From assembly GCF_002844395.1 (NCBI RefSeq), contig NZ_CP025197.1:1984001-2048000 (forward strand): DNA of 64,000 bases. The letters run 5' to 3'. This stretch comes from Acetivibrio saccincola. Its GTDB lineage: Bacteria > Bacillota > Clostridia > Acetivibrionales > Acetivibrionaceae. The translations under genes were made by a program, and so were the position numbers. Shown here piece after piece: positions 1-64,000 of the stretch. Within the stretch, counting starts at the first letter, position 1. Every line of letters begins with the position of its first letter. The notes beneath the pieces are model-generated. The model was given only the letters and a program-made list of their open reading frames with translations, was not told the DNA's origin and ran no database searches.

Positions 1-44
1 ATTTTAGCATCTACAACATGTCCGCCCTTTATTAATATTTTCAA
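1..44 (-). CDS. pyrC: Dihydroorotase PyrC, N-terminal fragment
   Basis: Only the first 14 or so codons lie in the window. On the minus strand a TTG start at 44-42 opens an in-frame stretch reading MKILIKGGHVVDAK, the usual first beta-strand of dihydroorotases, which close the carbamoyl-aspartate ring in UMP synthesis. A strong AAGGAGGG ribosome site lies just upstream, inside the end of pyrB. The TTG start shares two bases with the pyrB TGA stop (ATTGA), so translation is probably coupled. The call rests on a short peptide plus operon position. Confidence 0.75.
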   Translation of the reverse strand, partial: MKILIKGGHVVDAK

Positions 45-967
45 TTAACGTCCCTCCTTGTTAAAAGATATAAAAGTGCCATCCTGACAGCCACACCGTT
101 TGTAACCTGTTCATTTATAAATGACCTGTCGCAGTCAACCACTGAAGTGGTTAGCTCTACTCCTCTGTTTACAGGACCCGGATGCAGTATAATGGCATCT
201 TTTTTTGCCAGTTTCAGCCGTTTTTCATCAAGCCCGAAAAATCTTGAATACTCCCTTATACCGGGAAGCAGCCCGCTTTTTTGCCTTTCTTTTTGAATCC
301 TGAGGGCAATAACCACATCTGCATCAATTAAAGCTTCCTGAACTGTAGTAAAAACTTTTACACCTGTTTTTTCTATTTCAGGAGGCATCAGCGTTGAAGG
401 ACCTGCAACACAAACGTTTGCACCTAACTTGGACATCCCCCATATATTGCTTCTTGCCACCCTGCTATGATATATATCGCCTATTATGGCAACTTTTAAG
501 CCTTTTAAAGTTTTTTTCTTGTCCAAAATGGTGAATATGTCCAATAATGCCTGTGTAGGGTGTTCATTCATTCCGTCACCTGCATTTATAACAGATGCAT
601 CTACATTTTTTGCCAACAAATGTGGTGCCCCTGCCATAGAATGCCTTAGTATGATTACATCTGCTCCCATCATATTAATGGTTTTAGCTGTGTCTATAAG
701 GGATTCACCCTTTGCAACACTGCTTCCTACAGCTGATATATTAGCAGCACTGGAACTTAGGTATTTTGCAGCAAGCTCAAAGGATAATCTTGTCCTGGTA
801 CTGTTTTCATAAAACAAAGTAACAATGGATTTACCCTGCAAATGCGGAGCCTTCTTATTCTTTGAATTAAGAATAAGCTTCATGGTTTTGGCAGTGTTTA
901 AAATATATTCAATTTCATCTGCTGTTAAATCTTTTAAACCTAAAAGATTTTTTGATCTTAAAGCCAT
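41..967 (-). CDS. pyrB: Aspartate carbamoyltransferase catalytic subunit
   Basis: 308 residues, the normal length for PyrB. It condenses carbamoyl phosphate and aspartate in the committed step of UMP synthesis, in the cytoplasm. Visible signatures are the carbamoyl-phosphate loop YENSTRTRLSFE near residue 54, the segment NAGDGMNEHPTQALLD near residue 128, and the HPGPVNRGVEL motif near residue 267. The ATG at 967 has a GAGGTG ribosome site about 5 nt upstream. pyrC follows with overlapping stop and start. No pyrI regulatory subunit is adjacent, so control is more likely by attenuation (hairpin at 1063-1097) than by a regulatory chain. Confidence 0.96.
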   Translation of the reverse strand: MALRSKNLLGLKDLTADEIEYILNTAKTMKLILNSKNKKAPHLQGKSIVTLFYENSTRTRLSFELAAKYLSSSAANISAVGSSVAKGESLIDTAKTINMMGADVIILRHSMAGAPHLLAKNVDASVINAGDGMNEHPTQALLDIFTILDKKKTLKGLKVAIIGDIYHSRVARSNIWGMSKLGANVCVAGPSTLMPPEIEKTGVKVFTTVQEALIDADVVIALRIQKERQKSGLLPGIREYSRFFGLDEKRLKLAKKDAIILHPGPVNRGVELTTSVVDCDRSFINEQVTNGVAVRMALLYLLTRRDVN

Positions 968-1015
968 TTCAACACCTCACTTATTAATAAAACTATTATA
1001 ATTAATATATGGCAT

Positions 1016-1097
1016 AAAACCCATGGGGTGGTATGGGTTTTAAGTTCATAAAAAGAAAATAAAAAAATAGTAAGAGGATAACCCCCTTACTATTTTT
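1016..1097 (-). terminator. Intrinsic terminator or attenuator between pyrR and pyrB
   Basis: A perfect 12-bp stem (1063-1074 with 1086-1097) is followed on the minus strand by a T-rich tract, as expected for termination just before pyrB. A second perfect 9-bp stem (1016-1024 with 1033-1041) lies between it and pyrB. In other Firmicutes this interval often holds a second PyrR attenuator, but I do not see the CCAGAGAGGCT-type PyrR loop here. It may therefore be a plain terminator or a degenerate attenuator. Confidence 0.6.
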
Positions 1098-1345
1098 GAT
1101 ATCTATACCATTAAAAACTATATTCTTCCAAATTGTAATTTTGAAAATGAAATAGATAAAATAGAAAAGACAAATAACACTACCTTTCTTTAATTTAAAA
1201 TAATCTATACACAATTGAGACTTGTCCCCTATTTTATCCAAACCAAACAACTTTCCCATTTAAAAAACCCCTACTTCTCTTTATTAATAAACAAAATTAA
1301 TAAACACTAACAAATTTAAATAAAACAAATTAAATTCCACTAATA

Positions 1346-1903
<558 letters not shown>

Positions 1904-2028
1904 TCACACCCCTTAAACATTTTGAAAAAAAGGTTCTGTATCTTTTTTATTTCCATGCTGTGGTTCAAATTCCATACTGTAGTTCAATTCCTGCATTTAA
2001 ATATAAACCTGCATGTTGGCATAAATAA

Positions 2029-2130
2029 AACTTCCCGCCAGACGGCAAGAAGCTAAGGTACAAAAGTATAATACCATGTTTAACTTTTACACTCTAACCT
2101 TTCCAGCCTCTCTGGACTCTTTTAAAGGTT
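2029..2130 (-). promoter_or_regulatory. PyrR-dependent attenuator in the pyrR leader
   Basis: Read on the minus strand, 2118-2101 is AGTCCAGAGAGGCTGGAA, matching the PyrR-binding loop known from Bacillus pyr leaders. About 50 nt further on, a 9-bp GC-rich stem with a GTCT loop (2052-2031) is followed by TTTTATTT, an intrinsic terminator. This is the expected order of anti-antiterminator then terminator. The rest of the 1901-2221 gap upstream is AT-rich and holds a plausible weak promoter (TAGACA, 17 nt, TAATAT) near 2170-2200 on the minus strand. Confidence 0.85.
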
Positions 2131-2221
2131 TTTCTACTAACATATAAAGCTTGTAAAGATTTATTCACCCATTATATTATCACAACATAATATCCTTGTC
2201 TATATAAATTCCTCATACAAT

Positions 2222-2662
2222 TTAAAAATTTTTTATTTTACCTACTCTGGGCTCTTTTCTTAAATTAATGCCCAATATCCCGCCAATACTCCCTGTCAGA
2301 GTACCAATGATAAACATTGTTATAACATGGATATTAATGCTAAAGTCCCCATATGAACTGCTGCTTAATAAAAATAACACAAGCATGTAAAAAAATCCAA
2401 CAATCCCTCCATTTAGCCATCCTTTACTTTTGATGTACTTTGTAGAAGACCATCCGGCTATAACTACACTTAGCAATGTAGTAATAATTACAAAAGTGGA
2501 TATGTATTTTTGTGGAAAATCAGTCAATATTAAAATATATGCAAATATTGCAAAAACAGGTATTGTAATTAAATATGATATAAGTATTGATTTTGCTATG
2601 TTCAATGCATTCGCATGCTCACTCATGATATTTTTTGCTGACTGACCGGTTTTATTAATCAT
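2222..2662 (-). CDS. TIGR04086-type small integral membrane protein
   Basis: 146 residues with four hydrophobic segments (about 25-48, 55-70, 84-103 and 112-135) and a basic C-terminus. The pattern, including GWSSTKYIKSKGWLNGG near residue 70, fits the clostridial TIGR04086 membrane family, which is usually found near yajC. Its function is unknown. Here it is separated from yajC by the ABC importer and a starch-binding-like gene. The ATG at 2662 is preceded by a GGAGGT-like site. The family assignment is from memory of its pattern and is moderately secure. Confidence 0.7.
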   Translation of the reverse strand: MINKTGQSAKNIMSEHANALNIAKSILISYLITIPVFAIFAYILILTDFPQKYISTFVIITTLLSVVIAGWSSTKYIKSKGWLNGGIVGFFYMLVLFLLSSSSYGDFSINIHVITMFIIGTLTGSIGGILGINLRKEPRVGKIKNF

Positions 2663-2878
2663 ATTGAATTGACCTCCATAAATAAATCTTTTTTATCACA
2701 TTAATAATTTATTTATTTGTTTTTAAATTTAGAACAATTTTAAACAAACCTTTTTTTGCATTAATGCCTATATATTAATAAAATATTATGGGCTTAAATA
2801 GCCTAAAATAACAATGTGCTTTTTTAAAAAAATATTAATATTTTGTGCATTTTAAGTTGAATTTTAGGAGGTTCAGTT

Positions 2879-3346
2879 ATGGGTTTTTTTGATTTTTTCT
2901 TCGGCTCAAACAAAAAAGACAGCTTGAAAGATAACAACCTTTTTGGACCTGCTGATACCGAACCAACAAACCTTATAGGAATAAATGAGGAGTTTTCAGG
3001 AAATTTGGCAGAAAATGATTTTGAATCTCCGTTTTACCGGGAAGATGATTCCTACTCCCAAAACGGAGTTCACATGGAAAATGCACAAAATACTTTTAAA
3101 TTAGTTTATGACGGTATATTAGCCCAAAACGGGTCAGAAGAAATTTATGCAGTAGTGGGCTATGGAAATAACTTAAAATGGGAAGACGTGGAAGAGCACA
3201 AAATGACTAAATCAGATGACAATAAATTTGAACTGATGTTTACCGTCAAAAGACCCGGAAACATTAATATTGCATTTAAAGACAATGCTGAAAACTGGGA
3301 CAATAACTCAGGTCACAACTATAATTTTGAAAACCACGTTTTTTAA
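2879..3346 (+). CDS. Stand-alone CBM25/CBM53-like carbohydrate-binding protein
   Basis: 155 residues, no signal peptide and no catalytic domain. Residues about 70-155 (LVYDGILAQNGSEEIYAVVG onward, with WEDVEEHKM, then NINIAFKDNAENWDNNSGHNY) match the pattern of family 25/53 starch-binding modules: an edge strand YxGxL, a W(E/D)xV turn and a final FxD..xWDNNxGxNY. Residues 1-65 are acidic, low in complexity and start with an aromatic-rich MGFFDFFFGS segment. An AGGAGG site precedes the ATG by 7 nt. It probably binds glycogen or another alpha-glucan inside the cell, which is an inference. A hairpin at 3361-3380 ends the unit. Confidence 0.7.
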   Translation: MGFFDFFFGSNKKDSLKDNNLFGPADTEPTNLIGINEEFSGNLAENDFESPFYREDDSYSQNGVHMENAQNTFKLVYDGILAQNGSEEIYAVVGYGNNLKWEDVEEHKMTKSDDNKFELMFTVKRPGNINIAFKDNAENWDNNSGHNYNFENHVF

Positions 3347-3360
3347 AAAAGCACATAAAA

Positions 3361-3380
3361 GTGAGGGGTCGTCCCCTCAC
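3361..3380. terminator. Hairpin between convergent genes
   Basis: A perfect 8-bp GC-rich stem GTGAGGGG/CCCCTCAC with a 4-nt loop sits between the stop codons of the CBM25-like gene (plus) and the ABC ATPase (minus). The flanking T/A tracts are short, so it may serve both directions weakly. Confidence 0.65.
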
Positions 3381-3383
3381 TCC

Positions 3384-4109
3384 TTAAAAATCAAAATTTA
3401 TTATCTCCTCTTTTAATTTTTCCATATATTCTTTATCTTTTTTCCTCTCGTCAGGTGGTATTTTTATTTCAATTTCTTTTTTTAATTTGATGGGCGGTCC
3501 TGAAAACACATATATGCAATCTCCTAAATACAAAGCTTCGTCAATATCATGGGTTATAAAAAAAACAGCTTTATTGTTTTCTTTTAAATAATTTATAATA
3601 TAGTCCATAAGACTTTTTTTCAGCTCTAAATGCAGTCCTTTAAAAGGCTCGTCCATTATAAGAATATCCCCTCTAAAGGCTAAAGCCCTGGCAATGCAAA
3701 CCCTTTGTTTCATCCCTCCGCTTAGCTCATGGGGATAGTGGTTTTTAAATTCTGATAAGTTAACCAGGGAAATGTATTTATCAGAAAGCTTTTTGGCCTC
3801 TTCTTTTTTATAATGGCTCTCTAAAACAAATAAAATGTTTTCCTCCACCGTTGCCCAAGGCAAAAGGCGGTCTTCCTGAAATACATAGGATATTTTTTTC
3901 CCTTCCAATCCCTTAATTTCCCCGCCGTCTGCAGGCAAAATGCCGGCTATTATATTAAATAATGTGGTTTTCCCGCATCCGGAAGGCCCAAATATACAAT
4001 AAACTTTATTTGGCTTAAAAATTAAATTTAAACTGTCTAAAACTTTTAAATTCCCAAAACTCTTTTTTAAATTATTTATCGTTAGCTCCAATTTTATCCT
4101 CCATACCAT
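3384..4109 (-). CDS. ABC importer ATPase, SsuB/TauB/ThiZ type
   Basis: 241 residues. Walker A FGPSGCGKTTL (about residue 39), Q-loop VFQEDRLLPW, signature LSGGMKQRVCIARAL (about 128), Walker B DILIMDEPF and the switch histidine in FFITHDIDEA are all present. This is the ATPase of a NitT/TauT-type importer. The gene overlaps the upstream permease by 38 nt and is last in a binding protein-permease-ATPase operon. The ATG at 4109 lies inside the permease gene, so coupling is likely. The substrate cannot be read from the sequence. Confidence 0.9.
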   Translation of the reverse strand: MVWRIKLELTINNLKKSFGNLKVLDSLNLIFKPNKVYCIFGPSGCGKTTLFNIIAGILPADGGEIKGLEGKKISYVFQEDRLLPWATVEENILFVLESHYKKEEAKKLSDKYISLVNLSEFKNHYPHELSGGMKQRVCIARALAFRGDILIMDEPFKGLHLELKKSLMDYIINYLKENNKAVFFITHDIDEALYLGDCIYVFSGPPIKLKKEIEIKIPPDERKKDKEYMEKLKEEIINFDF

Positions 4110-4854
4110 GTTTTTTTATTATTCTTGAAAATACAATCTCAAATATAAAACTTAAAAGTATTACAACAAAAGTCCATGCAAAGAGTTCAGTGGAATCTAA
4201 ATAAGCTTTGGCAGTGTGCAGGTTACTTCCAATGGCAATCTTAGGATGGCTTAAAACCTCCGCCGCAACAGTTACCTTCCATCCAAGACCTAAGCATGTA
4301 ATACAGGCTGCCGTAAAATACGGCAACACAGATGGAATGAATATTTTTTTAAATACAACGGTTTTTTTAACTTTATACACTTTAGACATTTCCAAAAGCT
4401 TTTTATCAACACCTTTAATTCCGGTGACAAGGTTTGTCCAAATTACCGGATAACACATGAGAAAGCATATAAATACAGGAACATTTCCAGATGAAAACCA
4501 AATTAAAGCAATAATTATAAAAGACAAAACAGGGGTTGACTTAATGGCTGTCATCAAAGGGTGAATCAAATTTAATACAAAGGCACTAATTGCTGAAAAG
4601 ACAGCGGTTATTGCACCGATTACTATTGAAAGAAGAATACCTGCAACAACCCTGTATATAGAATATAGGACAGAAAGCCAAAAACTTTTTAAAAATACCA
4701 GCTCACTTAAGCGGATAAAAACACTTAAAGGGGACGGAACATAAATGTCCCGCCCTATTATTAAATGCACTGCCTGCCATATACACATCCAAAAAACAAA
4801 TATAAGTATCTTGTTTAATATACTTTTTTTATTTTTTGTAGTAAAATCCGTCAT
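4072..4854 (-). CDS. ABC importer permease, NitT/TauT type
   Basis: 260 residues with about six membrane segments and a recognisable EAA cytoplasmic loop (EMSKVYKVKKTVVFKKIFIPSVLPYF, near residues 155-180) that contacts the ATPase. It overlaps the 3' end of the binding-protein gene by 26 nt and the ATPase gene by 38 nt, which indicates one transcript. It belongs to the SsuC/TauC/ThiX group of single-permease importers. The substrate is unknown; thiamine precursors, sulfonates or another small anion are all possible. Confidence 0.88.
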   Translation of the reverse strand: MTDFTTKNKKSILNKILIFVFWMCIWQAVHLIIGRDIYVPSPLSVFIRLSELVFLKSFWLSVLYSIYRVVAGILLSIVIGAITAVFSAISAFVLNLIHPLMTAIKSTPVLSFIIIALIWFSSGNVPVFICFLMCYPVIWTNLVTGIKGVDKKLLEMSKVYKVKKTVVFKKIFIPSVLPYFTAACITCLGLGWKVTVAAEVLSHPKIAIGSNLHTAKAYLDSTELFAWTFVVILLSFIFEIVFSRIIKKHGMEDKIGANDK

Positions 4855-5812
4855 CTGCTATTTTTCCCCCGACAGAATTAGGTTCAAAACTATACAGTAT
4901 TTTATATATTTCCTGTAATGACTCTTTTGCCTCAATGGCATCCCTGTATACTATATTAGAATAGGGGATTGCATTTTTTGCAACCTGTGCATTAGGTAAA
5001 ATACCGTACTTTTCAATTAACTTCGCCGCTTCATCTGTATTACTGTTTACAAAATTTACAGACTCTTTGTACTCATCTAAAAATTTATCCAATAGTTCCT
5101 TATTTTTTTCTGCAAACTCTTTTTGAACAATGATAACCCCCATTATTAGTTCTTTCCCGTCGGTTGCCTTTTCCCACTCTTTGGTAATATCTAGTGCAAT
5201 TTTAACATTTTCATTTTTCATCATCGCCGTGGTTACATGGGGCTGGGGCAAAAGGGCAATTTCTACATCTTCTTGTGCAACCGCCGCACTAAGATCTGCA
5301 TGTTCAAGGGTAAAATCAACAGTTACATCTTCACCTGCTTTAAGGTTATTTTTATCTAATAAGTACCGGAAGAGAAAATCCGGCATAGAACCCTTCCCGC
5401 TCACATTTACCGTCTTCCCTTTTAAATCTTCTATGGTACTTATACTGTCTCCGTTTTCTAAAAGATACAGTACTCCCAATGTATTTACTGCAGCCAGCTT
5501 CACCTGGCCGTCTGTACGGTTATGTAAAACCATGGCAAGGTTTGTGGGAACTGCTGCAATATCCACTTCCCCATTAATTATTTTCCCGTTTAAATCCTCA
5601 GGACTTCCAGTTAATGTAAAATCGTAATTAAGTTTGGTTTTTCCCTCACTGCCGTCCTCAATCAGTTTAACCATTCCCATTCCCGTCGGTCCGTTTAATG
5701 CAGCTACCCTTACGGTCTTTTCTTCATTTTTTTCACCGCTGCATCCTGCAACACTTAATATTAAAACTATTGAAATTATAACTGTCAATGTTTTTTTAAA
5801 TGCTTTTTCCAT
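4829..5812 (-). CDS. ABC importer substrate-binding lipoprotein
   Basis: 327 residues. A lipoprotein signal ends in SVAGC at about residue 24, so the mature protein is anchored to the outside of the membrane. The body has the periplasmic-binding fold of the NitT/TauT group (VRVAALNGPTGMGMVKLIED at the start, then VDIAAVPTNLA and GKTVNVSGKGS). It opens the three-gene importer operon. A sigma-A-like leader and ribosome site (GGAGAT) precede the ATG. No riboswitch was seen in the 93-nt gap upstream, so the ligand stays unassigned. Confidence 0.88.
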   Translation of the reverse strand: MEKAFKKTLTVIISIVLILSVAGCSGEKNEEKTVRVAALNGPTGMGMVKLIEDGSEGKTKLNYDFTLTGSPEDLNGKIINGEVDIAAVPTNLAMVLHNRTDGQVKLAAVNTLGVLYLLENGDSISTIEDLKGKTVNVSGKGSMPDFLFRYLLDKNNLKAGEDVTVDFTLEHADLSAAVAQEDVEIALLPQPHVTTAMMKNENVKIALDITKEWEKATDGKELIMGVIIVQKEFAEKNKELLDKFLDEYKESVNFVNSNTDEAAKLIEKYGILPNAQVAKNAIPYSNIVYRDAIEAKESLQEIYKILYSFEPNSVGGKIADDGFYYKK

Positions 5813-5905
5813 AAGTGTATCATCTCCTTTTCTAAACGTAGTATATTATATCCCACATGTTACAGCATTTCAAACACATCATAATAATTCATGTTTTTTT
5901 CCCCT

Positions 5906-6097
5906 TCATTTATATTTATTTTCTTTGGTCTTTTCTCCTTCTAAAAGAGTCACTTTTATGATTTCTTCATTTCCATCCCCATCCATATCCACTTCTCCAT
6001 TAGCACCCATTTCATCCTCATGATTAACAACTGATTCATCATTACACCCTGCCAGTACAAAAATAAATAAAATAATGGTATACAATATTTTCTTCAT
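5906..6097 (-). CDS. Small lipoprotein, possibly a truncated Asp-rich repeat protein
   Basis: 63 residues with a lipobox (FVLAGC) at residue 18 and then an acidic segment containing DMDGDGNEEIIKVTLLEGE. That segment resembles the DxDGDGxEE calcium-loop motif that opens longer secreted clostridial proteins, so this may be the N-terminal remnant of one. Reading on past the stop at 5906 gives only a few more residues. The gene sits alone between the importer and yajC. It may be expressed, but no function can be assigned. Confidence 0.5.
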   Translation of the reverse strand: MKKILYTIILFIFVLAGCNDESVVNHEDEMGANGEVDMDGDGNEEIIKVTLLEGEKTKENKYK

Positions 6098-6233
6098 TAG
6101 CTGACCCCTTAAATAAATTTAACAATATTTTTTACCTGGTTTTGAGTTTAACACAATTAATTTTTATGTCCAATCATTTATCTGACTTTAAATCATTTAT
6201 TTTATATGCTTTACAAACTTCCCATTTTAAGAT

Positions 6234-6265
6234 AAAAAAGGAACTTAATTTAAGTTCCTTTTTTT
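6234..6265 (-). terminator. Terminator after yajC
   Basis: A 12-bp stem AAAAAGGAACTT/AAGTTCCTTTTT with a 5-nt loop overlaps the end of yajC. The symmetric A and T tracts make it usable in both directions. Confidence 0.8.
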
Positions 6266-6266
6266 A

Positions 6267-6575
6267 TTATTCCTCTTCTAGTCTTTCAACATCACTTATT
6301 GCCCATTTTTTTATTTTTATCTGGGTTCTTTCTACACTTGTTTCAATTACAACTTCATCATCCTTGATGTTGATTACTTTTCCAACTATCCCCCCTGAAG
6401 TTGTAACAGTTTCACCAACCGTTACTGAATTAACCAATTCCTGATGCTGCTGCTGCCTTTTCCTCTGGGGTCTGATAATCAAAAAATACATAAATACAAT
6501 AAAAAGCAAAGGCATTGTCAAGGCACCGAGTATACTGCCACCTGCGCCTACATTATTTGGAGCTTCTCCTCCCAT
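6267..6575 (-). CDS. yajC: YajC, preprotein translocase accessory subunit
   Basis: 102 residues with one N-terminal membrane helix (about 18-36) followed by the family signature RPQRKRQQQHQELVNSVTVG and the TTSGGIVGKV segment. YajC associates with SecDF-YidC at the membrane. It lies downstream of tgt (64-nt gap) in the order SpoIID-like, queA, tgt, yajC that is common in clostridia. A terminator overlaps its stop codon, so it is the last gene of that transcript. Confidence 0.93.
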   Translation of the reverse strand: MGGEAPNNVGAGGSILGALTMPLLFIVFMYFLIIRPQRKRQQQHQELVNSVTVGETVTTSGGIVGKVINIKDDEVVIETSVERTQIKIKKWAISDVERLEEE

Positions 6576-6639
6576 AATTTTCTCCTCCTATATCTATATT
6601 TCTTAGTGCTTTTTTCTGTATACAAAAGCACATAAAAGC

Positions 6640-7779
<1,140 letters not shown>

Positions 7780-7792
7780 TTATAAATTTGCG

Positions 7793-8818
7793 TCATTTTA
7801 TAAACATAGCATCCCCAAAACTAAAAAACCTGTATCTTTCTTGTACTGCTTCATTATAAGCCTTTAATATATTTTCCCTGCCTGCTAAAGCGCTTACAAG
7901 CATAAGCAGTGTAGAACAGGGAAGGTGAAAGTTTGTAATTAATGCATCCACCACTTTAAAATTATATCCCGGATAAATAAAAATATCTGTCCATCCTCTT
8001 TGGGGCTTTACCATTCCATTTTCATCCCCAACGGTTTCTAAAACCCTGCTGCTTGTTGTGCCAACGGAAATTACCTTCTTTCCGTCTTTTTTAGCTTTGT
8101 TAATTCTATTACAATTTTTTTCATCTATCCAGTAATACTCACTGTGCATTTTATGCTCTTTTACATCTTCCGCTTTAACAGGTCTGAATGTTCCAAGACC
8201 AACATGAAGGGTTACAAAGGCAATTTCAACTCCCTTATTCCTCGCTTCTTCCAAAAGCTCTTTTGTAAAGTGAAGCCCTGCAGTGGGAGCTGCAGCGGAA
8301 CCTTTGTGTTTTGAATAAACTGTCTGATACCTTTCAGAATCATCCAGCTTTTTGGTAATATACGGAGGAAGGGGCACAATACCCACCCTGTCTAAAACCT
8401 CTTCAAAAACACCATCATATTCAAACTTTACAAGCCTGTTTCCTTCCTCTACAATTTCTAAAATTTCAGCTTTAAGTTCACCATCACCAAAAATAAATCT
8501 CGCCTTTGGCTTTGCCCTTTTTCCAGGCTTTAAAATCACTTCCCAAATATCTTTTTCAATTTTTTTTAAAAGGACAAATTCTATTTTGCCTCCGGTGCCT
8601 TCCTTTTTTCCTAACAGTCTTGCAGGAAGCACCCTTGTATCATTTAAAACAAGACAGTCCCCTTTATTTAAATACCCAATTATATCTTTAAAAACTCTAT
8701 GTTCAATATTTCCCGTTTCCCTGTCTAACACAAGAAGCCTTGACAGGTGCCTGTCCTTTAATGGCTCCTGGGCAATAAGCTCTTCCGGCAAATCATAATA
8801 AAAATCGCTGACTTTCAT
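7793..8818 (-). CDS. queA: S-adenosylmethionine:tRNA ribosyltransferase-isomerase
   Basis: 341 residues. It adds the ribosyl part of SAM to preQ1 in tRNA to make epoxyqueuosine. Family marks are the start [27 protein letters not shown] near residue 60, the central [12 protein letters not shown] near residue 174, and the C-terminal [19 protein letters not shown]. The gene is followed by tgt, which acts in the step just before it in queuosine synthesis. The start ATG at 8818 matches the family N-terminus exactly. Confidence 0.97.
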
Positions 8819-8903
8819 TTAAACACCATTTCTCTCTTAATTCTATTTAAATTCCACATGTAAAATAATATACATTAAAAATTATATATCTGCAAGGCTA
8901 AAT

Positions 8904-10550
8904 TTAGTATTTCTTCTCCACTTTTGTGCCAGGAAAATAGTGACCAAGTATTTCATCATATTTATAACCATTGTTTGCCATGCCTTTTGCACCTTCCTGA
9001 CTCATACCCACTGCATGTCCCCACCCTCTTCCTGTAAAAGTGAAAATTGTAGGAGTGGCAGGTATTTTAATTTTTTTATTTCCCCTGCTTACAACACTAA
9101 CATCCCCACTAATTGTTGTAAGTCCTGAACTTGTCATTACTTTTTTTCCCGCTAGCTGTGTTTTTTCATAAGTATCCTCACCTGTTTTTACCAACACATC
9201 TGCATCTGTGGTAATATAAAACCACTGGCTGTCTAGATTTAAAAAACTTCTGGTATTGCTGTTTTTATATACCCTTTCACCTTTACTTCCCCTGACAACC
9301 AGTTCAATGGCTCTTCCTGCCTGAGATCTTTTTGTAACATCAATTCCTAATATATTTCCAATATCAAAACCCCTGCTTGCCATTATTTCAGCTATTTTTT
9401 TAGCTGTATACGACACTTCCCACTCATAGCGCCATGAAGTGCCGGACTCATATTTATCTTCCACACTTACAAGATAAGGATAACCGGTACTTCCCCATAC
9501 ATTTTTCACATCTTCCGTCCTACCGCCGCTTGAACTAAAATAAAATACAGCAGCAGGCTTTCCATTATAAGTTACTATTTCCCCTTTTGTATCATCAACG
9601 GCTTTATTGGTGGCTGCCGTCTCACCATTATAGCCTTTATAGACCTGGGAATATACCGTCCCACACATATCAAAATTAAGCCTATTGTATTTTCCCAAAT
9701 TGTTTACAGAATAGGTCCTTGCTGCCACTGCCTGTGCTTTTAAGGCTTCCGGATGGGAACTTGCCTGAATTTCATAGGGTACGACACCATAAAGATACTC
9801 TTCTAATGGAAGGACATTTATTAAAGTCATGTCACTTCCGTCAATACGCTTTACTTCAAGACATCCCCTGAATCTTTTTTCATTATCTTTGTTAATCCTG
9901 AAAACTTTAGGCTGGTTTTCAGGTGACGGGGAAATTCCAAATACACTCTCATTGCTGTCAAATATAAATAACACTTTATTATTTTCCGACAAAGCTGCAA
10001 TTCTTTTTAAAGAAGGCTGTACCACTGAACATTTATATCCATTTAGCTTAAGTTTTAAAACTTCCTCAATTGATTTTTCTGCCTCTTCATAGCTTAAATA
10101 GACTCCTTCCCATATTTGCCATTCATCATTATAAACCGGATAGGCATCAATACCGCTTTTCTTTATTTTATTAAGTTCATCAATTAAACTGTTATAGCTG
10201 TTAAATCCCCCGCAAATTTTAACATGATAGCTTTCTAAAGAGTTTTTGGCAAAATCTTTTGAAATTGTAATGGTATTTTTAAAGGTTTCCGGAATCAAAA
10301 AATTGAATTTATTGTCTTTAATAATGCCTAATTGAACTCCATTTGCTGCATCAATACTAAAGTTTGAAAGGGCGGTATACTGACCGGTCTGTGAATCATT
10401 AAAATAAAGGCCGATTCTAACAATTTCAGGTACATTTGCATATGTAACAACAGTGGTGAAAACAGCACATATACCAAAAATAACAACTGTGATTATACTT
10501 AAAAGTAACTTTTTCAATAGTTTACTCTCAGTAAAATTAATAAACCTCAT
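8904..10550 (-). CDS. SpoIID/LytB-domain secreted protein
   Basis: 548 residues. An N-terminal membrane or signal segment (about 13-38) is followed by an SPOR-like region (residues 60-190) and a SpoIID/LytB domain (about 225-545). The domain keeps the core motif VLPLEEYLYGVVPYEIQASS with the catalytic glutamate, AVAARTY, and the end motif GRGWGHAVGMSQEGAKGMA. SpoIID enzymes are lytic transglycosylases that cut peptidoglycan stripped of stem peptides. It is at the head of the queA-tgt-yajC run with an 85-nt gap. Whether it is the sporulation SpoIID or a vegetative LytB paralogue cannot be decided here. Confidence 0.85.
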   Translation of the reverse strand: MRFINFTESKLLKKLLLSIITVVIFGICAVFTTVVTYANVPEIVRIGLYFNDSQTGQYTALSNFSIDAANGVQLGIIKDNKFNFLIPETFKNTITISKDFAKNSLESYHVKICGGFNSYNSLIDELNKIKKSGIDAYPVYNDEWQIWEGVYLSYEEAEKSIEEVLKLKLNGYKCSVVQPSLKRIAALSENNKVLFIFDSNESVFGISPSPENQPKVFRINKDNEKRFRGCLEVKRIDGSDMTLINVLPLEEYLYGVVPYEIQASSHPEALKAQAVAARTYSVNNLGKYNRLNFDMCGTVYSQVYKGYNGETAATNKAVDDTKGEIVTYNGKPAAVFYFSSSGGRTEDVKNVWGSTGYPYLVSVEDKYESGTSWRYEWEVSYTAKKIAEIMASRGFDIGNILGIDVTKRSQAGRAIELVVRGSKGERVYKNSNTRSFLNLDSQWFYITTDADVLVKTGEDTYEKTQLAGKKVMTSSGLTTISGDVSVVSRGNKKIKIPATPTIFTFTGRGWGHAVGMSQEGAKGMANNGYKYDEILGHYFPGTKVEKKY

Positions 10551-10674
10551 TTTAATCCCCCTGCTTTATCTTTTGTAATTATTTTTTTAAATCTATTATA
10601 TCTTTTATTTCGACAAAAAAATAAACTTCACCTTCTTTGTAATGGAATTGTAAAATATACCATTGCTTTTAGAT

Positions 10675-10703
10675 TTGAAAAAGTAAATCCTAAATGCTAA
10701 AAT
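10675..10703 (+). promoter_or_regulatory. Sigma-A-type promoter for the cobalamin adenosyltransferase
   Basis: TTGAAA at 10675-10680 and TAAAAT at 10698-10703 are separated by exactly 17 nt, and the gene starts 29 nt after the -10. No cobalamin riboswitch elements were seen. Confidence 0.6.
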
Positions 10704-10731
10704 TAATAGAAAACTATATAAAAAGTGTGGG

Positions 10732-11268
10732 ATGCATATGGAAAGAGGATTAATACATATTTATACCGGCGACGGTAAGGGAAAAACAACGGCTGCAATT
10801 GGCCAGGGCATTCGTGCCTGCGGTAGGGGAAATAAAGTATATATGGTTCAATTCTTAAAAGGACAAAGTACAGGGGAATTATCAACTTTAAAAAAACTAG
10901 AACCGGATTTTAAAGTATTCCGTTTTGAAAAAATAAAGGATTTTGTGTGGAATCTTACCCAAAGCCAGTTAAAAGAGTTAAAATCCCAAATAAACACTGC
11001 TTTTTTGTTTATCAAGAATACCATTAAAAACTGTGATTGCGATTTATTAATTTTAGATGAAATTATGGGGGTTTTAAGCAATAATTTTATTGATACCGGT
11101 AGTGTAATAGAGCTTTTAAAGAACAAACCTGAAAAAATGGAAATTATTTTAACAGGAAGGGACGCACCAAAAGAATTACAGGATATAGCCCATTATGTTT
11201 GTGATATAAAAAGCATAAAACATCCCTTCCAATGCGGTATACCTGCAAGAGAAGGAATAGAGTACTAA
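10732..11268 (+). CDS. cobO: Cob(I)alamin adenosyltransferase, CobA/CobO type
   Basis: 178 residues, typical of the CobA/CobO/BtuR family. It transfers the adenosyl group of ATP to cob(I)alamin. The P-loop TGDGKGKTTAAIG lies at residues 12-24, followed by the family segments GNKVYMVQFLKG and LLILDEIMG, and EIILTGRDAPKEL near residue 139. The ribosome site is weak (GTGGGA). A second in-frame ATG two codons downstream is an equal candidate start. It is a lone gene, divergent from the SpoIID-like gene and closed by a strong terminator. Confidence 0.93.
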   Translation: MHMERGLIHIYTGDGKGKTTAAIGQGIRACGRGNKVYMVQFLKGQSTGELSTLKKLEPDFKVFRFEKIKDFVWNLTQSQLKELKSQINTAFLFIKNTIKNCDCDLLILDEIMGVLSNNFIDTGSVIELLKNKPEKMEIILTGRDAPKELQDIAHYVCDIKSIKHPFQCGIPAREGIEY

Positions 11269-11303
11269 AAAAGAGCTGTATTTAAGTTTTAACAGCTCTT
11301 TTT
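11267..11303 (+). terminator. Terminator after cobO
   Basis: A 12-bp stem AAAAAGAGCTGT/ACAGCTCTTTTT directly follows the stop codon. The T tract is suitable for intrinsic termination. Confidence 0.85.
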
Positions 11304-11451
11304 ACTATATCTTTTTTAATATCTTTTAAAAATCTTTTAATACTCTGTCTAAAACTGTCTTATAAACCTTCTAAAATATATCTTCTAAAATATATCTAGA
11401 AACTGTCTATAACTAACCAAAGCTTTACTCTAAGCTTATATAATGCTGTTT

Positions 11452-11928
11452 TTACTCTAAGGAAAACTCCTTTTTAATTGAGTTTACTGCATCATCAATG
11501 CTTCTTTCATAAACCAGGCAGGATATATCAACTGCTGATGTTGTAATTAATTTTACTTCTATATTTTCTTTTGCCAATGCTTTAAACACCCTTGCTGCAA
11601 CGCCGGGAGTATGCTTCATTTCTTCACCGTATACAGATACTTTGGAATTGTACGCATCCACTTCCACCAAAAAATTTCCCGTCATCTTTTTCTTATAGTC
11701 GTTTAGCAGGGTAATTGCTTTTACCATATCATCTGCCGGAAGGGTAAAGGATATACTTACTGTACCTTTTAAAGGTGCCGGCTTGCTAACCATGTCAATA
11801 TTAATGCCCTCATCTGATAAGACTGCAAATATTTCTGAAATAAGATTTATGTCGTCTGGCATATTCCCTAAAGTTATCATAGCAACATTGTAGGAGACAT
11901 CAATATTTGTTACAGGTCTTTTATCCAT
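11452..11928 (-). CDS. Stand-alone tandem ACT-domain protein, aspartokinase regulatory half
   Basis: 158 residues made of two ACT domains (about 11-80 and 88-155) that resemble the C-terminal regulatory half of aspartate kinase: IFAVLSDEGINIDMVSK, then VSVYGEEMKHTPGVAARVFKALAKENIEVKLITTS. No kinase catalytic domain is present. It closes the asd-dapA-dapB operon 29 nt after dapB. It could be a lysine-sensing subunit for a separate aspartokinase, like the beta chain of some LysC enzymes, but it has its own ATG and ribosome site. The partner is inferred. Confidence 0.85.
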   Translation of the reverse strand: MDKRPVTNIDVSYNVAMITLGNMPDDINLISEIFAVLSDEGINIDMVSKPAPLKGTVSISFTLPADDMVKAITLLNDYKKKMTGNFLVEVDAYNSKVSVYGEEMKHTPGVAARVFKALAKENIEVKLITTSAVDISCLVYERSIDDAVNSIKKEFSLE

Positions 11929-11957
11929 TTTTATACCTCCTCAAATAATAGAAGTTT

Positions 11958-12716
11958 CTATTTGCCCTGGATTAAATCATCCATATCATACATGCCTGCA
12001 CCTTTTCCATGCATAAACACAGCTGCATTTAAAGCTCCTTCTGCAAATATTTCCTTTGACATTGCTATATGATTAATTTCAATTATCTCATCATTTCCGG
12101 CAAAAATCACTGAATGTTCTCCAACAATGGTTCCGCCCCTTACTGCATGAATACCTATTTCTTTTTTGCTTCTCTTTTTCCTGCTTGAATGCCTGTCATA
12201 AACATATTTTTGTTTTTCATCCAAAACAGAATTTACTGCATCTGCAATGGCTAAAGCAGTACCACTGGGGGCATCAATTTTTAAATTATGGTGTTTTTCG
12301 ACAATTTCTATGTCAAAATCTTTTTCAAGGACCTTTGCCGCCTTCTTTACCAAATCTATTAATAAATTAACGCCAATTGACATGTTTGCAGCATAAAAAA
12401 CAGGAATGTCTTTTGACGCAGCTTTAAGTGCATTTATCTGGGAATTTGCAAGTCCGGTAGTGGCAAAAACAGATGGTATTTTTTTAGCCAGGGCAAACTC
12501 AAGTAAGCTTTCTAATGCTTGAGGATGGGAAAAATCAATTATAACATCAATATCTACATTGCATTCCTTCAAATTGTCAAACACCGGATATGTATTTTTA
12601 ATTGAAGTATTCACATCATATCCGGCAACAATTTTTAAATTTTCTTTTTTTTCAGCTAACCTGGTTATAACCTGACCCATGGCACCATTGCAACCACTTA
12701 ATAATATTTTTATCAT
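11958..12716 (-). CDS. dapB: 4-Hydroxy-tetrahydrodipicolinate reductase
   Basis: 252 residues. It reduces the DapA product with NAD(P)H on the way to diaminopimelate and lysine. Visible are the nucleotide-binding start ILLSGCNGAMGQV, the DFSHPQALESLL and TTGL segments, and the substrate signature EIVEKHHNLKIDAPSGTAL near residue 136 with its catalytic His and Lys. It lies 68 nt after dapA and 29 nt before the ACT-domain gene in the riboswitch-controlled operon. Confidence 0.97.
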   Translation of the reverse strand: MIKILLSGCNGAMGQVITRLAEKKENLKIVAGYDVNTSIKNTYPVFDNLKECNVDIDVIIDFSHPQALESLLEFALAKKIPSVFATTGLANSQINALKAASKDIPVFYAANMSIGVNLLIDLVKKAAKVLEKDFDIEIVEKHHNLKIDAPSGTALAIADAVNSVLDEKQKYVYDRHSSRKKRSKKEIGIHAVRGGTIVGEHSVIFAGNDEIIEINHIAMSKEIFAEGALNAAVFMHGKGAGMYDMDDLIQGK

Positions 12717-12784
12717 TTGAACCGCACTTCCTTTAACTTCAGTATATTATTTTTTCAATTTTTATGTGTTACTTTTATACAAAT

Positions 12785-13663
12785 TTAAATCAAATTGTAT
12801 TTCATCAAAACATTTTTCATCTTAGAAAGTTTCTCTTCGTCTAAGTCCACCAAAGGCATACGGCATTTTCCTACATTCATTCCCATAAGATTCATGGCAG
12901 CCTTTAAAGGCATAGGACTTACATCCATAAACAGCGCTTTAATCAAATCAACGTATTTTAGCTGCAGCCTCCTTGCTTCCTCTATATTTCCTTCTAGAAA
13001 GCTTACAACCATATTATGGGTATCTTTAGGAATTATGTTAGCCATAACAGAAATAACACCTTTTCCGCCTAAAGACAGCATAGGCACAGTTAAATCGTCA
13101 TTGCCTGAGTAAACGGTAAAATCATCCCCGCAAAGATTGATAATATCTGCAACCTGATTGATATTACACTCTTTAATGGCAACAATATTGTCAATTTCAG
13201 ACAATGCTTTTATTGTATCAGGTGCAATATTAAGATTTGTCCTTCCCGGTACATTATATAAAACAACAGGTATTTTAATGCTCTCTGCAATATCTTTAAA
13301 ATGCCTGTAAAGACCCATTTGGTTTGTTTTATTATAATACGGGGTCACGCTTAATATAGCATCTGCACCAACTTCTTCTGCATATTGGCTAAGGCTTATT
13401 GCATGTTTTGTATCGTTACTTCCTGTCCCTGCAACAACAGGTATTCTTTTATTTACCTTTTCTACAGCAAATTTTATAACTTCTTTATGCTCTTCATCAG
13501 GCATTGTGGATGCTTCTCCAGTTGTCCCGCAAATAATCAGTGCATCAGTGCCTTCTTTAATCTGAAATTCTATAAGTTCTTCTAATTTTTCAAAATCCAC
13601 ACCATCTTCAGTAAACGGAGTAACAATTGCCACACCTGATCCTGTAAATACCGGCTTTCTCAT
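12785..13663 (-). CDS. dapA: 4-Hydroxy-tetrahydrodipicolinate synthase
   Basis: 292 residues, the standard length. It condenses pyruvate with aspartate semialdehyde. Active-site features are present: the GTTGEAST loop near residue 45, the YYNKTNQMGLYRHF and YNVPGRT tyrosine segments, and the Schiff-base lysine in IVAIKEC near residue 162. It sits between asd (41-nt gap) and dapB, which supply its substrate and use its product. Confidence 0.98.
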   Translation of the reverse strand: MRKPVFTGSGVAIVTPFTEDGVDFEKLEELIEFQIKEGTDALIICGTTGEASTMPDEEHKEVIKFAVEKVNKRIPVVAGTGSNDTKHAISLSQYAEEVGADAILSVTPYYNKTNQMGLYRHFKDIAESIKIPVVLYNVPGRTNLNIAPDTIKALSEIDNIVAIKECNINQVADIINLCGDDFTVYSGNDDLTVPMLSLGGKGVISVMANIIPKDTHNMVVSFLEGNIEEARRLQLKYVDLIKALFMDVSPMPLKAAMNLMGMNVGKCRMPLVDLDEEKLSKMKNVLMKYNLI

Positions 13664-13704
13664 GAAAACACCCCTTTTTAATTTCTTTAATTTTATTATA
13701 TTAT

Positions 13705-14715
13705 TTATTCCCCACTTTGTTCATTCCACATTTTAATTAATTCTTCCGCTATCTGAACTGTATTTGTTGCCGCACCTTTTCTGATATTATCTGCCACAAC
13801 CCAAAAATTTATCCCGCTTTCAACACTGTCATCCCTGCGTATCCTTCCTACAAATACCTCATCTTTGCCGCTTGCATTTATAGGCAAAGGATAAATATTA
13901 TTTGAAACATCATCTTCAACGATAACTCCGGGAGCATTCTTTAGTACCTCTTTTAACTCTTCTAAATCAAAGGGCTTTTCAAACTCAACATTAATGGACT
14001 CACTGTGGGAATTAAATACAGGCACCCTAACAGTTGTGGCTGTGACTTTTAAATCATCCCTTCCTAATATTTTCTTTGTCTCGTCAATCATTTTTTTCTC
14101 TTCCTTGGTATATCCGTCAGGAAGAAATACATCAATATGGGGCAAGCAGTTACCTGCTATTGGATGTGGAAACTTTTCAGGAGCCTTTCCTTTAAGCCCT
14201 TCTTCTAAATCCTTGTATCCTGCCATTCCGGCACCTGATACAGCCTGGTATGTTGAATATACTATTCTTTTAATCCTATATTTGTCCTCTAAAGGCTTTA
14301 AAGCTACAACAGCCTGTATTGTAGAGCAATTCGGGTTAGCTATAATGCCTTTATGGCGTGAAATTTCCCCGGGATTTACCTCCGGAACAACCAAAGGAAC
14401 TTCTGGATCCATTCTCCAAAAACTGCTGTTGTCAACTACCACACATCCTTTTGACGCTGCAATAGGTGCGTACTTCTCACTTATACTTCCGCCTGCTGAA
14501 AACAGGGCTATATCTATCCCTCTGTCAAAGGACTCTTCTGTCAGTTCTTCAACTATATATTCTTCTCCATTAAAGGTTATTTTTGTTCCTGCTGATCGTT
14601 TTGAAGAAAAGAAATATATTTTTTCTATTGGAAGTTTTCTTTCTTCTAATACTTTTAAAATAGTCCGTCCTACCATTCCGGTTGCACCTACAACCGCCAG
14701 GCTTACCTGTTTCAT
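13705..14715 (-). CDS. asd: Aspartate-semialdehyde dehydrogenase
   Basis: 336 residues. It reduces aspartyl phosphate to the semialdehyde. The Rossmann start VVGATGMVGRTIL, the catalytic cysteine in NPNCSTIQ near residue 129, the AVSGAGMAGYKDLEEG loop and the C-terminal VADNIRKGAATNTVQIAEEL are all as expected. It is the first gene of the lysine operon. Its leader carries the lysine riboswitch (14755-15000), which would shut transcription when lysine is plentiful. Confidence 0.97.
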   Translation of the reverse strand: MKQVSLAVVGATGMVGRTILKVLEERKLPIEKIYFFSSKRSAGTKITFNGEEYIVEELTEESFDRGIDIALFSAGGSISEKYAPIAASKGCVVVDNSSFWRMDPEVPLVVPEVNPGEISRHKGIIANPNCSTIQAVVALKPLEDKYRIKRIVYSTYQAVSGAGMAGYKDLEEGLKGKAPEKFPHPIAGNCLPHIDVFLPDGYTKEEKKMIDETKKILGRDDLKVTATTVRVPVFNSHSESINVEFEKPFDLEELKEVLKNAPGVIVEDDVSNNIYPLPINASGKDEVFVGRIRRDDSVESGINFWVVADNIRKGAATNTVQIAEELIKMWNEQSGE

Positions 14716-14754
14716 ATTAACTACCTCCTAAACTTTACATAATTAACAATAAAT

Positions 14755-15000
14755 TAAAAAAGCTGGTCTTAAACCAGCAGTTCAAAATTTCAAGATACCT
14801 CTTATAATAATAACATCTTTTCCTTTGAACTGATAGCTCTCCATCAAATATATGATGACAGTTATATAGCTGTTAACCATATAACCAGAATATACCTATA
14901 AGGGTCAGTATATTCTTCGGCAGTTTCCCCTTTCAAATTCTATCATCAAAGCCCTTACCTTTCAAGAACCCTACTAATGAAAACTGCTCCTCTATCAAAT
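14755..15000 (-). ncRNA. Lysine riboswitch (L box) with terminator
   Basis: Read on the minus strand, the leader opens GATAGAGGAGCAGTTTTCA, continues with GAAAGGGGAAACTGCCGAAG, and closes with GATGGAGAGCTATC. These are the conserved core blocks of the lysine aptamer, and the outer P1 stem GATAG/CTATC pairs 14998-14994 with 14836-14832. About 50 nt further on, a stem GCTGGT/GACCAGC followed by TTTTTT (14779-14755) forms the expression-platform terminator just before asd. The match of order and spacing is very good. Confidence 0.93.
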
Positions 15001-15023
15001 TCCCTATATAATTGTTTGGAAGT

Positions 15024-15052
15024 ATTCTAACATGTTTTTTCCACTATGTCAA
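15024..15052 (-). promoter_or_regulatory. Sigma-A promoter of the lysine operon
   Basis: Perfect TTGACA at 15052-15047 and TAGAAT at 15029-15024 with a 17-nt spacer, read on the minus strand. It starts transcription just upstream of the riboswitch. The edge of the older ISLre2 copy, with its target duplication, lies only 8 nt upstream of the -35 box. Confidence 0.85.
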
Positions 15053-16331
15053 ATGCTTTTTTATTTTGATAGCGTCAATTTATTGTAGGAAAAAGAAAAG
15101 TAGATGGCATCCCATTTTTTATACAACTATTTCAAATAACGGTCTCTTAGTAACGAGAGTATTTTGCATAATTTGCATGCTGAGCTAATTATTTTCTTTT
15201 ATAATTCCTCTAACTTATTGTCTATTATACCATATAACTCTTTCTTTCTATAAAGAATTCATTTTACTCAATACTTGTGACAAATTAGTACGTTTTGTTA
15301 TCTATGTTCCTTCACATTTTATCGCTACTTTTAAAAGAAAAAAGTATTTCTATTGTACCATTTTCCATTTTTGAACAGGTTGTAAAGCCCGGCTGACAAG
15401 TAGTAGCGGGTCATGGTATTAAGTTTGCTTTTTCTTTTCTTTTCTTTTTATGTTTTCTTTGTCTTTTTCCAGATATGTATAATTTATTGATGGGCTTACT
15501 TGTAAACTTTCCGTAATTTTGCTTTATTATTACCTCATCCCTATCCGCATACATATATATAATGCCTAATTCTTTATATAAACCAGTTTACATTACTTTG
15601 AATATAACAGTACACACTCTCATGCCTGTTTGATGATTTCTTTAATTCCCATTAATTTTCCTGAATTTCTCTGCCATACTGCCGTTGATCTTTTGTTTTT
15701 GTTAACTATATCATATACCACGCCATTCTTCTTGTATATTATATTTTCGACACCTTTTCTTTTTCTATTCCAATAGCCTTTTCTTGAACTTAAACATTGA
15801 AAACCTTCGATTTCAATTGTATTTTATTTTCTATAGCTTTTTGTTTTTCATCTTTATATTCGCCTATTTCTCCTTGCATTTTTCTTAATGCAGCTTTATT
15901 TTTAATCTAAAATTTTCAGCATCTGCCTTACTCTCTTCATGTGTTCTACACCTACATATACTTCCCAATATTTCTATTATATTTCCTTATCTTATATGTC
16001 CTTTTCTAACTTAGTGTTAAACATCGTTAAAATACTGTTTTATCTTTTCTATAATTTCCCAATACTGTTTCCTTATTTCACAGTTACGGAAATATTGATC
16101 CATATCTTCAAGCACTTCTTTAAGTATATCGCGTCCAAGTTTAAATAAATCTTCTTTTAGACCAAGAACAAGATCAGCTAAGTCTTTTCCTTCTTCAATA
16201 AAATTTTTTATCTTTTTTTCAATGTTAGCGTAAAGTTATTGTAGGGAATGAGACATAAAATACCATATAAAATTGAAAAGAAGATGACATCCTGTTAAGA
16301 TATTAATACAAAAAAAAATCTAACAGAAAGG

Positions 16332-17865
16332 ATGACATCTTCTATGTATAATAGTATACAACATTTTAATGAATTTGGGGCAAAAAGAATTGAAAAAAAG
16401 ATAAAAAATTTTATTGAAGAAGGAAAAGACTTAGCTGATCTTATTCTTGGTCTGAAAGAAGATTTATTTAAACTTGGACGCGATATACTTAAAGAAGTGC
16501 TTGAAGATATGGATGAATATTTACGTAACTGTGAAATAAGGAAACAGTATTGGGAAATTATAAGAAAAGATAAAACAAGTGCTTGAAGATATGGATGAAT
16601 ATTTACGTAACTGTGAAATAAGGAAACAGTATTGGGAAATTATAAGAAAAGATAAAACAGCTATTTTAACGACATTTGGAACACTAAGTTATAACAGGAC
16701 ATATTTTAAGCATAAGGAAAATGGTAATAGACAACACCTGGTCGACAGGATTGTAGGTGTAGAACCACATGACAGAGTAAGTGCCGATGTTGTAATTAAT
16801 GCAATAGAAGAAGCAGCTGACAGCAGCTACAGAAAGGCAGGAGAAAAGGCGACATATATTGATGAAATCAGCAAACAAGCTGTGATGAATAAAATACATA
16901 ATATTGAAATAGTTGAGCCTGAAATAAAAGTAGATAAAAAGAGAAAAGTAAAAATATTGTATGTTGAGGCAGACGAGGATCATGTAGCATTACAACAAAA
17001 AAGCACATTAAGACAGAATGAGAAGGGCAAGAGAAATACAATTATGCCAAAACTTGTATATGTGCATGAGGGAATTGACTTTGAAAAAAGTAATAAGAAG
17101 AGAAAAGTATTAAAGAATGTTCGATATTTTGGGGGTGTGTATAGTAATTCAGAAAATTTGTGGCTTGAAGTATCGGAATACATATATAAACAATATGACG
17201 TTGATTTTTTAGAGACGGTGTATATATCAGGAGATGGGGCGTCATGGATAAGGCAAGGAGTTAACTGGCTTTCAAAAAGTAAATTTGTACTTGATAGATA
17301 TCATCTTCAAAAATATGTAAGAGTTGCAACCACACATTTAAATGATGAAGCAATAAGCCAAGATTTACAGGACGCATTGAATTTATCTGATAAAAAAAAG
17401 CTAACAAAGGTTTTTAAAAAGATAATCGAAAAGACAGGCGATAATGAAAGTAAAATAAAGGCTATAAAAAGTGCAAAGCGATATATTTTAAATAATTGGG
17501 ATGGTATAGAAATAAGGTCAAACACAAGAATAGTGGGTTGTAGTGCTGAAGGTCATGTGAGTCATGTATTTTCATCCCGTTTAAGTTCAAGACCTAAAGG
17601 CTGGTCGAGAAAAGGTGTAGAAAAGATGTCAAAGCTGATAATATACAAGAAGAATGGCGGTAAGGTATATGACATAGTTATGGCACAAAAACAAAAAAAG
17701 TTAGCAGCTAGTAGGCAAGAAATTCAGGAAAAATTAATTAAGGAATTAAAGAAGTCATCAAACAGGTATGAGAGTGTATGGAATAGTAATTTAACTGTTA
17801 TTCATAAGGGGTGTAAAACTGGTTTATATAAAGAATTAAGGCGTATTATAGGTATATGCGGATAG
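16332..17865 (+). pseudogene. ISLre2 transposase, frameshifted by a tandem duplication
   Basis: The N-terminal part (16332-16586) and the C-terminal part (16579-17865) are in different frames because an 82-bp segment is repeated (16497-16578 and 16579-16660). Ignoring one repeat gives a transposase of about 480 residues, normal for the family. The C-terminal part keeps the DDE-type motifs: YVEADEDHVALQ, YISGDGASWIRQG, FVLDRYHLQKYV, and a late CSAEGHVSHVFSSRLSSRP segment. The start may be the ATG at 16344 rather than 16332; both follow an AGAAAGG site. It is non-functional unless ribosomes shift frame. Confidence 0.88.
16497..16660 (+). repeat. 82-bp perfect tandem duplication inside the transposase gene
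   Basis: Two adjacent copies of 82 bp, each starting GTGCTTGAAGATATGG and ending GATAAAACA, with no obvious differences. Because 82 is not a multiple of three, the downstream frame shifts. The remnant older copy shows this segment only once. Confidence 0.93.
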
Positions 17866-18631
17866 GGATGAGGTAATAATAAAGCAAAAATTACGGGAAA
17901 GTTTACAAGTAAGCCTATCCAATAGGAATTATACATATCTGGAAAAAAGACAAAGAAAAAGAAAAAACATAAAAAAAGAAAAAGAAAAGAAAAAAGCAAA
18001 ACTTTAGTACCATGACCCGCGAAGTCCTACTACTTGTCAAGGCCGGGCTTTGCCCGCTTGTTTTAGCCTTGACAAAATGGAAAATGGTACAATAGAAATA
18101 CTTTTTTCTTTTAAAAGTAGCGTTAAAATGTGAAGGAACATAGATAACAAAATGTACTGATTTGTGACAATCATTGAGTAAAATGGATTCTTTATAGGAA
18201 GAAAGAGTTATATGGTATAATAGAGAATAAGTTAGAGGAGTTATAAAAGAAAATAATTAGCTCAGCATGCAAATTATGCAAAATACTCTCGTTACTAAGA
18301 GACCGTTATTTGAAATAGTTGTATAAAAAATGGGATGCCATCTACTTTTCTTTTTCCTACAATAAATTGACGCTATCTTTTCAATTCTTTTTACCCCAAA
18401 TTCATTAAAATGTTGTATACTATTATACATAGAAGATGTCATCCTTTCTATTTATTATTTTTGGTTAATTAATATCTTAACAGGATGTCATCTTCTTTTC
18501 AATTATATATGGTATTTTATGTCTCATTCCCTACAATAACTTTACGCTAACTTTATTTTTCTCAAAGTATGGTATAATTACTTAAAATACTTAAGGTATA
18601 ATTAAATAATAATGCCATTATTAAACTGGAT

Positions 18632-18931
18632 TTGTTATTTAGTTGTTCAAAAACAAAACGGAGGCAAAAAAATTGGGGAAAAAAATTTAAATTTTTCATC
18701 AAGGTTTTACTACTGGTTTACACCTTTATGTCAATCTCATCATTTAGCATTTTAACTTACGCAAATGAACAGGAAGAATTAAATGATAAGATTGCTATTT
18801 TTTTAAATCTCAATAAATATAGTGAACTTATAAAATTTTTAGATGATGCTATCTCTAAATCCCCAATATTAGCAGCAATTATTAGTTGCAGTTATATAAA
18901 GTTTTACACCTATTTGAAATTATCAAATTAA
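18632..18931 (+). CDS. Small secreted-type protein, possibly frameshifted
   Basis: About 99 residues if read from the TTG at 18632, with a hydrophobic signal-like segment (FFIKVLLLVYTFMSISSFSILTYA) and a 55-residue tail of unknown type. The best ribosome site, GGAGG at 18660-18664, points instead to a TTG at 18673 in another frame, which stops within six codons. One A fewer in the A7 run at 18679-18685 would join that start to the signal peptide (MGKKFKFFIKV). So it is either a decayed gene or a slippage-dependent one. It lies just downstream of the IS pair. Confidence 0.4.
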   Translation: MLFSCSKTKRRQKNWGKKFKFFIKVLLLVYTFMSISSFSILTYANEQEELNDKIAIFLNLNKYSELIKFLDDAISKSPILAAIISCSYIKFYTYLKLSN

Positions 18932-18975
18932 GGCTGTAAATAGATTTTACAAATTATACATTTCTATTTACAGCC
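18932..18975 (+). terminator. Terminator-like hairpin
   Basis: A 12-bp stem GGCTGTAAATAG/CTATTTACAGCC with a 20-nt loop lies immediately after the small ORF, followed by an AT-rich, T-rich tract. Confidence 0.6.
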
Positions 18976-19104
18976 ATTTAATATTTTTTATATTGCCGCA
19001 TTAAAAATTGAAAAAATTATAAAAAAAATATTTCATTAGATATTTTTTCTGTTATACTGTTAATGATGACAATAAAAAAGATATTTAAGTAAGGGGATAT
19101 GATT

Positions 19105-20451
19105 ATGAAGAGGAAAAACATAATTATTATTGGCGCAGCCGGCCGGGATTTTCATAATTTCAACATGTGCTACCGTGACAATGAACTCTATAATGTGGTA
19201 GCCTTTACAGCAGCACAAATACCGGATATTGATGATAGAAAGTATCCTGCAGAATTAGCAGGCAGCTTATATCCTGACGGAATACCCATTTATTCACAAG
19301 ACAGATTGCCAGAATTAATAAAAGAGCTGGATGTGGACGAATGTGTCTTTGCTTACAGTGATGTAAGCTACCAAACTATAATGAATATATCCGCTATCGT
19401 CAACTCTGCAGGAGCGGACTTTACACTCCTTGGACCTAAAAACACAGCACTAAAAAGTACAAAACCGGTAATATCAGTTTGTGCTGTTCGTACAGGTTCA
19501 GGAAAAAGCCAGACTTCCAGAAAGATAATTGAACTTTTAATGGAAAACAATCTTAAAGTTGTTGCTGTAAGACACCCTATGCCTTATGGTGACTTGGTGG
19601 CACAAAAAGTACAGCGCTTTGCTACAATTGAAGATTTAAAGAAACATAAATGTACCATTGAAGAAATGGAAGAATACGAACCCCATGTAATACGTGGAAA
19701 CATTATATACGCCGGTGTTGATTATGAAGCTATACTCCGCAGTGCAGAAAATGATCCCGATGGCTGCGATGTGATTTTATGGGATGGTGGCAACAATGAT
19801 TTCTCATTCTACCATGCAGACTTAACTGTAACAATAGTGGATCCTCACCGCCCAGGTCATGAGCTAAGTTATTATCCGGGAGAAGTTTGCTTAAGGATGG
19901 CGGATGTAGCAGTTATAAATAAAATAGACAGTGCCAGCAAAGAAGGAATAGATATAGTGGAAGCAAACATAAAGAAAGTTAATCCTAAAGCTCAAATTAT
20001 TAAAGCTGACTCAAAAATAACAGTGGACAAGCCTGATATAATTAAAGGCAAGAGGGTTTTAGTTGTAGAAGACGGCCCAACTTTAACCCATGGTGAAATG
20101 AAAATAGGTGCCGGAACAGTTGCTGCCGAAAGAATCGGAGCGGCAGAATTAGTGGACCCACGTCCATACACTGTCGGAAAACTAAAAGAAACCTTCAACA
20201 TCTATCCAAATATTGGAAGACTCTTGCCTGCCATGGGTTATGGTGAGCAACAACTGAAAGACCTGGAGGAAACAATAAACAAAACCGATTGTGATGCTGT
20301 TATTATAGGCACTCCTATAGACCTTTCCAGGGTTATTCATATAAATAAACCATATACCCGTGTACATTATGAATTGGATGAAGTTACCAAACCAAATCTT
20401 AATGACGTTATAGAAAAATTTATTAAAGATCACAATTTAGACAAAAAATAA
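19105..20451 (+). CDS. Predicted GTPase, cyclic 2,3-diphosphoglycerate synthetase-like
   Basis: About 448 residues from the ATG at 19105, which has AAGGGG 8 nt upstream; an in-frame ATG at 19099 is too close to that site. It has an N-terminal Rossmann-like part (IIIIGAAGRDFHNFN), a P-loop SVCAVRTGSGKSQTSRKI near residue 130, DVILWDGGNNDFSFY near 220, and VINKIDSA near 270, fitting the COG2403 predicted GTPase family related to archaeal cPGS. Its bacterial role is not established. It is a single gene with its own terminator at 20506-20532. Confidence 0.8.
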   Translation: MKRKNIIIIGAAGRDFHNFNMCYRDNELYNVVAFTAAQIPDIDDRKYPAELAGSLYPDGIPIYSQDRLPELIKELDVDECVFAYSDVSYQTIMNISAIVNSAGADFTLLGPKNTALKSTKPVISVCAVRTGSGKSQTSRKIIELLMENNLKVVAVRHPMPYGDLVAQKVQRFATIEDLKKHKCTIEEMEEYEPHVIRGNIIYAGVDYEAILRSAENDPDGCDVILWDGGNNDFSFYHADLTVTIVDPHRPGHELSYYPGEVCLRMADVAVINKIDSASKEGIDIVEANIKKVNPKAQIIKADSKITVDKPDIIKGKRVLVVEDGPTLTHGEMKIGAGTVAAERIGAAELVDPRPYTVGKLKETFNIYPNIGRLLPAMGYGEQQLKDLEETINKTDCDAVIIGTPIDLSRVIHINKPYTRVHYELDEVTKPNLNDVIEKFIKDHNLDKK

Positions 20452-20505
20452 ACGGCAAAAATTTAATGCGTATTTAATGTAAATAATATACAATTCCAAT
20501 AATTT

Positions 20506-20532
20506 AAGCAGGCTTGTTATGCCTGCTTTTTT
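20506..20532 (+). terminator. Terminator after the COG2403 gene
   Basis: An 8-bp stem AAGCAGGC/GCCTGCTT with a 7-nt loop, followed by TTTTATT. Confidence 0.8.
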
Positions 20533-20638
20533 ATTAAGGTTTATACTTTATGGTTCTTTATTTGTATTGATCTTTTTTGGTTCTCTTTTTTTAAGTATTA
20601 TCTATTGACTTTTTCTTTGGATCTGTCTTTTCTTCTGC

Positions 20639-22060
20639 CTATATCTCTTCTTCTTTATCCTTTGACTTTTCCTTTGAACCTGATTTTTCTTCTGATTGTG
20701 CTTCTTCTTTATCCTTTTCTTTTTCCTTTGGATCTGTCTTTTCTTCTACTTCTGTCTCTTCTCCTTCACCCTTTTCTTTTTCCTTTGAATCTGTCTTTTC
20801 TTCTGCTCCTGGCTCTTCTTCTTTACCCTTTTCTTTTTCCTTTGGATCTGTCTTTTCTTCTGCTCCTGGCTCTTCTCCTTTTCCCCTTTCTTTTTCCTTT
20901 GGATCTGTCTTTTCTTCTACTCCTGGTTCTTCTCCTTTTCCCTTTTCTTTTTCCTTTGGACCTGTCTTTTCTTCTGCTCCTGGTTCTTCTTCTTTACCCT
21001 TTTCTTTTTCCTTTGGATCTGCCTTTCCTTCCGGTTCTGTCTCATCTTTTTCCTTTACTTTTTCCTTTGGACCTGCCTTTTCTTCCGGTTCTGTTTTTTC
21101 TTTATCATTATTCTTTGGTTTTGGTAATGGTCTTTCTTCTACTTTATCCTTTTTTTCTGAATCTAATTTTTCTTGATGCTTGTCCTTTGCTTCTACTACC
21201 GATTTTGGATCTTTTTCCTCCTTTTTTAGATGTGGTTTTGGTTTTAGCGAATCTTTTTTCTCAGGTTTTAGAGCAGGTTTTTTAACCTTTTTCACATCAT
21301 AAACAACACCCACATCGTCAATTTTAACCTTCTCTAAAGTTTCCCCGATACTCTTGGTTTTTATCTCTTCAATATCAAGATCAACCTTTTGTTCTTTAGC
21401 CTTCTCATAGATAATAGTCCTGCCTATAGATGTTTTGTTTGCATCTGCCAATCTTTTGTAGTCATAAGAAACACCCACTACTTTTGACTGTGCATCTTCA
21501 CTAATACTGTCTTCAACAGCATTCTTACAAATATCTATCAACTTACTAAACTTTTGGGACTCTTTTTTGGTTTTGGCATGGGGTTTGTTTTTTCCCTCTT
21601 TTAAACATGCCGATATTAACACAGTTGACTCTCTTAAATTGAATTTTTCAATTACTTCTCTTATGGCAACATCTATATATTTATCTTTCAACTCTGATTC
21701 TTTTAATAATTCATTTGCACCATCATTAAAGTAATTAACTTTTCGTACTTTATTATTTTTATCCAGTTCAAATTCTATACTGGTATCAGAATCTATTGTG
21801 ACATATGCATATGCCCCATAACTATTAAATGAATTGAAAAAAATAAACATAATTATAAATACTGCAGCAAGCCCTGCAACAATTCCAGATGCAAAATTAA
21901 TTTTACTCCTTTTATACACAATCTCTTTTTCATTAAAAGAAATTTCCAGACCTGCATACATGCCTGGTTGTTTCCTTATAGAAACAATTTTACAATCACT
22001 GGTCATTATAATAGCCAAATTATTTTTAATTTTTAAAATAGTCCCCTTTTTATTTGACAT
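20639..22060 (-). CDS. rsgI: RsgI-type anti-sigma factor with a charged repeat ectodomain
   Basis: 473 residues. Residues 1-50 match the cytoplasmic RsgI N-domain (KGTILKIKNNLAIIMTSDC), which holds SigI. A membrane helix follows at about 56-78, then the conserved extracellular domain (AYAYVTIDSDTSIEFELDKN, about 83-240). Residues about 255-473 are K/E/P-rich and include five or more 19-residue repeats such as GKGEEPGAEEKTDPKEKEK. Other cellulosomal RsgI proteins end in a glycan-binding module; none is seen here. The usual DINPS cleavage site reads DSDTS. Past the TAG stop the frame carries on with AEEKTDPK, so the stop may be recent. It lies 6 nt downstream of sigI. Confidence 0.88.
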   Translation of the reverse strand: MSNKKGTILKIKNNLAIIMTSDCKIVSIRKQPGMYAGLEISFNEKEIVYKRSKINFASGIVAGLAAVFIIMFIFFNSFNSYGAYAYVTIDSDTSIEFELDKNNKVRKVNYFNDGANELLKESELKDKYIDVAIREVIEKFNLRESTVLISACLKEGKNKPHAKTKKESQKFSKLIDICKNAVEDSISEDAQSKVVGVSYDYKRLADANKTSIGRTIIYEKAKEQKVDLDIEEIKTKSIGETLEKVKIDDVGVVYDVKKVKKPALKPEKKDSLKPKPHLKKEEKDPKSVVEAKDKHQEKLDSEKKDKVEERPLPKPKNNDKEKTEPEEKAGPKEKVKEKDETEPEGKADPKEKEKGKEEEPGAEEKTGPKEKEKGKGEEPGVEEKTDPKEKERGKGEEPGAEEKTDPKEKEKGKEEEPGAEEKTDSKEKEKGEGEETEVEEKTDPKEKEKDKEEAQSEEKSGSKEKSKDKEEEI

Positions 22061-22066
22061 AATATT

Positions 22067-22879
22067 TCACCGTCCTATAGTATCATATATATATTTTTTT
22101 AACACTTCAAGTTCACTTTTAAGTACAAAAACCATAGCAATAATAAATTTTCTGTTTCTTTCAAGAGTCCTGCGGCATAGTTTAACACGCTCTGTCAACT
22201 CTTTGTACGGAAGAGTTTTTTTTGTTGCAAATTTTTCATATAAAGATTTGTCCTCTATAATAAGATTCGCTATATTAAGGCAAGAACATATGGTATCACG
22301 ATGTTTAGGAGAACATTTAATTAAGTCCTCAAGTTTTACTTTATATTCACACATTTTTAACTCTAAATTTTTAATTTCTTCTTTAAAATCAAAATCACTG
22401 CTGTAATCTGCCCCTTTATCATGTAAGTACATTTCTTCAAAGCTATTAGACTCGTATTCATTGAAACATGAAAATGGTATCGTAGCATTGTTTCTTTTCG
22501 TACTCCTTAAATAATCTATAAGCCGCCTTCTTATTACCTGTTTTGAAAAGCTGACAAACTTAGTTTTTCTATTTAAATCATAGGCTTCAATAGCTTCGTT
22601 AAAGGCAATTAAGGCAATACTATATTCATCACATTGTTCTAAATCATCTTTTTGCCCCACCATTTGATAAACACATTTCAAAATAAAGGGTTTAAAATCA
22701 TCAATGAATTTATTTCTAAGCACAACGTCTCCATCTTTAATTTTTTTTATAATTTCTAAAAAAGAATCTTTCTCGTATCCTAATATATTGCGTGGTTTAA
22801 AACTTATCAATAAATATTCCCTCCCTATATCAGGGTATTCGAATAACATCTTTATTTTTATTCGGTTAGACTGGTCCAT
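22067..22879 (-). CDS. sigI: SigI-family RNA polymerase sigma factor
   Basis: 270 residues. The sigma region 2 stretch (DEYSIALIAFNEAIEAYDLNRKTKFVSFSKQVIRRRLIDYLRSTKR, about 85-130) is characteristic of SigI, as is the C-terminal LPYKELTERVKLCRRTLERNRKFIIAM segment with its helix-turn-helix. In C. thermocellum, SigI factors switch on cellulosome genes when their RsgI senses polysaccharide. The start shown (22879) has no good ribosome site, and an internal ATG about 11 codons on is possible. The gene is cotranscribed with rsgI and divergent from the coiled-coil protein gene at 23020. Confidence 0.9.
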   Translation of the reverse strand: MDQSNRIKIKMLFEYPDIGREYLLISFKPRNILGYEKDSFLEIIKKIKDGDVVLRNKFIDDFKPFILKCVYQMVGQKDDLEQCDEYSIALIAFNEAIEAYDLNRKTKFVSFSKQVIRRRLIDYLRSTKRNNATIPFSCFNEYESNSFEEMYLHDKGADYSSDFDFKEEIKNLELKMCEYKVKLEDLIKCSPKHRDTICSCLNIANLIIEDKSLYEKFATKKTLPYKELTERVKLCRRTLERNRKFIIAMVFVLKSELEVLKKYIYDTIGR

Positions 22880-23019
22880 TAGGTAAGTCTATATAGATTG
22901 TACTAAAATATTTTAAAATTATAAATCTAAAAAATTTTATAAACAGTCCGAACAAAAAAATTTTCCATTGCCGAAGGACTTGGACGAAAGAAAAAAAATT
23001 AAGAAAAGGAGAATGCAAA

Positions 23020-24381
23020 ATGAAGAAAGTTGTAGGGTTTTTAGCAACAGGAACATTGGTATTTTCACTATCAGCAGGTATTTTTCTAAACAGTACCTTT
23101 GCTTCAAAGGATGTTCAAAACAAATCAATTGGTGAAATTATTCACCCTAAGTATGTTGAATCTATTGTTGAAAAGAAAGAAGTAGCAGAAATTAAAGCAA
23201 AATATGAAGCAGAAATTGCCGAAATTGAAGAAAGTCTAAAAGCTATTCGCAATGGAATTAAAAATTTAAGAAAAGTAAATCCAGTAGATGAAGAAGCTGT
23301 TGAAGAGCTTAAAGAGCAAGAAAAAGCACTACATGACAAATTAAAAGCTAAAAAAGATGAATTACACAATGTTATTGAAAAAGTAAAAATGGTTGTTAAA
23401 TATGGTGAGGAAGCTGCTAATGAAATTGAAGCTTTAAAAGCTGGTTTTAAAGAAGAAGAAAAGGCTATTAAAGAACAAATTGAAGCTATTAAAGCACAAA
23501 TCCGTGAATTAAAAGATGCTGAAAACGTTGATGAAGAAGCAATTGCAGAGCTTAAAGAAGAAGAAAAAGCACTACATGATGAATTAAAAGAAAAAAGAGA
23601 TGCTGTAAATAAGAAAATTGAAAGAATTAAAAAAGTTGCAAAATATGGTGAAGACGCTGTTAACGAAATTGAAGCTTTAAAAGCTGATTTTAAAGAAGAA
23701 GAAGAGGCTATTAAAGAACAAATTGAAGCTATTAAAGCACAAATCCGTGAATTAAAAGATGCTGAAAACGTTGATGAAGAAGCAATTGCAGAGCTTAAAG
23801 AAGAAGAAAAAGCACTACATGATGAATTAAAAGAAAAAAGAGATGCAATGAATAAGAAAATTGAAAGAATAAAATTAGTTGGAGAGTTTGGCGAAGAAGC
23901 TGCTAATGAAATTGAAGCTTTAAAAGCTGATTTTAAAGAAGAAGAAGAGGCTATTAAAGAACAAATTGAAGCTATTAAAGCACAAATCCGTGAATTAAAA
24001 GATGCTGAAAACGTTGATGAAGAAGCAATTGCAGAGCTTAAAGAAGAAGAAAAAGCACTACACGATGAGTTAAAAGAAAAAAGAGATGAATTACATAATA
24101 AAATTGATAGAATTAAACTAGTTGCAAAATACGGTGAAGACGTTATAGCAGAAATAGAAGAAGCATACGTTGCATTTGGCGAAAAAATTGCTGAATTAGA
24201 AGAACAGAAAGAAAAAGTAAAAGAAGAATTAAAAGCATTAAGAGAAAATAAACCTGTTGACAAAGATGCTGAAAAAGAACTAAAAGAAACAGAAAAAAGT
24301 TTAAATGATCAGATTAAAGCTGAAAAAGAAGCTTTAGAGGATAAAATTGAGGACATTATTTACGCTGCAATAATTAAATAA
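23020..24381 (+). CDS. Secreted coiled-coil repeat protein
   Basis: 453 residues. A signal peptide (about 1-28, ending NSTFAS) is followed by an almost wholly alpha-helical, Lys/Glu/Ala-rich chain. Three near-identical 81-residue units begin EIEALKA(G/D)FKEEE and include NVDEEAIAELKEEEKALHDE; diverged half-units flank them on both sides. Heptad-like spacing suggests long coiled coils. No anchor, dockerin, SLH or catalytic motif is seen. An AAGGAG site precedes the ATG. It is divergent from sigI-rsgI, with only 140 nt between, so it may be a target of that sigma factor; this is inference. Function unknown. Confidence 0.8.
   Translation: MKKVVGFLATGTLVFSLSAGIFLNSTFASKDVQNKSIGEIIHPKYVESIVEKKEVAEIKAKYEAEIAEIEESLKAIRNGIKNLRKVNPVDEEAVEELKEQEKALHDKLKAKKDELHNVIEKVKMVVKYGEEAANEIEALKAGFKEEEKAIKEQIEAIKAQIRELKDAENVDEEAIAELKEEEKALHDELKEKRDAVNKKIERIKKVAKYGEDAVNEIEALKADFKEEEEAIKEQIEAIKAQIRELKDAENVDEEAIAELKEEEKALHDELKEKRDAMNKKIERIKLVGEFGEEAANEIEALKADFKEEEEAIKEQIEAIKAQIRELKDAENVDEEAIAELKEEEKALHDELKEKRDELHNKIDRIKLVAKYGEDVIAEIEEAYVAFGEKIAELEEQKEKVKEELKALRENKPVDKDAEKELKETEKSLNDQIKAEKEALEDKIEDIIYAAIIK
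23422..24150 (+). repeat. Three tandem 243-bp repeats within the coiled-coil gene
   Basis: Units start at 23422, 23665 and 23908, each beginning GAAATTGAAGCTTTAAAAGC, with an exact 243-bp period that keeps the reading frame. They are far more alike at the DNA level than needed for protein similarity, which points to recent duplication or gene conversion. Confidence 0.93.
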
Positions 24382-24410
24382 TTCTAAATAATTTAATTTA
24401 ATAATTTCAA

Positions 24411-24465
24411 AAAATACTCTTTCTATGAAATATCTTATCTGATATTTCAAGAAGGAGTATTTTTA
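24411..24465 (+). terminator. Long hairpin terminator after the coiled-coil gene
   Basis: AAATACTC pairs with GAGTATTT around an inner stem TGAAATATC/GATATTTCA, ending in a T run. It lies about 30 nt after the stop codon. Confidence 0.7.
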
Positions 24466-24518
24466 AGTTATGCCGATTTTTTCATCAATCTATAATAAAG
24501 CTCTGCCAATAGAAGATA

Positions 24519-24573
24519 TATCAATTATATTATAAAAAAAATCATAGAACTACACCTAGAAAAGAGATATCAT
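24519..24573 (+). promoter_or_regulatory. Shared 29-nt activator box plus -10, upstream of the GH30 xylanase
   Basis: The box at 24519-24547 begins TATCAATT and ends AAAAATCATAG. Exactly 20 nt later comes TATCAT (24568-24573) as a -10. The box differs from the one before the esterase operon at only about two of 29 positions, while the spacers differ, so the box and the -10 are selectively conserved. No -35 consensus is visible where one would be expected, which suggests an activator-dependent promoter. The GH30 start lies 120 nt after the box. Confidence 0.7.
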
Positions 24574-24667
24574 TAAAGTGTGGGTGTGTACATAAAATTA
24601 AAGAAATATATCGGATAAATATAATATAAAATTTACAAAGATATAAAATTTATAAGGAGGTAATATT

Positions 24668-26269
24668 GTGAAAAATTGCAAAACTAATAAGCTTGTATTT
24701 CTTTTAGTAAGTGTACTGATTTTTTCCGCTTTTTATTTACCAGGTTCTGTATTTGCTAATACAGAGAAAAAAATCAGCTATAATACTTTAGGAAGCTCCA
24801 TTTTTTATGGTGATTTAAACGGGGATGAAAATGTAGATACAATGGATTATGTATTGTTACAAAGATATGCATTAGGCGTAATTAATAAATTTCCTGTAGG
24901 CAATACGAAAGCAGCTGATTTAAACGGGGATGATGAAATAAACTCATTAGATGCCACACTCATGAGTAGATATATACTAGGTGTTATAAAAGAATTCCCT
25001 GTTTCAACCGGAGCTGTTTACGCATCCATTGATACCAGTACAAGACATCAGGTAATTGAAGGTTTTGGAGCATCCATTGCTTATTATCAAAATTGGCTTA
25101 TAGACCATCCAAATAAAGCAGAAATATATGATGTTATATTCAATGAACTTGGTCTTAGTGTACTTCGCCTCAATAACTGGTACATAACATATGAAAATGA
25201 ACCTTCTTTTGACGACCATGCAAAAGAAATCGTCAGTGAAGCTAAGAAATCCGTGGGTGAAGAATTAAAAATAATGATGTCTTCATGGACTCCCCCTGCT
25301 TATTTAAAATCAAATAATTCCGCTGCAGGCGGAACACTAAAAAAAGAAAATGGTGAATTTGTATATGATAAATTTGCCAACTATTGGTACGAATCATTAA
25401 AGGAATACGAAAAAATCGGTGTGGTTCCTGATTATATCAGTATACAAAATGAGCCTGATATAGAAACCGGATATGAGTCCTGTATCTTTGACAAGGACGA
25501 AAACGGAAACAATGCAGTTTATGCAAAAGCTCTTGAGGCAGTCTATAAAAAACTCAATAGCAGCATGGATAACCCTCCTAAAATATTAGGTCCTGAAGTT
25601 CTTGGCATTGGATATAATAATTTTGACGGATATATGAATCTTATAAATACCGACTATTTAGACGGCTTAGCTTTCCACCTATATCATGGAGGAGATGAAA
25701 ACCAGCCTGATTCATTTAATCAAGAATTAATGAAAATTAAAAACAAATATCCGAATATACCTAAATATCAGACAGAATTTTACCGTGGTGATGCATTTAA
25801 TACTGCATGGATTATTCACAACTGTCTTGTTAACGGTGATGTATCCATGTACTTGTACTGGGATCTCATTTGGGGTGAAAGCGGAGGTCTTGTGACAATA
25901 GAATTCCCTTGGGATAAAGGACAGTGGACAACACCAGGTGGATATATTATAGACGACAAATACTATGTTTTAAAACAGTACGCTAAGTTTATAAGACCTG
26001 GATATACCCGTGTTGACGCATCGGCAAATTCAGATGACATAAAGATATCCGCCTATATTTCACCGGACAATAAGTCTATATCTGTTGTTTTATTAAATAC
26101 ATCATCAAATTCCCAAACAGTAGCACTGGACTTTAATAACTTTACAGCATCCAGTTCTGAAATATACAGAACAAGTGAAAACGAAAAAGCAGAATTTATT
26201 GGAAGCTTAAATGGTAACAACACTCTTGTTTTACCTGCAAAATCCATTGCAACTGTAATAATAAAATAG
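24668..26269 (+). CDS. Cellulosomal GH30 xylanase with N-terminal dockerin
   Basis: 533 residues from a GTG start with AAGGAGG upstream. A signal peptide (about 1-30) is followed by a type I dockerin placed N-terminally (about 47-115: DLNGDENVDTMDYVLLQRYALG and DLNGDDEINSLDATLMSRYILG), then a GH30 domain (about 120-435) and its beta-sandwich (435-533). The acid/base glutamate is in SIQNEPD and the nucleophile in YQTEFY. GH30 enzymes of this sort cut xylan, often next to glucuronic acid branches. The dockerin plugs the enzyme into the cellulosome. It is controlled by the box at 24519 and ended by the hairpin at 26285. Confidence 0.9.
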   Translation: MKNCKTNKLVFLLVSVLIFSAFYLPGSVFANTEKKISYNTLGSSIFYGDLNGDENVDTMDYVLLQRYALGVINKFPVGNTKAADLNGDDEINSLDATLMSRYILGVIKEFPVSTGAVYASIDTSTRHQVIEGFGASIAYYQNWLIDHPNKAEIYDVIFNELGLSVLRLNNWYITYENEPSFDDHAKEIVSEAKKSVGEELKIMMSSWTPPAYLKSNNSAAGGTLKKENGEFVYDKFANYWYESLKEYEKIGVVPDYISIQNEPDIETGYESCIFDKDENGNNAVYAKALEAVYKKLNSSMDNPPKILGPEVLGIGYNNFDGYMNLINTDYLDGLAFHLYHGGDENQPDSFNQELMKIKNKYPNIPKYQTEFYRGDAFNTAWIIHNCLVNGDVSMYLYWDLIWGESGGLVTIEFPWDKGQWTTPGGYIIDDKYYVLKQYAKFIRPGYTRVDASANSDDIKISAYISPDNKSISVVLLNTSSNSQTVALDFNNFTASSSEIYRTSENEKAEFIGSLNGNNTLVLPAKSIATVIIK

Positions 26270-26284
26270 AAATACCCCTCAAAG

Positions 26285-26317
26285 TTACGCCATCCTTTCT
26301 AATAAAGGATGGCGTAA
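26285..26317 (+). terminator. Terminator after the GH30 gene
   Basis: A perfect 14-bp stem TTACGCCATCCTTT/AAAGGATGGCGTAA with a 5-nt loop, followed by a T-containing tract. Confidence 0.85.
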
Positions 26318-26427
26318 ACTTTTATGGAGATTAAAAAATTATATGATATACTATAAATAAAAAATACAGAATATATAAATTTAATTTTTATAAAAAACTA
26401 AATTTGCTATAAAGGAATGGTTAATTT

Positions 26428-27495
26428 ATGACAAGTGAAGACATTGCAAGAATAGCCGGAGTATCCAGAAGCACTGTATCCCGTGTAATCAATAACTATC
26501 CTGATATACCTGAAGCAACAAGGGAAAAGGTTTTAAAAGCAATAAGGGAATACAATTATTATCCAAATGCATCAGCCAGGAGACTTGCTGGAAGTAAAAG
26601 CTCCACACTAGGGCTTTTTATAGTTGATATTAAAGATAATGAAAAGCCACACCATGTTATTCAAAATGATGAGGCACTGCTATATGACAACACTTTCTTT
26701 GCCCCATTTACCAATGCATTTATTGATCAGGCCAATAAAATGCATTATTACGTTTTGGTATCCACCATTTTCTCTTCTAGTGAGTTGTGGAAAATACAAA
26801 GTTCTTTCTGTGAAAAAAGAATAGATGCCGGTGTAGTTATTGGAAGTGGAAAAGAAGATTATAAAAAAATACTTGACCTTATGAAAAAGGACTTTATTTT
26901 AGCTGCTGTGGATGTTGAAACAGAAAACTCCAATAAAGATAAGGCCATATACATAAATACAAACAATTACCAATCAGCTTACGATATAGCAAAACATTTT
27001 ATTGAACTTGGACATAAAAATATTGGTATAGTGACAGGGGATTTGGAAAAACTCTCTGGCAAAACCAGGTTTGAAGGTTTTAAACAAGCCTTAAAGGATT
27101 ATAATATAGATTTGCCGGATAATTTTATCGGGTATGGTGATTTTACAGAACCTAGCGGATACCAGGCCATGAAAAGTATTTTACAATCTCCAAAACTTCC
27201 AACAGCAGTGTTTGTGTGCAACGATACCATGGCAATAGGAGCATATAAAGCTATTGAGGAGTCAAATTTAAAAATTCCTGATGACATCTCAATAATTGGT
27301 TTTGATAATATTAAAATATCAGAATATATGTCTCCCCCACTTACCACTGTTAATATTTGTTTGTCTGAAATTGCAAAAACTGCTACTAGATTACTTATAG
27401 AATCAGTTGAAAAGGGTGCTATAGAACCTGTAGAAAAAATAATAGATGTAAAAATGGTAAAAAGAAAATCCTGCAGGAGTGTATTATCTGATTAA
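26428..27495 (+). CDS. LacI-family transcriptional regulator, GlyR-like
   Basis: 355 residues. The N-terminal helix-turn-helix and hinge (TSEDIARIAGVSRSTVSRVINNYPDIPEATREKVLKAI...YYPNASARRLA) is followed by a periplasmic-binding-like effector domain (about 60-345, with GHKNIGIVTGD, AVFVCNDTMAIGAYKAI and SIIGFDN). It lies convergent to licB, separated by a shared terminator. The licB promoter carries a palindrome very like the published GlyR3 site of C. thermocellum, so a role as a glucan-responsive licB repressor is likely. The sugar effector is not known from the sequence. Confidence 0.9.
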   Translation: MTSEDIARIAGVSRSTVSRVINNYPDIPEATREKVLKAIREYNYYPNASARRLAGSKSSTLGLFIVDIKDNEKPHHVIQNDEALLYDNTFFAPFTNAFIDQANKMHYYVLVSTIFSSSELWKIQSSFCEKRIDAGVVIGSGKEDYKKILDLMKKDFILAAVDVETENSNKDKAIYINTNNYQSAYDIAKHFIELGHKNIGIVTGDLEKLSGKTRFEGFKQALKDYNIDLPDNFIGYGDFTEPSGYQAMKSILQSPKLPTAVFVCNDTMAIGAYKAIEESNLKIPDDISIIGFDNIKISEYMSPPLTTVNICLSEIAKTATRLLIESVEKGAIEPVEKIIDVKMVKRKSCRSVLSD

Positions 27496-27517
27496 TATTT
27501 AAATCTTTAACAAAAAT

Positions 27518-27558
27518 AAATCCAGCCGCCATTTTGTTAATCCGGGCGGCTGGATTTT
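27518..27558. terminator. Bidirectional terminator between lacI-type gene and licB
   Basis: An 11-bp GC-rich stem ATCCAGCCGCC/GGCGGCTGGAT with A/T tracts on both sides sits between the two convergent stop codons. Confidence 0.85.
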
Positions 27559-27626
27559 ATTTATTTTAAGGTTTGAAAAATTGAGGAAGATTTTCATAAC
27601 CTTAAACAGTATTTCAAAAGTATAAA

Positions 27627-28628
27627 TTAAAAGCTTTTTATAATTTCCAGGATATAACGGCTCAAGAGTGCTGCATCCAATGTGTTAATTACACCATCGT
27701 TATTTACATCAGCAATTTGCCTTTGCCTGTAATCAGGAAAATCCATTTCTTCAAGTATATATCTTTTAAGCAATACGTAATCATTTGTATTTATTACCCC
27801 ATCACCGTTTATATCCCCTTTACTGCCTGGTGTTGGCGTTGGTGATGGTGACGGAGTAGGTGTTGGGTTGTTACCTGGAAAACCATTCGGATAATATCTT
27901 ACATATTCGTACTCAGCCATTAAAGGCGTTCTTCCATCATAAGGCGCCAGCCATTCATCAACATTTCTGCCTGGCCATAAATTCATCATTATTTTACCCG
28001 GTGTGCGCGGTATATTTCCATAGCCTGTATATACCTTAACCCCGTTTACATAAAAATCAATTGAGTCCGGTTTCCAGTCAAAACCATAAGTATTAAAACT
28101 CTGTGAAGCATCAAAACCTAAATGGTGGTAATACTCATTTCCACCTTTTCCATCCTTCCACCAGTTAAATTGAACCATAGTTGTATCTTTTCCAAGAAAC
28201 TCAATGTCTATTTCATCCCATGGATCCCCATCCCATGGACCGGTATATGTAAAAAATGATGACACTATACCTGGATTTTTTGCAGGTTTCATTCTCACTT
28301 CAAAATACCCATATCCAAAATATGAAGTAGTCCTGTACTCACCACTTTTATACGGGTATTCGTGGCTTGGGTCGTAATCCTTATCCAATGTAAGTATCAT
28401 TTTACCATTTCCTACTGTAACCTGGCTGGGTCTCCACATACAATTAAATACGTCCCCGTTGTCCCAATCAGCTTTTTCCCATATATTTGCATCATGCCTT
28501 GAAAAGTCAGACTCAAAATATGTCGTTGTCATTGGCTTTGATGAAAAAACATTTGTGGAAAAAGCAAATATAAATGTGCACAAAAGTACACTCACCAATA
28601 AAAAAGAGGAAAAAGACTTTTTAACCAT
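27627..28628 (-). CDS. licB: Cellulosomal GH16 lichenase (beta-1,3-1,4-glucanase)
   Basis: 333 residues, close to the length of C. thermocellum LicB. It has a signal peptide (about 1-30), a GH16 domain (about 34-250) with the catalytic motif DEIDIEFLG near residue 138, a Pro/Thr linker (TPTPSPSPTPTP) and a C-terminal type I dockerin ([22 protein letters not shown] and [22 protein letters not shown]). It cuts mixed-linkage beta-glucan of cereal walls. The promoter and operator are at 28753-28798. It appears monocistronic. Confidence 0.95.
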   Translation of the reverse strand: MVKKSFSSFLLVSVLLCTFIFAFSTNVFSSKPMTTTYFESDFSRHDANIWEKADWDNGDVFNCMWRPSQVTVGNGKMILTLDKDYDPSHEYPYKSGEYRTTSYFGYGYFEVRMKPAKNPGIVSSFFTYTGPWDGDPWDEIDIEFLGKDTTMVQFNWWKDGKGGNEYYHHLGFDASQSFNTYGFDWKPDSIDFYVNGVKVYTGYGNIPRTPGKIMMNLWPGRNVDEWLAPYDGRTPLMAEYEYVRYYPNGFPGNNPTPTPSPSPTPTPGSKGDINGDGVINTNDYVLLKRYILEEMDFPDYRQRQIADVNNDGVINTLDAALLSRYILEIIKSF

Positions 28629-28752
28629 TTTATACCTCCCTAAAAAACATAAATTTACACACCTTTGATATGCCGGTTTTTATATAGAAATGCATCTTGA
28701 AATGCAACAAATAAAAGTACATTGATTAATATATAGTAGCAACATTAGTTAC

Positions 28753-28798
28753 TAACGCGCGTTAATTTCATTATAAAATATGTAGATTATTTTGTCAA
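28753..28798 (-). promoter_or_regulatory. licB promoter with GlyR3-like LacI operator
   Basis: On the minus strand TTGACA (28798-28793) and TATAAT (28775-28770) are both consensus, 17 nt apart. Five nt after the -10 lies the perfect 12-bp palindrome TAACGCGCGTTA (28764-28753), across the expected start site. Its core AACGCGCGT matches the core of the GlyR3 operator AATGAACGCGCGTACATT described in C. thermocellum. The rest of the 28629-28940 gap is AT-rich with nothing else noted. Confidence 0.85.
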
Positions 28799-28940
28799 GT
28801 AATTTAAAATTATGCTTTTTTTATAACATTTTTGCAGTCCATATACTAGTCCGTATTCAAGTGAAAATGTGCAGGGTGTATATTTTTTTGCCATATACAC
28901 CCTAAGGAGGTTTGTTTTTGTATAATTTATGCATAAATTA

Positions 28941-30359
28941 TCATTTTTCTAATGTAAAAGAAGCCAAGCTTGCACTGCCTTCTCCTTTATACGTAAAATA
29001 CAACGCATTTATACCGTCGGGAATTGAAATGTCAGCTGAATATTCCTTCCATACATTAGAAAAACCAACTTCTATTTTTCCAAGAACTTCGCCACTCCAG
29101 GATGTCTTTACTTCAAAATGCCCTCTACAATATCCTCTTACTTTAATTTTAACTCTATTTATTCCCTTACAATCAAAATACTTAAAGCCTGCGGTAGCTG
29201 AATCCTTCATATTAGCAATATAACCTATTTCTTCGTCTCCGTCTTTTCCGTCCTGGGTGATTTTAGGAAACTGTTTATCCATCCAAGCTCCTGTAAAATC
29301 TGTATACGGTTCTTCATCATTACAAAATAAATTGCAGGCTATATAGGCAGGATACTCTCCTAATCCTCTTAAAGGACCGTTGTTAGAACCACAGGAAGTC
29401 ATTTCAACCTGGGGTATTGTGCCATCTTCTAAAAATTGTATTTCTTCCATACAGCCTTGTCTGCTGAAATTAGTCCCATTTGTATGCCTGTGGTAAAATA
29501 CATACCATTTGCCGTTTATCTCTACAATACTGCCGTGGTTGTTGCCTCCATAATACATAGGTTTTTGAGGAGGTTTGTAGGAACTTATATGAATATCATT
29601 ATTGCTTACAATAACCCCTCTGAATTTAAAACCTTTTGTAGGATGTTTACTGGTAGCATAGCACAATTCATGATAAACAATTGAGGAATATATAAAGTAA
29701 TAAGTATCCCCTCTTTTTCTGATTGAAGGTGCTTCAAAAAACTCATGACCTTCAAAACCGCTGCCTTTACTATAAGGCTCACTTGGTGCAACAATAACAG
29801 GCTCTTCAATAATTGTAAGCATATCAGGTCCAAGTACTGTTGCCATAGCCCCGGATCTTGACCTGTCCCCTATAGGACAAAAACCAGTATAAAGATACGT
29901 CCTGTCCCCTTCTGTAAGTACTGCCGGGTCAAATTGAGGCTCATCCCCTTCCCTTTCACCTAAAATGGTACCATCGGGATAGCGCACATATCCATGAAAC
30001 TTATATCTCCCTGCAGGTGTGTCACAAACAGCAACAGATACTATAGAGCGTTTGCTGTCAACATAGTATAAATAATATCTTCCATCAGGTCCCACTGTCA
30101 CATCAGGGGCATACAGACAACTGTCTCCGTCCTCATTATTTTCTACATCGGTTTTTTTATAAATAACTCCTTCGTAGCGCCAGTCTGAAAGATCATCTAC
30201 AGGTGCTGACCAGCATACATAGTCATTTAAACAATAGGCATAGCCGTTAAAGCGGTCATGAGAACCATAAATATAAACCCTGTCATTAAAAACATATGGT
30301 TCTGCGTCAGGAATGTATTCCCATGACGGAAGATACGGATTAAATCCCTGTTTTTTCAA
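28941..30359 (-). CDS. Cytoplasmic GH43 beta-xylosidase/arabinofuranosidase
   Basis: 472 residues, no signal peptide. A five-bladed GH43 domain (about 1-335) carries the three acidic catalytic residues in PDAEPYVF, CLYAPDV and HEFFEAPS. Residues about 340-472 form a CBM6-like or beta-sandwich tail (ending ALYFTYKGEGSASLASFTLEK). It would hydrolyse imported xylo- or arabinoxylo-oligosaccharides. It is the last gene of the esterase-GH43-GH43 operon, 25 nt after the secreted GH43. Exact specificity within GH43 cannot be read. Confidence 0.87.
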   Translation of the reverse strand: MKKQGFNPYLPSWEYIPDAEPYVFNDRVYIYGSHDRFNGYAYCLNDYVCWSAPVDDLSDWRYEGVIYKKTDVENNEDGDSCLYAPDVTVGPDGRYYLYYVDSKRSIVSVAVCDTPAGRYKFHGYVRYPDGTILGEREGDEPQFDPAVLTEGDRTYLYTGFCPIGDRSRSGAMATVLGPDMLTIIEEPVIVAPSEPYSKGSGFEGHEFFEAPSIRKRGDTYYFIYSSIVYHELCYATSKHPTKGFKFRGVIVSNNDIHISSYKPPQKPMYYGGNNHGSIVEINGKWYVFYHRHTNGTNFSRQGCMEEIQFLEDGTIPQVEMTSCGSNNGPLRGLGEYPAYIACNLFCNDEEPYTDFTGAWMDKQFPKITQDGKDGDEEIGYIANMKDSATAGFKYFDCKGINRVKIKVRGYCRGHFEVKTSWSGEVLGKIEVGFSNVWKEYSADISIPDGINALYFTYKGEGSASLASFTLEK

Positions 30360-30384
30360 TTAAATAGCCTCCTTTTAATCTTAA

Positions 30385-33447
<3,063 letters not shown>

Positions 33448-33507
33448 TTACAAATAAGATTTTATAATTTTTCTTTATTGTGTCATTTTTTATAAGTTTA
33501 TATATTT

Positions 33508-33562
33508 ATGATACCAAGCCTGTATATTAAACTCTATGATTTTTTTTATAATATAATTGACT
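33508..33562 (-). promoter_or_regulatory. Shared 29-nt activator box plus -10, upstream of the esterase-GH43 operon
   Basis: On the minus strand the box at 33562-33534 begins AGTCAATT and ends AAAATCATAG; 20 nt later comes TATCAT (33513-33508). The same layout occurs at 24519, 39985 and 40081. The esterase start is about 122 nt after the box. The rest of the 33412-33812 gap is AT-rich apart from the MerR promoter. Confidence 0.7.
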
Positions 33563-33734
33563 TTCTTTTTGATATAATATATACTAAAATTTTTAAAATA
33601 TTATAAAAAAAACGCCTGAACTTTAGCCTTGCAGTAATTGTTTTAAATAAGGAAACCTGCTTTATTCTTGATTTTCATAATAATAAACTGTTTTATTTTG
33701 TATATAATGTTTTATATTTGCATTATAAAAACTA

Positions 33735-33765
33735 TTGACTTTACCCTAAGGGGAAGGTATATAGT
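33735..33765 (+). promoter_or_regulatory. MerR-type promoter with 19-bp spacer
   Basis: TTGACT (33735-33740) and TATAGT (33760-33765) are 19 nt apart, the over-long spacer typical of MerR-controlled promoters. The spacer contains a dyad-like segment ACCCTAAGGGGAAGGT. It lies just upstream of the MerR gene, so autoregulation is likely. Confidence 0.8.
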
Positions 33766-33812
33766 AAAATCTAGATAGAGATACTTATTTTTGAGAACAG
33801 AGGTGATTTTCT

Positions 33813-34646
33813 TTGTTGTCTATCGGGGAATTTTCTAAAATATGTAGGGTTTCAACAAAAACTCTCCGCTACTACGATGAAATAGGATTAATTAAACCTG
33901 ATGAAATAAACTCTGAAACAGGCTATAGATACTATTCCATTAAACAACTAAAAAATATACTGTTTATCAACCGTTTAAAATCCTATCACTTTTCCCTTGA
34001 TGAAATTAAAGAATTAAAAGATATCATGGAATTAGACAAAGGTCAATTTGAAGAAATTCTTTATTCAAAATTAAAATTAAAAAAACTTGAGATGGAAAAT
34101 AAATTAAAATCCCTTGAGTATTCTCTTAATCAACTTAACAATGACATATCAAATATTCAAAATAATATACCTATTATGTCTTACTTAGATAATATAAAGG
34201 TAGAACTTGTTGATACTGAAGCAATGAATATACTGTACGTACGAAAAACAATGACAAAAGAAGACTTTTTTGATGGATATGGAAGCTATTTTGGTAAACT
34301 GTACGAAAGAATTGCTTTAGAAAGACTTACTCCTGTCGGCAAACCAATGACCATTTACCACAACTCTGAGTTTAACCTTGATGGAAACGATTTGGAATTT
34401 GCAATTCCTATAAAAGAAACTGTGGACGGGACACGGATTTTGCCTGGCGGTTTATGTGCTAAATCAGTGTTAAAAGGTTCTTTTACAGAGTTGTCTGCCC
34501 TATATATTAAACTTAGTGAATGGGTAGAAGAAAACGGATACGAGTTAACTAAATCACCATATGAAGTATATATAGTTAATCCAAATCAAGTTGAATCCTC
34601 TGATGAGCTGGTTACTGAAGTGTTCTTTTCCATTAAGAAAAAGTAA
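33813..34646 (+). CDS. MerR-family regulator with GyrI-like effector domain
   Basis: 277 residues from a TTG start (TTGTTGTCTATCGG) with GAGGTG upstream. The winged helix (MLSIGEFSKICRVSTKTLRYYDEIGLIKPDEINSETGYRYY) is textbook MerR, followed by a coiled-coil dimer helix (about 80-115) and a C-terminal GyrI/AraC-effector-like domain (about 125-275). It resembles multidrug-sensing members such as BmrR or Mta. It has its own 19-bp-spacer promoter. A link to the surrounding glycan genes is not evident; it could be unrelated to them. Confidence 0.9.
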   Translation: MLSIGEFSKICRVSTKTLRYYDEIGLIKPDEINSETGYRYYSIKQLKNILFINRLKSYHFSLDEIKELKDIMELDKGQFEEILYSKLKLKKLEMENKLKSLEYSLNQLNNDISNIQNNIPIMSYLDNIKVELVDTEAMNILYVRKTMTKEDFFDGYGSYFGKLYERIALERLTPVGKPMTIYHNSEFNLDGNDLEFAIPIKETVDGTRILPGGLCAKSVLKGSFTELSALYIKLSEWVEENGYELTKSPYEVYIVNPNQVESSDELVTEVFFSIKKK

Positions 34647-34863
34647 AGTTATTATAATTTTAAAATTATAATGACTTATATGACTTAAATGAAAAATTCT
34701 ATCGAATATTAAATTTGAAGGTTGCCTTCATAAATACAACTCACTTAAATATTTTAATATTATTTAAATATTTTATTTTAAATTTCTTTGATTATAAAGT
34801 GTTTATGTTATATTATGGCATAAATGCTATGTAAAGTTAATGAATAAAGGAGGAGGTTTTTAA

Positions 34864-36909
<2,046 letters not shown>

Positions 36910-36953
36910 TTAGAAAAAATTTACTATACAAAAATAAATTACAAACCCAATTT

Positions 36954-36981
36954 AAGGCTGAATAATTAACTATTCAGCCTT
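36954..36981 (+). terminator. Terminator after the CE3 gene
   Basis: An 11-bp stem AAGGCTGAATA/TATTCAGCCTT with a 6-nt loop, then a T-rich run. Confidence 0.8.
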
Positions 36982-37002
36982 CTCTATCTAATTTTTTATC
37001 TA

Positions 37003-37210
37003 ACGCTTAATAACGCTTAAGTTGAGCATAAAAATTTTTCCGTGTCCCAGCAAGAAGAACTATAACCTTATTTCCATCAGCTTCTCTAATAGTATATGCA
37101 ATTTCTTAATTAACGCCTTTATATTTTAACCATAAATGCCATCTAAATCCCTAAGCTTTGACTAACCAATAATACAACGTCAGGAATTTTTGTAACCGGC
37201 TCACACTCTC
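37003..37210 (-). pseudogene. Degenerate small ORF, possibly a RelE/ParE-like toxin remnant
   Basis: On the minus strand the last part reads AYTIREADGNKVIVLLAGTR then KNFYAQLKRY and stop, which looks like the C-terminus of a small RelE/ParE-fold toxin. Upstream, in another frame, MVRECEPVTKIPDVVLLVSQ appears. Several frameshifts and stops separate them, and no antitoxin gene is seen. This is the only coding-like material in the 36910-37310 gap. The family assignment is weak. Confidence 0.35.
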
Positions 37211-37231
37211 TAACCATACAGCACAAAAAAT

Positions 37232-37260
37232 AAAAGCTGTCCAAAAATTGAACAGCTTTT
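37232..37260 (-). terminator. Terminator after the double GH11 xylanase gene
   Basis: A 9-bp stem AAAAGCTGT/ACAGCTTTT lies about 50 nt past the stop of the minus-strand xylanase gene, with T tracts on either side. Confidence 0.7.
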
Positions 37261-37310
37261 AAATACTTTAACAATTATAACTTTACAATTAACTTATGTC
37301 TAAACCTAAC

Positions 37311-39833
<2,523 letters not shown>

Positions 39834-39984
39834 TTATTAATTTATATTATTTAAATAAATTAAATAAAAAATTGACTTTTTATTTGTCACAAATTACTTG
39901 TTACACTTTATAAATGTATAAAATCATGTATAAAATCTTATTTAATATTCTTTAAAATGTCTTAATATATAGGCTTATATATTT

Positions 39985-40039
39985 ATAATATTGGTAATAT
40001 TAATTAAATACTATGATTTTTTTTAATGATAAATTGACT
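39985..40039 (-). promoter_or_regulatory. Shared 29-nt activator box plus -10, upstream of the double GH11 gene
   Basis: On the minus strand the box at 40039-40011 begins AGTCAATTTA and ends AAAATCATAG. TATTAT (39990-39985) follows after 20 nt, and the stretch after it, ATAAATATATAA, also matches the esterase promoter. The GH11 start is about 193 nt after the box. Confidence 0.7.
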
Positions 40040-40080
40040 ATCTTTACAATTTATAATTAAAAAATGATAAGTATAAAAAA

Positions 40081-40135
40081 AGTCAATTTCTTTTCAAAGA
40101 AAATCATAGCTTTTAATTTGTGATAAGAATATCAT
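40081..40135 (+). promoter_or_regulatory. Shared 29-nt activator box plus -10, upstream of the GH51 operon
   Basis: The box at 40081-40109 begins AGTCAATTTC and ends AAAATCATAG, followed 20 nt later by TATCAT (40130-40135). It faces away from the GH11 box, 41 nt apart, so each transcription unit has its own copy in its own orientation. The GH51 start is about 228 nt after the box. Confidence 0.7.
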
Positions 40136-40227
40136 TGTATATGAGGGCATATTACATAAAATTCTGTAAAATAAACTATATTTTATGTACATCTACCAAA
40201 TTATTTATTAATTGTTTATACCTTATA

Positions 40228-40268
40228 CCAATTTATAGTAGTTTTAATTCCAATTTATAGTAGTTTTA
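40228..40268 (+). repeat. Tandem 19-bp direct repeats upstream of GH51
   Basis: CCAATTTATAGTAGTTTTA occurs at 40228-40246 and 40250-40268, a 22-bp period, i.e. about two helical turns. It may be a second regulator site or act in the 5' leader. The rest of the 39819-40337 gap is AT-rich sequence without a gene. Confidence 0.75.
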
Positions 40269-40337
40269 TAGTATAAAATTATGCTAATTAATAATAATTA
40301 TATAATACAAAATTTTTTAGAAAGGAATTGAGTTTAA

Positions 40338-41840
<1,503 letters not shown>

Positions 41841-41893
41841 AGTTTACTCCTTAGAAGTTTATTCCTATATTTATAATAAAGGAAGGTTGAAAT

Positions 41894-43513
41894 ATGAAAA
41901 CTTTAACAAGAGAAATAATTGAAAATGGAAAGGCTGTTCTTGGTGTTGAATTTGGTTCAACAAGGATAAAAGCTGTGTTAATAGATCCATCAAATAAACC
42001 TGTTGCCAAAGGCTTTTTCCAGTGGGAAAATCGCTTTGAAAACGGTTTTTGGACCTATCCTGTCCAGGATATCTGGACAGGACTTAAAAAGGCATACAGC
42101 TCACTATGTGATGATGTAAAAAACAAATACGGGGTAGAAATTAAAAAACTTGCTGCCATAGGATTTTCAGCAATGATGCATGGTTATCTTGCTTTTGACA
42201 GTAAAGGTAATCTCCTTGTTCCTTTCAGGACATGGCGTAATACCACAACCCAAAAAGCTGCTGAAATTTTAACATCCAAATTTTCCTTTAGAATACCCCA
42301 GCGCTGGAGCATTGCCCATCTATATCAGGCAATTTTAAATGATGAAGAACACGTTAAAGATATTTCTTTTATTACAACATTGGCAGGTTATATCCACTGG
42401 AAGCTAACCGGCGAAAAAGTATTGGGAATAGGTGACGCCTCAGGCATGTTCCCTGTTGACAGCCAGACTTACTCTTATGATGAAAACTTAATTGACATTT
42501 TTAATAATCTTATTTCTGGTAAAAAATATCCATGGAAGATACAGGATATACTCCCTAAAATAAAGCTTGCAGGAGAGTTTTCCGGAGAATTAACCGAGGA
42601 GGGAGCTAAACTTATTGATCCTAATGGAAACTTAGAGGCCAAAATCCCCCTCTGCCCTCCTGAAGGAGATGCAGGAACCGGGCTTACTGCTACAAATTGT
42701 GTTGCACCTTATACAGGTTCCATTTCATCCGGAACGTCAATATTTGCAATGGTGGTTTTGGATAAGTCATCTCCGGACTATAATAAAGAGTTTGACATGG
42801 TTGCAACCCCTACAGGTAATCCTGTGGCAATGGTACACTGCAACAACTGTACATCCGGCATAAATGCATGGGTAAAATTATTTAGTGAAGTTTCCCATAC
42901 TTTAGGCGGAGAAACAGACATGAATAAAATATTTGAGGCTCTTTATAAAAAAGCACTTGACGGCAGCAGTGACTGCGGCGGGCTTTTATCATATAATTTT
43001 CTTTCAGGTGAGCCTGTCCTGAATTTAGATAGCGGTATACCTATGTTTATGCCTTTACCTGGTTCTGATTTTAACCTTGGAAACTTTATGCGCTCACAGC
43101 TATATACATCCATGGCTGCTTTAAAAATAAGCATGGACAGGATGCTAAAAAAGGACAAAACAAAAATAAAACAGCTTGTGGGACATGGCGGCTTATTTAA
43201 AACAAAAAATGTGGCACAAAAGTTTATGGCAGATGCCTTAGGTATACCGGTCTCTGTAATAGAAACTGCAGATGAAGGCGGGGCTTTCGGGATGGCTTTA
43301 CTTGCATCCTATATGTTAAATAAAGAAAAGTATAAGTCTTTAGAAGAATTCCTTTTAGAGGAAGTATTTGATAAATCCGAGATTAGTACCATCCATCCGT
43401 CTGAAATGGACACTGATGGTTTTCAAAAATATTTAGACACATACATAAAATATTTGCCAGTAGAGAAAGAAGCCATTGAATTATGGAAAAAGGAGAGGTC
43501 TATTAATGCTTGA
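41894..43513 (+). CDS. FGGY-family sugar kinase, likely L-ribulokinase
   Basis: 539 residues. The N-terminal phosphate motif is [31 protein letters not shown] marks the second domain, and the ATP-binding end [33 protein letters not shown] is characteristic of FGGY kinases. The position between arabinofuranosidase and AraD favours L-ribulose as substrate; xylulose is an alternative because the type resembles clostridial enzymes annotated both ways. It overlaps araD by 8 nt, so the two are translationally coupled. No L-arabinose isomerase gene is in the window. Confidence 0.85.
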
Positions 43514-44204
43514 AAATCTTAAATATGAGGTTTTAAAAGCCAATTTACTCTTACCTAAATATAATCTTGTTAAATTTACATGGGGAAATGTTTCAGGTAT
43601 TGACCGTGAAAAAGGTCTTGTGGTAATAAAACCGTCAGGTGTTGAATATGACAAAATGAGAGTTGAAGATATGGTTGTAGTTGATTTAAATTCAGGAGAA
43701 AAGGTTGAAGGTAATCTTAACCCTTCTTCTGATACACCTACCCATATTGCTTTATATAAGGCTTTTAAAGATATTGGAGGAATTACACATACCCACTCCC
43801 CCTGGGCAACAATATTTGCTCAATTAGGGATGGGTATACCCCCCCTTGGTACTACCCACGCCGATTATTTTTACGGTGAAATCCCCTGCACCAAAAAGAT
43901 GCCAGGGGAAATGATTAATAACTTTTATGAACTTGAAACCGGAAATATTATTATTCAAACACTACAGGAAAGAAATATTTGTGCAGGAGAAGTTCCCTCT
44001 TGTCTTGTACACTCACATGGCCCCTTTTCCTGGGGGGCTACACCTGAAGATTCGGTGCATAACGCTGTTGTGCTGGAGGAAGTTGCATTTATGGCATGGC
44101 ATAATATTATGATCAACCCTAAAATCCAGCCAATTCAAAAAGAGCTTATGGACAAACACTACCTTAGAAAACACGGTAAAAACGCCTATTACGGTCAAAA
44201 ATAA
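43506..44204 (+). CDS. araD: L-ribulose-5-phosphate 4-epimerase
   Basis: 232 residues from the ATG at 43506, selected because GGAGAGG lies 6 nt upstream and the length equals that of known AraD; an ATG at 43476 would add ten non-conserved residues. Motifs: [13 protein letters not shown], the zinc histidines in [13 protein letters not shown] near residue 95, [13 protein letters not shown], and the C-terminal [10 protein letters not shown]. It converts L-ribulose 5-phosphate to D-xylulose 5-phosphate, joining the pentose phosphate pathway. Last gene of the GH51 operon. Confidence 0.95.
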
Positions 44205-44207
44205 TAA

Positions 44208-44987
44208 CTATAAAGACTTTCTATACTGACCCGGGGTCACCCCAAAACGTTTTTTAAAATGGCGTATAAAATGATATTCATTCTGATAGCCAATCATTTT
44301 GGCTATTTGATTTATTTTTAAAGTGTTATTTCTCAAAAGATACTTTGCATACTCCATTCGGGCTTCAATAAGAGAAGCCTTTGGAGTCTGGTTAAACTCT
44401 TCTTGATAAATGGCATAAAACTGGCTCGTGCTCATGTGAGCAAGAGCTGCCATTTCTTCAGCTGTCCAGGGATGGCCTAAATTGCCGAGAATTTTATAGC
44501 GGATTTTTTCAAATTCCTGACGCCTGGTACTTTTGACTACCGATGTTTCAGCACTTCTAAAATTCCTGGCAATTTCAATCAAAAGACTTTTTACATTGGC
44601 ATCCTGCTGATACTCATGAAAAATTGTCTTATTTATAAATTCATTTTCAATCCAGCGGAAGTATTCTTGTATCTTTGATGTATTTTCAATATAAAAAATC
44701 TGGTTTAGAGGTATGGATAATTCCTCAATGAAATTTCCATCACATTCAAAATGTACAAAACTATTGCCAAATCTTTTTACCGCCTGATACCACTGCCTAT
44801 GATTGGGCGTATAAAGTAAAAAACTTTTTGCTGGCGCCCTAACCAGCTCATTTTTAAGTAGCACTTTCATTGGTGTTAGAAAGTAAAGAAGCAGATAATC
44901 CCCGCTTCCTTTAGGTCTGTCAATTATGTCATAGTCAGAGTTATAATAGTTATACCCACAATAATTAACCCTTATCAATTTTTCCAA
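44208..44987 (-). CDS. AraC-family transcriptional regulator
   Basis: 259 residues. An N-terminal cupin-like sensing domain (about 5-135) is followed by two C-terminal helix-turn-helix motifs (about 165-255: HPWTAEEMAALAHMSTSQFYAIYQEEFNQTP and LKINQIAKMIGYQNEYHFIRHFKKRFGVTPGQYRKS). It is convergent with araD, four nt apart. It is the best local candidate for the activator that reads the 29-nt boxes, which contain two similar 6-nt elements 21 nt apart, as AraC proteins often need. That link is inference. Confidence 0.92.
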   Translation of the reverse strand: MEKLIRVNYCGYNYYNSDYDIIDRPKGSGDYLLLYFLTPMKVLLKNELVRAPAKSFLLYTPNHRQWYQAVKRFGNSFVHFECDGNFIEELSIPLNQIFYIENTSKIQEYFRWIENEFINKTIFHEYQQDANVKSLLIEIARNFRSAETSVVKSTRRQEFEKIRYKILGNLGHPWTAEEMAALAHMSTSQFYAIYQEEFNQTPKASLIEARMEYAKYLLRNNTLKINQIAKMIGYQNEYHFIRHFKKRFGVTPGQYRKSL

Positions 44988-45008
44988 CTTTAAATACCCC
45001 CCTTATAT

Positions 45009-45037
45009 ATTATACAATCTATTGGAAAAATAGTCAA
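45009..45037 (-). promoter_or_regulatory. Sigma-A promoter of the AraC-type gene
   Basis: TTGACT (45037-45032) and TATAAT (45014-45009) on the minus strand, 17 nt apart, lie about 22 nt before the gene. Confidence 0.7.
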
Positions 45038-45098
45038 TTTTCCATACCATGCTAACCTCTTTTTTTATCCTTTGTTTTGTATCTAAATATTAAAAAAA

Positions 45099-45130
45099 AA
45101 GCAGCCACATTGGTAATAATGCAGCTGCTT
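45099..45130 (-). terminator. Terminator after the GH11-CBM2 xylanase gene
   Basis: A stem AAGCAGC/GCTGCTT, followed on the minus strand by nine T residues. Confidence 0.8.
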
Positions 45131-45164
45131 ATAATATTTTTAAGTTTTATTTTTTAAAATTAAT

Positions 45165-47144
45165 CTATTTTGCTTTAGCGGTAGCAGTTGGTTTAGAGTA
45201 TGAACCGCTGTAAGAAATGTTAAATCCAAATGTTACTGAACCACCTGGTGGTATTGATCCATTCCATCCAACATTGCTTACAGTTATGTTAGAGCCACTT
45301 GTGCTGAAACTGCCATTCCAGCTGCTGGTTACTCTTACATCTCCTGAGAAGCCTAAATTTACTTCCCATCCGTTTACTGCAGTTGAACCATCATTCTTAA
45401 CTGTAACATTTACTGTAGCTCCACCGCCCCAAGTATTCTCAGAAACAGATACAGAAAGATTTCCGCTTCCTCCTGGCGGCTGCCAAGGCTGCTGTGGTTG
45501 TCCGGGTTGCTGTGGCTGGCCTGGCTGCTGTGGTGAACCGCTGCCTGTACCAAATACAAATGTACCTACATTAACAGCACCTGAAAATCTTAGTACCAAA
45601 TCATGTACTCCTGAAACGCTGCTGATATTTGTGGACAGTTCTCTATAATTATTCCATCCGCCTGTTGATGGCACTGTTAAAGTACCTACACGGTTTCCAT
45701 TTACAATGATTTCTATGTTTGTGGATGACATTTCAGTTGCAACCCTTGCAGTAAAGCGTGTTGCCCCGTTTCCAAAGTTGACATTCTTAAATGTTACAGT
45801 GTTTCCACTTTCAATATAACCGATTCCGCTGCCGCTATCTGTATTTATCACTCTGATATTTGATGCATTTGTTTCATCAAAATCACTTGCTGAAATTCCA
45901 TTAAATGCATTTTTCTCGCCGCCTGGCTGCCCTGGTTGTTGTGGTTGTCCGGGTTGCTGCGGCTGTCCCGGCTGCTGTGGTAAACCGCTTGATCTTTCAA
46001 ATACAAATGAGTCTATATTTACCGGACCTGAGAAAGTCAATACTAAATTATTTACTCCTGTAACATTGCTAATTGTTGTGGACAACTCCCTGTAATTATC
46101 CCATCCGCCTGTTGACGGAACCGTTAACGTACCTATACGTCTTCCATTTGCACTGATTTCAATATTTGTAGGTGAATCAGCACCTGATGCAACGCGTGCA
46201 GTAAATGAAGATGCACCATTTCCAAAATCAATGTTGTTATATGTTACAGAATCGCCATTCTCTATATAACCTAGTCCTTCCCCGTTATTTCCTGTACCTA
46301 TTACTTCAATAGTTGATGAACTTAACCTGTTATACTGTTCTGCCTGAATTGTAGTAAATGCACTTCTTGAATTAGGGGCAGAAGGATTTGTTGAAGGTGC
46401 CGGATTTGAATTTCCTGATGAACCTCCGGACTGTGGCGGTGTTCCTCCTATTGTAATTACGTTCTTATATACATCAGCACTTCCACTGCTCTGATAGCCT
46501 TCTATTGTCAATGCAACTTCATACATTTTACCCATTCTCATACCCATTCTTTCCCACGCTGCAAAGTGTTGGCTAACAGATATTACACCGCTGGTCTTTT
46601 TGGACGTTCTTACACTCCAGTACTGTTGGAAAGTTGCAGTACCCTTTATTGATGGCTGCTGCACTCTTGTTGTTTCATATACGTCATATGTACCTCCATC
46701 AACAGTAATTACGCCCTTTGATGAAGCTCCCGGCGGACGCCAATTTCCCCAGCTTTCAACAATGTAATATTCTACAAGGGGATCAACTGTCCATCCATAA
46801 ACACATAGATATGAGTTTCCATTTGGACGATAGTCCACACCATATTCTACTGTTATATTGCCTATTTGCTGGTGTGTCTGGGTTTCGTTAAATTTACGGC
46901 CTTTACGGAATAATATGTTGTTAATATTACTCCATTGACAGCTAAATGTACCGCCATCTTTTAAAGTCATAGTTCCATTTCCGGTGTCCTTCCAGTATTC
47001 ATAGTCGTAGCCGCCATGAGTACCTGTTTCATTAGAACTTAACGTTCTTGCAGATGCTTCATTCATAGGGATGATGAACCATGCCAGTACCAAAGCTAAC
47101 GCCAGCATACCGGCACCAATTCTTAGAGCTTTTGTTACACGCAT
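45165..47144 (-). CDS. Free secreted xylanase GH11-CBM6-CBM6-CBM2
   Basis: 659 residues. A signal peptide (about 1-32), GH11 (33-235; nucleophile in [10 protein letters not shown], acid/base in [10 protein letters not shown]), CBM6 (about 262-385), a PQQPGQ-repeat linker, a second CBM6 (about 408-520), another Pro/Gln linker and a C-terminal CBM2-like module (about 555-659, [20 protein letters not shown] to the end, with exposed Trp residues in NGWEVN, TSSWNG and VGWNGSI). No dockerin, so it works outside the cellulosome. Its GH11 is a close paralogue of those in the dockerin enzyme at 37311. Confidence 0.93.
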
Positions 47145-47182
47145 AATATTTCCTCCTTATATAAATTTATTAAATAATTCAA

Positions 47183-47212
47183 CACAAAAACATATTTTTG
47201 TATGTTTTTGTG
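47183..47212. repeat. Perfect 12-bp inverted repeat in the leader of the GH11-CBM2 gene
   Basis: CACAAAAACATA/TATGTTTTTGTG with a 6-nt loop, about 40 nt upstream of the start codon. It would form a hairpin in the 5' leader of the mRNA or a binding site for a dimeric regulator. The rest of 47145-47576 is AT-rich. It has a short TACGT-GG-TACGT repeat near 47380, and the 29-nt activator box is absent. Confidence 0.7.
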
Positions 47213-47576
47213 AAAGCTTACCAAAAATAATGTATTTTGCATTTTGTATTTTATTTAGTTATCTATGTTATCTAATTATTAAAAATACTTCATTCGAAAG
47301 TGTAACTTAAGTATAAAATGCATGTAACTTTGTAGAAGATACAAATATATAAATTATATATGTATGTAATAGAATAAGTTAGTACGTGGTACGTATACCC
47401 GGACTTCTCAGATGAATTTGAAACTAGTTCTTTTTAAATAAAATTTCCTTTAAAAAACGTCCTTTACTATATTATAATATGAAAACACTTTATTTTAAAG
47501 ACGAATTTTTGATTTTTTAAAATTTTCCCCTGGAATTTTGGCATATTATGAAGAATATTGTAGTGCCAGTTGCAAA

Positions 47577-48125
47577 TTATGTATCAATTTCAAATACCGG
47601 AGGTCTTTCTATCACTTCAACACCTTCAACTATTTGCCCATCCTCTGCTACAGCCCTGTTACCCGATATTTTGACATTTTTCTTTAATTCAGCCCAGTTT
47701 GGTGTTTCTTTGACATTTATAAAATCAAGCATTTTATTTTCTTTCAGCCAGCTCAAAAGTTTTTCTTCATCCCGCTTAAACTCAGGCTGCCGGTATCTTA
47801 ACTTGAGTGTACCACTGGGCAGTTTGTAAACTTTTTGGGTTTTAGTTGATTTATGTTTAACAGATAGAAAATACTCTTGTAATTTTGATTCAAGATATGA
47901 TGTTTTTTTATTTAGCCTTTCTTCTTCTTTCCGTATTTTTTCTTCATACTCTAAAATCATTGACCTGCAAACATCTATGTAGCGCTGTGCTTCTTTTCTC
48001 TCCTCAGCTATTTTTTTTAAAGCCCACTCTGCCTTCTCATCATTATCTATAATAAATTCATTATTTTCATCACTATTTTCCTTTATAAAATCATCTGCCA
48101 TTTCAAGATTTATATTTCTTTCCAT
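47577..48125 (-). CDS. Mu Gam-like host-nuclease inhibitor, orphan
   Basis: About 182 residues from the ATG at 48125, which has GAGGTG 6 nt upstream; a start six codons earlier lacks a site. A helical, charged middle (about 25-95) leads into the segment SYLESKLQEYFLSVKHKSTKTQKVYKLPSGTLKLRYRQPE, typical of the phage Mu Gam family, and the C-terminal VIERPPVFEID found in Firmicutes members. Gam binds DNA ends and shields them from exonucleases. No other phage gene is nearby, so it may be a domesticated gene or a prophage remnant. Confidence 0.8.
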   Translation of the reverse strand: MERNINLEMADDFIKENSDENNEFIIDNDEKAEWALKKIAEERKEAQRYIDVCRSMILEYEEKIRKEEERLNKKTSYLESKLQEYFLSVKHKSTKTQKVYKLPSGTLKLRYRQPEFKRDEEKLLSWLKENKMLDFINVKETPNWAELKKNVKISGNRAVAEDGQIVEGVEVIERPPVFEIDT

Positions 48126-48372
48126 ACTCTGCACCTCTTTCAAAGACTATTATATAAAGGATGTCTTTTTAAGCAATAAAAAACACATGTTATTATAATA
48201 ACATATGTAAGTTCAATTAAACAATAAGAAAAATATTTATTTTTGTAGAAATACAATTAAAATATGTTTATTAATTAACAACATTCTAAAAAAGGTAGAT
48301 ACCGCGGATTTTAAATGATATAATTATTAATCATAAGGAACCAAAAAAATATAATAAACTATAGGAGAGTAG

Positions 48373-49749
48373 ATGATGGCTAACACCAAAACAAATAATA
48401 AACTAACCGTTGCAGCACTTACATGGCCAATATTTATTGAAATGCTATTTAGAATAATGCTTGGAAATATTGATACCATAATGCTGAGTAGATACTCAGA
48501 CAATGCCGTTGCTGCAGTGGGAGTTGTTAACCAGATTAATAGCATCTTAATTATGCTTTACTGGGTTGTTTCCACAGGTACTGCCGTTCTTGTTTCCCAA
48601 AATTTAGGCGCCAAAAATGAAAGGAAAGCTTCTGAAGTTGCCGTCACTGCAACTTCAAGTGCCCTGATATACGGTGTGGTAGTAGGGGCTCTTATATTTG
48701 CATTTAGTGAGCCTATTCTACGACTGTTAAATGTACCGGAAGAACTAATGGGCTATGCCCTTATATACCTTAGAATTACAGGGGGATTTTCAGTTGCCCA
48801 GGCAATGCTTGCCACTTTATCTTCAATTATTAGAAGTTACGGGCATACCAGAATAACAATGTATGTCACCATGGGAATGAACGCCATAAATGTAATAGGA
48901 AACAGCCTATTTATCTTTGGTCTTTTTGGTGTACCAAAGCTTGGGGTGACCGGTGTTGCAATTTCAACTGTTGCAGCTCAGATTCTTGGATTTTCAGTAA
49001 TGCTGCTTATAATTATGAAAAATCCTAGAATGAGATTTAATTTTAGGTATTTAAAACCTTTACCTGTCCAGACAATAAAGGATATATTAAAAATCGGCAT
49101 ACCTTCAGCCGGTGAGGGAGCTGCATATCACCTATCCCAGCTTACCATCACCCGCATTATTACAGAAATGGGGACTGTAGCTCTAACTACAAAAGTATAC
49201 ACAAATAATGTTATGATGTTTATAATGATTTTTGGGATAGCTGTGGGACAGGGAACCCAGATTTTAGTAGGGCATTTGGTGGGGGCAGGCAAAAAAGAAG
49301 AGGCTTACAGGACATGCCTTAAAAGTTTAAGGATTGCACTGCTTATAGTATTTTGTATGTCCATAATAATTTTTACCTTTTCAAAAAACTTACTTGGACT
49401 ATTTACAGAGGATCAATCTATTATAGATTTAGGCAGCAGACTTTTGCTTCTATCTATTTTCTTAGAACCTGGGAGAGTATTTAACGTTGTTATAATAAAC
49501 TCTTTAAGAGCTGCCGGTGACGTTAAATTTCCTGTGGTAATGGGTGTTTTCTCTATGTGGGGCGTTGCTGTGCTTCTGTCCTTTGTACTTGGTATTACAT
49601 TTAACTTAGGACTGATAGGGGTGTGGATAGCCCTTGGCTGTGATGAATGGTGCAGAGGACTTATGATGCTCTTTAGATGGAGATCACGAGCATGGCAAAG
49701 TATGTCCCTTACTGATACATCCTATCAACTGCAAAGTTCTAACACTTAA
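48373..49749 (+). CDS. MATE-family multidrug exporter
   Basis: 458 residues with about twelve hydrophobic segments and the typical start LTWPIFIEMLFRIMLGNIDTIMLSRYSDNAVAAVGVVNQI. The two halves show the internal repeat of MATE proteins (second half begins about residue 235, IPSAGEGAAYHLSQLTITRI). Such proteins exchange Na+ or H+ for drugs or metabolites. The start is ATGATGGCT with GGAG upstream. Single gene, convergent with the VWA operon, only 4 nt between stop codons. Substrate unknown. Confidence 0.93.
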   Translation: MMANTKTNNKLTVAALTWPIFIEMLFRIMLGNIDTIMLSRYSDNAVAAVGVVNQINSILIMLYWVVSTGTAVLVSQNLGAKNERKASEVAVTATSSALIYGVVVGALIFAFSEPILRLLNVPEELMGYALIYLRITGGFSVAQAMLATLSSIIRSYGHTRITMYVTMGMNAINVIGNSLFIFGLFGVPKLGVTGVAISTVAAQILGFSVMLLIIMKNPRMRFNFRYLKPLPVQTIKDILKIGIPSAGEGAAYHLSQLTITRIITEMGTVALTTKVYTNNVMMFIMIFGIAVGQGTQILVGHLVGAGKKEEAYRTCLKSLRIALLIVFCMSIIIFTFSKNLLGLFTEDQSIIDLGSRLLLLSIFLEPGRVFNVVIINSLRAAGDVKFPVVMGVFSMWGVAVLLSFVLGITFNLGLIGVWIALGCDEWCRGLMMLFRWRSRAWQSMSLTDTSYQLQSSNT

Positions 49750-49753
49750 AATT

Positions 49754-52555
49754 CTATTCTCTTTTTCTTTTACTTTCTAATAGTTTTGATATATGGGATG
49801 TGTCAGTATGTTGTTTTTCTTTTTTTTCAGGCTTTTCCCCCGCCTTTTCTTTTTTTCTTTTTTTATCTTTAACTTTATCTTCAGCAAATTGCTGATTTTT
49901 TTTGTTTATTTCTGGCATTTTAATTTGTTTACTTGTTGCTAATTTTGTTTCTACGCTTCCTTTAATTTTATAGGCTGCATTTCTTCCCTTTTCTAATACT
50001 GCATCAAGTTTTCTAAAAGATATATTAAGGCGTCTTATGGCAATATCTATAATAAAAAGCACCAGTGCCAAAAGAAGCAAAATATCTGTGATATCATTTA
50101 TATTTTCAATTGTGTCTATATCCCCTGAAAAAACTTCATCGGCATTTTTAATAACTCTTCCGCCGCTTTCATATACCAGCCGCTCTAAAAGCTCTTTACC
50201 ATTAGTTTTTATTAAATTATATTCCGGTGAATAGGGCACTAAAATTCCGCCAACTACAGTGTTTATAGTCTCTTCCCCGCTATTAATTCTTACATTTGCA
50301 ATGTACACCCCTGTTTCTTCAGCTGAAAACTCTCCTTTATAAACTCCCGGAGAGAATACTTCTAGCTTTGTCTCTTCCTCTTCTCCTGAAGGACCAATTA
50401 TAATTGCCTCAACTTTGCCGTCTTCAACAATTTCCTCTACAGGCATTGTAAATTCAATAAACCCTTTTCCCCCTTCAGTACCCCCTGATACAACATAGCC
50501 GTCATGCACTTTCTTTTGAACAAGCCAGGATATAAGGTTTTTCCAAAACCTCGGGGATTCTTCCCAATTCATCCAGTCCTCTGTCCACATTCCCTTTATA
50601 TCGGAAGTCCAGGCAGCTGACCTTCCAAGTCCGTAATGCCAGGTTGCCAAAATTGGTTCATCTTCATCACTTGAAAAAACAACCCTTGAAGATGGCTTCT
50701 TTGAAGTCCTTATGTAGCCATAAAGATCCGGAATTGACTCTATATCATCTAAAATAGGCAAATAACTCCTTAAAACAGGGGTAAATTGTTTGTTGTTAAT
50801 ATATGTCTTTGCTGCGATGGTGGTTTCTTTTGCAAATATTTTAGGCATATCGGTAAACTCATCCACATAATAATACCTTCCCCCGCCCTGTTCTGCTAAC
50901 AGGCTTAAAAGCCCGGTATCTGCCCCCTCTCCTAAAGCAACGGTGGAAAGGGTTATACCTTCCCTTTCCATTTCATTTATTACAGGTCCGTACCCGCTTC
51001 TTTCTGCCATACCATCCGTAAGAAGAATTATATGCTTTAATTTTGCATCAGTATCTTCTTTTAAAGACCTCACTGCTTCCTTTAATGCAGGAAGAATGCT
51101 GGTTCCTCCACCTGCCCTTATTGTTCCTATTGAATCCTGTACTTTTTTTAAATTATCAAGCTTTTGTGTTTTTACCACCCACTGTGAAGCTTCGTCAAAA
51201 GCAATGACACCAATATAATCATATTGGGTTAAAACCTCAGTTGCACGTATTGCCGCTTCTTTTGCAAGTTCTATATTAGGTATTCCGAAGCCTCCTGAAG
51301 ACATACTTGACGATTTGTCAAGTACCAGTAAAAGTCCTAAATTTGGATGTTCCTCATCACTTTTCACACCCATGTTTACAGGAAGAGCCGCCTCTAAGGG
51401 TGTATCTTTATATCCTCCTAAAGCATAGCTTTCCTCACCCCCGGTTACTAAAAGACCTTTTCCCATATTACGGACGCTTTTTTCAATATTCTCCATAATC
51501 TCTTTTTCTAAACGTTCTGCAGAAACGTTGGAAATAACAAAAGCATCATACTTTTGGAAATATTCTATCCCCTTTGGGACAGCCTCCGGCAAAATAACTT
51601 CTGTTTTCACATCCCCTTCAAGTATTTTTTCTAATTCCCTTGCTTCTCCCTCTTCCCCTTCAATAATCAGAATACTTGCCACATCTTCTACATAAACAAA
51701 GGCAGAATTTTCGTTGTTTTGACTTACACCGTCGTCTATTGCCTCAATTTCAGCAGTATATGTTATAAGCCCACCTTCTTTGGCAGTCTGGGGAAAAACA
51801 AAATTATTTTCACCTGCTTGTATCTCCACATCTGTACTAGAAATCAGCTGACTGTCCCTATATAGTTTAAGGGTGCCGGCTGTCCGTACATTGCTGTCAA
51901 CTTTTATAAAAACATCAAATTGCTCGTTTAATCTTACAAATCTTGGCACATCCATAGATGTTATCTGCACATCATTTTTCACTATACTTTCCAGTTCAAA
52001 AACATCCAAAGAAATACCTTTTTCTTTTAATATGTTAACTACTGAAAATGCATTGCCTGCGTTTTCTTCACCGTCACTGACTAAAACAACCCTTTTGTTG
52101 TCATCAGCCGGAATCATGGAAATAACATAATTCAGGGCATTTTCAAAATTGGTAAATTTACTGTTTATCTTTGCCTGCAAACTGAAAAAGCGCGGGCTAA
52201 GTGTTGGAGTAAGTTCGGCAGCCACATCTGCCCCAAAGCTTGCCACTCCCACTTTGTCGTTTTTTCCCTTGCTTTCTATGGATTCTTTTATAAATTTTTC
52301 TGCTATATCTTTAGAAGCCTTTGCACTGTCTGATGAATCAACTAAAAATACAGTTGTGGTATATTTAGAAGATATCTTTAGCCCAAAACCTGCAAGGGAC
52401 AATATAAGCAACAATAAAATTGTTATTCTAAGGCCTAAAATTACTCTTTTTTTTGTTTTTGAAAGCCTTGTAAGGCCCCTTGATACACAAAGCAAATACA
52501 CTATAAAAACAGGAAATAGTATAAGCATCAAAGGATAGTTAAAATTAAACACCAT
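49754..52555 (-). CDS. Large membrane protein with two VWA domains and a GATase-like domain
   Basis: 933 residues. Two N-terminal membrane helices (about 8-25, 37-57), a first VWA domain (about 68-230, MIDAS FLVDSSDSA), a glutamine-amidotransferase-like region (about 290-395, with LLVTGGEESYALGG), a second VWA domain (about 400-580, MIDAS LVLDKSSSMSSGG), a C-terminal helix near 840 and a Lys/Glu-rich cytoplasmic tail. Last gene of the eight-gene operon; it overlaps its neighbour by 11 nt. Metal-dependent adhesion or chaperone-like assembly of a surface complex is plausible. Function not known. Confidence 0.85.
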   Translation of the reverse strand: MVFNFNYPLMLILFPVFIVYLLCVSRGLTRLSKTKKRVILGLRITILLLLILSLAGFGLKISSKYTTTVFLVDSSDSAKASKDIAEKFIKESIESKGKNDKVGVASFGADVAAELTPTLSPRFFSLQAKINSKFTNFENALNYVISMIPADDNKRVVLVSDGEENAGNAFSVVNILKEKGISLDVFELESIVKNDVQITSMDVPRFVRLNEQFDVFIKVDSNVRTAGTLKLYRDSQLISSTDVEIQAGENNFVFPQTAKEGGLITYTAEIEAIDDGVSQNNENSAFVYVEDVASILIIEGEEGEARELEKILEGDVKTEVILPEAVPKGIEYFQKYDAFVISNVSAERLEKEIMENIEKSVRNMGKGLLVTGGEESYALGGYKDTPLEAALPVNMGVKSDEEHPNLGLLLVLDKSSSMSSGGFGIPNIELAKEAAIRATEVLTQYDYIGVIAFDEASQWVVKTQKLDNLKKVQDSIGTIRAGGGTSILPALKEAVRSLKEDTDAKLKHIILLTDGMAERSGYGPVINEMEREGITLSTVALGEGADTGLLSLLAEQGGGRYYYVDEFTDMPKIFAKETTIAAKTYINNKQFTPVLRSYLPILDDIESIPDLYGYIRTSKKPSSRVVFSSDEDEPILATWHYGLGRSAAWTSDIKGMWTEDWMNWEESPRFWKNLISWLVQKKVHDGYVVSGGTEGGKGFIEFTMPVEEIVEDGKVEAIIIGPSGEEEETKLEVFSPGVYKGEFSAEETGVYIANVRINSGEETINTVVGGILVPYSPEYNLIKTNGKELLERLVYESGGRVIKNADEVFSGDIDTIENINDITDILLLLALVLFIIDIAIRRLNISFRKLDAVLEKGRNAAYKIKGSVETKLATSKQIKMPEINKKNQQFAEDKVKDKKRKKEKAGEKPEKKEKQHTDTSHISKLLESKRKRE

Positions 52556-54350
52556 TTTTATAAACCCACCACTCTATCAGTAAAATTATTATAATAATCC
52601 ATATAAACACAGATTGAATGTCCCTACCGGTCTTTACAATTTGTCCTTCCCTGACATCCTCATTGCCTTCTTGTACTGCAACCTTTTTATTTATATCAGA
52701 TTCATACTTTGACGGGACATTAACTGCAAAATTATATTTAATCTCCCCTTCACTTGTTTTTTGAACCAATGTATAAACCCCCGGTTCCTCTGTCCTGTCA
52801 AAAACCCTTGGAGGAAAAGGAGGCGCTACTTCAAAAACCTCTTTGGAAGGAGTCTCAACAAAAGCTTTTTCTGCCCCTGGATGCAAATTAAATATAATGC
52901 TGTCCTTTGGATTTACACCTGCTATATTTTCAATGGCAGAGGGCAAAAGCCATTCCATAGCATTGGTTATAAAAATAGGAAAAGCAGGAGTTATGGAAAT
53001 GTCTGTTTTGAAAATATCAAAGGCTATAACTAAAATTCTCTGATTATTTAAATCCCCCATAAACCCACCGGAGCCTTCTTTATATTCAATAATTTCTTCG
53101 GCCCACAGGGGAACCTCCACTATCTTTGACTCTCCTACAGAAAAGTCAAACTCTTTTACATATTTAAAAACTTCCCCTTTAAGCTCTTTTATTTGCGGAA
53201 TTTCCACCGTTTCTTTTATTTCAAACAACTGGTTTTCCGGCGGGTTAAAAATCATTATACTTCCGCTTTCAGGAATGTTTTCCGGTAAAAAACCATCAAA
53301 TATGTAAAGGTCGTATCCTGTAAACTCCCTGTTTTCATCAGGCTGTGTCTTGTAAAGCTCTACTTTATTTGAAAGGGCCAAAGCCTTTTCAATAAATACA
53401 TTTCCATCTGAAACCAACAATGCTTTATTCCCCAAACCCTTTTCTACAACGTTCCAGTAAACATTGTCAATATTAAGGGCATCTTCTTTGTCAATTCTCA
53501 CTTCTATAATATTGGTACTTTCAGGCAAATTATTCCAATAAACATTTGTAGTCTCATACGGACTTATATCTACATATTTAGCATCGTATACCTTTCCATC
53601 TAAATAAATGCTTAAAGGAATCTTTGCATCTGACTGTGTGTAATTTGCTATGGTACTTAAAGCTGTTATACCCTTTTCGGTTACTGTATGGGACAGGTTT
53701 ATAATTGCAAAGTTTTCAGCCTCATCAAAGCTGGCGGAAAACTCCATATCCACTCCTTCTATGTAAAAATTCTGATCCCCGAATAAAACTACCTTTGTAT
53801 TTGGATGCTGGTTTGCAATTGAATAAATTGTACTCTTAGCATCATCTGTATTTAAAACTGTATTTGTAACCTCTATGGAATTTAAACTGTTTAAAAGACT
53901 GCTTTTATTTTTACTTAAACTTTCTTCTATAACTATATTCTTTCCCATACTTACCAATGTAACATAGGTATTGGGCTTTAAATTTGATATATATTCCCTT
54001 GCCTTAGCTTTAGCCTCATCAAACCTGGTTTTATTCCCCATTTTAGACTGCATGCTCATAGAAGTGTCTATAACAACAACCACATTTTGAATATTGGACT
54101 CAAGATGGCTTAAATAAGGCTTTGATAAAGCAAATGCCAGCAAAATTACAGCAATAATCTGAAGAATCATTAATGTGTTTTTCTTAAGTTTTTGCCAGGA
54201 TGTGTTTGCCTCTAAATCTTTAATAACCTCTTCCCAAAGATACAGGCTTGATACAGTAAAATCTTCATGCCGCTGCTTTAAAAGATAAAATATTATAATT
54301 ACAGGCACACCAATTAGTGCCAAAAAACCCCAGGGTGAATAAAATGTCAT
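52545..54350 (-). CDS. BatA-like membrane protein with VWA domain
   Basis: 601 residues. The N-terminal BatA-type double helix (MTFYSPWGFLALIGVPVIIIFYLLKQRHEDF, then MILQIIAVILLAFALSKPYL) is followed by a VWA domain (about 90-240, MIDAS VVIDTSMSMQ), a long beta-rich extracellular part and a final membrane helix (IWIIIIILLIEWWVYKNGV). Its ATG overlaps the DUF58 stop codon (ATGA). BatA, DUF58 and MoxR proteins regularly travel together; the MoxR ATPase is thought to remodel or insert the VWA partners. Confidence 0.88.
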   Translation of the reverse strand: MTFYSPWGFLALIGVPVIIIFYLLKQRHEDFTVSSLYLWEEVIKDLEANTSWQKLKKNTLMILQIIAVILLAFALSKPYLSHLESNIQNVVVVIDTSMSMQSKMGNKTRFDEAKAKAREYISNLKPNTYVTLVSMGKNIVIEESLSKNKSSLLNSLNSIEVTNTVLNTDDAKSTIYSIANQHPNTKVVLFGDQNFYIEGVDMEFSASFDEAENFAIINLSHTVTEKGITALSTIANYTQSDAKIPLSIYLDGKVYDAKYVDISPYETTNVYWNNLPESTNIIEVRIDKEDALNIDNVYWNVVEKGLGNKALLVSDGNVFIEKALALSNKVELYKTQPDENREFTGYDLYIFDGFLPENIPESGSIMIFNPPENQLFEIKETVEIPQIKELKGEVFKYVKEFDFSVGESKIVEVPLWAEEIIEYKEGSGGFMGDLNNQRILVIAFDIFKTDISITPAFPIFITNAMEWLLPSAIENIAGVNPKDSIIFNLHPGAEKAFVETPSKEVFEVAPPFPPRVFDRTEEPGVYTLVQKTSEGEIKYNFAVNVPSKYESDINKKVAVQEGNEDVREGQIVKTGRDIQSVFIWIIIIILLIEWWVYKNGV

Positions 54351-55231
54351 TCTTTACTCACCACCATCCGTATCAGCTCTTCTATAGGAAGGGATGTTTC
54401 CATAAGCATGTAGTGCACACCCATTTTAGCAGAGTTTTCTTCAAAAGTATTTATAAATTTTTTATATGCCTTGTTATACATATTAAGCAGGTTTTTTGAT
54501 ACAGCAACTTCCCTGTACATCCCTGTTTCTGAATCTATAAGCCTTACACTTTCGCCAATTTCCGGCGATATTTCCTGAGGGGATAAAATATGGCATACGT
54601 ATACATGTTGTTTTTTGAACTGCAAATATTTTATCATATCTACATAATTTCCCTCACAAAAAAAATCAGAAATAACAAGGGAAACCCCTTTTCCAAATCT
54701 AAAAGGGTATTTTGCAATTGTCTCATATATATTTGTTGTGCCGCTGTATTCAATGTTTTCCAGTAAACTCATCACTTCTTTGAAAGAATTTTTCCCCCTT
54801 AAAGATGACTTAAATTTATCTATTTTATCATTTACACAGGCAATTGAAACTCTGTCATAGTTACAAAGGCTAATATAAGCTATTGCAGCTGCAAGTCTTC
54901 TTGATGCAATGCTTTTATCAGGTTCTCCATAATCCATTGACTTACTTACATCTAAAAATATTTGTACCGGTGATTCCCTTTCCTCCATAAAGAGTTTTAT
55001 AAATAGCTTTTTAAACCTGCCATAAGCGTTCCAGTCGATTTTTTTAAAATCATCACCCATAATATATTCCCTGTAATCAGAAAACTCAACAGAACTTCCC
55101 TTAGCACGTGATTTTCTGTTTCCGGCACCGCCGTCCTGCGTCATTATTTTAGACCAGAGCTGAAATTGTTCAAGTTTTTTTAAAAAATCACTGTCAAAAA
55201 GACTTCCCATACCAAAAGAGTTTCCTTTCAT
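54347..55231 (-). CDS. DUF58 protein, MoxR partner
   Basis: 294 residues. It shows the DUF58 core YIMGDDFKKIDWNAYGRFKKLFIKLFMEERESPVQIFLDVSKSMDYG (about 50-100) with a VWA-like DVSKSM metal site. No clear membrane helix. It lies between moxR (10-nt gap) and the BatA-like gene (4-nt overlap). Members of this family form a cytoplasmic complex with MoxR ATPases. The ribosome site before the ATG at 55231 is weak, so coupled translation is probable. Confidence 0.92.
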   Translation of the reverse strand: MKGNSFGMGSLFDSDFLKKLEQFQLWSKIMTQDGGAGNRKSRAKGSSVEFSDYREYIMGDDFKKIDWNAYGRFKKLFIKLFMEERESPVQIFLDVSKSMDYGEPDKSIASRRLAAAIAYISLCNYDRVSIACVNDKIDKFKSSLRGKNSFKEVMSLLENIEYSGTTNIYETIAKYPFRFGKGVSLVISDFFCEGNYVDMIKYLQFKKQHVYVCHILSPQEISPEIGESVRLIDSETGMYREVAVSKNLLNMYNKAYKKFINTFEENSAKMGVHYMLMETSLPIEELIRMVVSKE

Positions 55232-55241
55232 ACATACTGTA

Positions 55242-56228
55242 TTATTGTCTTTCTATTTCTTTAATTATTTCACCAATTAAATCATCTGTAGTTATGCCTT
55301 CTGACATCCCGTCAAAGTTTAAGAAAAACCTGTGCCTTAGTGCCGGGTATGCCACATACTTTATATCATCAAAAGCTACATTATATCTTCCCTCTAAAAA
55401 TGCCCTTATTTTTGCCGTTGAAATGATAGCCTGTGCCCCCCTTGGACTTGAACCAAAACGTATGTATTTTTTGGTAACTTCCGGTGCATATTCACTTTCA
55501 GGGTGGGTCGCCAGTATCAGCTTTGAAGCAAATTCCAAAACAGGCTTTGCCACAGGCACCTGCCTTGTAATGCTTCTTATTTCCAGTATTTCTTCCCCAT
55601 TGGTGACGGTATCAAGGTCTTCATCTTCCTTCCCGGTAGTCATGGACACTATATCAACCAATTCCTCCAGTGATGGGAACGGCACCGTAAGCTTAAACAA
55701 AAACCTGTCCAGCTGCGCTTCCGGCAAAGGATATGTTCCCTCCATCTCAAGGGGGTTTTGGGTAGCTAAAACAAAGAAAGGTTTAGGAAGTTCATAGGTT
55801 GAATTTCCCACTGTAACAGTTTTCTCCTGCATGGCTTCTAAAAGGGCACTCTGGGTTTTAGGCGTCGCCCTGTTAATTTCATCCGCCAAAAGAATATTAG
55901 TAAATACAGGTCCTTTTTGAAAAGTAAATTCACCTTTTCCTTTTTCATTTTGGGTAATTATATTGGTTCCCGTCACATCCGCCGGCATCAAATCCGGAGT
56001 AAACTGTATCCTTGAAAACTTAAGATCCATAACATTACCAAAAGTCTTTACAAGCCTTGTCTTTCCAAGACCCGGCACTCCCTCTAAAAGAACATTGCCC
56101 CCTGCCAGTATGGAAATCAAAACCTGCCTTATTAAAGGTTTTTGTCCTATCATATGTTTTGCTACTTCACTTTCAATTCTGGAAACGGTATCTATGACTT
56201 TTTTTATTTTGCTTTCATTTATATCCAT
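55242..56228 (-). CDS. MoxR-family AAA+ ATPase
   Basis: About 328 residues from the ATG at 56228, which has GAGGGG 6 nt upstream; an ATG at 56249 overlaps the previous stop but lacks a site. Walker A NVLLEGVPGLGKTRLVK (about 50), Walker B TNILLADEINRATPKTQSALLEAMQE, sensor segment FFVLATQNPLEMEGTYPLPEAQLDRF, and the C-terminal lid are as in MoxR. These ATPases act as chaperones for VWA-protein complexes. The two VWA genes and DUF58 follow directly. Confidence 0.95.
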   Translation of the reverse strand: MDINESKIKKVIDTVSRIESEVAKHMIGQKPLIRQVLISILAGGNVLLEGVPGLGKTRLVKTFGNVMDLKFSRIQFTPDLMPADVTGTNIITQNEKGKGEFTFQKGPVFTNILLADEINRATPKTQSALLEAMQEKTVTVGNSTYELPKPFFVLATQNPLEMEGTYPLPEAQLDRFLFKLTVPFPSLEELVDIVSMTTGKEDEDLDTVTNGEEILEIRSITRQVPVAKPVLEFASKLILATHPESEYAPEVTKKYIRFGSSPRGAQAIISTAKIRAFLEGRYNVAFDDIKYVAYPALRHRFFLNFDGMSEGITTDDLIGEIIKEIERQ

Positions 56229-56245
56229 ATTTTTCCCCTCACTTA

Positions 56246-57982
56246 TCATTCATCTAATGTGGAAAAATAATCCCTTACAATATCCTTCATCCCCTGTGGT
56301 ATTGGTGCATCTTTTAATGATGTCATGCCTTTTTCCTTGTATTCACCAAGAACTTCATTATAGGGAATTGTATTTCCCTTCAAAAGAGGAGCATCTGTCT
56401 GGATTACCTGGGTTTCGCCACCTTCTCCTATGGTACCTGTAATCTGGGAAATTTCCGAGTCCCCACCAAGCCTTTGGGGAACATATATTTCCTCATAATC
56501 CCTCACCTGGCTGCCTGAACTTCCATCAGGACCGCCAGTTCCTGTAGATGAACCGGAGTACCCTGTATCCATGTTGGAAGTTGAGCTTCCCATCCCGGTT
56601 CCTGTTCCGCCTCCTCCTTGGCCTTCTCCCTGACTCTGTCCTTGGCCCTGGCCTTGTCCCTGGCCCTGGCCTTGTCCTCGGTCTTGACCTTCTCCCTGAC
56701 TTCCCCCCTGGCCTTCTCTTTCACCCTGGTCTCCGTCCTGGCTTTTATCCTGACTTCCGCCCTGGCCTTTTTTTTCTCCTTGGTCTCCTTGCCCTTCTCC
56801 ACCGCCACTTTCATTGGAATTTCCACCACCCTGACTATTTTCCCCGCCAAAGGCTGAAAAATCAAAGCCGCTTCCGCTCATCTTGGCAAGACTGTTTATA
56901 CCGCTGTTTAGCATGGATGCCAATTGGTCTATTTTCATATTTTCAAGTGCCTTTAAATCAATTGTATTTATTAATTCCTTCATTTTTTCCAGCACTTTTT
57001 GTATATCTTCCCCGCTCCCGGACTCTAGAGCATTCATTAACTCTTCCAACCCATCTTTTAAATCCTGGTTTTGTGAAAGCCCCTCAATTGCTTCCTGGAG
57101 CTTTTCTAAAAACTCATTTAACTCTTCATCAGATGCATTTAAAATATTTTCTCCCAAACTTTCAAGCTGCTTTTTCACTTCATCCATATCGTTTTTTTCC
57201 AAAGCTTCACCCAAACTTTTTGAAAGCCGGTTTTCTTTTAATTTACGGGATACATTTTCCAATTCTTCCAAACCCTCGTTTTTTAATTCCTCCAGCTGGT
57301 TTCTGGCTTTTGACAGAGCCTTTATTGCCTCCTCCTCATCTTTTACATTTTTAAGTTCTTCTAAAAGGCTGTCAACCACTTCATCTATTTCATCCGATTT
57401 TTCAACAGAAACCTTTTGGTCTTTACTTAAATTTTTTCTTTCTTCCTGGATTTTTTCAATCTGATTCTTTGTTTCATTTTCTATTTCTTCTTTTAAAGAA
57501 GCCTTTTCCCTGGCTTCTGTAGGTATTGTAAAAACAATTAAAGTAAGACATAAAAGCAATACCCCGGTTAAAAGTTTATAATACGGCACATGTATTTTAT
57601 ATAAAGATTTAAAGTCAGCACCCTTTACAGCCTTTAATGTATCTTCCCTTTGTAATTTTGCCAGTCCTGACTCATCGTCTTTTAGCTCACAGGCTGTAAT
57701 AACCCTTTCTTTAAGACCTAATGAGTCAGCTATTTTTGCAATTTTATAACTCCTAGGCATAAATATAATTGAAAAAATGAAGGACAAAAAAATAAGCACC
57801 AGGTATATAGCAAAAATTTTTTCACCTACAAAAGTTACAGGTACAAATAGTGATATTATAGAAAATACTAAGGCTAATATTCCTGCACCTATAAAAAAAC
57901 AGCAGAAAAAGTCCAGTATATTTTTTAAATAAACTCTCTTTTTAAGAGGCCTTAATGCGTTGAATATCTCATTTATATACAT
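56246..57982 (-). CDS. Membrane protein with coiled coil and Gly/Gln repeat region
   Basis: About 578 residues from the ATG at 57982 (AAGGTG 7 nt upstream; the ATG at 57988 is only 1 nt from it). Two N-terminal helices (about 25-48, 55-73) and a third near 135-155, then a long charged coiled coil (about 165-360) and a low-complexity GQGQGQGQ/GEGQGGGG segment (about 385-480). The C-terminal part is conserved-looking (DYEEIYVPQRLGG.., ending IPQGMKDIVRDYFSTLDE), a form seen in proteins encoded next to MoxR. Role unknown; perhaps a scaffold for the complex. Confidence 0.8.
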   Translation of the reverse strand: MYINEIFNALRPLKKRVYLKNILDFFCCFFIGAGILALVFSIISLFVPVTFVGEKIFAIYLVLIFLSFIFSIIFMPRSYKIAKIADSLGLKERVITACELKDDESGLAKLQREDTLKAVKGADFKSLYKIHVPYYKLLTGVLLLCLTLIVFTIPTEAREKASLKEEIENETKNQIEKIQEERKNLSKDQKVSVEKSDEIDEVVDSLLEELKNVKDEEEAIKALSKARNQLEELKNEGLEELENVSRKLKENRLSKSLGEALEKNDMDEVKKQLESLGENILNASDEELNEFLEKLQEAIEGLSQNQDLKDGLEELMNALESGSGEDIQKVLEKMKELINTIDLKALENMKIDQLASMLNSGINSLAKMSGSGFDFSAFGGENSQGGGNSNESGGGEGQGDQGEKKGQGGSQDKSQDGDQGEREGQGGSQGEGQDRGQGQGQGQGQGQGQSQGEGQGGGGTGTGMGSSTSNMDTGYSGSSTGTGGPDGSSGSQVRDYEEIYVPQRLGGDSEISQITGTIGEGGETQVIQTDAPLLKGNTIPYNEVLGEYKEKGMTSLKDAPIPQGMKDIVRDYFSTLDE

Positions 57983-58147
57983 AAACATTCACCTTTTTAC
58001 TTATATCTTGTGATTTTCTGTATTAATATTAATACTTTAATTACTTAATTAAGACTTTAATTTCTTTTAAAAAGTTCCTCTTATTAATTATATCATCAAA
58101 TTTTATAGTTTTTTATAAGCTTTTTAAACTCCAATGTTTAAATTACG

Positions 58148-59002
58148 CTATTTTAGGCGTCTTAATCTTCTTGCACTAAGCATTATTAAACAAATTGATA
58201 AAGCAATATTAAATATAGAATTAGCTCCTAAAGCCGTTATAACGGGAACGCCTCCCCTATAGATAGCTGCTTCCACAAACAAAGCAAGAAGGCCGTAATC
58301 TGTTAAGGTATCTTCTATAACTATACCAAAACCATAAAAGGGATTTGGAGTCAGAAAAAACATAATATCATACCAATTTAGTCTGTATAAGTAATCCAAA
58401 ATTAATTCACTATATATTAATAATGCTATGGCCGTCCCGACTATAAAAAAACCCAGTGTTAAGTATGTCATGACAATTGAGACAATGCTCTTTTTAAAAA
58501 CGGTTGAGTAAAAAACCCCGATGCTTGCTGTCATAACTGCAATAATTATATAAAAGATAAACAAAAGAATAACGTCCCATATTCTTACTCCCCCGTATAA
58601 AAACACTATCCCTAAAATAGGAAAAGAAGCGGTTACCAAAAGCATAATATGAGCTATTGACACAAATATTTTCCCAATAATAATCTTTAAAGCCGAAAAA
58701 TCCGTACACAATAATAAATCCAATGTTTGCCTCTCTCTTTCTGAACTTATCGCCCCACCTGTTATTATAGGCGTAATAAACAATATTAAAAGAAGCTGTA
58801 TAAAAGCAATGGTGTTGTACAGGCTTACTACAATTTCAGGAATTAAAACCTGTGATCCGTATCGCCTGTTTTCTTGATAAATTAAAAAGTAAATAAATAC
58901 CACAAAAAACAAAAAGCCTAAATATGCTGTTATTAACGCCGGTGCTCTCCAGCCTCTCATTTTTGTTTTCAATTCTTTTTCTATAACAGGGTTAATTTGC
59001 AT
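58148..59002 (-). CDS. ABC-2 type permease, GldF-like
   Basis: 284 residues with about six membrane helices and the segment ALITAYLGFLFFVVFIYFL near the start, plus SSERERQTLDLLLCTDFSALKIIIGKI near residue 88, a common ABC-2 permease motif. It overlaps the ATPase gene by 11 nt. ABC-2 exporters with a glycoprotein-like partner and BatA/MoxR genes recall the GldA/F/G set. A 159-nt gap without clear signals separates it from the coiled-coil gene. Confidence 0.88.
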   Translation of the reverse strand: MQINPVIEKELKTKMRGWRAPALITAYLGFLFFVVFIYFLIYQENRRYGSQVLIPEIVVSLYNTIAFIQLLLILFITPIITGGAISSERERQTLDLLLCTDFSALKIIIGKIFVSIAHIMLLVTASFPILGIVFLYGGVRIWDVILLFIFYIIIAVMTASIGVFYSTVFKKSIVSIVMTYLTLGFFIVGTAIALLIYSELILDYLYRLNWYDIMFFLTPNPFYGFGIVIEDTLTDYGLLALFVEAAIYRGGVPVITALGANSIFNIALSICLIMLSARRLRRLK

Positions 59003-59930
59003 TTTTCTCTTCTCCCCTTCCTACTAAATTCATAAATACCGACTCTAAATTCCTCTCAACTTCATAAAAAGATATTACCGGTATATCCTGATTTATAGCA
59101 CTTTTCAGCATATGGGCCATTACTTCCTTTGTTCCTTCAAATTCCGCGTCTATATAATCATTATGCACTTTTATAGAAAGAACGGATGGCTGCTCTTTTA
59201 AAAATTTCTCTAAAGCCTCCTTCTTATCTAAAACCTTTATACGTATAATTCTGTTACTATACATCTGGGACATTATTTTTTCAACAGTACCTGAAATTAC
59301 CTTTTTTCCTTTATCTATTATTCCAATGGCGGTACACAGTTCTGCAAGTTCAGGTAATATATGTGAACTAATAATTATTGTCTTTCCCATGTTACCAAGT
59401 TCTTTTAATACCTCCTTCATCTCCACCCTGGCTTTTGGGTCTAAACCTGATGCAGGCTCATCCAGTATTAAAAGTTCAGGATTGTGAATTAAGCTTCTGG
59501 CAAGACAAAGCCTTTGTTTCATACCTCTGGAAAGTTCATCAACATAGGAATTCTTTTTATCCCTTAAATTAACCAGCTCAAGGAGTTCATCGCAAATTTT
59601 ATCCCTTTCCTCTTTTTTAATTCCGTATATTCCTGAATAAAAATTCATATACTCTGTCACTTTAAGGTCATCGTATACCCCGAAAAAATCAGGCATATAT
59701 CCTATTTTTCTTTTGTATGCAATGGGATTTTCCCTTATATTCATTCCGCCAACTATAACTTCCCCCGATGTAGGCTTTAAAAGCCCGGCTATAATTTTTA
59801 GCGTCGTGGTTTTCCCGGCGCCGTTAGCACCTACAAAACCATATATTTGACCCTTTTCTATCTCCAAAGACAAATTGTCTACCGCCCTGAATTTACCATA
59901 ATTTTTAACAAGATCTTTTATAACCAGCAT
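58992..59930 (-). CDS. ABC-2 type exporter ATPase
   Basis: 312 residues. Walker A FVGANGAGKTTTLK (about 34), signature LSRGMKQRLCLARSL (about 135), Walker B LLILDEPASGLDPKARVEM and the switch histidine IISSHILPEL. The C-terminal 80 residues form the extra domain usual for GldA/CcmA-like ATPases. The ATG shares one base with the stop of the 831-residue gene (TGATG), and the permease follows with an 11-nt overlap. Confidence 0.94.
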   Translation of the reverse strand: MLVIKDLVKNYGKFRAVDNLSLEIEKGQIYGFVGANGAGKTTTLKIIAGLLKPTSGEVIVGGMNIRENPIAYKRKIGYMPDFFGVYDDLKVTEYMNFYSGIYGIKKEERDKICDELLELVNLRDKKNSYVDELSRGMKQRLCLARSLIHNPELLILDEPASGLDPKARVEMKEVLKELGNMGKTIIISSHILPELAELCTAIGIIDKGKKVISGTVEKIMSQMYSNRIIRIKVLDKKEALEKFLKEQPSVLSIKVHNDYIDAEFEGTKEVMAHMLKSAINQDIPVISFYEVERNLESVFMNLVGRGEEKNAN

Positions 59931-62425
59931 CAGTTTGCCACCCCCTTTATCTCTATTTGAGGCATCATTAATACAGCATCCCTACGTAGGTTCTCATCAA
60001 AGGTGATATTTGCTTTAATATTTATTTCTCTATTTTTATTTATATAGTCCTCTGCTTTGGCACTGGCTTTAAATATTTCGTCTATCTTTTCCCAATCACC
60101 TGTTGCGTTGTTTTTTATGTATATATCATAGTTGGTTAATTTACTTTCACTGCCGTCTCTATTATAAATATCCCGATAGTCCGGTTCCGTCCAATCAATC
60201 TTAAATTCTTCAACGGTTATACCTTTTAAAATATAAAAGGTAAACATTGCCTCTATATCGTTATGAAAATAATATGTCATATTATCTTGTTTGTAAAATG
60301 CCTGTTGGTTCTCCAATACAGGTTTTATAGTTCCTTTTGGTAAATGTATCTTTTCACCTTTTTCATAAGGTATAATTTTATCTGTATAAATAACATTTAT
60401 ATTATAAATATCAGGCTTTTTCCCATTTACTATTAAATCATAATCAATATCGTCATAATTTAGTGCAACAAAAATAATCTGCCTTCCCTTTAAATCTCTC
60501 TTTTTATTCGCCATTTGAATAAAGTTATAATATGCAATATAATGTGCTTCCCTTCTTCTTCGCCGTTGTCTTTCTTCATCACTATCAACCCAGTAATGAA
60601 AAACATCCTTTTCAAAAAGCTCATTAAGAAAGTATTCAAAATTGCTGTTAACTTCGCTTCCAAATAACGGAATTGCAAAATCTTTTCGGGATTTTGGCTC
60701 AATGTCCCCTATGCTGATATAAAGGTTATCTAAAATTATATATGAATCTTCCAATGAAAAAGAAGTATTATTAATTACTGTTCCAAACAATTTTTCATCC
60801 TTTATCTCAATATCTTCAAGTAATATTTTTTCATTATACTCCCTGATAAAATCAGTATTTGCTCTAACAGAATCCCACAAAGATACACCATATTCTTCAT
60901 ATTTGTTCGGCTCCCCAAATAAAATTTTACTTGTTACATAAAAATCCTCATTTGGACCGTGATAAATATCGTCATAATAGCTATTGGTGAAAAACTCAAA
61001 ATTATATTCTGACGGGCACTCTACTTTTAGAGTACCTCTTTTGTTATTGTAAATTGTAAAAAATGAGTTTATATTCATTTTTTCACTTTCAGAATCCAGC
61101 CTGATTATTGAGTAATTACTTATAACAGAGGCTTTAAACCTGGTTTTATAGCCTCCAAGATAAATAATCCCTACAAAAAGAAATGCAGTTATTGGTATAA
61201 CAATCCAGCTGTAATCCCTCTTGTCCTTATATTTTAAAATCCAGTATAAAACCGGCCCTACCAGAAATATATATACCAATATAATTATACATAAAAGCCC
61301 AAAGGGAAAAATATCTTGGTCAAATATATTGCTTAAATAGCTGGAATAACCGTATGTAAAATTATCTGTATTTTCATAATACACTGGCCTGTTGTATACT
61401 AAAAGCCCTTCCCACATGTCTTTAACGTAAGGCCAGTATGAAATTGGGCTGGTTGTGACATCAAATGCTAATATAATTATATTTCCATCTCCATATTTAT
61501 AATTTACAGCAAGGGGAGTGTCTTCATCACCTATAATTATATCCCCGTTTGCTACACTTCCCGTGGATATGTACATTTCTTGCCTTAAAATAGCCCTTTC
61601 AGTAAAATCAGCGAAGTGTTCCGGCATTTCAATTCTTTTCTGGCCGTTTATTTTAAATGGTTTTAAGTCTTCACTCAGTCCTGAATAAACTTTTCTGGCA
61701 TTTTCACCTGTTCCTATAATCAATATATTTCCTTTGTCTACCCAATTGGAAATAGCCGTTATTTGAGATTGCGTTAAATTAGATGTATCATAATTTGATA
61801 AAATTAAAAAGTCGAAATTTTCCAACATTCCTTCATTATCCGGTAAATTATTTTCATTTAGTTCTACTACCTCAATAGGCAATTTTCCTCCTTCTGTCGA
61901 AGGATTTACAGACGGATATTTTGGCATGAGAAAACCATTTCTATCAATCACTGGCTTTTCTAAAAGATTCACATTACGCAAAACTCTCAATCTGTTTGCC
62001 TCATTAGATAAAACACCGACAACAGTAGTTTTAGGTGATATTACCTTTTGAAACTTATGTTCTTTGGTAAGTAATACCTCGTTATTTTGTACAATCTTTA
62101 TTTCCAAATCCCTTGATGCAGTAGTAATGGGTATGCTCATAAAAAATTCTTTTTTAGAACCCTGGGGGATTTCAAAGGGAAGGACATAGTTTGTTTTGTT
62201 TGCATAACCTGTAACTACATGAATCTGTATTTCACCTTGAAAGTCCTCTCCGGTATTTTCTATTTCAATATAAACGGGACATTCTGAAAATATCCTGATT
62301 GTATTGTCATAACCTGCTCTAATGGAAACTTTAAGCTGCTCTTCCGGATTTGCATATGAAATTGTATAAAATGCACACATTAGTAGCAAAATAATAAATA
62401 TAAATGCAATTTTTAATTTATTCAC
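59930..62425 (-). CDS. Large secreted/membrane protein heading the ABC-MoxR operon
   Basis: 831 residues. A signal peptide (about 1-25, ending ISYA), beta-rich extracellular region (30-370) with a GATase-like segment (NFDLLILSNYDTSN to GNILIIGTGENARKVY), two membrane helices (about 378-398, 408-428) and a second large domain to the end. It occupies the place of GldG-like proteins upstream of ABC-2 ATPase and permease genes. No enzyme motif is seen. First gene of the eight-gene operon, with a leader of about 130 nt and no obvious regulator site. Confidence 0.8.
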   Translation of the reverse strand: MNKLKIAFIFIILLLMCAFYTISYANPEEQLKVSIRAGYDNTIRIFSECPVYIEIENTGEDFQGEIQIHVVTGYANKTNYVLPFEIPQGSKKEFFMSIPITTASRDLEIKIVQNNEVLLTKEHKFQKVISPKTTVVGVLSNEANRLRVLRNVNLLEKPVIDRNGFLMPKYPSVNPSTEGGKLPIEVVELNENNLPDNEGMLENFDFLILSNYDTSNLTQSQITAISNWVDKGNILIIGTGENARKVYSGLSEDLKPFKINGQKRIEMPEHFADFTERAILRQEMYISTGSVANGDIIIGDEDTPLAVNYKYGDGNIIILAFDVTTSPISYWPYVKDMWEGLLVYNRPVYYENTDNFTYGYSSYLSNIFDQDIFPFGLLCIIILVYIFLVGPVLYWILKYKDKRDYSWIVIPITAFLFVGIIYLGGYKTRFKASVISNYSIIRLDSESEKMNINSFFTIYNNKRGTLKVECPSEYNFEFFTNSYYDDIYHGPNEDFYVTSKILFGEPNKYEEYGVSLWDSVRANTDFIREYNEKILLEDIEIKDEKLFGTVINNTSFSLEDSYIILDNLYISIGDIEPKSRKDFAIPLFGSEVNSNFEYFLNELFEKDVFHYWVDSDEERQRRRRREAHYIAYYNFIQMANKKRDLKGRQIIFVALNYDDIDYDLIVNGKKPDIYNINVIYTDKIIPYEKGEKIHLPKGTIKPVLENQQAFYKQDNMTYYFHNDIEAMFTFYILKGITVEEFKIDWTEPDYRDIYNRDGSESKLTNYDIYIKNNATGDWEKIDEIFKASAKAEDYINKNREINIKANITFDENLRRDAVLMMPQIEIKGVAN

Positions 62426-62557
62426 TAAATCACCTCATTCAATTCAAAAATGTATACTTTGTAAAAATAAACCTGACAATTTATAATACATTATAAACAG
62501 CTTTTTGTCAATAAAGGAAAAACAATTACCTTTTATTCATGGATTCTTACAGGGGCT

Positions 62558-63451
62558 TTATATAGACGGTTCATGATATGATGAATTTGCATAGCAATAC
62601 TGGCATCCTGTAAAGCACTTTTTAGGAGGCCATCCTCCTATATCAATGGAATGAGTACAGCCACACAGATTTCTCTTTCTTGGCTCGTCCTTTCTTATAT
62701 ATTTTTTATCCGGGTGCAGCTCCTCCAGCAAATACCCGTTTATACACCTAGATTCTTCAAGACCGTAAACAGAACAGCTATAGACTTTCCCACCGAATTT
62801 ACCTGCCATACTCTTTATTCTGTCAAAAAAACCCCTCTTTTGGCTTATTGTAAAGTTTTCAATGGACCACCCTATTTTTTTAAACCTGTTATCAACTTTT
62901 TTATGTATATTTGATTGCAAAAAGCTTATAGTATATGTTTTTATCCCTGCTTTTGCCGAATTTTCAATTATAGATTTTACACAGTCAAAATTTGAAAAAA
63001 TCTCACCTGTCACATTATTCCTTATTTTAACTAATGGGTCTATCCTAAGCATTACCCTCATAGGGTTACGAAAGAGTTCCACAATTTCAGGCAGCACTGC
63101 TAAAGCATCAGAAGCTTTAGGTGCATTAGGCTCCATATATAATCCGTCACTTCCGACAATCCTCCCGCCCATACCAGTTATAGTACAGTGGAGATAGCAC
63201 TGTATCCCTAAGCTAAAAAGGTTGTTTATAAATTCAGTCATAGTACTTTTTAAAATTGCATCCGGATGTTTGGTCCAAAATACAACGGTATGTACATCCA
63301 CACCCTTTTCAATTCTTGTCATTACCTCTTTCATTAGTACGTCAGGATAATATTTAGGCATATCAGTCATTCTTGAAGCACTCAATACAACAGAATCGTT
63401 TTTCTTTTTTTCGTCCTTAAATAAAGACATTTGTTCCATATACATCCCCAT
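62558..63451 (-). CDS. DUF1848 family protein with C-terminal cysteine cluster
   Basis: 297 residues. SASRMTDMPKYYPDVLM near residue 24, VVFWTKHPD near 56, LHCTITGMGG near 86 and RIDPL near 137 fit DUF1848. The C-terminus is cysteine-rich (NLCGCTHSIDIGGWPPKKCFTGCQYCYANSS, about 262-292), with a CxxxCxxCxYC pattern that could hold an iron-sulfur cluster. The fold is TIM-barrel-like. The start may be the first or third ATG of ATGGGGATGTATATG. Enzyme activity is not known. Confidence 0.82.
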   Translation of the reverse strand: MGMYMEQMSLFKDEKKKNDSVVLSASRMTDMPKYYPDVLMKEVMTRIEKGVDVHTVVFWTKHPDAILKSTMTEFINNLFSLGIQCYLHCTITGMGGRIVGSDGLYMEPNAPKASDALAVLPEIVELFRNPMRVMLRIDPLVKIRNNVTGEIFSNFDCVKSIIENSAKAGIKTYTISFLQSNIHKKVDNRFKKIGWSIENFTISQKRGFFDRIKSMAGKFGGKVYSCSVYGLEESRCINGYLLEELHPDKKYIRKDEPRKRNLCGCTHSIDIGGWPPKKCFTGCQYCYANSSYHEPSI

Positions 63452-63737
63452 CTGTTTACTTGATTTTTATATTTCATAAAATTAAATGTACTCCTAAATT
63501 TATAAAAATTTGAATATAATATATTGGATATATTACAATTATATCATTATATTACAATTATATCTTTTTTATATATGTGATGCAAATATGTCTATATAAT
63601 TTAAATACGCTTTTTTTGCTACTTTTTATGTACAATCGCTTATTATTTATTAAATTTAGATAAAATAACAGTAACCCCACCTTATACAAGGAGGAGTCCT
63701 GGACAATAGAAAAATTAATGATATTCTTTATAATCCT

Positions 63738-64000
63738 CTAAATTTGCCTTTTATAATTTTCAAATATTAACCTGCATTTATCAGATCTGTACTTTGATAT
63801 GACATATTCTACTACCTGACCGCTTTTTGAAGTTATGGTGTTTGTTATTTTTAAAAGAGGATGTCCCGGCTGTACCATTAAGTACTGAGCCTCTTTTGAG
63901 TCAGTAAAAACAACCTCTAAAGAACTGCTGCTTTTTACAGGAACAAGGGGATACTTGCCTCTTAATATATCATGGGATGCTTTTTTATTTTTAATATCAT
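63738..64000 (-). CDS. GntR-family regulator, C-terminal UTRA domain (partial)
   Basis: The last 87 or so codons lie in the window; the gene continues past the right edge. The frame reads LVPVKSSSSLEVVFTDSKEA, then QYLMVQPGHPLLKI, TNTITSKSGQVVEYV and ISKYRSDKCRLIFEN, a typical end of the UTRA effector domain of GntR/HutC regulators. The N-terminal winged helix would be outside. Target and effector cannot be judged. Confidence 0.8.
   Translation of the reverse strand, partial: DIKNKKASHDILRGKYPLVPVKSSSSLEVVFTDSKEAQYLMVQPGHPLLKITNTITSKSGQVVEYVISKYRSDKCRLIFENYKRQI

Follow-up and report, generated by a model that had tools for sequence, protein, structure and literature searches.

The window, a stretch of 64,000 nucleotides from the genome of Acetivibrio saccincola, a cellulose degrader related to Clostridium thermocellum, contains a sigma factor gene of the sigI type, sigI8, and directly after it, at a spacing of 6 nt, the gene for a membrane anti-sigma factor, rsgI8 (Table 1). 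A gene for a secreted helical-repeat protein is divergently oriented to this pair, and two predicted SigI8 promoters lie in between. The anti-sigma factor consists of an RsgI_N domain (42.9 bits in Pfam, cut-off 25), a membrane helix recognized by eye, an RsgI_M domain directly behind it (56.4 bits, cut-off 25.3) and a low-complexity tail. Solved periplasmic domains of RsgI proteins were matched by sequence (8her, E 2.2e-11; 8u9o, E 1.9e-8; 8hdj, E 3.3e-7), and the RsgI_M fold of RsgI8 appears to be intact. A structure model for residues 1–262 (mean pLDDT 38, 3 sequences) was not used for any claim. An earlier sequence-only reading of this DNA had described the ectodomain as devoid of a glycan-binding module. 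Indeed, Pfam shows RsgI_N and RsgI_M alone at E ≤ 0.001, with no CBM, PA14 or glycosidase module. The genome of the window (3.6 Mb, one contig) has eight copies of RsgI_M, that of RsgI8 included.

Table 1. Features of the sigI8–rsgI8 locus and of the divergent gene (positions within the window).
Feature	Position	Strand	Basis
rsgI8, membrane anti-sigma factor	20639..22060	-	ORF, 473 aa, ATG start
RsgI_N, cytoplasmic sigma-binding domain, residues 4-43	21932..22051	-	Pfam PF12791, 4.4e-11
Membrane helix, about residues 57-80, XAA motif = LAA	21821..21892	-	by eye
RsgI_M, extracytoplasmic domain, residues 84-220	21401..21811	-	Pfam PF23750, 6.4e-15
Self-cleavage position, residues 91-94: SDTS (xNPS/xNPG in other RsgIs)	21779..21790	-	profile alignment
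K/E/P low-complexity tail, residues 250-473, 19-aa repeats	20642..21313	-	TRF and composition
sigI8, 247 aa, TTG start 22810	22067..22810	-	NCBIfam NF006173 SigI, above cut-off
Operon promoter (sigI8-rsgI8), predicted SigI8 type, CCGAATAAAAATAAAGATGTTATTCGAA	22838..22865	-	exact motif; published sigI8 layout
Predicted SigI8 promoter, divergent, CCGAACAAAAAAATTTTCCATTGCCGAA, 44 nt before the helical-repeat gene	22948..22975	+	exact motif
Secreted helical-repeat protein, 453 aa, 81-aa repeats	23020..24381	+	TRF; signal-peptide-like start by eye

Convergent with rsgI8, a P-loop protein with weak similarity to CobW/HypB is encoded at 19099..20451 (plus strand). Apparently the same gene follows rsgI8 in genome G002 (locus L010), on the opposite strand as judged by eye. 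Also near the module, at 16579..17865 (plus strand), is the gene for a UPF0236 protein (PF06782), which we take to be a type of transposase. On the other side, the module is adjoined by the gene for a dockerin-bearing GH30 xylanase-like enzyme (24668..26269, plus strand), followed by that for a LacI-type regulator (26428–27495).

For sigI8, the ATG at 22879 was considered as start codon (ORF 22067–22879, minus strand). A gene starting there would contain its own promoter, and the TTG given in Table 1 is the likelier start. The reading from this TTG is conserved: matches start at residues 1–7 in 10 of the 14 genomes of the family, the window's included. In genome G012 no sigI8 match was obtained at E ≤ 1e-70, though rsgI8 is intact there. 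Incomplete assemblies among the 14 include G012 (87%) and G003 (55%).

The assignment of the pair to sigI8–rsgI8 is based on orthology, on the agreement of promoters and on the IAA motifs of the G013 copy. An RsgI8 orthologue was found in 11 of the 14 family genomes, including that of the window, and is absent from G001, G004 and G011. Identity to the 10 other orthologues is 60–82% over residues 1–247, while the next best RsgI reaches 38%. The copy in G013 shares 67% over this range and carries two IAA motifs in its membrane helix, in agreement with the description of RsgI8 in PMC12203970. The sigI8 promoter of G013 agrees in 37 of 38 bases with the published promoter of Clostridium thermocellum sigI8, and that of G012 in 38 of 38 with the published promoter of C. 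straminisolvens sigI8 (PMC4711584, Table 1). Thus, the window protein and C. thermocellum RsgI8 (Cthe_2974) are orthologues. In a sample at class level, 6 of 391 genomes match RsgI8 at E ≤ 1e-36, and all six belong to the family of the window. Among genome contigs, at least two relatives were retrieved, on contigs of G002 and G003, and the viral contigs searched contained no relative.

Behind the membrane helix, the window protein reads AYAYVTIDSDTSIEFELD, with VTIDSDTSIE at the site where other RsgIs cleave themselves. In the profile alignment, Asp-Thr (residues 92–93) falls into the column of Asn-Pro, a dipeptide present in 101 of 118 RsgIs from the 14 family genomes. The claim of the sequence-only reading that Asn-Pro is missing from the aligned site is thereby borne out. 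That reading had also considered an Asn-Pro elsewhere in the domain, and there is none in the whole 473-residue protein. The alignment comprised 119 RsgIs, from which one fragment without the site (L141, in a second frame) was dropped; a match restricted to the amino terminus (G001:C2:105282-105434) and the second pieces of split matches were left out. The other seven RsgIs of the window genome all have Asn-Pro, four as NPS and three (L175, L176 and L180) as NPG. The eight non-RsgI8 copies among the nine RsgI matches of G013 likewise all retain it.

The 17 family RsgIs without Asn-Pro are the 11 RsgI8 orthologues and the six members of one sister subfamily (L059, L060, L061, L062, L065 and L067). 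The dipeptide at the site in the RsgI8 orthologues is DT in five, NT in four and DA in two. An order-wide search (58 genomes) gave 47 RsgI matches outside the family, 41 with Asn-Pro and six without. Two of the latter, L147 (GK) and L148 (KA) from another family, are the proteins among them that are closest to RsgI8. The other four, L197, L198, L202 (NLS) and L214 (NTS), are also from another family of the order.

We placed these sequences in two trees, which are quick searches without bootstrap and in which L148, L156 and L214 form long branches. In the first (121 rows: the 118 family RsgIs with L147, L148 and L156), one branch sets all 19 rows without Asn-Pro apart, with an SH-aLRT support of 99 when the site columns are excluded, and a single change is also sufficient when they are included. 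In the second (154 rows; L210, a piece of 139 residues, was left out), the same 19 rows again require one change (SH-aLRT 99), and all 23 rows without Asn-Pro require three. The RsgI8 group itself is on one side of a branch with a support of 84, and of 82 in the second run. Within the family, Asn-Pro was thus lost on one branch, and about three losses account for the order. A single loss in the whole order is ruled out by L197, L198, L202 and L214, which are outside the RsgI8 branch. These counts take Asn-Pro as the ancestral state, which is probable from its being the commonest. In the RsgI8 branch the loss is old and fixed, and the non-cleaving type is not a single aberrant protein but a branch that has been conserved.

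The tail of the window protein is encoded by a repeat of 57 bp, present in 8.5 copies with 84% matches (20609–21085, TRF), which confirms the 19-residue K/E/P repeats noticed earlier. Its composition is K 0.27, E 0.27 and P 0.09. We regard the plus-strand ORF at 20605..21285, which overlaps the repeats, as an antisense by-product. All 11 RsgI8 orthologues have tails of 106–281 residues rich in K, E, D and P, with repeat units that vary by species, as expected of a disordered region that is maintained by composition rather than by sequence. Between species, the tails vary in net charge from -14 to +1, and 9 of the 11 are net acidic. Seven RsgIs from another family of the order (L152–L154 and L156–L159) combine low-complexity tails, as judged by eye, with a retained Asn-Pro. 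As Bacillus subtilis RsgI also has such a region, a disordered tail alone is not unusual. The lack of both Asn-Pro and a carbohydrate module is common to the RsgI8 orthologues and not particular to the window copy.

The membrane helix carries an XAA motif in 11 of 11 RsgI8 orthologues, and XAA motifs at this place have been tied to recognition by ClpXP (PMC12203970). In the same study, the amino-terminal fragment of C. thermocellum RsgI8 was degraded by ClpXP in vitro. An M50 protein resembling site-2 proteases is encoded in the window genome; this is weak evidence, since the family occurs in 14 of 14 control genomes. RsgI8 thus seems to keep the later steps of the pathway and to lack only the first, built-in cut.

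To describe the promoters, we used the motif CCGAAYNAAA-N14-CGAA, drawn from the window genome, G002 and published sequences, with the other genomes as test. In the window genome, a search with up to one mismatch gave the two promoters of Table 1 and no other match, both mismatch-free, against 17 for the reversed pattern as control. Across the 14 family genomes, the exact motif has 19 matches, all of them between sigI8 and the divergent gene in the 11 genomes with RsgI8; the reversed pattern has eight. The three genomes without RsgI8, which are 99, 100 and 90% complete, contain no exact match. The exact motif misses the operon promoter in G005, G006 and G007, and with a looser pattern both promoters are found in 11 of 11 loci. 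In another family, locus L161 has both promoters and L160 the divergent one only, about 380 nt before its gene. The two promoters are probably used by SigI8, to judge from their sequence and place. SigI8 may also use looser promoters, which a scan with this motif would miss. No SigI8-type motif (up to one mismatch) precedes the GH30 gene next to the module. A terminator scan (four found, 1.9 expected) adds little.

The gene behind the divergent promoter is present in the same 11 of 14 family genomes and missing from exactly the three that lack RsgI8. It follows the promoter in 11 of 11 loci at a distance of 44–189 nt, and G028 and G029 encode related repeat proteins in this position. The genes sigI8, rsgI8 and that of the helical-repeat protein form a conserved three-gene module. 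In the window, the repeats of the partner gene (243 bp, 3.5 copies, TRF) extend from 23287 to 24140. The structure model of the protein is fairly confident (mean pLDDT 84.2; 90 or above in 251 of 453 residues) and consists of hairpins of helices about 37–42 residues long. Its length varies from 230 to 534 residues among relatives. The shortest form, at L073 in G012, is an ORF of 230 residues plus an additional piece in a different frame, possibly due to errors of the draft assembly.

The partner protein matched no solved structure by sequence at E ≤ 0.01, and its model gave no Foldseek match at E ≤ 0.001. The best Foldseek candidates, when re-examined, were unrelated long helical proteins with Z scores up to 9.3, which may reflect a merely common arrangement. 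Matches to SMC, Rad50, EzrA and other Pfam or NCBIfam families were below the curated cut-offs and are regarded as coiled-coil noise. The seven other RsgI genes of the window genome have no neighbour of similar composition to a distance of about 5 kb: the fraction of helix-forming residues is at most 0.67 in the ORFs listed there and 0.82 in the partner, a comparison that holds for this one genome. Dockerin-like genes, recognized by pattern, are near three of these seven RsgI genes. A search of the accessible literature, supplementary tables aside, retrieved no description of a SigI8 regulon that includes the helical-repeat gene and no mention of Cthe_2976 or Clo1313_0526, the tags assumed for the helical gene.

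The sister subfamily without Asn-Pro ('sub2', six members in the family) falls together with RsgI8 on one side of the tree. Its members, unlike RsgI8, have a helical domain at the end of the ectodomain, and the stretches read contain no SigI8-type motif. The helical domain is similar to the carboxy terminus of the protein encoded just downstream. With a profile of the domain, 5 of 5 downstream proteins matched (E 2.6e-7 to 1.1e-3 at Z = 4000), from five of six loci, L166 not being among them; the composition bias of these matches is high, and we regard the result as a lead. Three of the five downstream proteins (loci L162, L163, L164, L165 and L167) begin like a signal peptide, as judged by eye. 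The profile matched 0 of 13 RsgI8 partners at E ≤ 10. As a lead, the RsgIs of the branch without Asn-Pro may thus go with helical proteins rather than with glycan modules. Two A. cellulolyticus pairs with an unassigned ectodomain are listed as orthologues of Cthe_2974 in PMC3413522, and these probably reflect the two lineages without Asn-Pro.

We propose, with a probability of roughly 0.6, that RsgI8 is an envelope sensor which is released by intramembrane proteolysis without self-cleavage and which governs a tiny private regulon. RsgI8 would hold SigI8 by its cytoplasmic RsgI_N domain, and the charged, disordered tail probably reaches into or through the cell wall. By analogy with C. thermocellum RsgI8, for which a lack of self-cleavage is reported, the A. 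saccincola protein presumably does not cleave itself. An ectodomain that is not pre-cut at Asn-Pro needs another first step for its release, which might be a cut by a protease, or the domain might unfold or be shed when the envelope is stressed. Completing the release would fall to a membrane protease of the RseP type and to cytoplasmic ClpXP, a role assigned to them because the XAA signal of the membrane helix is kept. Once freed, SigI8 would transcribe its own operon and, divergently, the helical-repeat gene, with perhaps few targets besides. As the signal, envelope state or the helical-repeat protein itself is likelier than polysaccharide: the ectodomain has no glycan module, no motif match precedes a cellulase gene, and the promoter is private to the module.

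Along the lines of the sequence-only reading, the tail might itself sense the cell wall by its mechanical state or its charge, which we consider possible but doubtful. Its conservation as a K/E/D/P-rich region in every orthologue despite differing repeat units is in line with this, as is the disordered region of B. subtilis RsgI, postulated to sense wall integrity (PMC10128001). Against it, the partner is not a recognizable wall enzyme, and the net charge of the tail shifts widely between species. Alternatively, the ectodomain may read the secreted helical-repeat protein, or its absence, in a feedback loop. The full co-occurrence of the genes in the 14 family genomes, the shared promoter type and the resemblance of the sister ectodomains to the proteins encoded downstream (5 of 5) speak for such product sensing. 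We nevertheless regard it as unlikely: the RsgI8 tail is a low-complexity region without a helical domain, its length is not correlated with that of the partner (Spearman 0.32, p 0.34, n = 11), and the sister profile suffers from composition bias. Attraction between tail and partner by charge is not favoured either, as the partner is net acidic in 12 of 13 cases and the tail, too, is mostly acidic. A wider version, tentative and as a whole unlikely, would make RsgI8 and the sister subfamily a separate SigI branch, whose ancestor gave up self-cleavage and which monitors a dedicated secreted helical protein instead of polysaccharides, in the case of RsgI8 one produced under its own sigma factor, in a closed envelope feedback with a one-gene regulon and a protease for the first cut.

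Self-cleavage in eukaryotic SEA or GPS domains proceeds by a hydroxyl-driven acyl shift. If RsgI8 still cut itself in this manner, at Asp/Asn-Thr or a nearby Ser, the ordinary pathway would apply. Thr follows Asp or Asn in 9 of 11 orthologues and Ser is next in all 11, but two orthologues have Ala instead, among them that of the C. thermocellum-like G013, and L147 and L148 read GK and KA at this site. As self-cleavage is moreover reported to be lacking in C. thermocellum RsgI8 (PMC12203970), this route is quite improbable. Simple decay, in which a paralogue that no longer signals has lost its site, would agree with the loss of the motif here and in other lineages. It is hardly credible, since three genera have kept the reading frame and the domains as well as the XAA motif, the two promoters and the partner gene, and since the block around the site is itself conserved.

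For an envelope sensor released without self-cleavage, the divergent helical-repeat gene is the single predicted target, and its near-unique promoter could be used as a reporter. The secreted helical-repeat protein is the likely output of RsgI8/SigI8 and perhaps also its input. In the relatives examined, RsgI8 adjoins and probably controls this helical protein rather than enzymes for plant fibres. How the initial signal of RsgI8 arises without self-cleavage has been posed as an open question (PMC12203970), and the predicted one-gene regulon makes it testable. The sequence-only reading had suggested that the pair may sense something other than polysaccharide or be released by another protease. 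This agrees with remarks in PMC12203970 and with the helical-repeat neighbour and its matching promoter. It had, however, presented the protein as a lone oddity, while it is in fact of the known RsgI8 type.

That an RsgI lacks the cleavage site is already published for the orthologue: PMC12203970 describes C. thermocellum RsgI8 as having no self-cleavage motif, no self-cleavage and no distinct carbohydrate-binding domain. What looks new is the age of the loss of Asn-Pro in this branch and the conserved three-gene module with its predicted one-gene regulon. C. thermocellum RsgI8/SigI8 (Cthe_2974/2975; Clo1313_0524/0525) shares with the window pair the promoter layout, the divergent partner and the XAA motif, and its RsgI8 likewise has no Asn-Pro and no glycan module described. 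The window protein and the G013 copy differ in the site (DT and DA, respectively) and in the repeat unit and length of the tail. The glycan-sensing, self-cleaving RsgI1–7 and RsgI9 of C. thermocellum have the RsgI_M domain and the RsgI architecture in common with RsgI8. Their carboxy-terminal modules are mostly CBM3, CBM42, PA14, GH10 or peptidase-like, the rest being unassigned or NTF2-like (PMC4711584, Table 1). B. subtilis RsgI, compared here as described and not by sequence, has a disordered extracellular region and has been suggested as an analogue of RsgI8 (PMC12203970), and the SigI of this species raises mreBH and lytE (PMC10128001). Unlike RsgI8, it has a self-cleavage site, and closing this site leaves signalling partly on (cited in PMC12203970).
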